Notes: generated from the sequence alone by a model not told the origin. Shown: positions 1-64,000, numbered from the stretch's first letter. The stretch: 64,000 nucleotides of DNA from Chthoniobacterales bacterium (GCA_014879575.1 JACSRU010000139.1:1-64000), one strand, 5' to 3'. Translations and numbers: made by a program.

Positions 1-161
1 TCTGGTCCGCTGGCGGGCGGGCAGGGATGGCGCGGAGCGCGGCGGACGACACGGAGGTCATCCCTCCAGGGCGGAGGCGCACGATTTGTTTATGCAACGC
101 AGGGATGGGCGTGGCGGAAACTTTCTGGTCAATTTTTACAAACTCTTCTAAAAAAATTCCC

Positions 162-512
162 ATGCCCGACCAAACCGACCACGAGGATGTTCGAAATATT
201 CCTCCGGCAATCACGGAGAAAATCCATGTGGATTCCCTGCGGGTTCGGGACAAGGTGATCCTGCGAACTGCGAAATCCACCTATGTGCTGACGGTGGGAA
301 AAAACTCCCATTGCATCCTGAGTGCAGCCAATATTCCCGCCAAGGTTGCTCAGATCATCCTTCGTGGCGGCACGAATGCGGATGCCACAGAATATACGCC
401 GAATCGAATTTATGTGGGCGGACGACTGGCGTATGCCTTTGATGAGGAAAGCACGGACATGATGACGACGTCGCAAATTGAATCGCTGTCCTACGAGCCG
501 GCCACGAGGTGA
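162..512 (+). CDS. hypothetical protein
   Basis: ORF with internal ATG (MPDQTDHEDVRN...); convergent with the next gene. Confidence 0.6.
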   Translation: MPDQTDHEDVRNIPPAITEKIHVDSLRVRDKVILRTAKSTYVLTVGKNSHCILSAANIPAKVAQIILRGGTNADATEYTPNRIYVGGRLAYAFDEESTDMMTTSQIESLSYEPATR

Positions 513-518
513 GAGTGG

Positions 519-1073
519 TTATTGGTGGCCGACGCGAATTTCCGCAAGTTTTCCCTCCAACTCCCGAATCCTTCCCTCCAGTCTCTGGATGGTATCCTTC
601 GCGGCGGTCAACTGACGGGTTTTCTCCAGCAGCCCGGTTTCCACATCCCGGATGCGTTTTTGCAGGTTGACCCGGATGCTGCCCCTTTGGGGCTGGTGAA
701 AGCCCTCGGTCTGCGGAGGCATCTCTTCCTCGTGGAAAAAGGAAGCCTGGCCGAGGCGGATTCTTTCCCCGGTGCAGCAGTTCACGATGGGAGTCTCCCG
801 GGAAATTTCCCCGAGACGGCAGAATTCCATGAGAGCCTCGGGCGTTGTCGGGCCGTAGAAGAGATCCTCGGAGGTCTCGATGAGCCAATCCATCGCCAGA
901 TCCGGAATCATCGGAGCTTTTGTCCACATTTCCCGGTCGGTCGAGACCATGTCATGCGGGTTGACCTGGGCGGCCTTTGCCCAGGCGCGGACTTGTTCAA
1001 AGGGAACCGGACCGAAGACTTCGGCGGTCTCGTGTTTTTTCAAAAACCAATTTACCGGATGGTCAATTGTCAT
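519..1073 (-). CDS. GYF-like domain protein (two GYF_2/DUF4339-like repeats) with C-terminal coiled coil
   Basis: Repeated W-x(n)-GP-x(n)-W pattern (NWFLKKHETAEVFGPV..., DWLIETSEDLFYGPT...) followed by a Lys/Glu/Leu-rich heptad-like tail. Confidence 0.55.
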   Translation of the reverse strand: MTIDHPVNWFLKKHETAEVFGPVPFEQVRAWAKAAQVNPHDMVSTDREMWTKAPMIPDLAMDWLIETSEDLFYGPTTPEALMEFCRLGEISRETPIVNCCTGERIRLGQASFFHEEEMPPQTEGFHQPQRGSIRVNLQKRIRDVETGLLEKTRQLTAAKDTIQRLEGRIRELEGKLAEIRVGHQ

Positions 1074-1173
1074 AGGGAACAAAACGGATTCTTTCAACAT
1101 TCCCGGGATTTGACAAGCAGCATCGCTTGCTTGCCAGCGGACGTTGGTTCGCTAGACTGGGCGGGACAGACAC

Positions 1174-2583
1174 ATGAGCAAAACCTTACTCGACAAAGTC
1201 TGGGAGGCCCACACCGTGCGGACGCTCCCAAATGGATCCACTCAACTTCTCATCGGCACGCACCTCATCCATGAAGTGACCAGTCCGCAGGCCTTCGGGA
1301 TGTTGCGCGACCTGGGTCTGAAAGTCCTCTTTCCTTCGCGCACCTTCGCCACGGTTGATCACATCGTCCCCACGGACGAACGGGATGAGCCCTTCAGTGA
1401 CAGTCTTGCGGACGCGATGATCAAGGCTCTGCGGGAAAACTGCGCGCAGTCCGGCATCAAGTTTTTTGATCTTCCTTCCGGGCAGCAGGGGATCGTCCAC
1501 ATTGTCGGACCCGAACAGGGAATCACCCAGCCGGGGACGACCATCGCCTGCGGAGATTCGCACACCTCGACGCACGGTGCCTTCGGGGCCATCGCCTTTG
1601 GCATCGGCACAAGCCAGGTGCGGGACGTTCTTGCGACCCAGACGATGGCCATCCGCAAGCCGAAAGTCCGCAGGATCAATGTGGACGGTTCGCTGGCGCC
1701 GGGTGTTTATTCGAAGGATGTGATCCTTCACATCATCCGCAAGCTGGGAGTCAACGGGGGTCTCGGATTTGCGTATGAATACGGGGGCTCCACGTTTGAC
1801 GCCTTCACTCAGGAGGAACGCATGACCGTCTGCAACATGTCCATCGAGGGAGGAGCCCGCGTGGGATATGTGAATCCCGACGAGACCACCTTTGCCTATC
1901 TCAAGGGGCGCCCTTATGCGCCGAAAGGTGCTCAATGGGAGGCGGCTGTCGCGCGTTGGAAGGCGACGGCCTCGGATCCGGGAGCCGCTTATGACGAGGT
2001 CATTTCCTACAAGGCCTCGGAGATTGCGCCCACGGTGACGTGGGGAATCAATCCCGGTCAGGCGATCTTCATTGATGAGAAGGTGCCGCGACTTTCCGAA
2101 CTTCCGGACAAGGACCGGGCGACGGCTGAGGAAGCCCTTGTCCACATGCAGCTCAAGGCCGGAGAACCGATCAAAGGCACCAAGGTGGACGTTGCCTTCT
2201 TGGGCAGTTGCACCAACGGACGCCTGAGCGACCTCACCGAAGTGGCGAAGCACATTCGCGGGCACAAGGTGCGCCGTGGGGTCAAGGCGATTGTCGTGCC
2301 GGGTTCCCAGGGGGTTGCCGCACTGGCCGAACGCATGGGACTGGCTGCCATCTTCCAGGAAGCCGGATTTGAATGGCGTGGGGCCGGATGCTCGATGTGT
2401 CTCGGAATGAATCCCGACAAATTGGTCGGGGACCAACTCTGCGCGAGTTCGAGCAATAGAAATTTCAAAGGCCGCCAAGGCAGCCCGACCGGACGAACCG
2501 TCCTCATGAGTCCGCTCATGGTCGCCGCCGCAGCCGTCACCGGAGAAATCTCCGATGCCCGGGAAATTTTCCACGTCGCCTGA
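1174..2583 (+). CDS. leuC: 3-isopropylmalate dehydratase large subunit
   Basis: Aconitase-family motifs ([43 protein letters not shown]). Confidence 0.97.
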
Positions 2584-2624
2584 GCGATCAGGGGGAACCA
2601 ACCTTTTTTTGTATTAACTCAATC

Positions 2625-3227
2625 ATGGCACTAGAAAAAATCACACAGGTTACCGGTCGGGGCGTTTACGTTCCCGGGGATGACATTGACACCGATCGCA
2701 TTATTCCGGCGCGCTTCATGAAGTGTGTCACCTTCGATGGGCTGGGGGAGTTTGCCTTTGCAGATGCCCGCGCCGCAGCGGCGGCGGAAGGCACCGTTCA
2801 CCCGCTGGATGATCCCCGTTTCGTGGGGGCTTCCGTTTTGCTCTCGGGCTCAAATTTTGGGTGTGGAAGCTCGCGCGAGCATGCCCCCCAGGCACTTTAC
2901 CGGTTTGGGATTCGTGCGGTGCTCGCCGAGAGCTTTGCGGAGATTTTCTTTGGGAATTCGACAACCCTTGGCATGCCGTGCGTCGTGATGCGTCCGGAGG
3001 ATCTTCGTGCGCTTGCCGGAATCATTGCGTCCGACCCGGCGGCTCTGTTGACGATTGATCTCCTCGAAAGCAAGGTAAGCATTGCCGACATGGATTTTCC
3101 CGCCATCCTGCCCGACCACGCCAAGGAGGCTTTGGTGACCGGGCGGTGGGACGCCATCGCCGACCTTCTGGAGGGGGTGGACGCGGTGCGGGACCGCGCC
3201 GCCCAACTGCCCTACATGGCCGCCTGA
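2625..3227 (+). CDS. leuD: 3-isopropylmalate dehydratase small subunit
   Basis: DDIDTDRIIPARFMK and GSNFGCGSSREHAPQAL motifs; directly downstream of leuC. Confidence 0.97.
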   Translation: MALEKITQVTGRGVYVPGDDIDTDRIIPARFMKCVTFDGLGEFAFADARAAAAAEGTVHPLDDPRFVGASVLLSGSNFGCGSSREHAPQALYRFGIRAVLAESFAEIFFGNSTTLGMPCVVMRPEDLRALAGIIASDPAALLTIDLLESKVSIADMDFPAILPDHAKEALVTGRWDAIADLLEGVDAVRDRAAQLPYMAA

Positions 3228-3263
3228 ATTTTCTGAATCCCTCACGCGGGAGGGAGTGCGTGA

Positions 3264-5323
<2,060 letters not shown>

Positions 5324-5329
5324 GAACCT

Positions 5330-6658
5330 GTGAAAAATCCGCCCCCATTTGATTTCCAACCCGCCGCCTATTCCGGTCCCCCGCTGGAGGAAGTGATGCG
5401 GATGCGGCGGGAATTTTTGAATCCCGCGATTTTTCATTATTACAAGGAACCCCTCCTGATCGTCGCCGGGAGGGGGCAGTATCTCTTCGACGAGAAGGGG
5501 CGTCGGTATCTGGATGGATTTGGAGGGATCGTCACGGTGAGTGTCGGGCATTGCCATCCGCAGGTCGTCGCGGCCGCCAATCAGCAGAACGAAATCCTGC
5601 AGCATACGACCACGATCTACGCACACCCGAACATTGCGCTCTACGCGCGGGATCTGGCGGCCCGATTGCCGGGCGACCTCCGGGTTTGTTATTTTGTCAA
5701 CTCCGGTTCCGAGGCCAATGATCTCGCCCTCCTGATGGCCCGGGCTTTCACCGGGAATTTTGACATGATCGCGCTCCGGAACGCCTACCACGGCGGCAGT
5801 CCGTCCACGATGGCGCTCACCTCGCACAATACCTGGAAATTCAATACGCCACACAGTTTCGGCGTTCACCATGCAGTGGCTCCGGATCTTTATCGCGGAC
5901 GCTGGACGGAGCCGGACTGCGGGCCGGCCTACGCCGGGGAAATCCAGAACCTGATCCAACTTGCGACCTCCGGGAGGGTGGCGGGGTTCATTGCGGAATC
6001 CATCCAGGGAGTTGGTGGGGCGGTGGTTTTTCCGGATGGCTACCTGCGGGAGGCGTATCGCCATGTCCGGGCGGCGGGGGGGCTTTGCATCGCCGATGAG
6101 GTCCAAACCGGATTCGGACGGACGGGCACGCACTTTTGGGGATTTGAGACCCAGGGTGTGGTCCCGGATATCGTCACCATGGCCAAGGGGATTGGCAACG
6201 GATGTCCGCTGGCCGCCGTGGTGACGACGCCGCAAATCGCCGCCTGCCTCACGGAACGGCTCCATTTCAATACCTTCGGGGGAAATCCAGTGTCCTGTGC
6301 GCAAGGACGTGCCGTCCTCGAGGTCATCGAGCGGGAACACCTCCAGGCCAATTCGCTGGTTGTGGGAAATCGCCTCATGGACGGACTCCGGCAGCTTCAG
6401 GCAAAACATTCCCTCATCGGCCAGGTGCGCGGGCGCGGACTCATGATCGGATGCGAGCTGGTGACGGATCCCGAGCAAAAGACACCCGCGAAAGCAGAGT
6501 GCCTCCACGTGTTTGAGAAGTGCCGGGAGCTGGGAGTTCTGCTCGGCAAGGGAGGACTGCACGGGAACACCCTCCGCATCAAGCCCCCGATGTGCCTGAC
6601 TGCGGACGACGGGGATTTCCTCCTCTCTGTCCTTGACGACGCGCTGGGCTCGGTTTAA
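5330..6658 (+). CDS. class III PLP-dependent aminotransferase (AGXT2-like alanine-glyoxylate aminotransferase)
   Basis: Class III aminotransferase motifs ([30 protein letters not shown]). Confidence 0.88.
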
Positions 6659-6813
6659 TCGGAAAAAATGGAGTGCCCGCCGGACACTGTGGATGGCCGG
6701 ACAGGCGGCCAGGAAAAAAGTTGTTCACAAATTTCTTCCGTTTCTTCTTGATTCCCGGCGGAGGAGATGGTCTTCTCTCCCCCTTTTCCGCTCAACCAGC
6801 GGATCTCACTTTT

Positions 6814-7239
6814 ATGGCGAAAGAAATTGTAGGACAAATCAAGTTGCAGATTCCCGCAGGGCAGGCAAATCCGGCTCCTCCGGTCGGCCCGGCCCTCGGT
6901 CAACAGGGCGTGAACATCATGGCCTTCTGCAAGGAATTCAATGCGGCAACCCAGAAGCAGGCCGGAGACATTCTCCCGGTGGTCATCACGGTTTACAAAG
7001 ATAAGAGCTTTACCTTTATCACCAAGTCGCCCCCGGCGGCTGTCCTCCTCAAAAAGGCGGCCGGGCTTGCGTCCGGATCGAAGGAGCCGAACAAAACCAA
7101 GGTCGGCAAACTCACCAAAAAACAGGTGATGGACGTTGTAAAAATCAAGATGAAGGACATGAACGCGCGTGATGAAGAAGCGGCGTTCCGCACCCTTTGC
7201 GGCACAGCCCGTCAGATGGGACTCGAAGTCGGAGAATAA
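6814..7239 (+). CDS. rplK: 50S ribosomal protein L11
   Basis: [36 protein letters not shown]..., full-length canonical L11. Confidence 0.97.
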
Positions 7240-7259
7240 AATTTCCCGTCAGTGAAGTG

Positions 7260-7303
7260 GGGGCGGTTCGACGAATCTCGTTGAACCGCCCCTTCGATTT
7301 TTT
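7260..7303 (+). terminator. intrinsic terminator after rplK
   Basis: GGGGCGGTTCGACGA-atc-TCGTTGAACCGCCCC (about 15 bp stem incl. one G-T) followed by ttcgaTTTTTT. Confidence 0.85.
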
Positions 7304-7416
7304 CCGCCCAGACGGATGTCCCGACGCCCGCACAGGGAGCTGCGGGAATAAAATATTTTCCCGTCACGCATTTCGTTGCCCTTGGGCACTTGGTTGGCGT
7401 AGTCTGCCCGCGCATC

Positions 7417-10400
7417 ATGCCCAAGGATACTTCCATCAAAAAAATCCTCCTCATTGGCTCGGGTCCGATTGTCATCGGACAGGGCTGCGAATTCGACTAC
7501 TCCGGGGTCCAGGCCTGCAAGGCCCTGGCGGAGGAAGGTTACCAGGTGGTCCTGGTCAACTCGAATCCCGCAACGATCATGACCGATCCCGAGTTCGCGC
7601 AGCGGACGTATATCGAGCCGATTACTCCGGAGGTCATCGAAAAAATTTTGGAGCGTGAAAAGCCGGATGCGGTGCTGCCCACGCTCGGTGGCCAGACCGC
7701 TCTGAATGCGGCGATGGCACTTGTTGCCAACGGGGCTCTTGAACGACATGGAGCCCGCCTCATCGGTGCCAATGCGGACGCCATCCAGCGCGGAGAGGAT
7801 CGCCTGATCTTCAAAAACATCATGCTCGAAATCGGGCTCGATTGCGCGCGTTCCGGGGTGGCTCACACGATGGACGAGGCGGCGGCGGTGGCGGTGGAAA
7901 TCGGAACCTTCCCGCTCATTATTCGTCCGGCCTTCACTCTGGGAGGAGCCGGCGGCGGCATTGCGTATAACCGCGAGGAGCTCGAGGAAATCGTTCGCCG
8001 GGGACTCGATCTCTCCCCGGTGACCGAGGTGCTGATCGAGGAATCGCTTCTCGGCTGGAAGGAGTTCGAGATGGAGGTCATGCGCGACCGTGCGGACAAT
8101 TGCGTGGTGATTTGCTCGATTGAAAACCTTGATCCCATGGGCATCCACACCGGGGACTCGATCACCGTGGCGCCGATCCAGACGCTCACGGACAAGGAAT
8201 ACCAGGCGATGCGGAATGCAAGTTTCGCCGTGATCCGTGCGATCGGTGTCGAAACCGGGGGATCGAACATCCAATTTGCCGTGAATCCGGAAAACGGCCG
8301 CATGGTGGTCATCGAGATGAATCCGCGTGTTTCGCGCAGTTCGGCGCTTGCCTCCAAGGCCACCGGTTTTCCCATTGCCAAAATCGCGGCCAAACTGGCT
8401 GTGGGCTACACGCTGGACGAGTTGAAAAACGACATCACGCGCGAGACGCCCGCCTGTTTCGAGCCTTCGATTGATTACGTGGTCACCAAGATCCCGCGCT
8501 TCACCTTCGAGAAGTTTCCGCAGGCGGATCCCACCCTGACCACCCAGATGAAAAGCGTCGGGGAGGCGATGGCGATTGGGCGCACCTTCAAGGAGTCCCT
8601 GCAAAAGGCACTGCGCTCGCTGGAAATCGGACGCTTCGGGCTCGGAGCCGACGGCAGGGATATCGAGACAGATCTTGCCACCATCAAACAAAAATTGCGG
8701 ATCCCGGGAGCCGACCGCATTTTCTTTATCCGTCAGGCATTCCTTGCCGGATTGACGGTGGAGGACATCCACGAACTCTCCAAAATTGATCCCTGGTTCC
8801 TGGAACACATCCGCCTGATCGTCGGAGAGGAGGGGAAGATCCGCGAAAACGGCGATGTCCTCGACTTCCGGCGCGCGAAGAAGTTTGGGTTCTCCGACCG
8901 TCAGCTTGCGCACCTGACCGGATCCACCGAGCCGGAGATTCGCAAGCGGAGAAAGGCGGCGGGAGTTTTGCCCACCTACCGGCTGGTGGACACCTGCGCG
9001 GCCGAGTTCGAAGCCTACACTCCGTATTATTATTCAACGTATGGGGATGAGGATGAGACGCGGAAGAGCGACAAAAAGAAGGTGCTCATCCTTGGTGGCG
9101 GCCCCAACCGGATCGGGCAGGGGATTGAATTCGACTATTGTTGCGTGCATGCCGCCTTCGCCCTGAAGGAACTTGGGTGGGAGACAATCATGGTCAACTC
9201 GAATCCCGAGACGGTTTCGACCGATTACGACACCAGTGACAAATTGTATTTCGAGCCGTTGACGCTCGAAGATGTGTTGAGCATCTACGAACGGGAAAAG
9301 GCGGATGCTGTCATCGTCCAGTTCGGGGGACAGACCCCGCTGAATCTTGCCGCCGGCCTGGCCGCCAACGGGTGCAACATCATCGGAACCCAACCCAAAA
9401 GTATCGAGATGGCTGAAGACCGGAAACATTTCTCCGCCATGCTCGACAAGCTCGGTTTGCGCCAGACCCAGGGTGGCACGGCGACCAACGAGGAGGAGGC
9501 CGTGTCCGTCGCCTCCCGCATCGGTTATCCGGTGCTTGTCCGTCCGTCGTTTGTTCTCGGAGGCCGGGCCATGGAGATCGTCCACGATGAAGCCGATTTG
9601 CGCCGCTATATCCGTACGGCGGTTGCCGCCAGCCCGGAGCGTCCGGTATTGGTGGACCGCTTCCTTGAAGATGCCACCGAAGTGGATGTGGATTGCATCG
9701 CCGACGGCGAGACCTGCGTGATTGGGGGAGTGATGGAACATATCGAGCAGGCCGGAATCCACTCCGGCGACAGCGCGTGCGTCATCCCCAGCTTTTCCCT
9801 CTCGCCCCGGACGATTGAGACCATCAGGAAGGCCACGATTGCCATGGCGAAGGAACTCGAGGTCCGCGGTCTGATGAATGTCCAGTTCGCGATCAAGGAC
9901 GAGGAGGTGTACATCCTCGAGGTGAACCCCCGCGCGTCGCGCACGGTGCCGTTTGTCAGCAAGGCCATCGGAGTCCCCCTTGCCAAGATGGCGGCAAAAA
10001 TCATGGCGGGAAAAACCCTCCGGGAACTCGGCTTCACGGAGGAAAGGATTCCCGCCTACTATTCGGTCAAGGAAGCGGTCTTCCCGTTCATAAAATTCCC
10101 CGGAGTGGACATCATCCTCGGACCGGAAATGCGTTCGACGGGCGAGGTGATGGGCTTGGATGCCGATCTCGGCATCGCGTATGCGAAAAGCCAGATGTCC
10201 GCCCAGCCCCCCCTGCCGACAAAGGGAAATGTTTTCATCAGCGTGAAGGATGGGGACAAGTCGGCGGTGATCGAAGTGGCAAAGGACTTTGCGGATCTCG
10301 GCTTCCAGATCCATGCCACCTCCGGCACGGCGGGATTCCTTTCCGAGGCGGGCATTCCGGTGAAGGTGTTGCTCAAAATCCAGGAAGGCCGTCCGAACGT

Positions 10401-10617
10401 GCTCGATCTGATCAAGAACGGGGACATCCACTTCGTGCTCAATACTCCCAGCGGCCAGCAACCCCGTCGCGATGAGGTGTTGATCCGCAGTGCGGCCGTG
10501 GCGGCGCGCGTGGCGACCATGACCACTCTGCGGGGAGCCCGGGCCAGCGTGGCCGCCATCCGGGCCATCCAGCAGGCGGGATACGGAGTAAAGAGTCTGC
10601 AAGAGTATCACGCCTAG
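7417..10617 (+). CDS. carB: carbamoyl-phosphate synthase large subunit
   Basis: Two ATP-grasp halves, [17 protein letters not shown] and [17 protein letters not shown]. Confidence 0.97.
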
Positions 10618-10665
10618 CGGTTTCTTCTTGCTTTCCTGAATAATCTCTGCTTAAAAGGCACACAC

Positions 10666-11079
10666 ATGAAAGCTGCTGCCCTCCTCCTGTTGACATTCAC
10701 CGTAACGGCGTTCGCTGATATTCAATCACCACCCGCCTCGGATCAGGGGCCAACCCGAAAGCTCGGACGCGGCCTGAGCAATATCGCCTTTGGCGTGACC
10801 GAGATCCCGGATGCCATCTTCTCCGTCAACTACGCCGAGGGAAATTCCGCAGCGTGGGGATACGGTGTGGTTCGTGGCGTGGGTCGCACGCTGGCGCGTC
10901 TTGGCTATGGAATTTACGAGGTCGCCCTCTTCCCCTTCCCAACTCAGAAGGGCACCTACTACCCGCCCTATCGCAGCGATATTCCCTGGATCAATTCCGG
11001 CTTTCAGGAGTTTCCGCCGGAGCTTGGGTTTGACACGCGCTACAACTACTCGCGCACCTATCTTCGCGACCCGAATTGA
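10666..11079 (+). CDS. putative exosortase system-associated protein, TIGR04073-like
   Basis: Signal peptide plus RKLGRGLSNIAFGVTEIPDAIF...; resembles the TIGR04073 family (from memory). Confidence 0.65.
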   Translation: MKAAALLLLTFTVTAFADIQSPPASDQGPTRKLGRGLSNIAFGVTEIPDAIFSVNYAEGNSAAWGYGVVRGVGRTLARLGYGIYEVALFPFPTQKGTYYPPYRSDIPWINSGFQEFPPELGFDTRYNYSRTYLRDPN

Positions 11080-11102
11080 TTGGCGCAGCCTTTGAAGAAA
11101 CA

Positions 11103-11140
11103 CGGTCGCCCGCAGGGATCTGGGGGCGACCGTTTTTTAT
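11103..11140 (+). terminator. intrinsic terminator between convergent genes
   Basis: CGGTCGCCC-gcagggatctgg-GGGCGACCG followed by TTTTTTATTTTT. Confidence 0.8.
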
Positions 11141-11679
11141 TTTTCGGGAATCCAGTCAATGACCTCGGCCCCCGTGAGGTGGTTTTCGTAGGCACCGAGG
11201 AGGTAGAGGTAATCGGAGAGGCGGTTGAGGTAGATCATGGACGAGCGGGCGAGCGTGTCGGAGTCTTCGATCAACAGAGCCTCGCGTTCGGCCCGGCGGG
11301 CAACCGTCCGCGCAATGTGAATCTGACTCGCCGCCGGGGAGCCGCCCGGTAGGACAAAATTTTTTTTCACGGGAAGTTCGGCGGCGATGCGATCCATCGC
11401 CTGTTCGATTTCCCGCACGTCACTCTCCGTGATGCGCGCGAGCTTGCCCGGTGCGAGGACCGTGGCCAGATCCGTGCAGAGGTCGAACGTTTTGAGCTGC
11501 AGCGCGATCAGCGCCGTTCGCACGGGTTCGCTGGGGCCTGCGGAAAGGGCGGCACCGAGGATCGAGTTCATCTCATCCAATGTCCCGTAGGCGGCAACCC
11601 GCGGATGGGTTTTGCGGACCCGTTGCCCGGAAAACAAACTCGTTTCGCCCTGGTCTCCTGTGCGGGTATAGATCTTCAT
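11137..11679 (-). CDS. cob(I)yrinic acid a,c-diamide/cob(I)alamin adenosyltransferase (PduO type)
   Basis: MKIYTRTGDQGETSLFSGQRVRK, RRAEREALL motif. Confidence 0.92.
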   Translation of the reverse strand: MKIYTRTGDQGETSLFSGQRVRKTHPRVAAYGTLDEMNSILGAALSAGPSEPVRTALIALQLKTFDLCTDLATVLAPGKLARITESDVREIEQAMDRIAAELPVKKNFVLPGGSPAASQIHIARTVARRAEREALLIEDSDTLARSSMIYLNRLSDYLYLLGAYENHLTGAEVIDWIPEK

Positions 11680-11799
11680 GGGATGCGCACTGACATCGCA
11701 CGCCGGATGTCAAACTCCAAGCCGGAAATCCGGCGCGAATGCAAGATGACGGCGGATTCCCTTGACCCCGGCGCGAAGGCAAAGGAAAACAGGCGGACC

Positions 11800-12756
11800 A
11801 TGATTTCATTGTCAGTGCCGGTCTATAACGAGCAGGATGCGATTTTGCCCCTTTTTGAGAAAGTGAGGAAGGTGATGGACGCTCATGGGCTTCCGTGGGA
11901 GATCATCTTTGTGAACGATGGGAGCATTGATCAAAGCGCGGAACTCCTCGATGGACTTGCCGGCAGGCACCCGGAGGTCAAGGTTGTCCATTTTCGCCGA
12001 AACTTTGGCCAGACGGCTGCGATGATGGCCGGCTTTGATTTTGCGCGCGGCGAGGTCATCATTCCGATGGATGGAGACGGGCAAAACGATCCGGAGGACA
12101 TCCCGCGCATGCTGGCCAAGCTGGACGAGGGATACGAGGTTTGTTCCGGCTGGAGGAAGGATCGCCAGGACAATGCCCTCCAGAGGAACCTCCCGAGCAT
12201 CCTCGCAAACAAGCTCATCTCCGCCGTCTCCGGGGTCTCCCTGCATGACTTCGGCTGCTCGCTCAAGGCCTACCGGGCGGAGGTGATCAAAGGGGTCCGT
12301 CTCTATGGCGAAATGCACCGGTTCCTTCCGATCTACGCGAAATGGCATGGCGCCCGGATATCGGAAATCCCTGTGAACCACTTTGCCAGGACCTCCGGAA
12401 AGTCGAAATATGGACTCGAGCGTGTGCTCAAGGTTCTGCTCGATCTGGTGACTGTGAAGTTCCTCGACAAATACATGCTCAAGCCGATGTATCTTTTCGG
12501 GTTTTGGGGGCTCATCTTTTTTGCCGGAACCGCGATTTTTACGGCTTGGACATTTTACATGCGCCTGAAGGGTTATTATTTTACCGCGACGCCGTTGCCG
12601 ATGATGGCGGTTTTTTCCTTCATGACCGGGATGATTTGCGTGCTGATGGGGCTCCTTGCGGAGATGATCACCCGCACGTTCCACGAATCCCAGGGGAAAT
12701 CGATTTATCTTGTTCGGGAGACGCGGAATTTGGGTGGGTTGGCGGAGGGTCGCTGA
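11800..12756 (+). CDS. GT2 family glycosyltransferase (polyprenyl-phosphate sugar synthase type)
   Basis: SVPVYNEQDAILPLF, DGDGQNDPEDIP, two C-terminal TM segments; start choice uncertain (11746 also possible). Confidence 0.9.
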   Translation: MISLSVPVYNEQDAILPLFEKVRKVMDAHGLPWEIIFVNDGSIDQSAELLDGLAGRHPEVKVVHFRRNFGQTAAMMAGFDFARGEVIIPMDGDGQNDPEDIPRMLAKLDEGYEVCSGWRKDRQDNALQRNLPSILANKLISAVSGVSLHDFGCSLKAYRAEVIKGVRLYGEMHRFLPIYAKWHGARISEIPVNHFARTSGKSKYGLERVLKVLLDLVTVKFLDKYMLKPMYLFGFWGLIFFAGTAIFTAWTFYMRLKGYYFTATPLPMMAVFSFMTGMICVLMGLLAEMITRTFHESQGKSIYLVRETRNLGGLAEGR

Positions 12757-14606
12757 TGTGCGGGATTGCCGGATTCCTCGGTGGTGGGGATCGGGGCGTT
12801 TTGGAGGCAATGACGACCCGGCTGACGCACCGTGGGCCGGACGCCTCGGGATTCCACGCCGATACCGCGCGGGGGCTTTTTCTCGGACACCGGAGACTTT
12901 CGATTCTGGACCATGTCGGGGGATCCCAGCCCATGATCTCGGAGGACGGCCGACTGGTGGTGGTGTTCAATGGGGAGATTTACAACCACGCCGAGTTGCG
13001 GGCGGAACTGACGGCAAAGGGCCATCAATTTCTCACGGACCATTCAGATACCGAGGTCCTTCTTCATGGGTGGAAGGAATGGGGGGAGGCACTCGTCCAC
13101 CGGCTCAATGGCATGTGGGCGCTTGCCCTTTGGGACTCCACTCAAAATCGCCTTTTTCTTAGTCGGGATCGCTTTGGAAAAAAACCTCTCTACTATTTCC
13201 AGCGTGCGGGAACCTTCGGGTTTTCGTCCGAACTGACATCGCTTGCGAAGCATCCGGACGCACCGCGCAACGTCTCCGAACTGGCGCGCGTGAAATTTTT
13301 TGCACACGGTCTTATTCCGGCACCATGGACGGCGATCGAGGGGATTTGGAAACTGCCGGCCGCCCACAATCTGATTGTGGAGGCGAACGGTTCCGGGTGC
13401 CGTCTCTCCCGATATTGGCGGTATGTCCTCGAGCCGGAGGAAACATCCCGTCCGGAGGCCGAACTTGCCGGGGAGTTGCGGGAGGTTGTCCGCCGGGCCA
13501 CACGGCGGCGTCTGGTGGCGGATGTTCCGCTCGGGATTTTTCTCAGCGGGGGAATTGATTCCTCCTTCATCGCGGCACTGGCTGCGGAGGACCTTGGCGG
13601 ACCGGCATTGAGCACGTTCACAATCGGCTTCAAGGAACCCTCGTTCGACGAGTCGGCTCCTGCAAAGCTCATGGCGGGTTATTTGAACACCTCGCACCAT
13701 GAAGAGATTCTGTCCTTGGACGCGGCGCTCACCTGCCTGCCGGAAATTTTTGATCTCCTGGATGAGCCGCAGGGCGATGGCTCTCTGCTGCCAACCTGGT
13801 TGCTGTGCCGTTTTGCTCGCACCAAGGTCACTGTGGCATTGGGGGGGGATGGCGGGGATGAACTTTTTGCCGGATACGATCCCTTTCGTGCGCTTCGACT
13901 GGCCGGGCTGTATTCGCGCAGCGTTCCCCGTCCGATTCATGAAGGATTGCGGGTGCTGGCGGGCTTCCTGCCGGTTTCGCATGAGAACATCAGTCTCGAC
14001 TTCAAAATCAAACGGACTCTTCGCGGCTTAAGTCATGCTCCGAAACTCTGGAATCCTGTTTGGCTCGGCACCTTGGAACCGGCGGAACTCGGTCGTTTGA
14101 CGGATTCCCGTTTCACCCTCGAGGATATCTATAGCGAAGCCATCCATGCGTGGGAGACCTGCCGGCAGACAGATCCCGTTGATCGCACCCTCCAATTCTA
14201 CACCGAGATCTACCTGCAGGATGGCATTCTCCCGAAGGCCGACCGGGCGAGCATGATGAACTCGCTGGAGGTGAGGAGCCCGTTTCTCGATATTGAAGTT
14301 GCGGATTTTGCAAGGAAGCTGCCCCATCGGTATAAACTCCGAGGCAACACGACAAAGTTTCTTCTCAAACTTGCAGCACACCCCCTCTTGCCGTCGGAGA
14401 TCATCCAAAGGAAAAAAAAGGGGTTTGGCTCGCCCATCGGAAAATGGCTTCGCACGGGTCGCCTCGCACCCCGGCCTGTAACCGAACTCGTGCGCGAAAA
14501 GTTGACCCGGCACCTCGCCGGGCGCACCGATGAAAGGCTGTTTCTCTGGTGCGAATACGTCTGGCAAGAATGGCTGGCTCGAAGAAAGCACGGGGAGGGG
14601 TTGTGA
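12756..14606 (+). CDS. asnB: asparagine synthase (glutamine-hydrolysing)
   Basis: MCGIAGFLGG Ntn-type start, GGIDSSFIAAL PP-loop; start overlaps upstream stop (TGATG). Confidence 0.93.
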   Translation: MCGIAGFLGGGDRGVLEAMTTRLTHRGPDASGFHADTARGLFLGHRRLSILDHVGGSQPMISEDGRLVVVFNGEIYNHAELRAELTAKGHQFLTDHSDTEVLLHGWKEWGEALVHRLNGMWALALWDSTQNRLFLSRDRFGKKPLYYFQRAGTFGFSSELTSLAKHPDAPRNVSELARVKFFAHGLIPAPWTAIEGIWKLPAAHNLIVEANGSGCRLSRYWRYVLEPEETSRPEAELAGELREVVRRATRRRLVADVPLGIFLSGGIDSSFIAALAAEDLGGPALSTFTIGFKEPSFDESAPAKLMAGYLNTSHHEEILSLDAALTCLPEIFDLLDEPQGDGSLLPTWLLCRFARTKVTVALGGDGGDELFAGYDPFRALRLAGLYSRSVPRPIHEGLRVLAGFLPVSHENISLDFKIKRTLRGLSHAPKLWNPVWLGTLEPAELGRLTDSRFTLEDIYSEAIHAWETCRQTDPVDRTLQFYTEIYLQDGILPKADRASMMNSLEVRSPFLDIEVADFARKLPHRYKLRGNTTKFLLKLAAHPLLPSEIIQRKKKGFGSPIGKWLRTGRLAPRPVTELVREKLTRHLAGRTDERLFLWCEYVWQEWLARRKHGEGL

Positions 14607-15712
14607 AAAAAGTTTTGCATGTCATTGACAGCCTCCATCTCGGCGGAGCCCAGGAAGTTGTCATGAATCTGGCCACCTGCGGGGATCGGCAACGCTTTTC
14701 CCATGAGGTGGCCACGATGCACGGACGGGGCGTCTATTGGAGGCGGATGGAGGAACTGGGGATTCCGCTTCACTCGCTTTCTCCTTGGAAGTTTCTGCCG
14801 TGGTATGCCATCAGCCTGCCGACACTGCTTCTGAGGGGAAAGTATGACATCCTTCACTGCCATCTCGTGGCAGCGAACATCATTGCCAAACCGCTGGGGT
14901 GGCTGTGCCGGGTGCCGGTCCTTCTCAACCACGACCATACGAACGATGACTACCGGGCGACCCAGCGCGTGCGTCTTGCGCTGGACACGCACTCCAACCG
15001 ACTCGCCACACACCTCATCGCCGTCTCCGAATCCTGCCGGACATTTTTGATCAATCGCGAGAGAGTGTCGGCGGACAAAATCACCCTTGTCCAGAACGCC
15101 ATTGATCTGCAGCGGTTTTCTGCCTCTGGCGGAAGCCGGGTCGAGGCCAGAAAGTCGCTGGGCCTTCCGGAGGACGGTCCGCTCGTGGTCGGCGTCGGAC
15201 GTCTCAATCCCCAAAAAAATTTTTCGCTCTTCATTCGTGTGGCGGTCGAAGTGTTGAAGTGCCATCCGCAAACCCATTTTGTCCTCGTCGGTGAAGGACC
15301 CGAAGAGGGACTTCTGCGAAGGCTCGCCGGGGAATGCGGGATGGGGGACCGTCTGCATTTTCTCGGATATGTTCCGGATACGCGCGGCATCTACCGTGCG
15401 GCGGATGTCTTGCTGATGCCGTCCCTTTTCGAGGGATTGCCGATGACCCTCCTTGAGGCGATGGCGATGCGCGTTCCCGTGGTGGCCTCCGCACTCGATG
15501 GAATTGCGGAAGTCGTCGAAGACGGACGCGATGGATTCCTTGTCCCAAGCGGTGATGCCCGGGGGTTCTGTGAAAGGGTCTGCCGCGTGATCGGAGATCC
15601 CTCCCTGGCGACGGCCCTTGGCCGGGCGGCGGCGGAAAAAATTTCCAGCCAATTTTCCTCCGAGCGGATGTGTCGCGAGGTCGAGCGCATTTACGACCGC
15701 TTTACACAATGA
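14603..15712 (+). CDS. GT4 family glycosyltransferase
   Basis: N-term LHLGGAQEVVMNLA, C-term PSLFEGLPMTLLEAMAMRVPVVA; GTG start overlaps asnB stop. Confidence 0.9.
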   Translation: MKKVLHVIDSLHLGGAQEVVMNLATCGDRQRFSHEVATMHGRGVYWRRMEELGIPLHSLSPWKFLPWYAISLPTLLLRGKYDILHCHLVAANIIAKPLGWLCRVPVLLNHDHTNDDYRATQRVRLALDTHSNRLATHLIAVSESCRTFLINRERVSADKITLVQNAIDLQRFSASGGSRVEARKSLGLPEDGPLVVGVGRLNPQKNFSLFIRVAVEVLKCHPQTHFVLVGEGPEEGLLRRLAGECGMGDRLHFLGYVPDTRGIYRAADVLLMPSLFEGLPMTLLEAMAMRVPVVASALDGIAEVVEDGRDGFLVPSGDARGFCERVCRVIGDPSLATALGRAAAEKISSQFSSERMCREVERIYDRFTQ

Positions 15713-16854
15713 AGATCCTGGTCCTTTGCTACGAGTATCCTCCGGTGGGTGGCGGCGGTGGGCGCATGGCCCACAATGTGGCTTCCGCGCTTGTTCGCCG
15801 GGGACACGCCGTGCGCGTGCAAACGATCCGCCTGCCGGATCTCCCGCCGCAGGAAATCCGTGAGGGGGTGGAGATTTTCCGGACCTTGGGGTTTCGTCGG
15901 CGCGCGGATCTATGCACCGTGCCGGAAATGTTCGGCTATGTCCTCTCATCCTTCCTGCCCGCCCTGCGGCACCTTCGGGATTGGAAGCCGGACATCGTCC
16001 ACGCCCACTTTGCCGTTCCGACCGGTGCCCTGGCCCTGGCCTGCCGGTTGCTCACCGGAAAAAACTACGTCCTCACCGCGCATCTCGGAGACCTTCCCGG
16101 CGGAAACCCCGACCAGACCGCCGGACTTTTCAAATTCCTTGGCCCCTTCATCCGCCCGATCTGGAAGGCTGCCGCCGGACTCTCCGCCAGCAGCAGCTTT
16201 GCCGCCGGTCTCGCGAGAGCGGCGTATGGCGTCAAGCCCCGCATGATTCTCAATGGAATTTCCATGAACGGAAAACGCAGGACCGCCACGCGGCCGTCGG
16301 ACATCCTCCACCTCGCGGCGATCGGACGCTTCAATCCCCAGAAAAATTTTCCGTGGATGATTCGTGCGCTGGCGGAATGCCGGTTTCCCTGGCGGCTTTC
16401 CCTGATTGGGGACGGCACCCAGCGCGGAGAGGTTGAAGCGGACGTGCGGAAGTCCGGTCTCCAGGATCGGGTGAATCTTATGGGGTGGGTGACCGAGGAC
16501 GCGATGCGGGAGACTCTTTCCGCCACGGACGTCCTTCTCATGCCCTCGACCGCCGAGGGGAATCCCGTGGCCGCCATCGAGGCACTCAAGCAGGGCGTGG
16601 CCATTCTCGGCAGCGACATCGGCGGACTCGCCGATCTCATCCAGCCCGGAGTCAACGGATTTGCCGTTCCTCTCGCAACGCCGGAGGCCTTCCGCGAAAA
16701 GCTCACATGGCTTTCCGCCCATCCCGAAAGCCTCCTCGAAATGAAGACGGCCAGCCTCGAAGTCGCCACCCGATTCGACCTCGAAAAAATCGCCGACGAC
16801 TTCGAGAGCCTCCTCACATCGGCGGCTTTTGGAGAAACCCACCCTGCGCGATAA
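15709..16854 (+). CDS. GT4 family glycosyltransferase
   Basis: YEYPPVGGGGGRMAHNVA, LMPSTAEGNPVAAIEALKQG; ATGA overlap with upstream gene. Confidence 0.9.
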   Translation: MKILVLCYEYPPVGGGGGRMAHNVASALVRRGHAVRVQTIRLPDLPPQEIREGVEIFRTLGFRRRADLCTVPEMFGYVLSSFLPALRHLRDWKPDIVHAHFAVPTGALALACRLLTGKNYVLTAHLGDLPGGNPDQTAGLFKFLGPFIRPIWKAAAGLSASSSFAAGLARAAYGVKPRMILNGISMNGKRRTATRPSDILHLAAIGRFNPQKNFPWMIRALAECRFPWRLSLIGDGTQRGEVEADVRKSGLQDRVNLMGWVTEDAMRETLSATDVLLMPSTAEGNPVAAIEALKQGVAILGSDIGGLADLIQPGVNGFAVPLATPEAFREKLTWLSAHPESLLEMKTASLEVATRFDLEKIADDFESLLTSAAFGETHPAR

Positions 16855-16971
16855 GGGAGGCTCCACGGGGGGAGGAGAGGGATTTTCTTCCCATCCGTTA
16901 GCCCGCCTCCAGGCACACGAGGCAGTAGAAGCATTGAATTCCCCGGGGATTTGCGGAATGCTGCCCCGATC

Positions 16972-18159
16972 ATGCGTCTCCCGGACATTTCTGCCCTGAC
17001 ATCCTGGCTGACGAGAATTCCATTATTGCCGATCATTCCCTTTGCGATCCTGCTTGCGCTCCTCTGGGTCTATGGAAACTTTCATCAAAGGCCTGTGGCG
17101 TCTCCTCAACGACAGGTCTCGGAACTTCCAGCCATTCGCCCAAGGGATCCGGGGCAATATATACGGGTTCTCTCGATTGATGGCGGCGGGATGCGCGGAC
17201 TCCTCGCCTTGCGGTGTCTGGAGTATCTGGAAAAACGGAGCGGCAAGCCGGTTTGCGAGTTGTTTGATGTGATGGTCGGGACATCATCCGGTGCCTTCAT
17301 CGTGGCGGCACTGGCGATGCCGCTCGATCAGAACACCCCCCGCTACACGGCTGCCGAACTCCTCAAGGAATTTCCCCGGCTCTGGGGACGAACCCTCGAA
17401 GCCCCTGCCACTCACCGGATTCTGTCCCTGAAAGGTCGGACGGCACCCCGGTTCTTGACGAGCACGCGCCAGAAAGTTTTTCAGGAATTTTTTGGAGAGG
17501 CACAACTCGGTGCAGCACTCACCACGATCATTCTTCCGGCCTACGCCACGCGCGAACAAGTTCCGTTTCTCTTCGCCAGCGACATGGGAAAAAGCACGTC
17601 CTTTTCCGGCGTCAGCGGACGGGCAATCACCGAGGCGGGCGATTTTTTTCTCGCGGACGCCGTGACCGCCGCGACTGGCAATCCGGCGGTTTCCGCGCCA
17701 TCCAAAATTACAAACATTTCCAATGATCAGACCGAGATACTCATTGGCGCGGAGGTTTATGCCAACAATCCCGCCGTGCTTGCCCTGAGTGAAGCCCTTT
17801 TGCGATACCCCGGCAGACAGTGCGTGCTCATCAGTCTGGGCGCGGGGATTCCCGCCTCCGGTTCCACGAGTGCGACATCCGGCTGGAGGCAAACCGGCAA
17901 CGCCGCAGAAATCCTGCAGGTGGCGGCCGAGGCCTCGATGCTGACCACCACTCAGATTGCCTCCTCCCTTCATCGCTTCGGCAGCGGTCCCGTGGCCGCC
18001 TACATCCGCCTGGATATTCCGCTCCCAGCGGATGCCCCGTCTGCCGATGATGGCTCGCACAAGAATGCGGAAGTGCTCGATGCCCTGGGGATCAAGCTGA
18101 CATCAGACAAAGCCGCAACCCTCGACCGAACAGCGGACTTTCTTGGCGCAAAACAGTAG
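16972..18159 (+). CDS. patatin-like phospholipase-family protein with N-terminal TM segment
   Basis: LSIDGGGMRGLLALRCLEYLE and GTSSG (GxSxG); C-terminal dyad region reads LIGAEVYANNPA instead of DGG-x-x-NNP. Confidence 0.85.
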   Translation: MRLPDISALTSWLTRIPLLPIIPFAILLALLWVYGNFHQRPVASPQRQVSELPAIRPRDPGQYIRVLSIDGGGMRGLLALRCLEYLEKRSGKPVCELFDVMVGTSSGAFIVAALAMPLDQNTPRYTAAELLKEFPRLWGRTLEAPATHRILSLKGRTAPRFLTSTRQKVFQEFFGEAQLGAALTTIILPAYATREQVPFLFASDMGKSTSFSGVSGRAITEAGDFFLADAVTAATGNPAVSAPSKITNISNDQTEILIGAEVYANNPAVLALSEALLRYPGRQCVLISLGAGIPASGSTSATSGWRQTGNAAEILQVAAEASMLTTTQIASSLHRFGSGPVAAYIRLDIPLPADAPSADDGSHKNAEVLDALGIKLTSDKAATLDRTADFLGAKQ

Positions 18160-18292
18160 GCCAGGCAACCCTCCGACCCCGACAGTCTTTTCGTGGAATG
18201 CAGCAATTTCCTTTTTCGTAGGAAGTGGGACTGATGTGTGGTAGTCTCAGGCTCTCTGCGGTGGAGAGAACGATTGGTGGAGGCATCGAACG

Positions 18293-18374
18293 GCTCGGGT
18301 GGCGAAATTGGCAGACGCGCCAGACTTAGGATCTGGTTCCGCAAGGAGTGTGGGTTCGAGTCCCTCCCCGAGCA
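18293..18374 (+). tRNA. tRNA-Leu (anticodon TAG)
   Basis: GCTCGGG...CCCGAGC acceptor stem, anticodon arm CCAGA-CTTAGGA-TCTGG, class II variable arm, GGTTCGAGTCC T-loop. Confidence 0.93.
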
Positions 18375-18484
18375 TTTTTCATTGCTTCCCCTTGACAGTC
18401 GCCCTCTGCGGGGAATGCTTTCGTCTGCAATGAGGATCCCGGGAAGCGAGGCTTTGATCGGGGATATCCATTTCACGAAAGGAA

Positions 18485-18804
18485 TGTCTATGGCATGGGT
18501 TTTTCTTGTTATTGCTGGATTATTTGAAATTGCATGGGCCACCGGGTTGAAGGCCAGCGAGGGATTTACCCGGCTGGTGCCGAGTGTGGGCACCATTATC
18601 GCGCTGATCATCAGCGGCGTCCTGCTGGGTATCGCGGCAAAATCACTCCCCATTGGGACGGCCTATGCGGTCTGGACCGGGATTGGAGCCGTGGGGACGG
18701 TGATTTGCGGGATTATTTTTTTTGGAGATCCCACCACGCCTGTCCGTCTGTTGTGTCTTGGACTCATCCTCCTGGGGATCGTCGGCCTCAAGATCACATC
18801 TTGA
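18485..18804 (+). CDS. small multidrug resistance family transporter (SugE/Gdx-like)
   Basis: [29 protein letters not shown]...[15 protein letters not shown], four TM segments. Confidence 0.92.
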
Positions 18805-18812
18805 GGGGGGGA

Positions 18813-18902
18813 GGCGATGGCGGAATTCTGGCGACCGCAAGGACGGCGGCGCGGGACGTCTTGGTGACCGAAGACAAAGACTTATTGGTGCTCAGGGCGT
18901 TC
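18813..18902 (+). pseudogene. remnant of PIN-domain toxin C-terminus
   Basis: Start-less reading frame [30 protein letters not shown] resembles the PIN-domain signature (ILATA...LVTeDkDLL.L); overlaps the mnmG 3' end. Confidence 0.4.
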
Positions 18903-20798
18903 GTTTTTATGCGACGAAACACGGGTGGGCGGCCGCGCGGTTCCGCGGGCCAGCCAGATGCCGAGCAGGGCCATGTCAGCGGGGGTGACGCCGCTGATGC
19001 GGGCGGCCTGTCCAAGGGTTTCAGGACGGATTTTCGTCAATTTTTGCACCGCCTCCGTGCGGAGGCCCTTGATGGATTCGTAGGCGACCCAAGCGGGGAT
19101 TTCCTTGCCCTCCTGGCGTTCCGAGCGGGCGATTTGTTCCTGTTGGCGGAGGATGTATCCTTCGTATTTCAGGTCGGTTTCGAGTTGATCCCAGATGTCG
19201 GGAGCGTAGGCGGAGCGGATGTCTTGCGGCAGAGTCGGCCAGGAATTTTCGGCGCGTTTGAGCCACCTTTCCAAGGGGAGGGAATCCACCTTGATTTCGC
19301 GGAGTCGGGATTTGAGTTCCGTGATTTTTGAGAGTTTTTGATCAAAGCGGGACTTGCGTTCTCCGGTGACCAAGCCGGAGGAAATCCCTTTTCCCGTGAG
19401 GCGGAGATCCGCATTGTCCTGGCGGAGGAGGAGGCGGTATTCGGCGCGACTGGTGAACATCCGGTAGGGTTCGGGAGTTCCCCGGGTGACCAGGTCATCG
19501 AGGAGGACTCCGATGTAGGCTTCATGACGGGCGAGGGTGAAGACCGGTCGGCCAAGGATTTTCAGGGCGGCATTGGCACCGGCGACCAGTCCCTGTGCTG
19601 CCGCCTCCTCGTAGCCGGAGGTGCCATTGATCTGCCCCGCAAAATACAGGCCGGAAATCCGTTTGGTTTCGAGCGTGGTGTGGAGCTGGGTGGGCGGACA
19701 ATAATCGTATTCGACCGCATAGCCCGGACGCAGGATTTCCGCATTTTCAAGACCCGCCACGCTGCGCAGGAATGCGTATTGGACATCAAACGGCAGGCTC
19801 GTGGAGACGCCGTTCACATAGATTTCCCCGGTGTGGCGTCCTTCGGGTTCGAGAAAAAGTTGATGTTTCGGTTTGTCCGCAAATTTCACGACCTTGTCTT
19901 CGATGCTCGGGCAATACCGGGGGCCGACGCCCTCGATGACGCCGGCATAGAGCGGCGACTTGTCGAGATTCGCGCGGATGATCTCGTGGGTGCGCTCATT
20001 TGTGAATGTGATGTGGCAGGGGATTTGGCGGGCGTGGAGGGTGCCGTTCCGCCATTCGTTGAGGGTGAAAATCTCATCCTCTCCGCGCCGCAGCGTGTCG
20101 GCCAGATAGCTGAAGACGGGAGGCGGTTCCTCGCCGGGTTGGATTTCGCATTTCGAGAAATCAATGCTCTTTGCGAGCAGGCGACAGGGAGTTCCGGTTT
20201 TGAAGCGACCGACTTCGAAGCCGAGATCCCTGAGGCAGTCGCTAAATGTTGAGACCGTATCACCGAGGCGTCCGCCGACCTGATTTTTCAGTCCGACGTG
20301 GAGGAGTCCGCGCAGGAAGGTTCCCGTGGTGACAATGACCGATCTTGCGCGAAAACGGACCCCCAGGGTTGTTTCGATGCCGAGTGCCGCATCGTTTTTG
20401 ACGAGCAGGCGTGTGACATTTCCCTGCTGGAGATCGAGCCGGGGCTCCGCCTCGAGGAGTGCCTTTATGCGGAACTGGTAGGCCTTCTTGTCGCATTGTG
20501 CGCGGGGCGCGCGGACACTGGGCCCCTTCGCGGCGTTCAGCATCCGAAACTGAATGCCGGTTGCATCGGTGTTCAGTCCCATCGCGCCGCCCAGCGCGTC
20601 GATCTCCCGGACGATATGTCCCTTGGCGAGTCCGCCGATGGCGGGATTGCACGACATCTGGCCGATCGTGTCGGCATTCTGCGTGAGCAACAATGTGGCG
20701 CATCCCAGCCGGGCGGACGCCAGTGCCGCCTCGATCCCGGCGTGACCGGCCCCGATAACGACGACATCGTAGGGTTTCGGATACTCGAAATCGCTCAA
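18882..20798 (-). CDS. mnmG: tRNA uridine-5-carboxymethylaminomethyl(34) synthesis enzyme MnmG
   Basis: [42 protein letters not shown]. Confidence 0.97.
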
Positions 20799-20799
20799 G

Positions 20800-21336
20800 C
20801 TATTCGGTGGAGATGCCGTGTTCCGCGAGCTTCTTCATCAGGGTCGCGGTATCGAGTTTGCTGCTGTTCTTGAGGACGATGTCGCCAGCGACAAAGTTGT
20901 CAAACGTCCCGCGAATCCCGGTGGTTTCGCCCTCGACAAGAAAGGCACGTTCCTTTGTGAGGTCGCCATTCCAGTTGCGGTGATAGACGTCCACCTTGGA
21001 GCCGTCCGGATCCACCGAATTGTTCTTGGGCAGATCATCCGCACCGAAGACCGCCTTCACATCGGGAGTCGTTTGATTCGGAAGTTGCAGGAACACCGTC
21101 AAGGGGTCGCCCTCGGAATCGTCCGATTGCGTGACCTGCCCGACTCGTCCGTAAACCAGGATTCGCATGCCATCATATTTTTGCATCGCGGCCTGCTGGT
21201 CCGAGGAAAAATCACTGACGATTTGTTGCAGTGTGACAAAGCCGTCGGGGGGCAGGGGGGCGAGGGCGGAGGTTTGAGCCAGGAGGGAACCCGCAAAAAA
21301 TGCGGCCAGTGTGCATGCCAAGAGGATGGATTTCAT
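20800..21336 (-). CDS. secreted hypothetical protein, OB-fold-like (tRNA_anti-like family candidate)
   Basis: [21 protein letters not shown] signal peptide; [12 protein letters not shown]... pattern. Confidence 0.5.
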
Positions 21337-21342
21337 AGCTGA

Positions 21343-24675
<3,333 letters not shown>

Positions 24676-24795
24676 GCGACGCGTCGGGCGGCGGCTGCCC
24701 GCCAGTGCAAACAGGGGCGCCTGGGCCATTGGGCCTCTTCAAGAGACCGCCTTTACGGGCTCGTTCGCCCGGATCGCCCGGACGGAACGGACAAG

Positions 24796-24816
24796 TTGCC
24801 ATTGCATCAATGGCAA
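24796..24816. other. perfect hairpin between convergent genes (possible bidirectional termination element)
   Basis: TTGCCATTG-cat-CAATGGCAA; no strong U-tract. Confidence 0.4.
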
Positions 24817-24823
24817 ATGCGTA

Positions 24824-25777
24824 TTAATTCTGCGCCGCATCGTTCAGCCACCGGATCGAGTCGTTGAGCATTTCCACGACGACTTCCTGGGAAATGGAAT
24901 CATGCCCGCCGGCGTAAAGCCTCTTCGTCTTGGGAGTGTCGGCCGCGTCGTAGAGCGCATCCAGACAATCCGTGGCAATGAGTTCGTCGTCGGCGACATT
25001 GAGGTAAAGTTGCGGTCGGGGGGAGATTTTCCCGACAAAATCCAGCGGCTCGAAGGGTTCCAACATCCACGCGGCCAGGCGCGCCACGATGGGGGCGAGA
25101 ACAGGGGATTCCGGACGGTAACGCCGCGCCAGGGCCTTCATGAGCTGCGGCAGATCTCCTCCGGCCATGATGAATGTGACGCTTCGAAACCGCGGTTCGT
25201 GGACCATCACCGCGCAGCCGGTGATCCCCCCGTAGCTAGCGCCCATGAGATGGATGCGATCGGGATCGATCCCCGGCAGTTGGGACAACACGTCCACCGC
25301 CCGGCGCGTTTCCGGCACGATGCGCGAGGACCGCTCGCGCAGGCCGAAGATTTTTTGCAGGATGTTGACTTCCGGACTGCGGCGCTCGCCGCGTTGGAAT
25401 TGTTCCGGCATGGCCAGGGCAAAGCCCCTGGCGGCAATGATGGGCGCGATCTGATCGAAAAAGCGGGTGTTCTGGCCGATGCCATAGAGGAAGACGATGC
25501 AGGGAGCCTTTCCCGCTGTCTGGGGCCGGATGAGCCGCATCGGAATGCGTTCGCCCGCCAGTCCCGTAAACTCGATTTTTTCCGTCGAAAATCCCCCGAG
25601 TTCTCCGGTGGAGAGGGTTTTGGCATCCAGGGGCAGCCGGGGATCATACCCGGAAAAGACACGACTGTCCCACCAGGCCTTGGCCACCATCAATCCGGCC
25701 AGTCCCGTGAGCAGCAGGAGGAACGCGCGCAGGAGATTTCTCAGAGAGAAGGCGCGGCGGAGAAGAGAGCGTCCCAT
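24824..25777 (-). CDS. alpha/beta hydrolase with N-terminal membrane anchor
   Basis: HLMGASYGG nucleophile elbow, TM segment near the N-terminus. Confidence 0.8.
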   Translation of the reverse strand: MGRSLLRRAFSLRNLLRAFLLLLTGLAGLMVAKAWWDSRVFSGYDPRLPLDAKTLSTGELGGFSTEKIEFTGLAGERIPMRLIRPQTAGKAPCIVFLYGIGQNTRFFDQIAPIIAARGFALAMPEQFQRGERRSPEVNILQKIFGLRERSSRIVPETRRAVDVLSQLPGIDPDRIHLMGASYGGITGCAVMVHEPRFRSVTFIMAGGDLPQLMKALARRYRPESPVLAPIVARLAAWMLEPFEPLDFVGKISPRPQLYLNVADDELIATDCLDALYDAADTPKTKRLYAGGHDSISQEVVVEMLNDSIRWLNDAAQN

Positions 25778-27555
25778 GAATACGTCTGGTAGGGTTGATC
25801 GCAGGCCGGCGCCTTGTTCGAGGCATCGGCGACGGAAAGGCGCAGGGATTGGGGCTGGAAGATCACATTGTGCAGATTGGACTTCATCGCCACCGGACGC
25901 TTGATGATTTCGATCAGATTATCGGGTGAGATTTTCCCAAAAGTTCCCTGCACCCGCTCCACGAGTTTCTCATAGCGTCCGGGGCCGGAAATCAGCACGG
26001 CATCCTTGACCGGCTGGCTGAGGCGCTCATGCCATTCCCCGGGGCCGAAGGTTTCAAAGGTGTTCGGAGTCGCGGCGATGCCCAGGGCCGAGGGACCTTT
26101 GCCATCGGAGATGAGATAATAATACTCGCAGGTGCGGGGACTTTCCCGCATGAGGTGCTCCACGTCTTCCAGCGTATCGCAGGTTTCCAGCGATTGCCGG
26201 ATGAGCAGGCTCATCGGAATCCCGTCCCACGCTCCCTCTCCACGTCCGCCCATTTCCCCAATAGCCACCTGCTTTTCATTCATGCCCGTCACCGAGCCAA
26301 TGAAGGCGACATAGCCGACTGTGACAAAGCGATTCACACCCGGGCGCGAAACCGCCATGACTGTCGCGTGATCCTGCAAGCCAACCCCCACCATGTAGTC
26401 GAGCACACGCGCATGGAGCAATTCTCCTCCGACCGTGGCAGCCCCCATCAATGCCACGCCACTGCAATGGAAAAACTCCGGGAAAATATTCGCCGCCTGA
26501 ATCAAATCCAGTGGCACGCCGGATCCGTCGGCGATCCCCCGCATTTCCTCGAAGTAGGCGGACGCAATGAACGGCCGCTGCCGTTCCACCAATTTGCGCG
26601 CCGCCGCCGGAAACCACTCGCCCTTTTTGAGGGAGTAGAGCAACCCGACGCCATAAACCAGGCGGTGACTCAGGCGTCGAACCTCATCCGACACCAGACT
26701 TCCGTGTTGGTGCCCGATCTCGTAAGACGATCCCTGCAAGTGCATCTGAGCGCGACCGCCCTGCACAACCATCCACCCCGCGCCGGATTTCCGGAGCCCC
26801 TCGGCCCGGGAATACGTCGTGAAGCCTGCCAATGCCCCCAGGATTCTGACCCCCTCGGCAATGCCACCCACAAGCTCTTCGGCGGGAACGGTCACCGCTG
26901 CGAACCCGGGCAACGGAGGCTCTTCCTTCGGCGCAGGAGCAAACCGCACGCGCATTTTGTTGATGGCAATCCCGCCTTCCACTGGCACCGCGTCGGCATT
27001 GAGCCAGAGCGATCCTTTGGAGGTGCGAATTTTCCAAAGCAACCCGCCCTCCCCCCACCGGACGCCCGTCACGAGAGGATGCAATGCCACGCTCATCAGG
27101 AGTCGCTTGCCAATGTCCGCCTTCGGAAGCTGTCCCCCCAACTCGCGCAGTGCCTCCACGAGGGGCGAATAGTCCGGGTGAGCGGCTTGAAAAGCCTGCT
27201 GCCTGGGGAGCGAGGCGAGCTGCAGGGAATCCTCCGAAGCCCAAAGCCGTAGCGGCGAAAGTTCCTGTCCCGGGATGTCCATTTCGACCGCCACCTGAGG
27301 GCCGTATCTCGCGATGAGAAAATGTCCGGCTTTCGCTTTTCCATCCCCGGTGTTTTCGACGTGGAGGATCCGTCCCTCCGAAAGGTCCGGCCAGCGGCCC
27401 TGCGCCAGGTGACTCGTGAGCGAGTCATACCGATGCCACAACATCCACGATGCCCCGCCCCAGTTCAGGAGCAGCAGGATCAACAGCCCGAAGACAATCC
27501 GGGAGAGTGGTCGGAAAAGCGATTTTCCGCGCGGGGAATTCGGGTCAGACGTCAT
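25741..27555 (-). CDS. C45-type (acyl-CoA:6-APA acyltransferase-like) Ntn hydrolase family protein
   Basis: GSSYEIGHQHG and FHCSGVALMGAATVGGELLHARVLDY around the candidate nucleophile Cys; N-terminal TM. Confidence 0.75.
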   Translation of the reverse strand: MTSDPNSPRGKSLFRPLSRIVFGLLILLLLNWGGASWMLWHRYDSLTSHLAQGRWPDLSEGRILHVENTGDGKAKAGHFLIARYGPQVAVEMDIPGQELSPLRLWASEDSLQLASLPRQQAFQAAHPDYSPLVEALRELGGQLPKADIGKRLLMSVALHPLVTGVRWGEGGLLWKIRTSKGSLWLNADAVPVEGGIAINKMRVRFAPAPKEEPPLPGFAAVTVPAEELVGGIAEGVRILGALAGFTTYSRAEGLRKSGAGWMVVQGGRAQMHLQGSSYEIGHQHGSLVSDEVRRLSHRLVYGVGLLYSLKKGEWFPAAARKLVERQRPFIASAYFEEMRGIADGSGVPLDLIQAANIFPEFFHCSGVALMGAATVGGELLHARVLDYMVGVGLQDHATVMAVSRPGVNRFVTVGYVAFIGSVTGMNEKQVAIGEMGGRGEGAWDGIPMSLLIRQSLETCDTLEDVEHLMRESPRTCEYYYLISDGKGPSALGIAATPNTFETFGPGEWHERLSQPVKDAVLISGPGRYEKLVERVQGTFGKISPDNLIEIIKRPVAMKSNLHNVIFQPQSLRLSVADASNKAPACDQPYQTYSWDALFSAAPSL

Positions 27556-27607
27556 GCTTGGAAAAGGGAGGCTGGAGCCCGCCCGCATTGCGGAACCCGT
27601 TGATCGG

Positions 27608-30029
<2,422 letters not shown>

Positions 30030-30038
<9 letters not shown>

Positions 30039-30551
30039 GTTATGATTCCTCCGGCCAAACGCCCTGCGTGGCGTGCTGGAAAGTGGGTGCGGTGGCTCAC
30101 CCGCCTCCGAGGAGACAACCGTTGGGAAACACCCCCTCAGCGAAGGATAATGAATGCGCAGGCCGGGGTTCGCGCGCAGCCAGCCGGGATCGCCGTTGTC
30201 ATCCACAAAAGCCACGCCGATGGGCAGATCGAGCTGCTCGTTGGCCAGCAGCATCATTTCCTCGCGCGCCTTGTCGTGCATCGCGATCCATTCCTCCTTG
30301 AGGGCGAAGGGGTCGAGCTTGCGTGCCTGGATTTCCTCCAGTTTTACCGGGTCGATTTTCGCGAAGCGGATCACCATTTTGAGCAGCGAGAGCGGATTGA
30401 AGCCGGGGTCCTTCCCGCAGGCCGCCCACATGATGGCTTCGAGCGAATAGCGGCGCCCCAGCTCGATAATGTCCACATAATCGCGCGTCTCCGTGCGGGC
30501 GGAAAGCGCAAGTGCCTTGTTCGTGGCCATGTCGAAGTCCGTTAAAGGCAT
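30030..30551 (-). pseudogene. truncated AbiEii/AbiGii-like nucleotidyltransferase C-terminal remnant
   Basis: TDFDMATNKALALSARTETRDYVDI resembles the AbiEii family C-terminal region; no catalytic GSxxxD nucleotidyltransferase segment. Confidence 0.5.
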
Positions 30552-30811
30552 CGCTGCAAATCCTGTGCGGCCTTCCAGGCTTTTTTGTCGCCGTAATCGC
30601 GGAGGTGCTCGATCACGAGCGGCAGGTCGTCCCGGTAGCGCACGCGCGCCTCGGGGTGGCGAAACCAGAAGCAGCCGCGAAACGTGCGCACGAGTTCCTC
30701 CGCCTTCTCCACCAGTTCGGGAGACGCGGGAATCCGTTCCGCCGTTGTGTCCGTGTCCTGCATCGCGCTCTCAGTGTGTCGGAAAACTCGTCCGAAAGCA
30801 AGCCATTGCAA
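30542..30811 (-). CDS. small hypothetical protein, putative partner of the AbiEii-like gene
   Basis: RGCFWFRHPEARVRYRDDLPLVIEHLRDYGDKKAWKAAQDLQRCL; stop overlaps start of the AbiEii-like ORF. Confidence 0.5.
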   Translation of the reverse strand: MQWLAFGRVFRHTESAMQDTDTTAERIPASPELVEKAEELVRTFRGCFWFRHPEARVRYRDDLPLVIEHLRDYGDKKAWKAAQDLQRCL

Positions 30812-30825
30812 ACAACGGCAACACG

Positions 30826-30930
30826 TTCACCCCCCAATCCTGACGATCTCCATTTCGCGGGGGGGGCGAACGCATGAATCCCCCCCGACACCCGGCCAAA
30901 GCCCTCGACTTTATTCTTCACTCACGCCCC
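30826..30930. repeat. direct repeat copy B
   Basis: Matches copy A over about 105 bp with a few substitutions and homopolymer-length changes. Confidence 0.95.
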
Positions 30931-30970
30931 GGGGTGGGGTTTTATTTTTCTTACATTTCTAACATCATCC

Positions 30971-31135
30971 GTTAGAATTGCCGGAAATCATCTCTACATC
31001 GTGCATCCTGGCACGCACGAGTTCCCGCTGGACGAGACGATCACGGCGGTGACGCTGGCAGGCGCCCTCGCCATTCTTGAAAGGAAGCCCGGCGATGAGG
31101 CCGCCCGCAAATTGCGGTTCTTCGGACCGGGTTGA
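30971..31135 (+). pseudogene. start-less C-terminal fragment, possibly of a DUF4143-type AAA ATPase
   Basis: VRIAGNHLYIVHPGTHEFPLDETITAVTLAGALAILERKPGDEAARKLRFFGPG*; open frame without start codon, upstream runs into repeat B. Confidence 0.4.
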
Positions 31136-31191
31136 TGGAGGAGAGACGGAGAATTGGTTCGAAAAAAGGTGTGCAAGGTGAGGGGAGGCAC

Positions 31192-32274
31192 CTACTCCCG
31201 AGGCAGGAATTTTCCCGTGTATTCGTGCAGCAGCTTTTCCATGGGGGCATTCTGTATCAGACCATAGAGGCAGTTGAGGGTATCGCGGGTCATTTCCTCG
31301 ATTGGACATTGGAAGGCGGAGATGCGCCCCCTCCATTCGTCGGATTCCAGCTCGTTGAGGATGATGATTTCCATGCAATCCGTGGCGCGGGATTTCTTCG
31401 CTTCCTTCAGATACCCGGCCGCCGTGAGGATGCCGTAGCTGATGAGAGCGGTGGGCCGTGTGGAGGCATCCTGTTCCTGCAATTGATGAAAGAGTTTTCG
31501 TCCGGTATCCTCCGCGGTGAGCATTCGAAAGAAGCCGGCCTGCTCTGCATCCTCTCCTTCCAGCAGGTAAGCCAGCCGCAGACCGCGTTCGATGTTGATG
31601 CCGAGGGCGTCGGTCGGGTTGCGCCCATGGGTGAGAAGAATTCTCCGATGCCCCTGGCGCAGGAGGGTGCTCGCGGCGAGTGCGGCATGGGAACCATAAT
31701 CAATCAGAAACGAAGGGGTGAGTTGGGCGGTTTCATTGCGCCCGATGGCCACCACTGGAACACGCCGGGAGAGGAGCGGGATCATGTCGGTGGGGAAGGC
31801 GGGTCCGTGAAGAATGAGGCCCGCCAATCCTGAAAACTGCGAAAGAATCGAATCATTCGTCCAGCGGATGTTCGAGTTGTGAAAAGCAATGGACATGAGG
31901 CTGTCGCCATGAGCATGCAGGTGTCGGGAAATTTCCCGCGCAACCCGCAGGCCATTGCTGGAAGTCAGGTCGGGACCGGTGGACACCACTCCAATGATTC
32001 GGTCGTTTGGAACAGCCGAGCTGCTCACAAAGCGCCCGCTTCCCTGGACGGCTTTCAGCAAGCCCATTTCCTCAAGGTGCTGGATGGCTTGACGGATAGT
32101 AGTGCGGCTGGTTTGGTATTGGACGGCCAGATCCGATTCGGTTGGAATGCGTGCGTTTGGCCGCCAAGTTCCCTGCCGGATATTGTTGAGAAAATCGTCC
32201 TGAAGCCGTTTCTTCAACCCCCGTTTCGACGCAAGCAGGGGAGCGGGCGGCAGGGTGGTTCCTTGGAGCGGCAT
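31192..32274 (-). CDS. GntR-type HTH regulator with LacI-like periplasmic-binding sensor domain (AraR-like architecture)
   Basis: wHTH RIPTESDLAVQYQTSRTTIRQAIQHLEEMGLLKAVQGSGRFV followed by IIGVVSTGPDLTSSNGLRVAREISRHL. Confidence 0.88.
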   Translation of the reverse strand: MPLQGTTLPPAPLLASKRGLKKRLQDDFLNNIRQGTWRPNARIPTESDLAVQYQTSRTTIRQAIQHLEEMGLLKAVQGSGRFVSSSAVPNDRIIGVVSTGPDLTSSNGLRVAREISRHLHAHGDSLMSIAFHNSNIRWTNDSILSQFSGLAGLILHGPAFPTDMIPLLSRRVPVVAIGRNETAQLTPSFLIDYGSHAALAASTLLRQGHRRILLTHGRNPTDALGINIERGLRLAYLLEGEDAEQAGFFRMLTAEDTGRKLFHQLQEQDASTRPTALISYGILTAAGYLKEAKKSRATDCMEIIILNELESDEWRGRISAFQCPIEEMTRDTLNCLYGLIQNAPMEKLLHEYTGKFLPRE

Positions 32275-32332
32275 AGTTCAATGAATTTGTTATCAGAGAG
32301 AGACGAATTGCACAACAAAATCAATTGACTCA

Positions 32333-32350
32333 TTAGATGTATACATCTAA
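32333..32350. promoter_or_regulatory. perfect 18-bp palindromic operator candidate
   Basis: TTAGATGTATACATCTAA between the divergent regulator and the pseudopilin gene. Confidence 0.8.
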
Positions 32351-32381
32351 ACAAATGTGGTCCCTTTCCAAAAAAAAAGTC

Positions 32382-33095
32382 ATGTGCGTGAAGCGTCTTC
32401 CCGAGAGCAGGGCCACCAAGAGCCACGGTGGCTTTACGATGCTGGAGATGTTGGTGGTTTTGGCTATCCTGACAATTTTGGGTGCCTTGCTGTTTGGCTC
32501 TTTCCGAAAAGGTTTGGAGGCATCAAAGAGGTCGGCCTGTCTGTCGAACTTGCGAAATTTTGGAGTGGCGGTGTTTTCTTATGCCAACGACCACTCTGGC
32601 GAGCTGCCGATGGATGAGGCGTTGCGGAATCCGTCAAATCCTCTGGGAGGTCGGGTGCGGTGGCGTGAATTGTTGGCCCCTTACATCGGGTTTGACTACA
32701 CGAGGGCCAGTCAGCCGGAGGCGATCCGACACAGTTTGTTCGCGTGCCCGGCGGAGACGGAATCGGTGAATTGCTACGCGATGAATGTGGACTTGAATCA
32801 TCGTCTGTATGGCGAGGCCGCGCGCGTCAAGCAGGTGGCGTTGCATAACGCGCCGACCTATGTGTTGCTGTGTGATTCCTACAAGACCGAGACGCTCTGG
32901 AATCAGACGGGAAAAATTCTCGATTGGACCCAGCCAAACCGCAGGCACGGAGGGCATCCCAACTTCCTTTATGCCGACGGTCATGCGGCTCCCTTCATGG
33001 ATGAAATTTGTGCGCCGGCCGAAGCTCCCGCAGACAGGCGGGAAAGCTACAACAAAATGTTTTATGTCAACGGAATTCATCCTTCATCCCGGTAG
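32382..33095 (+). CDS. prepilin-type pseudopilin with H-X9-DG motif
   Basis: GGFTMLEMLVVLAILTILGALLFGSF type IV pilin-like N-terminus; RRHGGHPNFLYADGHA C-terminal motif; alternative start at 32337. Confidence 0.85.
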   Translation: MCVKRLPESRATKSHGGFTMLEMLVVLAILTILGALLFGSFRKGLEASKRSACLSNLRNFGVAVFSYANDHSGELPMDEALRNPSNPLGGRVRWRELLAPYIGFDYTRASQPEAIRHSLFACPAETESVNCYAMNVDLNHRLYGEAARVKQVALHNAPTYVLLCDSYKTETLWNQTGKILDWTQPNRRHGGHPNFLYADGHAAPFMDEICAPAEAPADRRESYNKMFYVNGIHPSSR

Positions 33096-33107
33096 GGAAA
33101 TCATTCC

Positions 33108-36100
33108 TTGAAGTGGTCCAAGGGAGCCGTCCTGATGATGATGGCACTGATGGGACCTCTCCCGGGCATTTTTGCGCAGGGGGTTGAAGCGTCGGGCACG
33201 ATCAAGGCTTGGCCGGACGATCTGCGTCCCTATTGGGTTCAGCCCACCCCGTTGTCCATACCCCGGGTGGCGAATCGGCAGGCGTTTTTTGAGCAGAAGG
33301 AGGGCGCGCCTCTTGCGCTCCGTTTTTTGGAACATGCGGAAAGCAAGGTGGCGTCCAATCTTCTCTTCCCGCTGGAAGCCGGGCTTCTGAATTTGGATTC
33401 CCGTCCGCCTGAAGTCCGCCTGGCCCGGGACGAGACGCACCTTTTGCTCCGGGTTCGAGTGGCTGCGGATCGGGCGGGCGACAATCAGGCCGGGGTCTGG
33501 CCGGCCCAGCCGGGGGAAAATTTTTATACGAAGGATTGGGTGATGTTGGCGGCGGCCGCAGACTCGCCACGGAATGTTCCGCAGCGGGCTTTTTTCTTTG
33601 ATCGGAACGGCAATCATTTGTTTCGGCAGAGCGACGGCGTCAAACCCCTGAGCACGGCACCAAAGGTCCCGGACATTGAAGTTTCGACCGCACAGGATGC
33701 CGGGGGCTGGACACTTCGGGCGGCGATTCCATTATCCGCGCTCGGAAACGAGGTTCGCGTGCCGGAAACGCTCGGCCTCAACGTTGCGAGAGTGTCCGTC
33801 GAACCCGGGCATCTGCCGCTGGCTTCGTCCTGGGCGGGGAGCTTCTTTTCTTCAATCCGCTTTCCGCTCTTCTCGCTCTCCGCCCTGCAAGCGGGAGCAA
33901 ACCCGATCCTCGGGGTTTCCTATGGCCGGGCGGTCTGGCCACCCCAGAACCAGGAGGACATCAAGGAATCGGAGATCCTTTGGCCGCGAGGACGGCAGTC
34001 CGCGCAACTAACGCTGCTTCACGGAGGTGCCCCGGGGCAAAGCGTCCGGGTGCAACATGAAATGCGGGCGGGAAAGACCGCTTCGGTCCTGCTGGATCGC
34101 GAGTTTCTGCTTTCGCCCGGGGTGAATGTGTTGCGCTGGGAATGGAACTCCGGCGACGGTTCGGATGAGTGCCATGAGATCAAGGTGGACGGTGCCCTGG
34201 TGGATCGCCGCACGCTGCCTTTCCTCCCCCGCCTCGAATCCTCGTTGGCGCGATTCGTCGTCTTTCCCGGCGAATACCTCAGCCTGCACGCCGACGTGGG
34301 AATGCTCCCGAACCCACAGACCGACATGGTCTTTGAACTTTCCGTTGTTCAGGATGGACGCGAGCTTCAGCACTGGCCCGTCGGCGTGGTCACGGAGCCG
34401 GAATTCGATCTGCACTGGAGTCCGGAACGGGCCGGGTTGGCACCAGGAAACTATCAGGTTCGGCTGACGGCCAAACGCAGCGGAAGCCTTTGGGCCGTGA
34501 GTCAACACGCATGGACTTATGCCGAGCACCCGGATACTCCGGCTCTTGAACAGAAAATTCCCCTCCGGAATGCTTCCTTTGGCCACCTGCCCGCTCCGTA
34601 TCCGGTTCGGAGCGGCATCCCTTTCCCGGCGGGTCGCTTGTTTGACAGTCAGCGGCTCCGGCTTGTGGATGAGAAAAACCGGGAGGTGCAAGCCGCCTTT
34701 CACGCGGTGGGATGGTGGCCACAGGACGGGTCCATCAAATGGGTGCACGGAGACTTCCTGTTTAATCCGGCCAGAAAATACCGAATCGTCATTTCTGAAA
34801 AGTCGCGCGAACCGATAAAGTCGGAGTTGCAGGTCACAGAGACCGACGAACAATTCCTCGTATCGACCGGTTCCATGACTGTGGCGTTTGGCAGGAACGG
34901 GTTTGACGGATTTCACAACCTGCACCTCGCCAACGGGGAGGCGTCCCCCTTTACCTCCGGCACCCCGGGGAATTTTTATGCGGTGGACGAAAATCAGGTC
35001 CGCTACGAATCTTCTCCAAAGACCGGGCGCACCGAGATCGAGGAACAGAATAGCGAGCGGGTGACGCTAAAGTTCACAGGACGATGCACGAATCCGACAG
35101 ATCACGGGGAAGTGCTGCGCTACATCCTTCGCATGGTTTTCCACCGGGGCCAAAGCTGGATCGATGTGCAGCACACCTTGATTGTCACCGCAAACACCCA
35201 ACTGGTCCGCTTCCGCGAGATCGCGCTTGATTTGGGAATCTGGCGTGGCGCTGAGGAACTCCTCCTTCCCGACCAGCCGCCACTGGCCCTTAAGGGAGAT
35301 TGTTCCATCCTGCAGCTTGATCCCGAAACACGAACCTGCGTCAGCGGGGAGGAGACGCTTTCCCTGTCATCCGATGCCCCGGCCACCTTCCGTTTTACCT
35401 CATCGAGAAGCGCGCTGGAACTCAATGTGCGCGACTTTTCAGAGATGGCACCCATGGAAATCCGCTATTCCCCCGTCCGGGGACTTTCGCTTCAGGTGTG
35501 GCCGGATCTCAATGCCCATCCCGCCATGACCCCGGAGGAAACGCCGCCGGAGGATCTCATCCGGTTGCCTTTCCTCCATCGCGGACCGTTCCTTGATTTT
35601 TCCGTTCCCTTCGCCTATCTCGCCAAATCGGAATCCCGCCAGCAGGAGGCCTACATGCTCTCCGGCATTCGCATGGCCAATGGCATGGGAGTCAGCCGCA
35701 CGCATGAATTCCAGTTGGTCTTTGGCGGCAAGTCTCCGGCGAAATCCTATTTCGCGCGCGCCCATGCCTGCGCAGACCCCGCATGGATGTGTGCGACCGA
35801 GGCCGTGGGTGGCCTCCCGATGGATCCCCGACAGGAAAACGAGACCCATCCCCTCGTGGCGGAGACGGAAAAGGCCCTGGATGCCGCCTTTGACTGGGAA
35901 GCGGCGCGTCTCAAAGCCACAACAAAGGGCAAATGGACCTGGGGCGCGATGCACAGCCAGTGGGACGACACCCGCCAGCGGTGGACGCTCTATCGCCCGT
36001 TCCGGAATTCCCACCACGGCAGCACCAAGGGATACTACTACCTCTTTGCGCGGAGCGGTGATCCGAAATACCTCGCATTTGGGGAGCGGGCCTCGAATTA

Positions 36101-37652
36101 CATCAACGAAATCGGTGCCGTCCATTACGCGGACTCCGACCTCGAGGCCCTGCCCTACTTTGGCAAGGCTGTGGGGGCCATGTGCGATTACAAGGGCTTC
36201 GTTCCCTGGCACAGCGGAAGCCGCTTCGATTACAATTCCTACGCGGATAATTTTCTGAGTTCTTATTATCTGACAGGCAATCCCCGCTCGCGGGATTTCC
36301 TGGAGGAGATGCACGATTTTCTCCTGACCGTGCGCCGCCGCAGCGGAGGACTTGGCCGGATGGGTGCCAGTCGGATGGAGACCGCCGCCTCGCTGTATGA
36401 GTTCACGCTGGATGGAAGGCTTTTGGGCTATCTGCACCGCAGTTTTCAGGATGGCAGGAATCAACAGACGAAGGAGGGGTTTATACCCGGTGGGAACGAG
36501 TTTTCTTTTTGGCTGGAATATTACCTGAACCTGACCCGAAATCCCGAGGCGCTGGACGTGCTGAAAAAGACGGTCACCGCCGACGCGCAAATTCCCTGGT
36601 GGTATGATCTGGAGGGGAAGACCTGGCAGCAGAACTGGGATCAATTGGCGTATGCCTACCGCCTTTGGTCCGACCCGAAGATACTCGAACAAGGAGCGCG
36701 CCGCCTGCGGGATGCCAACCTCAACAACATCTATCTCAACCCGGGACACCCCGATCACGGCAGTATGGCAGGTTACAACGTCACCTGGAGCTTCCTCTCC
36801 CACAAAATCCCGTCTTTCCTTTGGGCCTTGAAGCGGGCTCCCGAACTTCATTGGAAGAGTCCGCGCGAAACCCTCGTCAGTCTGAACCTTCAGGCACAAT
36901 GGACCACGTTGGCGGCCTTTCGCATTGATGAGCGCGCGCCCCTGCGTCTGCGCATTCGTGGCAGTCTTCCGCTTGGAAAGCCCTTGCAGTGGCGTGTGGT
37001 GAACTCCGCAGGACTGCTTCTCAAGGAGGGAACCATCGAGAAGCTCGACTGGACGCTCCTGCCCCTGGCCAACCCGCCGGTCGCTCCCGTGACCTACACG
37101 GCAGAGGTCCCGATTTCGGAGCCGGAGGAGCCGGTGTTCCTGCAAGTCAAGGGAGTGAAGGGCCCCTTGCGGTTTCTGCCGCCTTTGAGCAATGCCGCCA
37201 AGGAAGTCTATGCGGCCACGGCGGGGGATTGCCCACTTGTCACAGGCTCTTCGCGGGACACATCCCCCGGAGCGGGAGCACATTGGTTCGGCTACTCATT
37301 TGGAAATCGCCCGGTCTCCTTTCGGGTGCCCGCAGAAGGCCGGGCGATCTCGCTTGCCCTGCTCACCCCGGTCAGCGGTCCTTACCGGTATGTATTGAAA
37401 GACCCGGAGGGTAAGCCGGTTCAGACTCTTGCAGGCGTTTCCTCCAACAATCCAACAATCAACAAATTTTCAACAACCACCCTGGACGGCGTTCGCGGAC
37501 GGGATGTCACGGTCGAGGTGGCGGCGCACTCCCCGGTTTTTCTTGAGTTCGGCGCGGATATTCCGCCCTGGGTCTCCCTTTCTCCCGAAAGTTTCTTTCT
37601 GCCCGGAAAAACAGGCGGGAACACGGATGATTCCAAGTCGGGCACCCATTGA
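33108..37652 (+). CDS. secreted 1514-aa multidomain protein: CBM9-like N-terminus plus PcRGLX/YetA-like (PL26-like) lyase region
   Basis: Signal peptide; NASFGHLPAPYPVRSGIPFPAGRLFDSQRLRLVDEKNREVQAAFHAVGWWPQDGSIKWVHGDF resembles the PcRGLX/YetA N-terminal RIFT barrel; alpha/alpha-barrel-like region around SQWDDTRQRWTLYRPFRNSHHGSTKGYYYLF. Confidence 0.65.
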   Translation: MKWSKGAVLMMMALMGPLPGIFAQGVEASGTIKAWPDDLRPYWVQPTPLSIPRVANRQAFFEQKEGAPLALRFLEHAESKVASNLLFPLEAGLLNLDSRPPEVRLARDETHLLLRVRVAADRAGDNQAGVWPAQPGENFYTKDWVMLAAAADSPRNVPQRAFFFDRNGNHLFRQSDGVKPLSTAPKVPDIEVSTAQDAGGWTLRAAIPLSALGNEVRVPETLGLNVARVSVEPGHLPLASSWAGSFFSSIRFPLFSLSALQAGANPILGVSYGRAVWPPQNQEDIKESEILWPRGRQSAQLTLLHGGAPGQSVRVQHEMRAGKTASVLLDREFLLSPGVNVLRWEWNSGDGSDECHEIKVDGALVDRRTLPFLPRLESSLARFVVFPGEYLSLHADVGMLPNPQTDMVFELSVVQDGRELQHWPVGVVTEPEFDLHWSPERAGLAPGNYQVRLTAKRSGSLWAVSQHAWTYAEHPDTPALEQKIPLRNASFGHLPAPYPVRSGIPFPAGRLFDSQRLRLVDEKNREVQAAFHAVGWWPQDGSIKWVHGDFLFNPARKYRIVISEKSREPIKSELQVTETDEQFLVSTGSMTVAFGRNGFDGFHNLHLANGEASPFTSGTPGNFYAVDENQVRYESSPKTGRTEIEEQNSERVTLKFTGRCTNPTDHGEVLRYILRMVFHRGQSWIDVQHTLIVTANTQLVRFREIALDLGIWRGAEELLLPDQPPLALKGDCSILQLDPETRTCVSGEETLSLSSDAPATFRFTSSRSALELNVRDFSEMAPMEIRYSPVRGLSLQVWPDLNAHPAMTPEETPPEDLIRLPFLHRGPFLDFSVPFAYLAKSESRQQEAYMLSGIRMANGMGVSRTHEFQLVFGGKSPAKSYFARAHACADPAWMCATEAVGGLPMDPRQENETHPLVAETEKALDAAFDWEAARLKATTKGKWTWGAMHSQWDDTRQRWTLYRPFRNSHHGSTKGYYYLFARSGDPKYLAFGERASNYINEIGAVHYADSDLEALPYFGKAVGAMCDYKGFVPWHSGSRFDYNSYADNFLSSYYLTGNPRSRDFLEEMHDFLLTVRRRSGGLGRMGASRMETAASLYEFTLDGRLLGYLHRSFQDGRNQQTKEGFIPGGNEFSFWLEYYLNLTRNPEALDVLKKTVTADAQIPWWYDLEGKTWQQNWDQLAYAYRLWSDPKILEQGARRLRDANLNNIYLNPGHPDHGSMAGYNVTWSFLSHKIPSFLWALKRAPELHWKSPRETLVSLNLQAQWTTLAAFRIDERAPLRLRIRGSLPLGKPLQWRVVNSAGLLLKEGTIEKLDWTLLPLANPPVAPVTYTAEVPISEPEEPVFLQVKGVKGPLRFLPPLSNAAKEVYAATAGDCPLVTGSSRDTSPGAGAHWFGYSFGNRPVSFRVPAEGRAISLALLTPVSGPYRYVLKDPEGKPVQTLAGVSSNNPTINKFSTTTLDGVRGRDVTVEVAAHSPVFLEFGADIPPWVSLSPESFFLPGKTGGNTDDSKSGTH

Positions 37653-37800
37653 ACCGCCCAATCCCGCCAAGTTTCCTGTCTCTCTCCACCAAGTGCAAAA
37701 TCATGGACCGTATCTGCGTTTCTCAAAAAAGAAAAATCCATGAATTTTTTTATTGACATTGGTGCCGGAAAATCGCAAGTCTCGCTCAAGCACGAATCCC

Positions 37801-38697
37801 ATGAACAACCCTTCGAACAACTATACAAATCCCGTCCCCGGTTCACTCCAACCCTCCGTGTCCCCTCACAGGACTGTCCGGCTTTTTCCAAAAATCCTGG
37901 TCACTGCGGCGCTGGGGCTTCTTCTTGCAAATGCGACGGGAAATGCCGCCACCCTGGTGAGCTGGGGTGGAGACTATCTCACCACCTCGCTGCAAAATTT
38001 CGTTCTGCCGACTGCGACCGACAACAGCGGAGTGCGCACCTATGAATACAGTGCCAGCACGGCGATTGATCCCGGCTCTGGCGTTTACTCAGGTCCAAAA
38101 TTTTATGGCGCCTTGCAGAATAATTCCGGGACAAGCACTCCGGCAGATTTTGATGCGTCTCGCGTGATTGATAACAGCGGCACCAATCAAATTCGCGTCT
38201 GGGGGAACACCCCCTCGGCGGGTATAACGAACACCATTACCGGTCTGATTTTCTTCAAGCCCACGCTGAACATTGGCGAGACCGCCTCCTTCGGCGTGTC
38301 GGATCAACTGAACATGACCATTTCGATGACGGGAGCGTCCCGCCTCGCGCGGTTTGCCGTCCTGAATAATGGACAATGGTATCTCTCGGATGACAATTTC
38401 ACCGCCAACGGGGCGAAGTCGATCACACCCAACGGGGAAATGTGGGGAGCCTGGAACCCTACGGGCGCCCCTCTGGCATCGACGCCGGGCAGCTACACCA
38501 CGAATGGATCAACCTTCACGGATATTGAGGCGGTCGGGTATTACTTTAACATTTCCAATACAGGCGCCAACTCGCGCATTGACCTGACCAGTTATACCGC
38601 CACGGGAACGGTTGTTCCCGAGCCGGGCATTGTCGGTCTCCTTGCCTGTGCCGGAATGGGGTGGATGGGGGTCCGTCGCCGGAACCGGACCGTATGA
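37801..38697 (+). CDS. PEP-CTERM sorting domain protein
   Basis: C-terminus VPEPGIVGLLACAGMGWMGVRRRNRTV. Confidence 0.9.
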   Translation: MNNPSNNYTNPVPGSLQPSVSPHRTVRLFPKILVTAALGLLLANATGNAATLVSWGGDYLTTSLQNFVLPTATDNSGVRTYEYSASTAIDPGSGVYSGPKFYGALQNNSGTSTPADFDASRVIDNSGTNQIRVWGNTPSAGITNTITGLIFFKPTLNIGETASFGVSDQLNMTISMTGASRLARFAVLNNGQWYLSDDNFTANGAKSITPNGEMWGAWNPTGAPLASTPGSYTTNGSTFTDIEAVGYYFNISNTGANSRIDLTSYTATGTVVPEPGIVGLLACAGMGWMGVRRRNRTV

Positions 38698-39344
38698 GGT
38701 ATTGGCTTTGCTGTCTGGTCCCAATCGTGGCGTTGGCAAGTGCCACCCACGCGGCAGATTTTTTCGCCAATTTCGAGGATGAGACAGCCGGCTCACCTCC
38801 AGCTCTGGGCTCGGTGGATGGCCCTGCGGAGACCGCCGCTGGATTCCGGGTGGTTGATGCCTCCACGAATCCGGTGAATCCTCTTCAGGGAAAGGCCCTG
38901 CTGGTTGAGGATCAGGCGCACGAGACCGCGCCAATTCTCAGGATTCCCGTCGGAAATTTCATCCGGGGAGAGGCCGATGCAAAAATCAAGCTGCTCGAGG
39001 GGACGTGTCGGATCGCATTGGGAAACAAAGCCGGAGCGGCGTCCATGTTGATGTTTGCCGATACCGGCCAGATCAGCGTCAAGAGCGAGACGGGGTGGAT
39101 CGCGTGTGATCAACCGTGTGATCCAACGCGACCTTTGGAGGTCAAAATCCAGTTCGACTGCGAGCGGGGAACCTATACGGCCACCCTCAACGGTCAGCCG
39201 GTCACTTTTCAAAAGGGGAACCCGGAGTTTCCATTCCGAAAATCCTCCCTCACCGCACTTTCCGAGATCATTGTGCAGGCGGGCGATGGGGAGAGCGGGG
39301 GATCCCGTGCGGTGTTTGATGATTTTGGCATCAGCGAACACTGA
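38694..39344 (+). CDS. secreted hypothetical protein, concanavalin/LamG-like beta-sandwich candidate
   Basis: Signal peptide ...ALASATHAADFFANFEDETAG, C-term RAVFDDFGISEH; ATGA overlap with PEP-CTERM gene. Confidence 0.55.
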   Translation: MRYWLCCLVPIVALASATHAADFFANFEDETAGSPPALGSVDGPAETAAGFRVVDASTNPVNPLQGKALLVEDQAHETAPILRIPVGNFIRGEADAKIKLLEGTCRIALGNKAGAASMLMFADTGQISVKSETGWIACDQPCDPTRPLEVKIQFDCERGTYTATLNGQPVTFQKGNPEFPFRKSSLTALSEIIVQAGDGESGGSRAVFDDFGISEH

Positions 39345-39347
39345 CGC

Positions 39348-40634
39348 GTGACGACCAGGCTTTCATCGGCGCCGCTGCGGGTGGCCATCATCGGAACGGG
39401 TGGCTGTGCGTTGACCCACCATATGGAGATGGGCGCACTGGAAAAGGAAGGGCGTTGTCAGGTGGTGGCGACATGTGATCCCTTTGTCAACCCGGCGGAA
39501 CTTCCGGCGGGAGTGACGCCAGGCATCCCGTTTTATTCCGACTATCGGGAGATGTTGGATGATCTGGCGGGTGACCTCGACTGTGTGACGGTGCCAACTC
39601 CCATCCCGCTGCATGCGGAGATGCATCAGAAGGCGGTCGAGTGTGGGGTGCCCTGCTATCTGGAGAAGCCGCCCACCCTCGATCCCGACGTGCTTCAAGA
39701 CATGCTCGAGGTGGAGGAAAAGGCGGATTCTGCGACCTTTGTGGGGTTTGGGTTTATTCACGAGGCCGAACGCCGGGCGGTGAAGGAACGCCTGTTGCAG
39801 GGGGAATTCGGCGCGCTCCGCCGGGTGACATTCCTCGGGCTTTGTCCCCGCAACGACCAATATTATCGCCGGACGTATTGGGCCGGGCGACTCTTGAACC
39901 GGGACGGAACCCTGCTCCTGGACTCCCCATTTGGCAACGGACTTTCCCATTTCGTTCACGCCGCCTTGTTCTGGAGCGGGGATGAGGGGCTCTGGCATTG
40001 GGGGACCCCCAAAAAGGTCCGGGCCGAACTGTTTCGCGCGCACCAGATTGAAGGGGCGGATACGTTTTTTGTGGAATGCCTCACCGGAGGGGGAATTCCG
40101 GTTCGGATCGTCACCTCCCACGCCTGTCACCCAGGGATGCCCCGCGTCGAGCAGGTGGTCTGCGAGCGGGCGACGATCGAGATTTCCCACTCGGAAAATC
40201 ACGTTCGCGTGCTGTGGCAGAACGGAACGACCGAGAGCATCGAGAGACCGGTCCGGTTTCCTTATCGCGAAAATTTTCGTTGGTATTTCGACTATCTGAC
40301 CGGGAAAAACGACCGTCCTCTGACACGTCTGGAGGACTCACTTCCCCTGGTGCATCTCCATGCCATGGCGTATGCGTCCAGCGGGGAAATCCATCCGGTT
40401 CCGGAATCTTCCCTGGAGCGGATTTCCTGGAAGAGAAGCCCGTGCCCGGCCATTCGGAATCTGGAATCCATGGCGGAACGCTTCCTGGCTGGCGGCCAGA
40501 TGCCTTCCGGGCAGGGGATGAACATCCCGCACCCCGGCATCTGGGTGGAGGCGGACGCGATGGCATCGGTGCCGGAACTCCTGCGGGCCGGGATCAGAAA
40601 TCCTGCCGATGGGGCATTGGCCTGCCCCGTATAA
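39348..40634 (+). CDS. Gfo/Idh/MocA family oxidoreductase
   Basis: VAIIGTGGCALTHHM, CDPF, CYLEKPPTL (EKP motif). Confidence 0.9.
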   Translation: MTTRLSSAPLRVAIIGTGGCALTHHMEMGALEKEGRCQVVATCDPFVNPAELPAGVTPGIPFYSDYREMLDDLAGDLDCVTVPTPIPLHAEMHQKAVECGVPCYLEKPPTLDPDVLQDMLEVEEKADSATFVGFGFIHEAERRAVKERLLQGEFGALRRVTFLGLCPRNDQYYRRTYWAGRLLNRDGTLLLDSPFGNGLSHFVHAALFWSGDEGLWHWGTPKKVRAELFRAHQIEGADTFFVECLTGGGIPVRIVTSHACHPGMPRVEQVVCERATIEISHSENHVRVLWQNGTTESIERPVRFPYRENFRWYFDYLTGKNDRPLTRLEDSLPLVHLHAMAYASSGEIHPVPESSLERISWKRSPCPAIRNLESMAERFLAGGQMPSGQGMNIPHPGIWVEADAMASVPELLRAGIRNPADGALACPV

Positions 40635-40646
40635 TCCGCCAGAAGG

Positions 40647-41642
40647 ATGAAGCTGGCACTCATCGGCGGACACGGTCATCACAGTTTGCTCCAACTGGCC
40701 GCCCCCGGTGGAAATTTGGAACTCGTGGCTCTTGCAGGCGACGGCAGGGACAACGAAGTTTTGAAATTCCAAAGTTCGCCGGCCTGGCATTCCGGGGTCG
40801 CCTGTTTTTCGCATTTCGAGCAAATGCTCGACGAGGTTCAACCCGGGATCGTCTCCATCGGGTGCCAGTATGCCTTTCACGCCGCAGCCTGCCGGGCGGC
40901 TCTGGCAAGGAACATCCCTGCGGTCTGTGAAAAGCCCGTCGCCAACACGCTGGAGGAACTGGAGGAGTTGGACGTCCTCTCCCGTTCCAGTCAGGCTCGG
41001 GTCATTCCCGAGTTCACCATGCGCTGGCAGCCGGCATTTTCCGCCGCCGCATCGGCGGTGCGGTCGGGCGGCATCGGGGACGTGGTCCTTGTCTCGGGAC
41101 AAAAATCGTATCCGTTTAAAACCCGGCCGTCCTTCTATCAAACCCGCGAGACCTATTGCGGAACGATCCCCTGGGTGGGAATTCATGCGATTGATTTTGT
41201 CAGGTGGTGTTCCGGACGGGAATACGAGACGGTGACGGCCATCCACGGCAATCATTCCCAGCCAGACTATCCGGGGTGCGAGGATCACGCCGTGCTGCTT
41301 TGTGAAATGAGCGGCGGTGCCTGCGCGGTGATCACCGCCGATTTCCTCCGCCCCACGACGGCTCCCTCCAGAAATGATGACCGGCTTCGCATCATGGGAA
41401 CCCGCGGATCTCTGGAAGTGCGCGACGGAGTTTGTCGTCTGTGTGAGGAAGGCTCTCCGGAACGGCTGCTGACCATGCCGGAACAGGACGCCGCCCAGGG
41501 GCTTTTGGACTGCGCTCTCGGGCAGAGTGCCTTTCTGACCTGGCACGACGCCCATGTGGCCACCCGGCTCGCGCTTCTCGCCAGGGATTCCGCAGACCGC
41601 CGCGAGAAGCAGACCTTTCCTTCGGCTCCCACCATTCTTTGA
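40647..41642 (+). CDS. Gfo/Idh/MocA family oxidoreductase
   Basis: LALIGGHGHHSLL, VCEKPVANTLEELEEL. Confidence 0.88.
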   Translation: MKLALIGGHGHHSLLQLAAPGGNLELVALAGDGRDNEVLKFQSSPAWHSGVACFSHFEQMLDEVQPGIVSIGCQYAFHAAACRAALARNIPAVCEKPVANTLEELEELDVLSRSSQARVIPEFTMRWQPAFSAAASAVRSGGIGDVVLVSGQKSYPFKTRPSFYQTRETYCGTIPWVGIHAIDFVRWCSGREYETVTAIHGNHSQPDYPGCEDHAVLLCEMSGGACAVITADFLRPTTAPSRNDDRLRIMGTRGSLEVRDGVCRLCEEGSPERLLTMPEQDAAQGLLDCALGQSAFLTWHDAHVATRLALLARDSADRREKQTFPSAPTIL

Positions 41643-41643
41643 T

Positions 41644-43740
41644 ATGAAATCTCATCGCGCCTTTCGCTATATCCTTCGGTATTCGATTGATCCCGGGTTT
41701 GAAGTCGAAGCCCGGATGGAGGAACTCGTGACCTTTTGTCGGGACGCCAAGGTGGAGGAAGTGATGCTGCTGATCTGCGCCGAAGAGCTGTCACCGGGGC
41801 ATCCCACACCGGAGGAAGTGGAGCCTTGGATCGACATGGCCCGCACGCTGCGCCAGCGTCTGGCCGCAGAATCCCTGGCGATGAGCCTGAATCCCTGGAG
41901 CACCATCTTTCACAATCAACGGGGACGACACCTCCGCCCGGGACAAAATTTCCGCCGGATGGTCGGAGAGAACGGCGTGCAGAGCACGGTCACGGTCTGT
42001 CCCCTCTGCGAACATTGGCAGACGTATCTGGGCGACCTCTTTGCCAGGTATGCCTCGGAGATTTCTCCATCAGCCCTCTGGATCGAGGACGACTGGCGGC
42101 TGCACAATCATGACAAGGCACTCGGATGGGGAGGATGCTTCTGCGACGTCCACATGAGGGAGTTTTCCCGTCGCGTGGGCGAATCCGTGGATCGGACTCA
42201 ACTGCTCAAGGCCTTGCTAAGCCCCGGTCGCCCACACCCCTGGCGGTCTGTCTGGATGGATCTGAGCGCTGAGACATTGCTCGCTCCGCTTCAAAAAGTG
42301 GCGGGGAAAATTCGCCACGCGCAACCCGGCGTGCGCCTCGGCTTGATGAGTTCCGCGCCCGACATGCACAGCATCGAGGGGCGACCGTGGGCACTTATGC
42401 AGGAAACGCTTGGGTTTCAACCCGCCTTCCTCACCCGCCCCCATCTTCCGCCCTACACCCAGACCCATGCGCTGGCGATCACTCCGGCCGTCACCCGGCA
42501 GACTCTTGTCAATCTGGAGGGACCGCTGGAAATCTACCCGGAATTGGAGAACTCCCCACGATGCGGGTTGTATTCCAAAAGCACCCGGTATTCCCGATGG
42601 GAGATGCTCCACTGTGCGGCGTTCGGCAGCCACGGCATCACGATCAATCACTTCGACATGATGGGCAACGGCATCGCCCTGGACCCGACTTTCGGCCGCA
42701 TGCTGGCGGATGCGAAACCAATGCTGGACGCCCTTGCCAGCCTGGAAATTGAAGACCGCGAGGCTGAGGGTGTTCAAATCCTCATTGCGCCGGATGTGGC
42801 GCGTTACATCGAACTGGATGCCGCAGAACGTTCGATGATGTCCTTGTTCCGTTCCTCCATCACCTGGAGCGATGTTTTCTACATCCTCGGAATGGCGCAT
42901 GGGTTCCAAAAGGATCTCTCCACGGTCCGTCCCGGTCAGGTCACCGCCCTTTGCGGATTCACGGCGGACGCGTTTTCCGACATAGACATCCACCGACTGC
43001 TTGGCGGATCGGTCCTTCTGGATGCGACCAGCGCCTCCATTCTCCTGCGACGCGGTTTTGGCGCGTGGATCGGGGTGCAGTCCGGGGAGTGGAAGTCCCT
43101 GGAGGAAACCGGCTACTCCTACGAGGAAATCGATGAGGAGGAAACCTTCCCTTACGGAGTCGCGCGTCCGCGCCTTTGCGCTCAACGCTGCGCTGCCCGC
43201 CTGTTGTCGATGGTTCCCGCAGGGGATACCCGGGTGCTCAGCAGAATTTTCACAGCGAACCACGCGCCGCTTTGGCCCGGAGCGCTCCTCACGGAAAATG
43301 CCCTCGGCGGACGCGTGGTCACCCTCACTTACCCGGTCGAACCCAATGCCCAGTTTTTCATGGCATTCTTCAACAGATTCCGGCGCGAATTCCTGCACCG
43401 GATCGTTTTCGAATTGTCGGCCAAGGCCACGCTGGCGGCGATTGACACCCACCCGATGCACGCCTACCGATACTCCACGTCGAAAGGGATCTTGTTGGCC
43501 GCCCTCAATCCCCTGGATGATCCCGCACCCGGCGTCACATGGAAACTTCCCACGGGCACGAGTGCCTCACGAAAATGGAAGCATCTGACCCGCGCCGGCA
43601 ACTGGCAGACGATCGAGCCGACACTCCAAAGCGGCCCGTGGTGCGAAAGACTCCATTTTGAAACCGGGATATCCGCCCTGGACGGAGCCTTCTTTCTCGG
43701 ACACCCCATCTCCCGCGAGGATGGCGATGGGACCTCGTGA
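41644..43740 (+). CDS. large hypothetical protein, candidate TIM-barrel glycoside hydrolase
   Basis: SALWIEDDWRLHNHD...GGCFCDVHMREFS (beta-strand-ED and Cys-rich GH42-like pattern); no signal peptide; operonic with Gfo/Idh genes. Confidence 0.55.
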   Translation: MKSHRAFRYILRYSIDPGFEVEARMEELVTFCRDAKVEEVMLLICAEELSPGHPTPEEVEPWIDMARTLRQRLAAESLAMSLNPWSTIFHNQRGRHLRPGQNFRRMVGENGVQSTVTVCPLCEHWQTYLGDLFARYASEISPSALWIEDDWRLHNHDKALGWGGCFCDVHMREFSRRVGESVDRTQLLKALLSPGRPHPWRSVWMDLSAETLLAPLQKVAGKIRHAQPGVRLGLMSSAPDMHSIEGRPWALMQETLGFQPAFLTRPHLPPYTQTHALAITPAVTRQTLVNLEGPLEIYPELENSPRCGLYSKSTRYSRWEMLHCAAFGSHGITINHFDMMGNGIALDPTFGRMLADAKPMLDALASLEIEDREAEGVQILIAPDVARYIELDAAERSMMSLFRSSITWSDVFYILGMAHGFQKDLSTVRPGQVTALCGFTADAFSDIDIHRLLGGSVLLDATSASILLRRGFGAWIGVQSGEWKSLEETGYSYEEIDEEETFPYGVARPRLCAQRCAARLLSMVPAGDTRVLSRIFTANHAPLWPGALLTENALGGRVVTLTYPVEPNAQFFMAFFNRFRREFLHRIVFELSAKATLAAIDTHPMHAYRYSTSKGILLAALNPLDDPAPGVTWKLPTGTSASRKWKHLTRAGNWQTIEPTLQSGPWCERLHFETGISALDGAFFLGHPISREDGDGTS

Positions 43741-43790
43741 TGCCCTACAAAAACGCCCCTCCAACATAAATCCTGGATGCCGGGTATGGT

Positions 43791-43833
43791 CGTGCATGAT
43801 GGAATGGCGTGAGCACCGTTCCATCACATCACG
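43791..43833. other. strong stem-loop in the leader upstream of gcvT
   Basis: CGTG-ca-TGATGGAATGG-cgtgagca-CCGTTCCATCA-cat-CACG; alternative stem GGCGTGA/TCACGCC. Confidence 0.55.
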
Positions 43834-43984
43834 CCGCCGCGCACCGGTAGTGTCGCAAAAGTCCGGCCTGGTCGACGAGGGGAAATCCTCCCCGTGATCT
43901 CCGGGGCAGGGCATCGGAAAATTTTCCCGCCCTTCGATGCGATTTCTCTTCATCCTTTTTCCGCAATCCTCCATCCTTCGACGC

Positions 43985-45043
43985 ATGCGCACACCACTTT
44001 ACGACTCCCACGTTGCCGCCGGCGGGCGGATGGTTGGCTTCGCCGGCTGGGACATGCCGGTCCAGTATTCCGGAATTCTTGCCGAGCACAAAGCCGTCCG
44101 CGAGGGGGTTGGTGTTTTCGACATCTCGCACATGGGCGAATTTTTTGTGGGCGGACCCGGCAGCGTGGCCTGGCTGGATTCCCTGCTCACCAACAACGTC
44201 GCTTCACTCCCGGACGGCACGGCCCAATACTCGCTCCTGCTCAACGAGCGGGGAGGAATCATTGATGATCTGATTGTCTATCGGCTCGGCGCGGAGAATT
44301 TTCTGCTCGTGGTGAATGCCTCGATGATTGACGAGGATGCGGCCTGGATGACGAATCGGCTTGTGGAGGGCGTGACGTTTGAAAACCGGAGCGCGGAGTT
44401 CGCGGCTCTCGCGATCCAAGGGCCCCTGGCGGGGGGCATTTTTGAGAAATTGTTCGGACGGGGGATGCCTGCCGCCCGCAATCGGATTCTTCAGATCGGC
44501 GGGGATTTTGTGGTGACGACCGGCTACACCGGCGAGGTCGGATTTGAATGGATCCTGCCAGCCACCGAAGCGACCGCCGCCTGGCAGCGAACCCTGGAGG
44601 CCGGGGCAACCCCCTGCGGTCTCGGTGCCCGCGACACGCTCCGCCTCGAAATGTGCTATCCGCTCAATGGCTCCGACCTCTCGCCGGATCGGACCCCGCT
44701 GCAGGCCGGGCTCGGATATTTTGTGGATCTGGAAAAGGCGGATTTCGTCGGCAGGGCCGCCCTGGTCGCGCAAAAACTCGCCGGACTGCCCGACCGCCTC
44801 TGCGCCCTTCGGGTCACGGACAAGGCGCCTCCAATCCGCCCGCATTACCCGGTGTGGGTGGACGGAAAGCCTGTCAGCGAGACGACAAGCGGAGCCCTTT
44901 CCCCATCGCTGGGTGAGGGGATCGCCCTGGCTTATCTGCCTGGGGAATTCTCGAAACCCGGACAGGAAGTGGAAATTGAAGTGCGCGGGAAACGATTCCG
45001 CGCTTGTGTTCGCAAAAAACCCCTTTACCAAAAAGCCTCATGA
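43985..45043 (+). CDS. gcvT: glycine cleavage system T protein (aminomethyltransferase)
   Basis: RTPLYDSHVAAGGRMVGFAGWDMPVQY, TGYTGEVGFE. Confidence 0.96.
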   Translation: MRTPLYDSHVAAGGRMVGFAGWDMPVQYSGILAEHKAVREGVGVFDISHMGEFFVGGPGSVAWLDSLLTNNVASLPDGTAQYSLLLNERGGIIDDLIVYRLGAENFLLVVNASMIDEDAAWMTNRLVEGVTFENRSAEFAALAIQGPLAGGIFEKLFGRGMPAARNRILQIGGDFVVTTGYTGEVGFEWILPATEATAAWQRTLEAGATPCGLGARDTLRLEMCYPLNGSDLSPDRTPLQAGLGYFVDLEKADFVGRAALVAQKLAGLPDRLCALRVTDKAPPIRPHYPVWVDGKPVSETTSGALSPSLGEGIALAYLPGEFSKPGQEVEIEVRGKRFRACVRKKPLYQKAS

Positions 45044-45420
45044 ATGTTCCCAATAACCTCCGCTACGCAGAAAGCCACGAATGGATCCTCGTCGAGGGTG
45101 ACACCGGCACAGTCGGCATCACCGACCACGCTCAGGCCGAACTCACCGACATTGTCTTTGCCGAACCGCCTCCGGTGGGGAAGACGCTTGCCGCCGGGGA
45201 GGTGGCGGCCGTCGTGGAGTCCGTCAAGGCCGCCAGCGATATTTACACTCCGGTTTCCGGGGAGGTGATTGAACGCAATGACGCCCTGGACGCCAATCCG
45301 TCCCTCTTGAACACCGATCCCTTCGGCCAGGGCTGGATATTCAAGATCCGTCTGTCGAATCCGGCAGAAGCCGCCGCGCTCAAGGATCCCGCCGCCTATG
45401 GCGCACAGATCGGGGCATGA
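45040..45420 (+). CDS. gcvH: glycine cleavage system H protein
   Basis: [25 protein letters not shown] lipoyl motif. Confidence 0.97.
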
Positions 45421-48224
45421 GCACGTTCTCCGCACGACATATCGGTCCCTCGGAAAGGGAAATTGTCACCATGCTCGGTGTTGTGGGGGCAAATTCAATG
45501 GATGCCCTCCTCGCGCAGACCGTTCCGGAAAACATCCGTCTCCAGGGCGATCTGACCCTGCCTGCGGCGCGTTCGGAAGAGCAGGCGCTTGCCGCGTTGC
45601 GGGATCTGATGGATCGCAATGTTGTCGCCCAATCCTTTATTGGGGCCGGTTACCACGGCACCCATACACCGGCCGTGATCCGCAGGAATATTTTGGAAAA
45701 TCCCGCCTGGTATACGGCCTACACCCCGTATCAGGCGGAAATTGCGCAGGGGCGCCTCGAAGCGCTCCTCAATTTCCAAACGATGGTGTGCGATCTGACC
45801 GGCATGGAGATTTCCAATGCCTCGCTGCTCGACGAGGCGACGGCCGCCGCCGAGGCGATGGCGTTATGCCATGACATCAAGGGCGGGGAGGCATTTTTTG
45901 TGGCGGACCATTGCCATCCCCAGGCGATCGCCCTGCTCCGCACCCGGGCCGAGCCGCTGGGCATTCGGATTCTTACCGGACCGGCTGAGAGTGCGCCCTT
46001 GGAGGGGGTGTTTGGCGCGCTTTTCCAATATCCGGCCACCGATGGGACGATTTGTGATCTGGGTGCCATGATTGGGCGGGCCCATGCGGTCGGCGCCCTT
46101 GCTGTCGTTGCCGCCGATCTGCTGGCACTCACACTCATTACCCCTCCCGGGGAATTGGGGGCGGATATCGTGATCGGCTCGGCGCAACGCTTCGGGGTTC
46201 CTCCGGGATACGGCGGCCCTCATGCCGCCTTTCTGGCCACCCGGGATGCGCATAAACGCCGGATGCCGGGACGGCTGGTGGGCGTGTCAAAGGACTCCGC
46301 AGGCCATCCCGCCTTGCGGCTGACGCTCCAGACCCGCGAGCAACATATCCGACGCGAAAAGGCCACGAGCAACATCTGCACCGCGCAGGTTCTCCTCGCC
46401 GTGATGGCTTCGATGTATGCCGTCTATCATGGCCCCGGGGGGTTGCGCACGATTGCGGAGCGGATTCATTCCCTGGCCCGTCGGCTTGCCGGATCGTTGC
46501 AGCAACTGGGCTACGCCGTGCATCCGGGGCCATTTTTTGATACGATCCGCATCTGGCTGGGAACCCGCCGCGCGGACGACCTCCTCGTGCAGGCCGCCGC
46601 TGCGGGCATCAATCTTCGCAAGCTGGATGAGCATGCCGTGGCGATTGCCCTCGATGAAACCACGGAGGATCTGCGTCCGCTCCTCAAAGTTTTTGGAAAG
46701 ACCTCCGGAGACGAAGCCGGTGCCTGTCCGGAGGTGATCGGCGCGGCGTTGCGGCGCAAGACGGACTTTCTTACCCATCCGGTTTTTCAGTCGTATCATA
46801 CCGAGACGGAAATGCTCCGCTACATTCGGCGTCTTGAGGCTCGGGACCTCTCGCTGACGACCTCGATGATCCCGCTGGGCTCCTGCACGATGAAGCTCAA
46901 TGCCACGTCGGAGATGCTGCCCGTGACCTGGGAATCGGTCGCCTCACTCCATCCGCTGGTGCCGCTGGCGCAGGCGGCGGGTTACGCCGAAATGACCGCC
47001 CAACTGGGGGCCTGGTTGGCGGAGATCACGGGATTTGCCGCCGTGTCCCTGCAACCGAACGCCGGCTCGCAGGGGGAATACGCGGGACTGCTCGCCATCC
47101 GGGGCTGGCACCATTCGCGCGGCGAAGCCCACCGCAACATCTGTCTCATCCCGACATCGGCCCACGGCACCAATCCCGCGAGCGCGGTCATGGCCGGCAT
47201 GAAGGTCGTCGCCGTTGCCTGCGATGCGCACGGAAATGTTGATCTGAAGGATTTGAGGGCGAAAGCCGAACTCCACCGGGATTCCCTCGCCGCCGTGATG
47301 GTGACCTATCCGTCCACCCACGGGGTTTTTGAGGAAGGCATCCGCGAGATTTGCGAGGTGATTCATGCCGCCGGGGGGCAGGTCTATATGGACGGAGCCA
47401 ACATGAACGCGCAGGTCGGGCTGTGCCGCCCGGGCGATATTGGCGCCGATGTTTGCCACCTGAACCTTCACAAGACCTTCTGCATTCCCCATGGCGGCGG
47501 TGGACCGGGCGTCGGCCCGATTGGTGTCGCCGCGCATCTGGCGCCCTTTTTGCCGGGGCATCCGCTGGCGACGGACAACGTGGTCGGACCCGTCTCCCAG
47601 GCGCCGCTCGGCAGTGCCGGCATCCTTGTCATTTCCTGGATGTATATCGCGATGATGGGTGCCCGGGGGCTCCGAGAGGCCACCGCCGTGGCGATCCTGA
47701 ACGCAAATTACATCGCGGCCCGGCTTGAGAATTATTTTCCCATTCTCTTCAAGGGTTCGCAGGGCCGGGTGGCGCATGAATGCATCCTCGATCTGCGCGA
47801 ATGGAAACACCGCGCCGGCATCGAAGTCGAAGATGTGGCCAAACGGCTGATGGATTTCGGATTCCATGCGCCGACGATGAGCTGGCCGGTTGTGGGCACC
47901 CTGATGGTCGAGCCCACGGAAAGCGAATCCCAGGCGGAGTTGGACAGATTCTGCGAGGCGATGATCACGATCCATGGCGAGATGGCTGCGATCGAACGCG
48001 GCGCACTCGACCGGACGGACAATCCCTTAAAAAATGCACCGCACACCGCCGCGGTTGTGACCGCCGACAAGTGGGAGCACGCGTATCCGCGCTCGGTGGC
48101 CGCCTGGCCGGCCCCCTGGTTGCGCGAACACAAATTCTGGCCCGCAGTGGGACGCATTGACAATGTTTACGGTGACCGCCATGTCTTCTGTTCCTGCCCG
48201 CCTGTCGGTTCGGCGGAGGGGTGA
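45417..48224 (+). CDS. gcvP: glycine dehydrogenase (P protein)
   Basis: [33 protein letters not shown]. Confidence 0.97.
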
Positions 48225-48315
48225 GAACGAAAAAATTTGCGCGGATGAAAGTTAAGAAAAAAAAGAGTGGAAATTGGGAGCGGAAGCAGCTTTCCTCTTG
48301 CTCCCAGGAATTTCA

Positions 48316-48387
<72 letters not shown>

Positions 48388-48459
48388 GTTCTCCTTTCCG
48401 CAGGACCTTTGTCCGTCGTGCGCTTTCTACGGGCGGCGAAGGAAATTTCCCGCACAGAC

Positions 48460-49254
48460 ATGGAAGAATACCACCGACTCCTTAAGCTGGTTCTGGAAAA
48501 GGGCCGCTTCAAGTCCGATCGCACCGGCACGGGCACGTATTCGGTTTTCGGCGCACAGGAACGCTTCGATCTGCGTCGGGGCTTCCCCCTGGTCACCACA
48601 AAAAAATTGCATCTCCGCTCGATCATCCACGAGCTGCTTTGGTTTCTGAGAGGCGAAACAAATGTCGCCTATCTGCGCGAGAACAAGGTCACGATTTGGG
48701 ATGAATGGGCGGATGGCGCAGGCAATCTGGGACGTGTTTATGGCGCTCAGTGGAGGGATTGGCGAAACCCGGACGGAACGTCCCTCGATCAGATTCGCGC
48801 GGTCATTGAGCAGATTCGTGACAACCCGGACAGTCGCCGTCTGGTGGTCAGTGCCTGGAATCCGGGGGAGTTGGAACTCATGGCCCTTGCGCCGTGTCAC
48901 GCGCTCTTTCAATTTTACGTGCAGGAGGGGGAGCTGAGCTGTCAGCTCTACCAGCGGAGTGCGGATCTCTTTCTCGGGGTCCCGTTCAACATCGCCTCCT
49001 ACGCCCTGCTCACGATGATGGTCGCCCAGGTGACCGGGCTGAAGGCCGGGGAGTTTGTCCACACGTTTGGCGATCTGCACTTGTATGCCAATCATCTCGA
49101 CCAAGCGCGCCTGCAACTCGGGCGCGCCTGTCGTCCGCTCCCGCGCATGCGCCTGAATCCGACGGTGAAAACCATCGAGGACTTCCGGTATGAGGATTTC
49201 ACCCTCGAAGGATACGACCCGCATCCCGCGATCAAGGCGGAAATTTCCGTATGA
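48460..49254 (+). CDS. thyA: thymidylate synthase
   Basis: [54 protein letters not shown]. Confidence 0.97.
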
Positions 49255-49324
49255 GGCGCGAAGGTTCCGCCCAAGACGTTGATCCCATCGGCTCCGGTCG
49301 CAGGAAAGAGGATCCTTTGCGCCC

Positions 49325-49774
49325 ATGATCGCGATCGCCGCCATGTCCAGGGAACGCGTGATCGGGGCAAATGGCCGGATTCCCTGGCACATCCCGGAGG
49401 ATCTCAAATTTTTCAAGCGTCAAACGCTCGGGAACATCATCGTCATGGGCCGGAAGACCTTCGAGTCCCTGGGCAAACCGCTGCCGGGGCGGGAAAACTG
49501 GGTGCTTTCTCGAACCGCCGAATACCCGGAGGTGAAAGTTTTTCGGCAGCCTTCGGAAATTGTTCCCCCCGGCGACGGACGCAGGGTGTTTGTGATTGGA
49601 GGGGCGGAGATCTATGCCGCGCTTCTTCCGTGCTGTGAAGAAATCCTCCTCACCCACGTGGATTGTTCGGTGAGCGGGGATACTTGGTTTCCGGAATTTG
49701 AGTCCGAATTTGACGCGGGTGAACAGATCGAACGCGGAACGAATTTTCAGATCCAAAGATACCGTCGCCGTTGA
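49325..49774 (+). CDS. folA: dihydrofolate reductase
   Basis: IAAMSRERVIGANGRIPWHIPEDLKFFKRQTLGNIIVMGRKTFES. Confidence 0.95.
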   Translation: MIAIAAMSRERVIGANGRIPWHIPEDLKFFKRQTLGNIIVMGRKTFESLGKPLPGRENWVLSRTAEYPEVKVFRQPSEIVPPGDGRRVFVIGGAEIYAALLPCCEEILLTHVDCSVSGDTWFPEFESEFDAGEQIERGTNFQIQRYRRR

Positions 49775-49905
49775 TCCCAGGCAGGCCGGAACCGCCGGGG
49801 CGGGAAGAACTTTTTTGACGAATATCAAAAACACCGTCGTTTTCTGTCCCAAGCGATGGGAAATTTGTGTTGATCCGGGATGCCGGGAAGTAGGCTGGCG
49901 GGCTT

Positions 49906-51609
49906 ATGTCCTTTATGCCGCAATGGGAGTTTGGGGGAGCGGGGAAATCCCGCACTCCGCCCCGGATCCTTTTTACCAGCGTCTTTGGTCCCTATGCCCG
50001 CGATGATGAGTTCGGGAGCCGGGCGATCAACCCGATGGAGCTTTACCACAACCAGGTGACCCGCCTCCAGGGGCCGTTTTCCATCCGCATGTTCCATCGG
50101 TCCTGGGGACTGATGTTGATTCGAGAAAACATTTCGGTTCCCAGTGTCCTTCTGGATTTTCCCACCCGCGAGCGCTTCATCGAGGAGCTGAAAAATGAGG
50201 TCTTTGACATTGTGGCCATCAGCGCGATTCCCCCAAATTTTCTTAAGGCCCAGGAAATGTGCCGATTGGTCCGGGAGCTTCAGCCGAACGCAAAAATCAT
50301 CATCGGCGGACACATCTCGGGACTGCCAAGGCTCCAGGAGCGCCTGAAGGTGGATTACGTTGTGCGGACCGAGGGCGTGAGTTGGTTTCGGGAATTTCTT
50401 GGTGAGGATCTGTCCGCCCCGGTTCGCCACCCCCGGATTTTGTCCGGCATCGGCACGCGGACGATGGGGCAGACCTTGCAGGAGAAGCCCGGTTCCGTCG
50501 CCGCCACATTGATTCCCTCCGTCGGGTGTCCGATGGGATGCAATTTTTGTTCGACGTCCGCAATGTTTGGCGGGAAGGGCCGGTTTATCAATTTTTACGA
50601 AACCGGGGACGAGTTATTTGATGTGATGGTGGGTTTGGAGCGGGATCTTCGCGTGCAGTCGTTTTTCGTGATGGACGAAAATTTTCTTCTGCACAAGAAG
50701 CGGGCACTGCGGCTGCTCGAGCTGATGGAGCAAAACAGGAAGAGTTGGTCGTTGTATGTCTTCAGTTCGGCGAATGTCCTCAAATCCTACAGCATGGACC
50801 AGCTGGTGCGGCTGGGGATTTCCTGGGTGTGGATGGGGTTGGAAGGGAAGAAAAGCCAATACCAGAAACTGGCCGGGGCGGATACGCACGAACTGGTGCG
50901 CGAACTCCAGTCGCATGGGATCAGCATCCTGGGCTCATCGATTATCGGACTCGAGGAACACACTCCCGAAAATATTGATGAAGCCATCGAGCATGCGGTC
51001 TCGCACAACACCGAGTTCCATCAGTTCATGCTCTACACGCCCGTGGCGGGAACGCCGCTTTTCGAGCACCATCGCGCGAACGGCACCCTTCTGGATCCGG
51101 AATGCAAGGATCCCTCGGATGCCCACGGTCAGCTGCGTTTCGTGCATCGTCACGCCCACATTCCTCCGGGCGATGAGACGAGCTTTTTGCTGAGAGCCTT
51201 CGCCCGGGACTTTGAGGTCAACGGACCAAGCATCATGCGCATGGCGCGGGCAATTCTCCGTGGATGGAAAAAGTATTCCCGGCATTCGGATCCGTGCATT
51301 CGGGCCCGCTTCCGGCGCGAGGCGTCCTCACTCCCTCACCAATACTCCGCCGTGCTTTGGGCCACCCGGCGGTGGTATCCAAAAGGCTCCGCACTCCACC
51401 GGGAGGCGGATTCCCTCCTGCGCGATCTGACCCGGCAATTTGGATGGACATCCCGGCTGGTGGCCGCTCTTGGCGGACGCTGGCTGTTCCGTTCGCTCAA
51501 AGAGGAAGGGAAGCATGCAACGGCGGAGCCTCCGACCTTTTACGAGCGTTCTCCGGAATTTGTCAGCAGGCGTCCTGGCGGCAACGTCGGAGTGCCGGCG
51601 GCCGTATAG
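49906..51609 (+). CDS. B12-binding domain radical SAM protein
   Basis: N-terminal Rossmann/B12-binding-like region, CPMGCNFC (CX3CX2C) cluster. Confidence 0.88.
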   Translation: MSFMPQWEFGGAGKSRTPPRILFTSVFGPYARDDEFGSRAINPMELYHNQVTRLQGPFSIRMFHRSWGLMLIRENISVPSVLLDFPTRERFIEELKNEVFDIVAISAIPPNFLKAQEMCRLVRELQPNAKIIIGGHISGLPRLQERLKVDYVVRTEGVSWFREFLGEDLSAPVRHPRILSGIGTRTMGQTLQEKPGSVAATLIPSVGCPMGCNFCSTSAMFGGKGRFINFYETGDELFDVMVGLERDLRVQSFFVMDENFLLHKKRALRLLELMEQNRKSWSLYVFSSANVLKSYSMDQLVRLGISWVWMGLEGKKSQYQKLAGADTHELVRELQSHGISILGSSIIGLEEHTPENIDEAIEHAVSHNTEFHQFMLYTPVAGTPLFEHHRANGTLLDPECKDPSDAHGQLRFVHRHAHIPPGDETSFLLRAFARDFEVNGPSIMRMARAILRGWKKYSRHSDPCIRARFRREASSLPHQYSAVLWATRRWYPKGSALHREADSLLRDLTRQFGWTSRLVAALGGRWLFRSLKEEGKHATAEPPTFYERSPEFVSRRPGGNVGVPAAV

Positions 51610-51626
51610 GCTTCGCGCAACGGACT

Positions 51627-52640
51627 GTGGGCAATGTGTTCCATGCGGAGAGCTTCTCCCATTCCTTAAACCTTTCGGGCCATGAGCAGGAAGCCTTCCG
51701 CCGACAAGCGGAGGAGTGCCGGAATGCGCTCTTTGGCAACAAGGTTTTCGTGCGGGGCGTCGTGGAAATCGCGAATTTTTGCCGGGAGAACTGCGGGTAT
51801 TGCGCGATGCGCCGGGACAATCGGGGGTTGAATCGTTACCGGCTTTCCGTGGATGACATTTATGAGGAGTTGATGGCCGGCCTTCCGGAATGTCTGACCG
51901 ACCTGAATCTCCAGGCGGGGGAGGATCCGATTGCCGTGCGTGAGATTGCGGTTCCCCTGCTGCACCGGCTCAAGGGGAGTCGTTTGGGACTGAGCGTTTG
52001 CCTTGGCACCCTCCGGCACGAGGACTATGCGACCCTGCGTGAGGCCGGAGCGGATTATTATGTTCTGAAGGTGGAGACAGGAAACGCCGCGCATTATCGG
52101 GACGTTGCGGCACCGGGGACGCTGGAAGAACGTCTGGCGGCCATCCGTCATCTTGCCGCATCCGGCTGGAAGGTTTCCTCCGGCTTCATTCTGGGACTCC
52201 CCGGGCAGACGAATGAGATTCTGAAGGAGACCATTGGACTTCTGGAGGCGCTTCCGCTGGTCGGATGCAGCGTGAGTCCCTTTATTCCCGGCGAGGATAC
52301 CCGGTTTCCCAAACATCCTGCTGCCAGCCTGGAAACTACATTGAATGCGGTGGCCGGGCTCCGTCTCTTGTCTCCCCGGCGGATTATTCCCGCAGTCAGT
52401 GCCATGAATCTGGCGGGGGAGGGGGGATATGCCAGAGCCCTGAGGGCGGGCGCCAATCTGGCAACGGTCAACCTGACTCCGGAAAGCGCACGTCCGGATT
52501 ACCAGATCTATCGCCGCGACCGTGCGATCATGACTGGCAAACGGATTTTGCAGGAAATCGAAAAGGCGGGTTGTGAGCCGTCTTCCGTGGGGCTCTGCGA
52601 TTGGCTCTGCGCTCGGGAACGGGGCGGATCTCCCGTGTGA
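51627..52640 (+). CDS. HydE/BioB/PylB-like radical SAM protein
   Basis: VEIANFCRENCGYCAMRRDNRGLNRYRLSVDDI (CX3CX2C) closely resembles HydE; GTG start inferred. Confidence 0.82.
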   Translation: MGNVFHAESFSHSLNLSGHEQEAFRRQAEECRNALFGNKVFVRGVVEIANFCRENCGYCAMRRDNRGLNRYRLSVDDIYEELMAGLPECLTDLNLQAGEDPIAVREIAVPLLHRLKGSRLGLSVCLGTLRHEDYATLREAGADYYVLKVETGNAAHYRDVAAPGTLEERLAAIRHLAASGWKVSSGFILGLPGQTNEILKETIGLLEALPLVGCSVSPFIPGEDTRFPKHPAASLETTLNAVAGLRLLSPRRIIPAVSAMNLAGEGGYARALRAGANLATVNLTPESARPDYQIYRRDRAIMTGKRILQEIEKAGCEPSSVGLCDWLCARERGGSPV

Positions 52641-52721
52641 TTTTCCGTCAAGGGAGCGGCAACGGAATCCGGAAAGCTCGCCGAGCCTGGACGCCAAACT
52701 GTTTTGCTCCGGAGGGATTTC

Positions 52722-54266
52722 TCAAAGACGCTGCAATGCCGGGAGCGCGTATTTTTTGATCAGGTGGTCCTGGTTTTTTTCGATGGCGGCGGCATCCAGA
52801 AAAAGGATGCCGGGATCTTCTTCGAGTTCGATTTTTTGAAAGCCGTCCACGGGATGTCGGATCGCCTCGGCGAGGTCGTCGAGATTTCGGATCGGGCGGT
52901 TGTTGACTTTCGAGACGACCAGGTTGTCGAGATCCTCGTAGCCGATGGTGTCCGGACTGGGAAGGATCTGGGAAATAAAGACGATTTTCCCGCGATCCTG
53001 GGGGAGTTCATTTTGGAAGGCATCGTAGAAGACGAGTCTTTGGGGCGCCTTTTTTGTCCAGTCGCCCCCCCATTCCTGAAGGTAGGGTCTGGACAGTTCC
53101 ATAAAAACGATTCCCCCAAGCACAACAAACCGGGGCGCCCGATCAACAACATACGACTCGCTCACAACTTTCGAGGGATCACGGGATTCGAGTTTCACCG
53201 GGATTTCGAGAATATTTCCCTCACGGAAAATTCGGAAGGGAACGGTGTCTCCCGGGAAGGACATGGTGTTCGTGAGATGGCTGAAGGAGATGCGTCCGAA
53301 GGCCTCGTCTTCGTAGTTGCCATCCTGGTCGATGGTTTTGCCCCCGACCGCAAGAATGACATCCCCTTTTTTTAATCCGGCTTTTTGCGCGCTGCTTCCC
53401 GGGAGAACTTCCGAGAGGTAAACGCCGCCCGGCTCCTTGAGTCCGATATAGCGGCGGAGCTGGGGGTCACGCGTCATCGTAAAGATGAGGCCGACACGGG
53501 CAAAGCCACCGTAAGCCGCCTTGTTGACCTCCTTGAGGAAGTGTTCGATCACGGGTGCTGAAATGATGTCGGCGGTCTGGCTCCGCGCATCGTAGCGCAT
53601 GAGCAGGCCAAGCAGCCTGCCATTGCGAACCGCCGGCAGGGTGAAACTTCCGTCGCGTTGCTGCATCGGGGCACTGAGTCGAAAAAGGAGCAGGCCCAGA
53701 TTGTCCATGGGATAGCCCCCGACGACGATGGATGTCACCGTGCCGACGGTTTGCGCAATTTCGCCGTTGTGTTCGAGTTGAAGAATGGTGGCCCGGTCTC
53801 CGACACGCACCCCGCTGTCGAGTTCCATCGGTTTCATGTCCGCCAGAAATGCCGGATCCGCCGGACGAAGGACGGCCAGATTGCATTCGTAGTCCACCCG
53901 TTCAACCGTCGCGGCGGATTTCGCGGCCGTTGCCGCTTTTTCAAGTTCGATAAACGTGCTGTTGGCGACCAGCTCGGCCGTTACGAGAATCCGCCCGCCC
54001 GCGATCAGGGTTCCAAGACCCCGTCGGGAGAAGGGCGCCTTCTTGGTCCAGGGACGGAAGAAATCGTAGGGTTGGTTGGTGGAGTTGACCCGCAGGACGG
54101 ACTGGCTGGCGGCCACGGTCGCCTTGTCGGTTTTTGGCGGCGCAGCGACTCCGGCAAGGACCGGCTCATTCGACATCAGGCAAACGATCCCCGCGATGGC
54201 CGTCTGGAAAAGCCGGCGGAGACAGGAATTTCTGCCCGCCGGAGTGGATGGAATGCTGGCACTCAT
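52722..54266 (-). CDS. Deg/HtrA-like pseudoprotease with PDZ domain
   Basis: Trypsin-fold/PDZ architecture (GLKKGDVILAVGGKTID) but catalytic positions degenerate (VTAELV, ECNLAVL, RDGSFTLP); ATGA overlap with upstream Deg gene. Confidence 0.75.
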   Translation of the reverse strand: MSASIPSTPAGRNSCLRRLFQTAIAGIVCLMSNEPVLAGVAAPPKTDKATVAASQSVLRVNSTNQPYDFFRPWTKKAPFSRRGLGTLIAGGRILVTAELVANSTFIELEKAATAAKSAATVERVDYECNLAVLRPADPAFLADMKPMELDSGVRVGDRATILQLEHNGEIAQTVGTVTSIVVGGYPMDNLGLLLFRLSAPMQQRDGSFTLPAVRNGRLLGLLMRYDARSQTADIISAPVIEHFLKEVNKAAYGGFARVGLIFTMTRDPQLRRYIGLKEPGGVYLSEVLPGSSAQKAGLKKGDVILAVGGKTIDQDGNYEDEAFGRISFSHLTNTMSFPGDTVPFRIFREGNILEIPVKLESRDPSKVVSESYVVDRAPRFVVLGGIVFMELSRPYLQEWGGDWTKKAPQRLVFYDAFQNELPQDRGKIVFISQILPSPDTIGYEDLDNLVVSKVNNRPIRNLDDLAEAIRHPVDGFQKIELEEDPGILFLDAAAIEKNQDHLIKKYALPALQRL

Positions 54267-55735
54267 AAGTTTTGTTCCCGGGTGACGCCGTAACGGGACA
54301 GGATGCGTTCCCGGGCGGCTTCGACCGCCTTGCGCTCCAGCACAATCGGACGTCCCGTGCCCGCCAGGGTGATCACGTAGTAATCGGCAGATTTTTGAAA
54401 GGCCTCCGCAACATCCGTGAGTCGCCGGATTTTTTGACCGTTGATTTCCTCCACAATCGCATACTGGAAGTCCCCGGCATAGGCATTGACCGGATCCGCC
54501 AAGACTCCGCTCAGGACAATGATCTCCGGGCGTTCCTTGTAGAGTTTGTCCTCGATGAAAAAGTCAAACGTGTAGCGCAGCCGGAGGTCGTCCGGATGGT
54601 GCGCGCTCATGAAATTCTGATCCACCGGCTGAAAAATCAGCCCGCCAAAAATCACGAACCGGGGATCTTCGTCGTAGGTATTGCTTTGGAGATTAAATGG
54701 CCAGGGTGCGCGGAGGGGAACCTTGACCTGCAGGGGTTGCCCTCCCCGGACGATGTCCAGGCGGACCTCATCGCCCTTGAACTTGCGCTCGACCACCTCG
54801 GCAAGGGGCACCGAATCCTCGCCCATCTGGATGGTGGCATCGCTCGATATGGGGAGCCCGTCGATCGCCATCAGGACGTCGCCCGCCTGAACAATCCCCT
54901 CGGAGGAGCCCCCGCCATAGACGCTGCCGACCAGCACGCCAAGATCATCGTCCTTCAACCCCAACGCCCGGCGCGCGGCGGGATTGAAAAGCGGCTCGTA
55001 GCTGAGAGAGAGATCAACGTAGCGATCATATTTCCCGTCTTCGACATCCGTGAGAAATCGCCGAATGACAGGGGTGGGGATCATGTAGCCGACGCTTTGC
55101 GCAATGTCTCCACTGTATCCCTGAAAGGCCACTCCCACGACTTTCCCATCCTGGAGGACCGGGCCCCCGCTGTTGCCGGGATTGATCGCGGCATCAATTT
55201 GTATGACCAGATGCGAATCCATGCCGGAATGCGAGTAGGGCTGGAAATCCACACGGGAGACAATCCCCTGCGTCACCGAGAGCCGCTTGCCGCCGATCGG
55301 ATACCCATAGACCGAAACGGTGGATTCAATGGCCGGAATGCCTCCGAATTCCAGGGCGATGGTCCCCTTGAAAAATCCGGGGTCGTCCACAGTCAGCAGG
55401 GCGAGATCGCAATCGTGGGCGATAAAAACCACGCGGGCCGGACGGGGCTTGGGATCCCCTTCCTTTGCGACGGTCAGGAACCTTGCGTTGCTGACGACAT
55501 GCGCATTCGTCAGGATCCGGTTTCCACTGATGATGAATCCCGAACCGAGTCCGCCGGAAACCTGGCCGGGATTCCATGGGGCATTATAGTTCGGTTCCTG
55601 GGAGGTGCATTCGATGCGGACAAGGCTTTTCGCAATCGGCCCGGCATGGGCGGTGCCGGCCAAAAGTATCGCACACAGAAAAAATCGGAACATGCGCCCT
55701 AACCTATGCAGGGATGCCGTATTGACAACGTTCAT
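54263..55735 (-). CDS. Deg/HtrA family serine protease with PDZ domain
   Basis: ILTNAHVV, HDCDLALL, INPGNSGGPV catalytic triad, GIVQAGDVLMAIDG PDZ, signal peptide. Confidence 0.9.
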   Translation of the reverse strand: MNVVNTASLHRLGRMFRFFLCAILLAGTAHAGPIAKSLVRIECTSQEPNYNAPWNPGQVSGGLGSGFIISGNRILTNAHVVSNARFLTVAKEGDPKPRPARVVFIAHDCDLALLTVDDPGFFKGTIALEFGGIPAIESTVSVYGYPIGGKRLSVTQGIVSRVDFQPYSHSGMDSHLVIQIDAAINPGNSGGPVLQDGKVVGVAFQGYSGDIAQSVGYMIPTPVIRRFLTDVEDGKYDRYVDLSLSYEPLFNPAARRALGLKDDDLGVLVGSVYGGGSSEGIVQAGDVLMAIDGLPISSDATIQMGEDSVPLAEVVERKFKGDEVRLDIVRGGQPLQVKVPLRAPWPFNLQSNTYDEDPRFVIFGGLIFQPVDQNFMSAHHPDDLRLRYTFDFFIEDKLYKERPEIIVLSGVLADPVNAYAGDFQYAIVEEINGQKIRRLTDVAEAFQKSADYYVITLAGTGRPIVLERKAVEAARERILSRYGVTREQNL

Positions 55736-56901
55736 TTTCCCGCGCGAATCACCGGACTTCCCGCAGGCGCCAGTGCGCGCAATTTTTCGATCACGGAGGG
55801 GATCACTTCGCAGGCCCTGGCAAGATCCCCCTGGGAATTATAGCGTCCGAAGGAAAATCGCAGACTCGCCCGCGCCCGTTCGTTGGAAAAGCCCATGGCC
55901 TTCAGGACGTGGGAGGGGTGGATGGACCCGCTTGTGCAGGCCGAGCCCGCCGAGCAGCAAAGCCCTTTCTTATCAAGGAGGATGAGTGCCCCCTCGCTTT
56001 CGACTCCTTCAAAAGAGAGATTGCTGGTGTTTGCGAGGCGGTTCGTCCGGTCTCCGTTCACGCGGCAACCCGGGATCACGGACAGCATGTTCTCCTCAAA
56101 TGCGTTTCGCCACTCCAGTATCTGGCGGTTGTTGATGTGCTGGCGGGCAAGGTCCGCCGCCACGCCAAACCCCGCAATGGACGCCAGGTTCTGCGTGCCG
56201 CCCCGCCGTCCGTTTTCCTGACTCCCCCGCAGGAGAGGGACAAATTTGACCCGGCGGTTTATATACAACGCAGCGACTCCCTTCGCTGCATGGATCTTGT
56301 GACCGGAAGCGGAGAGAAAGGGAATGTCGGTCTCCCCGAGTGCCAGGGGCAGCTTTCCGAATGCCTGGACCGCATCAACGTGCAACAGGGTCTTTTTCCT
56401 TTTGACGATTTCCGCGATCTCGGGAATCGGAAACAACACGCCGGTCTCGTTATTGGCCCAGAGAAGTGTCACGAGTGCCGTGTCCGGGCGGATGGCCGCA
56501 GCCAATTGCTCCAAGTCCAACCGACCACTCGAATCCACCGGCAGGCTGGTGATTTCATAGCCCCGCTGCGCCAGATGTTCGCAGAGTCTGATGGTTGCCG
56601 AGTGCTCGACCGCCGTCGTGACGATGTGTCTTTTGTCCGGATCAATGGCCAGGGCGGACTGGATCGCAGTATGGATGGACTCGGTTCCACAGCTGGTAAA
56701 AAGGATTTCCTCTTCCCGACATCCCGCCAAGGTCGCCACCCGTCCGCGGGCCTCTTCGAGCACCTTTGCGGCGTTTCTCCCAAGTTCATGGATGCTTGAA
56801 GGGTTTCCGTAGCCGTCGCGCAACAACGGCACCATCACGTCCAGAACCTCGGGGGCAAGTTGCGTCGTGGCATTATTGTCGAGGTAGGTGACCGATCGCA
56901 T
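55732..56901 (-). CDS. cysteine desulfurase (NifS/IscS family)
   Basis: YLDNNATTQLAPEVLDVM, SASGHKIHAAKGVAALY, CCSAGSACTSG. Confidence 0.94.
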   Translation of the reverse strand: MRSVTYLDNNATTQLAPEVLDVMVPLLRDGYGNPSSIHELGRNAAKVLEEARGRVATLAGCREEEILFTSCGTESIHTAIQSALAIDPDKRHIVTTAVEHSATIRLCEHLAQRGYEITSLPVDSSGRLDLEQLAAAIRPDTALVTLLWANNETGVLFPIPEIAEIVKRKKTLLHVDAVQAFGKLPLALGETDIPFLSASGHKIHAAKGVAALYINRRVKFVPLLRGSQENGRRGGTQNLASIAGFGVAADLARQHINNRQILEWRNAFEENMLSVIPGCRVNGDRTNRLANTSNLSFEGVESEGALILLDKKGLCCSAGSACTSGSIHPSHVLKAMGFSNERARASLRFSFGRYNSQGDLARACEVIPSVIEKLRALAPAGSPVIRAGK

Positions 56902-57229
56902 GGCGAGTCGGCAGGCTAACTTTCCTCTGTCTGCGATGCAACCCCTGCCTGCCTTGACGAAAGGGGCGCGCTCATCGGAGACTCCCTCGGCCTGCAAAAC
57001 CCGGGATTTCCGGACCCGCGGATGAGCCCGGAGGGGGAGGCCGTCCAGGCGTCCCGACCAACACCGCAAATTTTTTCTCCTGATTTTTCTGATTTTTGTC
57101 TTGCGCCGCGCCGCTGGTCCTTTAGTTTTTCCCCTCCCGCATGACGTCGGGGCGTCCGGAATTTGCACCATGGTGCAGGGTTCGCTGCCCTGGAAAATTT
57201 GGCGGCTTCAGAAATTTACACATTACCTA

Positions 57230-57637
57230 ATGCCCACAATCAACCAACTGGTCCGCAAAGGACGCAGCAAGATCACCCTCAAGTCGAAGTCGCCCGCTTT
57301 GGTGAACTGCCCTCAACGTCGCGGCGTCTGCGTGCAGGTCATGACCCGCACGCCCAAGAAACCAAATTCCGCCCTCCGAAAAGTCGCCAAGGTTCGTCTC
57401 ACGAACGGGCAGGAAGTGATCGCCTACATCCCGGGGGAAGGGCACAACCTTCAGGAACACTCGATCGTCCTCGTTCGCGGGGGCCGCGTGAAAGATCTCC
57501 CCGGTGTGCGCTACCACATCGTCCGGGGAACGCTCGACAGCCTCGGAGTGGACGGGCGTCGTCGCGGCCGTTCCAAATACGGCGCCAAACGTCCGAAGCC
57601 CGGCCAGGAAGCGGCCGCCAAGGGCAAGAAGAAGTAA
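57230..57637 (+). CDS. rpsL: 30S ribosomal protein S12
   Basis: [30 protein letters not shown]. Confidence 0.98.
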
Positions 57638-57672
57638 CCATTCGCAAAACCATTTTCGTATTCTAAAAAGCC

Positions 57673-58146
57673 ATGTCCCGCAGACGCAGAGTCATTCATA
57701 AAGTCGTCAAAAAAGATGCCCGTTACGCCAGTCCGGTCGTCGCCCGCCTGATCAGCGCAGTCATGCGCCGCGGAAAAAAATCGGTTGCCGAGCGCATCGT
57801 TTATACCGCGATTGACAAGAGCCGCGAGGGAAGCGACACGGTGGATCCGTTGGAGACGCTCAACAAGGCGATCGAAAACGTGAAGCCCCGCCTGGAAGTC
57901 AAATCCCGCCGCGTGGGGGGTGCGACCTATCAGGTTCCGATGGAAGTGCCGGCCGACCGCCAGATCGCGCTTGCGATGCGGTGGCTCGTCACCTTTGCGG
58001 GCAACCGCAAGGGCGTGCCCATGGAAAACGCGCTGGCTTACGAGTTGAAGGATGCCGCCGCAGGGCAGGGGAACGCGATCAAGAAGCGTGACGACATGCA
58101 CAAAATGGCGCAAGCCAACCGTGCCTTCGCGCATTTCCGCTGGTAG
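57673..58146 (+). CDS. rpsG: 30S ribosomal protein S7
   Basis: MSRRRRVIHKVVKKDARYASPVVARLISAVMRRGKKSVAERIVY. Confidence 0.98.
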   Translation: MSRRRRVIHKVVKKDARYASPVVARLISAVMRRGKKSVAERIVYTAIDKSREGSDTVDPLETLNKAIENVKPRLEVKSRRVGGATYQVPMEVPADRQIALAMRWLVTFAGNRKGVPMENALAYELKDAAAGQGNAIKKRDDMHKMAQANRAFAHFRW

Positions 58147-58166
58147 TCGCGCTTCCGCATCCCGCG

Positions 58167-59360
58167 ATGCGAACGAAGTGGGAAAAACTCTGGGAATTCC
58201 TTCGCGGGATTCCCAGCGGGCGTTGTCTTCGGGTCGCACTTCTCATTTGGATTGTCTATGCGGGCGTCATTGTGGGGCTCGTTGCCGGAAATCCGTCCGG
58301 ACGTTCCGCCACACTGGAATACCAGCGGGCGACGGACAATTGGTGGGCGGGTAAGACGCTCTACAGAAGCCGGAACGGTTATCTGTATCTTCCGCAGTTC
58401 GCCATCCTCTACACGCCGTATGAGCTTCTGCCGGATCGCGTGGGCGAACCCTTGTGGCGGCTGACCTGCATGGCGTCGCTGGCCTGGGCACTTTGGGCGG
58501 CGGCTTCCCGGCTGGCCCCGGACAAGCGGGAGGCAATTTTTCTGGTTGCGACGGTTTTGATTTTACCCTCCACGTTTGCCAGTGCCCGGAACGGTCAGGT
58601 GAACATGCCCTTGGCGGCTCTCTTTCTCCTGTCGGCTCTGGCCCTGGCCCGGGAACGATGGTGGCAGGCGGCGGTGTTTTTGTCACTTACCCTGGTGTTG
58701 AAGCCCATTTCGCTGGCTCCGGTGCTGCTGTGCGGAGTGCTTTATCCGCGGCTGCGACTGCCTCTGCTGACCTCTCTGGTGGTGGTGGCGCTCGCGCCGC
58801 TGGCGCACTTTCATCCCCAATATGCGGCGGGTGAGTATGCGGCTTTTGTCCACAATTTGGGGCAGGCGGGAAATCCGAAAGGGCAATCCTGGTGTGATTT
58901 TGCGGGCCTGTTGCGCAAGTTTGGGCTGAATCTTCCCTCGTCCCTCCAGTTGGGCATCCGGGCGGTTGCCGGGCTGCTGACGCTCGCCCTGTGCTGGAGG
59001 GTGCGCAAGGGTCGGGATCCGATGAGGGCCGGGTTCACCTTCTTTTTCGTGGCGATGGTTTATCTGATGCTCTTCAATCCGCGCACCGAGACAAATTCCT
59101 ACGTGATGCTTGGGGCTTTCGTCGCCATCTGGGCGGCTGTCGAGGGGTTGGTTTGCCGACGGTTGGATATCGCGTTTTGGGCGACATTGCTGGCCATTCT
59201 GCTGGGAACCGAAAATTACGGCTGGCCGATTTTTCCGCTGACAAACTTGTGGGCGAAGGCTCTGGCGACCACGGCACTTGGAATCTGGCTGGCGGGAAGA
59301 ATTCTCAAAACCCCGTCGGGAAATCCGATCCTGATGCGCCGGGAGGAAGCCTCGGCTTAG
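58167..59360 (+). CDS. GT87/DUF2029-like polytopic membrane glycosyltransferase
   Basis: Multiple TM segments; YLPQFAILYTPYELLP and LKPISLAPVLL patterns typical of DUF2029. Confidence 0.75.
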   Translation: MRTKWEKLWEFLRGIPSGRCLRVALLIWIVYAGVIVGLVAGNPSGRSATLEYQRATDNWWAGKTLYRSRNGYLYLPQFAILYTPYELLPDRVGEPLWRLTCMASLAWALWAAASRLAPDKREAIFLVATVLILPSTFASARNGQVNMPLAALFLLSALALARERWWQAAVFLSLTLVLKPISLAPVLLCGVLYPRLRLPLLTSLVVVALAPLAHFHPQYAAGEYAAFVHNLGQAGNPKGQSWCDFAGLLRKFGLNLPSSLQLGIRAVAGLLTLALCWRVRKGRDPMRAGFTFFFVAMVYLMLFNPRTETNSYVMLGAFVAIWAAVEGLVCRRLDIAFWATLLAILLGTENYGWPIFPLTNLWAKALATTALGIWLAGRILKTPSGNPILMRREEASA

Positions 59361-60679
59361 GAGGCGCGGAGGGCATTGCCGGCCTCTTCCCTTTCGCGCA
59401 GCGCCTCAACGACGGCATCCAGCACCCTCTCGACGGAGAGGCTTTGCATGCAGACATTGTCCCGGCAGGAAGTCTGTCGGTTGTTGGTGGCGCTCACGCA
59501 TGGGCTGCAAGCCAGCCCGGCGGAGATTGTCCGGCAGCGCGGCAGCAGCACTCCAAAGAGTTTTGGGGTTTCCGGCCCGAAGAGGACTACGGTGTGAACC
59601 CCCGTAAGCGTGGCGAAATGTGCGGGTCCGCTATCATTTGTGACCAGCACATCTGCAAGGTTGTAGAGAGCCAGCAGTTCGCGGAGGGTGGTTTTTCCCG
59701 CCGTGCTGAACGCCCGTTCCGAGCCGACCGCCCGCACAATATCCGCAGTCTTTTCCGCCTCGGAGGGGCCTCCGGTGAACGCGACGAAGAGGTCCGGGGA
59801 AAGCGCGAGAACCCGCTTTGCGAGTTCGATGTAGTTTTCATTTGCCCACCGGCGCAAGGGAAGAAGATCGCTGGCGTTGGCATTCAGGAGAACAAGCGAA
59901 CGGGGTTTTCCACCGCATTGATCGGCGATCAGTTTTGTCATGGCCTCGCTCTCGGCAGGCGTCGGCACAAAGCGGGGCGGCTCGAAGATCGTGGGGTCCG
60001 GCGGCACCCAGGCGAACTGTGGAAAGACATCCGGCGGCATGTCCAGTGCGGCAACCAGGCTCCGGAATGTGCTGCTCGTATGGATGTGGGGGTTGTAGCG
60101 CGGCTTGTGGGTGAAGAGGTTTCCGCGCCAGGGGCCCTCCATGAAATACGCATGAAATCCCACCCGCTTCGGAATGCCGGTGAGAAAGCAAAAGGCGGCG
60201 GTTGCCCGCGCAAAGAACTCCAGATCAATCAGGGCTTCAAGTTTCAGACGGCGGATGGCCGCGAGTTGTCTGAGGGAGCTGAACACGATTTTATCCAGCC
60301 CGCGCGTGTTGATCGTGAGGACATTCCCGACGGGGATCAAATCGTGGGCGTCGAGGATGAAGCGGTTCTCATCGAACACGAGGAAGTAAACATTCTCCCG
60401 GCCGAATTTATTGACGGCATCACGGATTGCGGCACCGGCGAGAACCGTGGAGCCCTGCTCGGCGAGCTTGACGAAGAGGAGTCCCTTTCTTCCGGAGGAA
60501 GAGGACTTGGGGAACAGGGCCCCCAGCCTGCGGAGTGCCTCGCAAAACAGGCAGGCCGCACCACCGACCCATCGGTCCATCCGCTGAAAAAGCGGGGTGT
60601 TCGAAGCCAGGCTGGCCATCAGCGAAGAGAAGAAGAGTGGTTGTGACAACGCATGGGAAGAGCCATACCTTTCCGCCAA
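59357..60679 (-). CDS. GT9 family glycosyltransferase (LPS heptosyltransferase-like)
   Basis: VTNDSGPAHFATLTGVHTVVLFGPETPKLFG motif. Confidence 0.88.
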   Translation of the reverse strand: MAERYGSSHALSQPLFFSSLMASLASNTPLFQRMDRWVGGAACLFCEALRRLGALFPKSSSSGRKGLLFVKLAEQGSTVLAGAAIRDAVNKFGRENVYFLVFDENRFILDAHDLIPVGNVLTINTRGLDKIVFSSLRQLAAIRRLKLEALIDLEFFARATAAFCFLTGIPKRVGFHAYFMEGPWRGNLFTHKPRYNPHIHTSSTFRSLVAALDMPPDVFPQFAWVPPDPTIFEPPRFVPTPAESEAMTKLIADQCGGKPRSLVLLNANASDLLPLRRWANENYIELAKRVLALSPDLFVAFTGGPSEAEKTADIVRAVGSERAFSTAGKTTLRELLALYNLADVLVTNDSGPAHFATLTGVHTVVLFGPETPKLFGVLLPRCRTISAGLACSPCVSATNNRQTSCRDNVCMQSLSVERVLDAVVEALREREEAGNALRAS

Positions 60680-60717
60680 ACTCCCTGCAACAATCTTCCT
60701 TGGGCACCGTCAAGAAA

Positions 60718-60807
60718 CCCCAATCCTGACGATCCCCCTTGGCAGGGAGATCGGGGGAAATTTTTCACCCTTTCTTCATTTTTGTCGGGCGTTCGTCAGG
60801 ATTTGGG
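60718..60807. repeat. intergenic inverted repeat
   Basis: CCCCAATCCTGACGA ... TCGTCAGGATTTGGG arms about 60 bp apart. Confidence 0.65.
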
Positions 60808-60823
60808 TGCAACCCCCTGGAAT

Positions 60824-61837
60824 CTACATTTCCTGAAGTCTGGAGGCGATGACAGGAAAGGAGAGCTGTTCCCGGGCACGGGCCTGGGCACTTTGACTGG
60901 CGGCTTCCCAGTCGGCGTCATTTCGGAGGAGATCCCGCGCACAGTCCGCAAGCTCCGGGCGTCCCTTGTCAGTCCCCTCCAAAAAAGCGATTCGATCAAT
61001 CGCCCCGTTCCCGCCAAGACATGGCATCCTGCACAGGAGGGCATCCCCGGCCACCTGTCCGGGCACGGAACTGGAGTCCAACTGCCAGACAATGCGATGG
61101 AGGGCAATGACTCTGAGGTAGTCCGGGTAGGGCAGGGGAGCCTCGATGATAAAGAGAAGAGGATTTTTTTTGCGAAAACTTTTAAGAATCATCCCGCCCT
61201 GCCGCCCTTCGGTGTTCACGACGGCGAGGGGACACGACAGGTCGCGGGAGATTTCGTCTGCCAGGGCGACCGCCGCAAGGTGGTTGCGGGAGGGAACTCC
61301 GAATTCCCGGGTGCCCACAAAGAGACCGCGACGCTTTTCCAGCGGTTGGGAAAAATTCCAGGCCGGGTCGTTGAGGGGATACGGAGTGGGAAGAAATTCC
61401 ACCCGCAGGCTGCCTGCGGCCCGGTAGAGCGGAACCAATTCCGGTGTGCTCGCGATCGCCCCCTCCGCCGTTGTGCAGATTTCCTGAAAGATCTGCCAGC
61501 GGGCGACATCGCCCAGCAAGTCCGCGACCTGATGGCTGCCGGATTCCTTGCAGGAGACAAAGACGCGGATCCCGCGCTTGCGGAGCACGGGAATCGTTTC
61601 CAGCACCTTGCGCAAATTGCGCTTTCGGAGCAGAATCAGGACTTTTTCGGTGGTCGGCGGAAGAGCGGTTTCTGATCGAAAGAAGCCGCCGTTCATACAG
61701 GCCGCGTAAGCGTGGTAGTTTACGGGCGGATGTCCGGGATCCCCTGGCTTGCCGGCACCGTTTGGGAAAATCTGGTCTTTGTCGCGACCTCCCGGGTTGA
61801 GGACGGCGAATTTCACGAGGTTTTGATTCTGTTCCAA
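60824..61837 (-). CDS. hypothetical protein, glycosyltransferase-like
   Basis: Alternating beta/alpha pattern, EFLPTPYPLNDP and NHLAAVALADEI; between GT9 and mazG. Confidence 0.45.
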   Translation of the reverse strand: MEQNQNLVKFAVLNPGGRDKDQIFPNGAGKPGDPGHPPVNYHAYAACMNGGFFRSETALPPTTEKVLILLRKRNLRKVLETIPVLRKRGIRVFVSCKESGSHQVADLLGDVARWQIFQEICTTAEGAIASTPELVPLYRAAGSLRVEFLPTPYPLNDPAWNFSQPLEKRRGLFVGTREFGVPSRNHLAAVALADEISRDLSCPLAVVNTEGRQGGMILKSFRKKNPLLFIIEAPLPYPDYLRVIALHRIVWQLDSSSVPGQVAGDALLCRMPCLGGNGAIDRIAFLEGTDKGRPELADCARDLLRNDADWEAASQSAQARAREQLSFPVIASRLQEM

Positions 61838-62607
61838 ATCGCGTCGAGTTCCCCGGGCGGAGTGTCCTCCATTTTTCGATCTCCCAACTCTTTTTCAACC
61901 GCGAGGAAACGTTTGATGAACCGGTTGGTGGCTGCGGCGAGTGTGGTCTCGGCATCCACATCGAGCTTGCGGGCCAGGTTGACAGCGGTGAACAGAATAT
62001 CCCCGATCTCGTCCTCCACGGCTCTCGCATTCCCGTCGGCGAGGGCCTGGCGCACCTCCGCCAGTTCCTCCTGCATTTTCTCAAAGACCGGCTCGATATC
62101 CGGCCAGTCGAGACCGTTTCGTCCGGCCTTTTTCTGCACGTTTTGCGCACGGAGGAGCGCCGGCAGGGAAGCGGGCAGGGAGTCAAAGATTCCAGAGGAC
62201 TCCCCTTTTTCCGCCCGCTTGATTTTCTCCCATTGGCGCAGCACTTCCTGGGAATCCCCGGCCAGCTTGTCGCCGAAAACATGCGGATGCCGACGGATCA
62301 TCTTTGCGCAAATTTCCGCCGCAACTTCCTCGAAGGAAAAGGCGGCCCGTTCACGCGCCATCTGGGCGTGCATGACCACGTGCAGAAGCAGGTCGCCAAG
62401 TTCCTCGCGCAGATTCGAGTCGTCCGCGCGCTCGATGGCATCGAGCACTTCGTAACATTCTTCGATGAGGGCTCCCCGAAGGCTGGCGTGCGTTTGCTCG
62501 CGATCCCACGGACACCCGTCCGGCGCGCGGAGGCGGGCGACAATTTCACAAAGACGGGTCAGGGAGGAATCCGTTGGCAGAGGCTCCATGTTGGTCAGAT
62601 CCGCCAA
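61813..62607 (-). CDS. mazG: nucleoside triphosphate pyrophosphohydrolase MazG
   Basis: LRAPDGCPWDREQTHASLRGALIEECYEVLDAIE, ELGDLLLHVVMHAQMA. Confidence 0.96.
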   Translation of the reverse strand: MADLTNMEPLPTDSSLTRLCEIVARLRAPDGCPWDREQTHASLRGALIEECYEVLDAIERADDSNLREELGDLLLHVVMHAQMARERAAFSFEEVAAEICAKMIRRHPHVFGDKLAGDSQEVLRQWEKIKRAEKGESSGIFDSLPASLPALLRAQNVQKKAGRNGLDWPDIEPVFEKMQEELAEVRQALADGNARAVEDEIGDILFTAVNLARKLDVDAETTLAAATNRFIKRFLAVEKELGDRKMEDTPPGELDAIWNRIKTS

Positions 62608-63299
62608 AGTGAGCTGTTGCCCGAGCCAAATTCGCTGACCTCCTCGCTGGAGGTGCGCGAAAAGTAGATTGTCAATCCCGTGATGGAGAGAATGGTGCCG
62701 AAATACACGATGCTCGCCAGCCAGGAGGGAAGCTCATGGACCGCCAGGGCATTGCAGAAATCCTTGAAGGAGAGAATTTGGGACTGGGCATGCATGAAGA
62801 TTTTCAGCGTCCAGGCGACCATGATGATTCCGAAAATGAACGCATAGTTGCGTTTCAGCCTGCGGCCCACCGCCTCGAAACGCGTAATTTTGAAGGAGGG
62901 CAGGATCAGATCCTCGCAGACGAGCTTTCGCCATTCCCCATCGAGAATCCCGGGATGCTGGGTGATCATGGGAACGAGAAAATGGGATTCGAGCATCCGG
63001 ACGCGTCCGCGAAAGGCGTCATAGAACCGATACCGGCGGGACTCGATCCAGAGCATGATCCAGACGAGAGCCAGATTGAAAAAGAAAATGATGTGCGACA
63101 CGTCCTTGAAGGAGAACGCCACACCGATGATCGTGGTGGTGGTCGTGATGGCCCAGGTGGTGGTCACGTCAAGCCGCTGCCTCCAAATCATGATTCGCCC
63201 GAGTTCGCCCCGGTAAAAATGCGACATGGCGTTGACGTAGCATGTGTCCTGGAGACTGGGCGAAGGAAGTTCGGAGGGTGGGAATTCCTGTGTGGACAT
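62595..63299 (-). CDS. DUF2270-like integral membrane protein
   Basis: HFYRGELGRIMIWRQRLDVTTTWAITTTTTIIGVAFS, WIESRRYRFYDAFRGRVRMLE. Confidence 0.75.
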   Translation of the reverse strand: MSTQEFPPSELPSPSLQDTCYVNAMSHFYRGELGRIMIWRQRLDVTTTWAITTTTTIIGVAFSFKDVSHIIFFFNLALVWIMLWIESRRYRFYDAFRGRVRMLESHFLVPMITQHPGILDGEWRKLVCEDLILPSFKITRFEAVGRRLKRNYAFIFGIIMVAWTLKIFMHAQSQILSFKDFCNALAVHELPSWLASIVYFGTILSITGLTIYFSRTSSEEVSEFGSGNSSLWRI

Positions 63300-63300
63300 A

Positions 63301-64000
63301 TTAGGGATTGCGATCTTTTTTCAGCAGCTCCGTGCGGGCTTTCTCCAACTGGGCCCGCTCGTTGGCTGTCAGACTGCGGATGCCGGACCTGGAAATTTTT
63401 TCCAGAATGGAATCGATCGAAGCTGCGGAGGAATCTTCCGGTGGGGATTCCTGGGGCGGCTTCACCACGCGAAAAGGGGACTTCCTGGCGGGCAGCGCAA
63501 AGGCCCATTTTCCGCTGAGAAACTGGATGGTGACAAACGCCGCCATCGCGTCGAGCAGGAGCACAAGAAAATCCGTCTTTCGCAAATAGGCCAGGCATTG
63601 CAGCGCGGAGATGGCCAGCAAGGCGAGGGCCACCCAGCGGGCCGGAAGACCGAAAAAAATCTGAGCGGTCGGATAAAGGGTTGCAAAGGCAAGGAAGACG
63701 CTGAAGTGCAGGGCGGAAGATCCCGCATAAACAGAGGGAAATCCTGCCAAGGCGACAACAGTCAGCACAAGGGGAGGCAGCAGAAGCAACACGGCATACA
63801 ACTTCAGAAAGGCCCGGCGCCCCAGAGACGACTCAAGCTCCCTTCCAAAAACCACGAGGAGATAGAGTTCGAGCAAAAACCAGATGTCCGGTGGATGGAC
63901 GAACGCATAAGTGAAAAATTGCCAGACCGCGAAGCTTCCCAAAACCCGGCTGCTGGAGAAGCCCAATGTTTCAAAAATCAGGGGGCCGACTTCAGCGGCC
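63301..64000 (-). CDS. rhomboid-like membrane protein (5'-partial, runs off the window)
   Basis: WQFFTYAFVHPPDIWFLLELYLLVVFGRELESSLG, YAGSSALH; reading frame stays open to the window edge. Confidence 0.65.
   Translation of the reverse strand, partial: AAEVGPLIFETLGFSSSRVLGSFAVWQFFTYAFVHPPDIWFLLELYLLVVFGRELESSLGRRAFLKLYAVLLLLPPLVLTVVALAGFPSVYAGSSALHFSVFLAFATLYPTAQIFFGLPARWVALALLAISALQCLAYLRKTDFLVLLLDAMAAFVTIQFLSGKWAFALPARKSPFRVVKPPQESPPEDSSAASIDSILEKISRSGIRSLTANERAQLEKARTELLKKDRNP

Follow-up and report, generated by a model that had tools for sequence, protein, structure and literature searches.

The window analysed here, a stretch of 64,000 nucleotides from a Chthoniobacterales bacterium, contains at 31192-43740 a regulator gene (P1) on the minus strand and seven co-oriented genes (P2 to P8) on the plus strand. 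All eight genes were confirmed where the first-pass annotation had placed a divergent GntR/LacI-sensor regulator and seven co-oriented genes. The features are as follows.

31192..32274, minus strand: P1, divergent regulator with a GntR winged helix and a LacI-type sugar-sensor domain (Pfam)
32333..32350, no strand: probable operator between P1 and P2, a perfect 18-bp palindrome, TTAGATGTATACATCTAA
32382..33095, plus strand: P2, H-X9-DG pseudopilin (N_methyl, DUF1559, motif), with a reading frame open from 32337
33108..37652, plus strand: P3, secreted 1514-aa PcRGLX-related enzyme (PcRGLX_1st, PcRGLX_2nd)
36012..36236, plus strand: active-site-like signatures of P3, HHG and DYKG..R.DYN (alignment of the P3 clade against PL26)
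37801..38697, plus strand: P4, PEP-CTERM secreted protein (TIGR02595)
38694..39344, plus strand: P5, small protein with a signal-like N-terminus, no family match, ATGA overlap with P4
39348..40634, plus strand: P6, Gfo/Idh oxidoreductase (GFO_IDH_MocA; EKP motif; PDB 8tdi)
40647..41642, plus strand: P7, Gfo/Idh oxidoreductase of the GxxGH / GGTIPWVG.HA.DW-type subfamily (Pfam; PDB 3ip3; motifs)
41644..43740, plus strand: P8, GH42/GH164-like three-domain protein of an unnamed family (predicted model, Foldseek)

P4 and P5 overlap in an ATGA, and gaps of only 3, 12 and 1 bp separate P5 from P6, P6 from P7 and P7 from P8. The widest gap inside the operon, of about 148 bp, lies before P4, and the downstream gene gcvT starts 196 bp past P8. 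With this tight packing, P2 to P8 would form one operon, and their co-transcription is predicted. Scans for consensus promoters and terminators gave no more than expected by chance. Recent horizontal transfer was considered and rejected, the G+C content of the locus (55-61%, compared to 59% for the window) giving no compositional sign of it.

In P1, Pfam detected a GntR helix-turn-helix (8e-16) and, weakly, Peripla_BP_3 (2.5e-4); the helix-turn-helix is nearest to HutC-type models of NCBIfam. The palindrome TTAGATGTATACATCTAA at 32333-32350 is the longest perfect palindrome of the 64-kb window, is unique there even when up to three mismatches are allowed and was found in none of 100 shuffles. 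It is the natural operator candidate, and we infer that its binding by the regulator is probable.

P3 was matched by the Pfam domains PcRGLX_2nd (3.3e-8) and PcRGLX_1st (2.6e-5) and exceeded the cut-offs for the N-terminal and central domains of PL26 (PF21345, 33.4 bits; PF19501, 24.4 bits), with no Pfam match to PF21346. A profile of the P3 family (A3) found PcRGLX itself (PDB 5xq3) at 1.9e-26, covering the N-terminal half and the toroid start. P3 thus resembles this PL26 exo-lyase in its N-terminal RIFT barrel, its central beta-sandwich and the start of its toroid, but the WxNSE and GTRHGVQxWSD of PcRGLX correspond to HHG and DYKGxxxW..R.DYN in P3. The two PcRGLX motifs are common to the lyase and a second PcRGLX-type gene of the same genome (C32:72875-76417, beyond the window), for which direct matches to PF21346 and PcRGLX were obtained. 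HH(G/x) and DYKGxxxW are kept at the corresponding places in 12 relatives, and across the P3 clade HH, DYKG and R.DYN are invariant (alignment A3). Membership of P3 in PL26 was therefore rejected, the toroid motifs being replaced and PF21346 unmatched, and because the active-site signatures differ P3 is not to be equated with the PL26 rhamnogalacturonan lyase. Judged from its sequence, P3 is a PcRGLX-scaffold enzyme with a different active site. Of its earlier description as a CBM9-like plus PcRGLX protein of PL26 type, the PcRGLX domains stood and the PL26 equation fell; the N-terminal CBM9-like module is a hint only, at E 0.2 (0.0033 in one homologue). Relatives of P3 were present in 8 of 389 other genomes of the phylum at E <= 1e-20, the closest at about 30% identity, and a DNA pattern scan of genome contigs and viral contigs returned none.

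P6 and P7 both showed a Rossmann domain, the EKP motif and a GFO_IDH_MocA match (4.5e-15 for P6; Pfam), as expected for the two Gfo/Idh oxidoreductases announced earlier. The best PDB match of P6 was 8tdi, a glucuronide-3-dehydrogenase (1.1e-10), and that of P7 was 3ip3 (6.5e-46, full length), an entry named only putative oxidoreductase. The two adjacent Gfo/Idh genes and the glucuronide-3-dehydrogenase as best solved match of P6 recall oxidoreductive glycoside cleavage by Gfo/Idh glycoside 3-dehydrogenases. In contrast to that system, P6 and P7 lie far under the BT_2158/BT_2159 cut-offs and the operon is without a DUF1080 match in Pfam; P6 was not recovered as a BT_2158-type glycoside 3-dehydrogenase, with 39.2 bits against the NCBIfam equivalog cut-off of 750.

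The gene neighbourhoods in other genomes place these enzymes together. A P3-type gene, a P7 gene and a P6-type Gfo gene form a common core in three Verrucomicrobiota genomes that are only distantly related. In G378 (Lentisphaeria) the genes run pilin, GH20-like, P3-type, P7-type, MFS, P6-type; in G271 they run GDSL esterase-like, P3-type, P7-type, P6-type, and in G125 KDPG aldolase, small CBM_4_9 protein, P3-type, P7-type, P6-type. Were such genomes to hold 2 P3-type genes in 4000, chance alone would give about 0.04 adjacent cases; this figure is our own rough estimate and not the output of a tool. P7 relatives occurred in 55 of 390 phylum genomes (E <= 1e-35); a P6-type Gfo gene adjoined P7 in 14 of the 44 P7 loci read (in one across an MFS gene) and a P3-type gene in three. 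The full eight-gene order was found nowhere else among the phylum loci compared. The first-pass annotation had named a lack of synteny outside the strain beforehand as what would refute it; the reading escapes that refutation, since the core recurs in these three genomes, though the complete locus does not.

P7 was also found with a PL11 rhamnogalacturonan lyase, an MFS gene and a GH78 alpha-L-rhamnosidase (G378:C45 and G297:C628); in G414 a KDPG aldolase and a short-chain dehydrogenase lie nearby. Within the bacterium's own family, relatives of P6 (37-43% identity) occurred in three genomes of one genus with a shared operon context, consisting of a divergent LacI regulator, two secreted proteins, a PL22-like oligogalacturonate lyase, a pilin and an MFS gene. 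In a tree the window's P6 grouped with these relatives, and the partners of the distant pairs formed a sister clade; orthology of P6 with the distant P7-partner Gfo genes was accordingly rejected. Gene neighbourhoods and the 8tdi match point to uronic-acid polysaccharides, with rhamnogalacturonan as the best single guess. The family assignments and the core synteny bear out the earlier view of a carbohydrate-utilisation locus.

P8 is 698 aa long from the ATG at 41644 (the longest ORF has 728 aa) and had no sequence match in Pfam, NCBIfam or PDB; a Pfam GH match was likewise absent in all 14 P8 relatives searched. A model built on a MAFFT alignment of 35 sequences reached a pLDDT of 92, and Foldseek matched it over its full length, with TM around 0.6, to GH42 beta-galactosidases (8.8e-21) and a GH164 beta-mannosidase (7.6e-19). 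The model reproduces the barrel, the trimerisation-like and the beta domains of GH42 enzymes and of the GH164 protein Bs164 (PMC7105311), and conserved Glu residues lie at the ends of strands 4 and 7, the catalytic places of GH-A. The catalytic candidates are Glu148 (42085-42087), at the end of strand 4, and Glu300/302 (42541-42549), on strand 7. In Bs164 the corresponding report lists Glu160, Glu297 and Asn159 (PMC7105311). P8 differs in sharing only 10-14% identity, in having no GH42 profile match and in lacking the Asn before the acid/base; residue 147, preceding the putative acid/base, is hydrophobic in 14 of 14 aligned relatives. The fold of P8 is thus confidently predicted as that of a GH42/GH164-type three-domain enzyme, in line with its first description as a candidate glycosidase. 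Its family is unnamed, and novel relative to Pfam, NCBIfam and PDB.

Relatives of P8 were detected in 94 of 390 phylum genomes and also in Planctomycetes, Phycisphaerae and Epulonipiscium MAGs. PL8, sulfatase, GH106, DUF2264 and SSF genes are some of their many different neighbours. Since the very mixed neighbours also include unrelated genes, P8 need not be substrate-specific. A role as strict GH88 substitute was rejected, because a GH88 match over the cut-off was present in 5 of the 14 genomes that have a close relative of P8.

Of the remaining proteins, P2 matched N_methyl and SBP_bac_10 (DUF1559) in Pfam and carries the literal H-x9-DG motif, HGGHPNFLYADG, at residue 189, and P4 scored 19.2 bits for TIGR02595, above the cut-off of 16; both identities agree with those first proposed. 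P5, introduced as a small secreted lectin-like protein, has the signal-like N-terminus, but no family match in Pfam or NCBIfam accompanies it. A pilin gene adjoins P3 relatives in G458, G444 and G274 and is one gene off in G378. In Verruconatronum alginivorum, whose genome has 67 pseudopilin homologues, one pseudopilin gene lies inside the alginate clusters and another is over-expressed with them (PMC13274419). By analogy, P2 fits a pattern of pseudopilins accompanying verrucomicrobial polysaccharide clusters. To call the module "surface-anchored" was an overstatement, its basis being the PEP-CTERM of P4 and the pseudopilin.

None of the eight genes of the locus encodes a transporter by Pfam, as had been noted before, and in this the locus departs from a polysaccharide utilisation locus. 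For the MFS protein of the G378 core, the bacterium's own genome encodes six homologues outside the locus. Identity is 42-43% for three of them, and one of the six adjoins two other Gfo/Idh genes and an FGGY kinase. Because of these six homologues it is plausible that the importer is encoded elsewhere and that its absence is only local. The earlier statement that uptake must be encoded elsewhere is thereby supported as a probability.

In the genome, which is 97.7% complete, neither GH88/105 nor KduI found a match although the controls worked, and it follows that the canonical unsaturated-uronide route is either lacking or has a substitute. Another verrucomicrobium is listed with DehR-type reductases at this step (PMC13274419). 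The alginate clusters of V. alginivorum likewise combine secreted lyases with pseudopilin genes, but there an SSF carrier lies in the cluster and a GH88 in the genome (PMC13274419), whereas here no transporter gene is found in the locus and no GH88 match in the genome. That the new-active-site PcRGLX-scaffold enzyme, P6/P7 and P8 together replace the canonical pathway in Verrucomicrobiota, as a uronide route without GH88/105 and KduI, is a rather unlikely proposal.

In summary, the observation of the locus was confirmed and its first interpretation is partly supported. We favour, with a probability of roughly 55%, an inducible operon for using a uronate-containing polysaccharide, which is most likely rhamnogalacturonan-like. 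P1 would bind a sugar ligand and release the palindromic operator. Secreted P3 would cut the polymer with its sandwich-plus-toroid scaffold, probably by beta-elimination with residues other than those of PL26, as its fold and conserved motifs suggest, and P2, P4 and P5 may be envelope or secretion-linked helpers. Oligosaccharides would enter by a carrier from elsewhere, plausibly one of the six MFS homologues. In the cytoplasm P6 and P7, assigned to their family by sequence, would oxidise sugar positions of putative substrates, and P8, whose fold is predicted with high confidence, would have the putative activity of taking off a sugar residue.

Several observations stand against this reading: the missing GH88/105 and KduI matches, the closest P3 relatives at only about 30% identity, the unrelated genes found beside some P8 relatives, the missing GH-A Asn of P8, the hydrolase-like toroid of P3 relatives, and the P6-type partners of the distant pairs, which form a sister group to the window's P6 and not one subfamily with it.

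For P3 itself lyase chemistry is more likely and hydrolysis possible. P3 could be a hydrolase because its relatives have a toroid that is also similar to that of GH127/GH88 hydrolases: structures of GH127 and GH105 gave weak matches to the P3-family profile, and PF07944/PF07470 match weakly in two relatives. P3 would then belong to a PcRGLX/GH127-like toroid superfamily and hydrolyse a glycan that is neutral or rich in deoxysugars; P8 would serve as exo-glycosidase, and P6/P7 would metabolise the sugars set free. The absence of PL26-type motifs and a genome without GH88/105 or KduI would suit such an enzyme, but the P3-P7-P6 core lies behind a KDPG aldolase in G125, and P7/P6 occur elsewhere with PL11, GH78 and a PL22-like lyase, so that we regard this alternative as a genuine but minority possibility. 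That there is no single pathway, with P8 and P6/P7 serving general sugar scavenging and merely adjoining P3, would agree with the mixed neighbours of P8 relatives, the unique eight-gene order and the roughly 148 bp that separate P3 from P4, but is decidedly improbable given the P3-P7-P6 adjacency in three distant genomes, the 1-12 bp gaps and ATGA overlap across P4-P8, and the one divergent regulator with its palindromic site.

The P8 family, of about 700 residues, is widespread in the phylum, being present in about a quarter of the sampled genomes, and gave no match when the sequences of Pfam, NCBIfam and PDB were searched. PVC bacteria degrade many acidic polysaccharides by means of loci that are missed by standard PUL rules, and the recurrent core described here, a PcRGLX-like protein, a GxxGH-type Gfo/Idh and a second Gfo/Idh, often with MFS and pseudopilin genes, is one that can be searched for.

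A second gene of the family of P8, the GH42/GH164-like product of the last operon gene, was found in the same genome and is distant, at 28% identity (G000:C51:40321-42210; loci L006 and L055). Locus L188 (5687-9731) has three consecutive genes, which encode a distant member of the P8 family (23%), an EamA transporter and an oxidoreductase of the P7 (Gfo/Idh) type. A protein family of ~390 aa adjoins a P8-family gene in four loci:

L091:8834-9982, member next to a P8-family gene
L092:8821-9981, member next to a P8-family gene
L095:6865-8052, member next to a P8-family gene
L097:8652-9866, member next to a P8-family gene

A Pfam scan of two of these four members gave no family match in either.

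Within the window, the glycine cleavage genes gcvT, gcvH and gcvP, named from reading of their translations, lie downstream of the operon (43937-48224), and ARAGORN called a tRNA-Leu at 18293-18374, with no resolved anticodon in its output.

A single Lentisphaeria contig carries three divergent genes of the PcRGLX family inside 13 kb (L151:4693-17317), and in L150:7707-17381 two genes of this family are interleaved with three pseudopilin genes. The window's own genome carries a second PcRGLX-type gene with PL26-like motifs (G000:C32:72875-76417, equivalent to L075:14631-18173), located 9 kb past the window end, with a LacI-type regulator on one side and an abhydrolase gene on the other. This locus is likely the true PL26-type locus of the genome.
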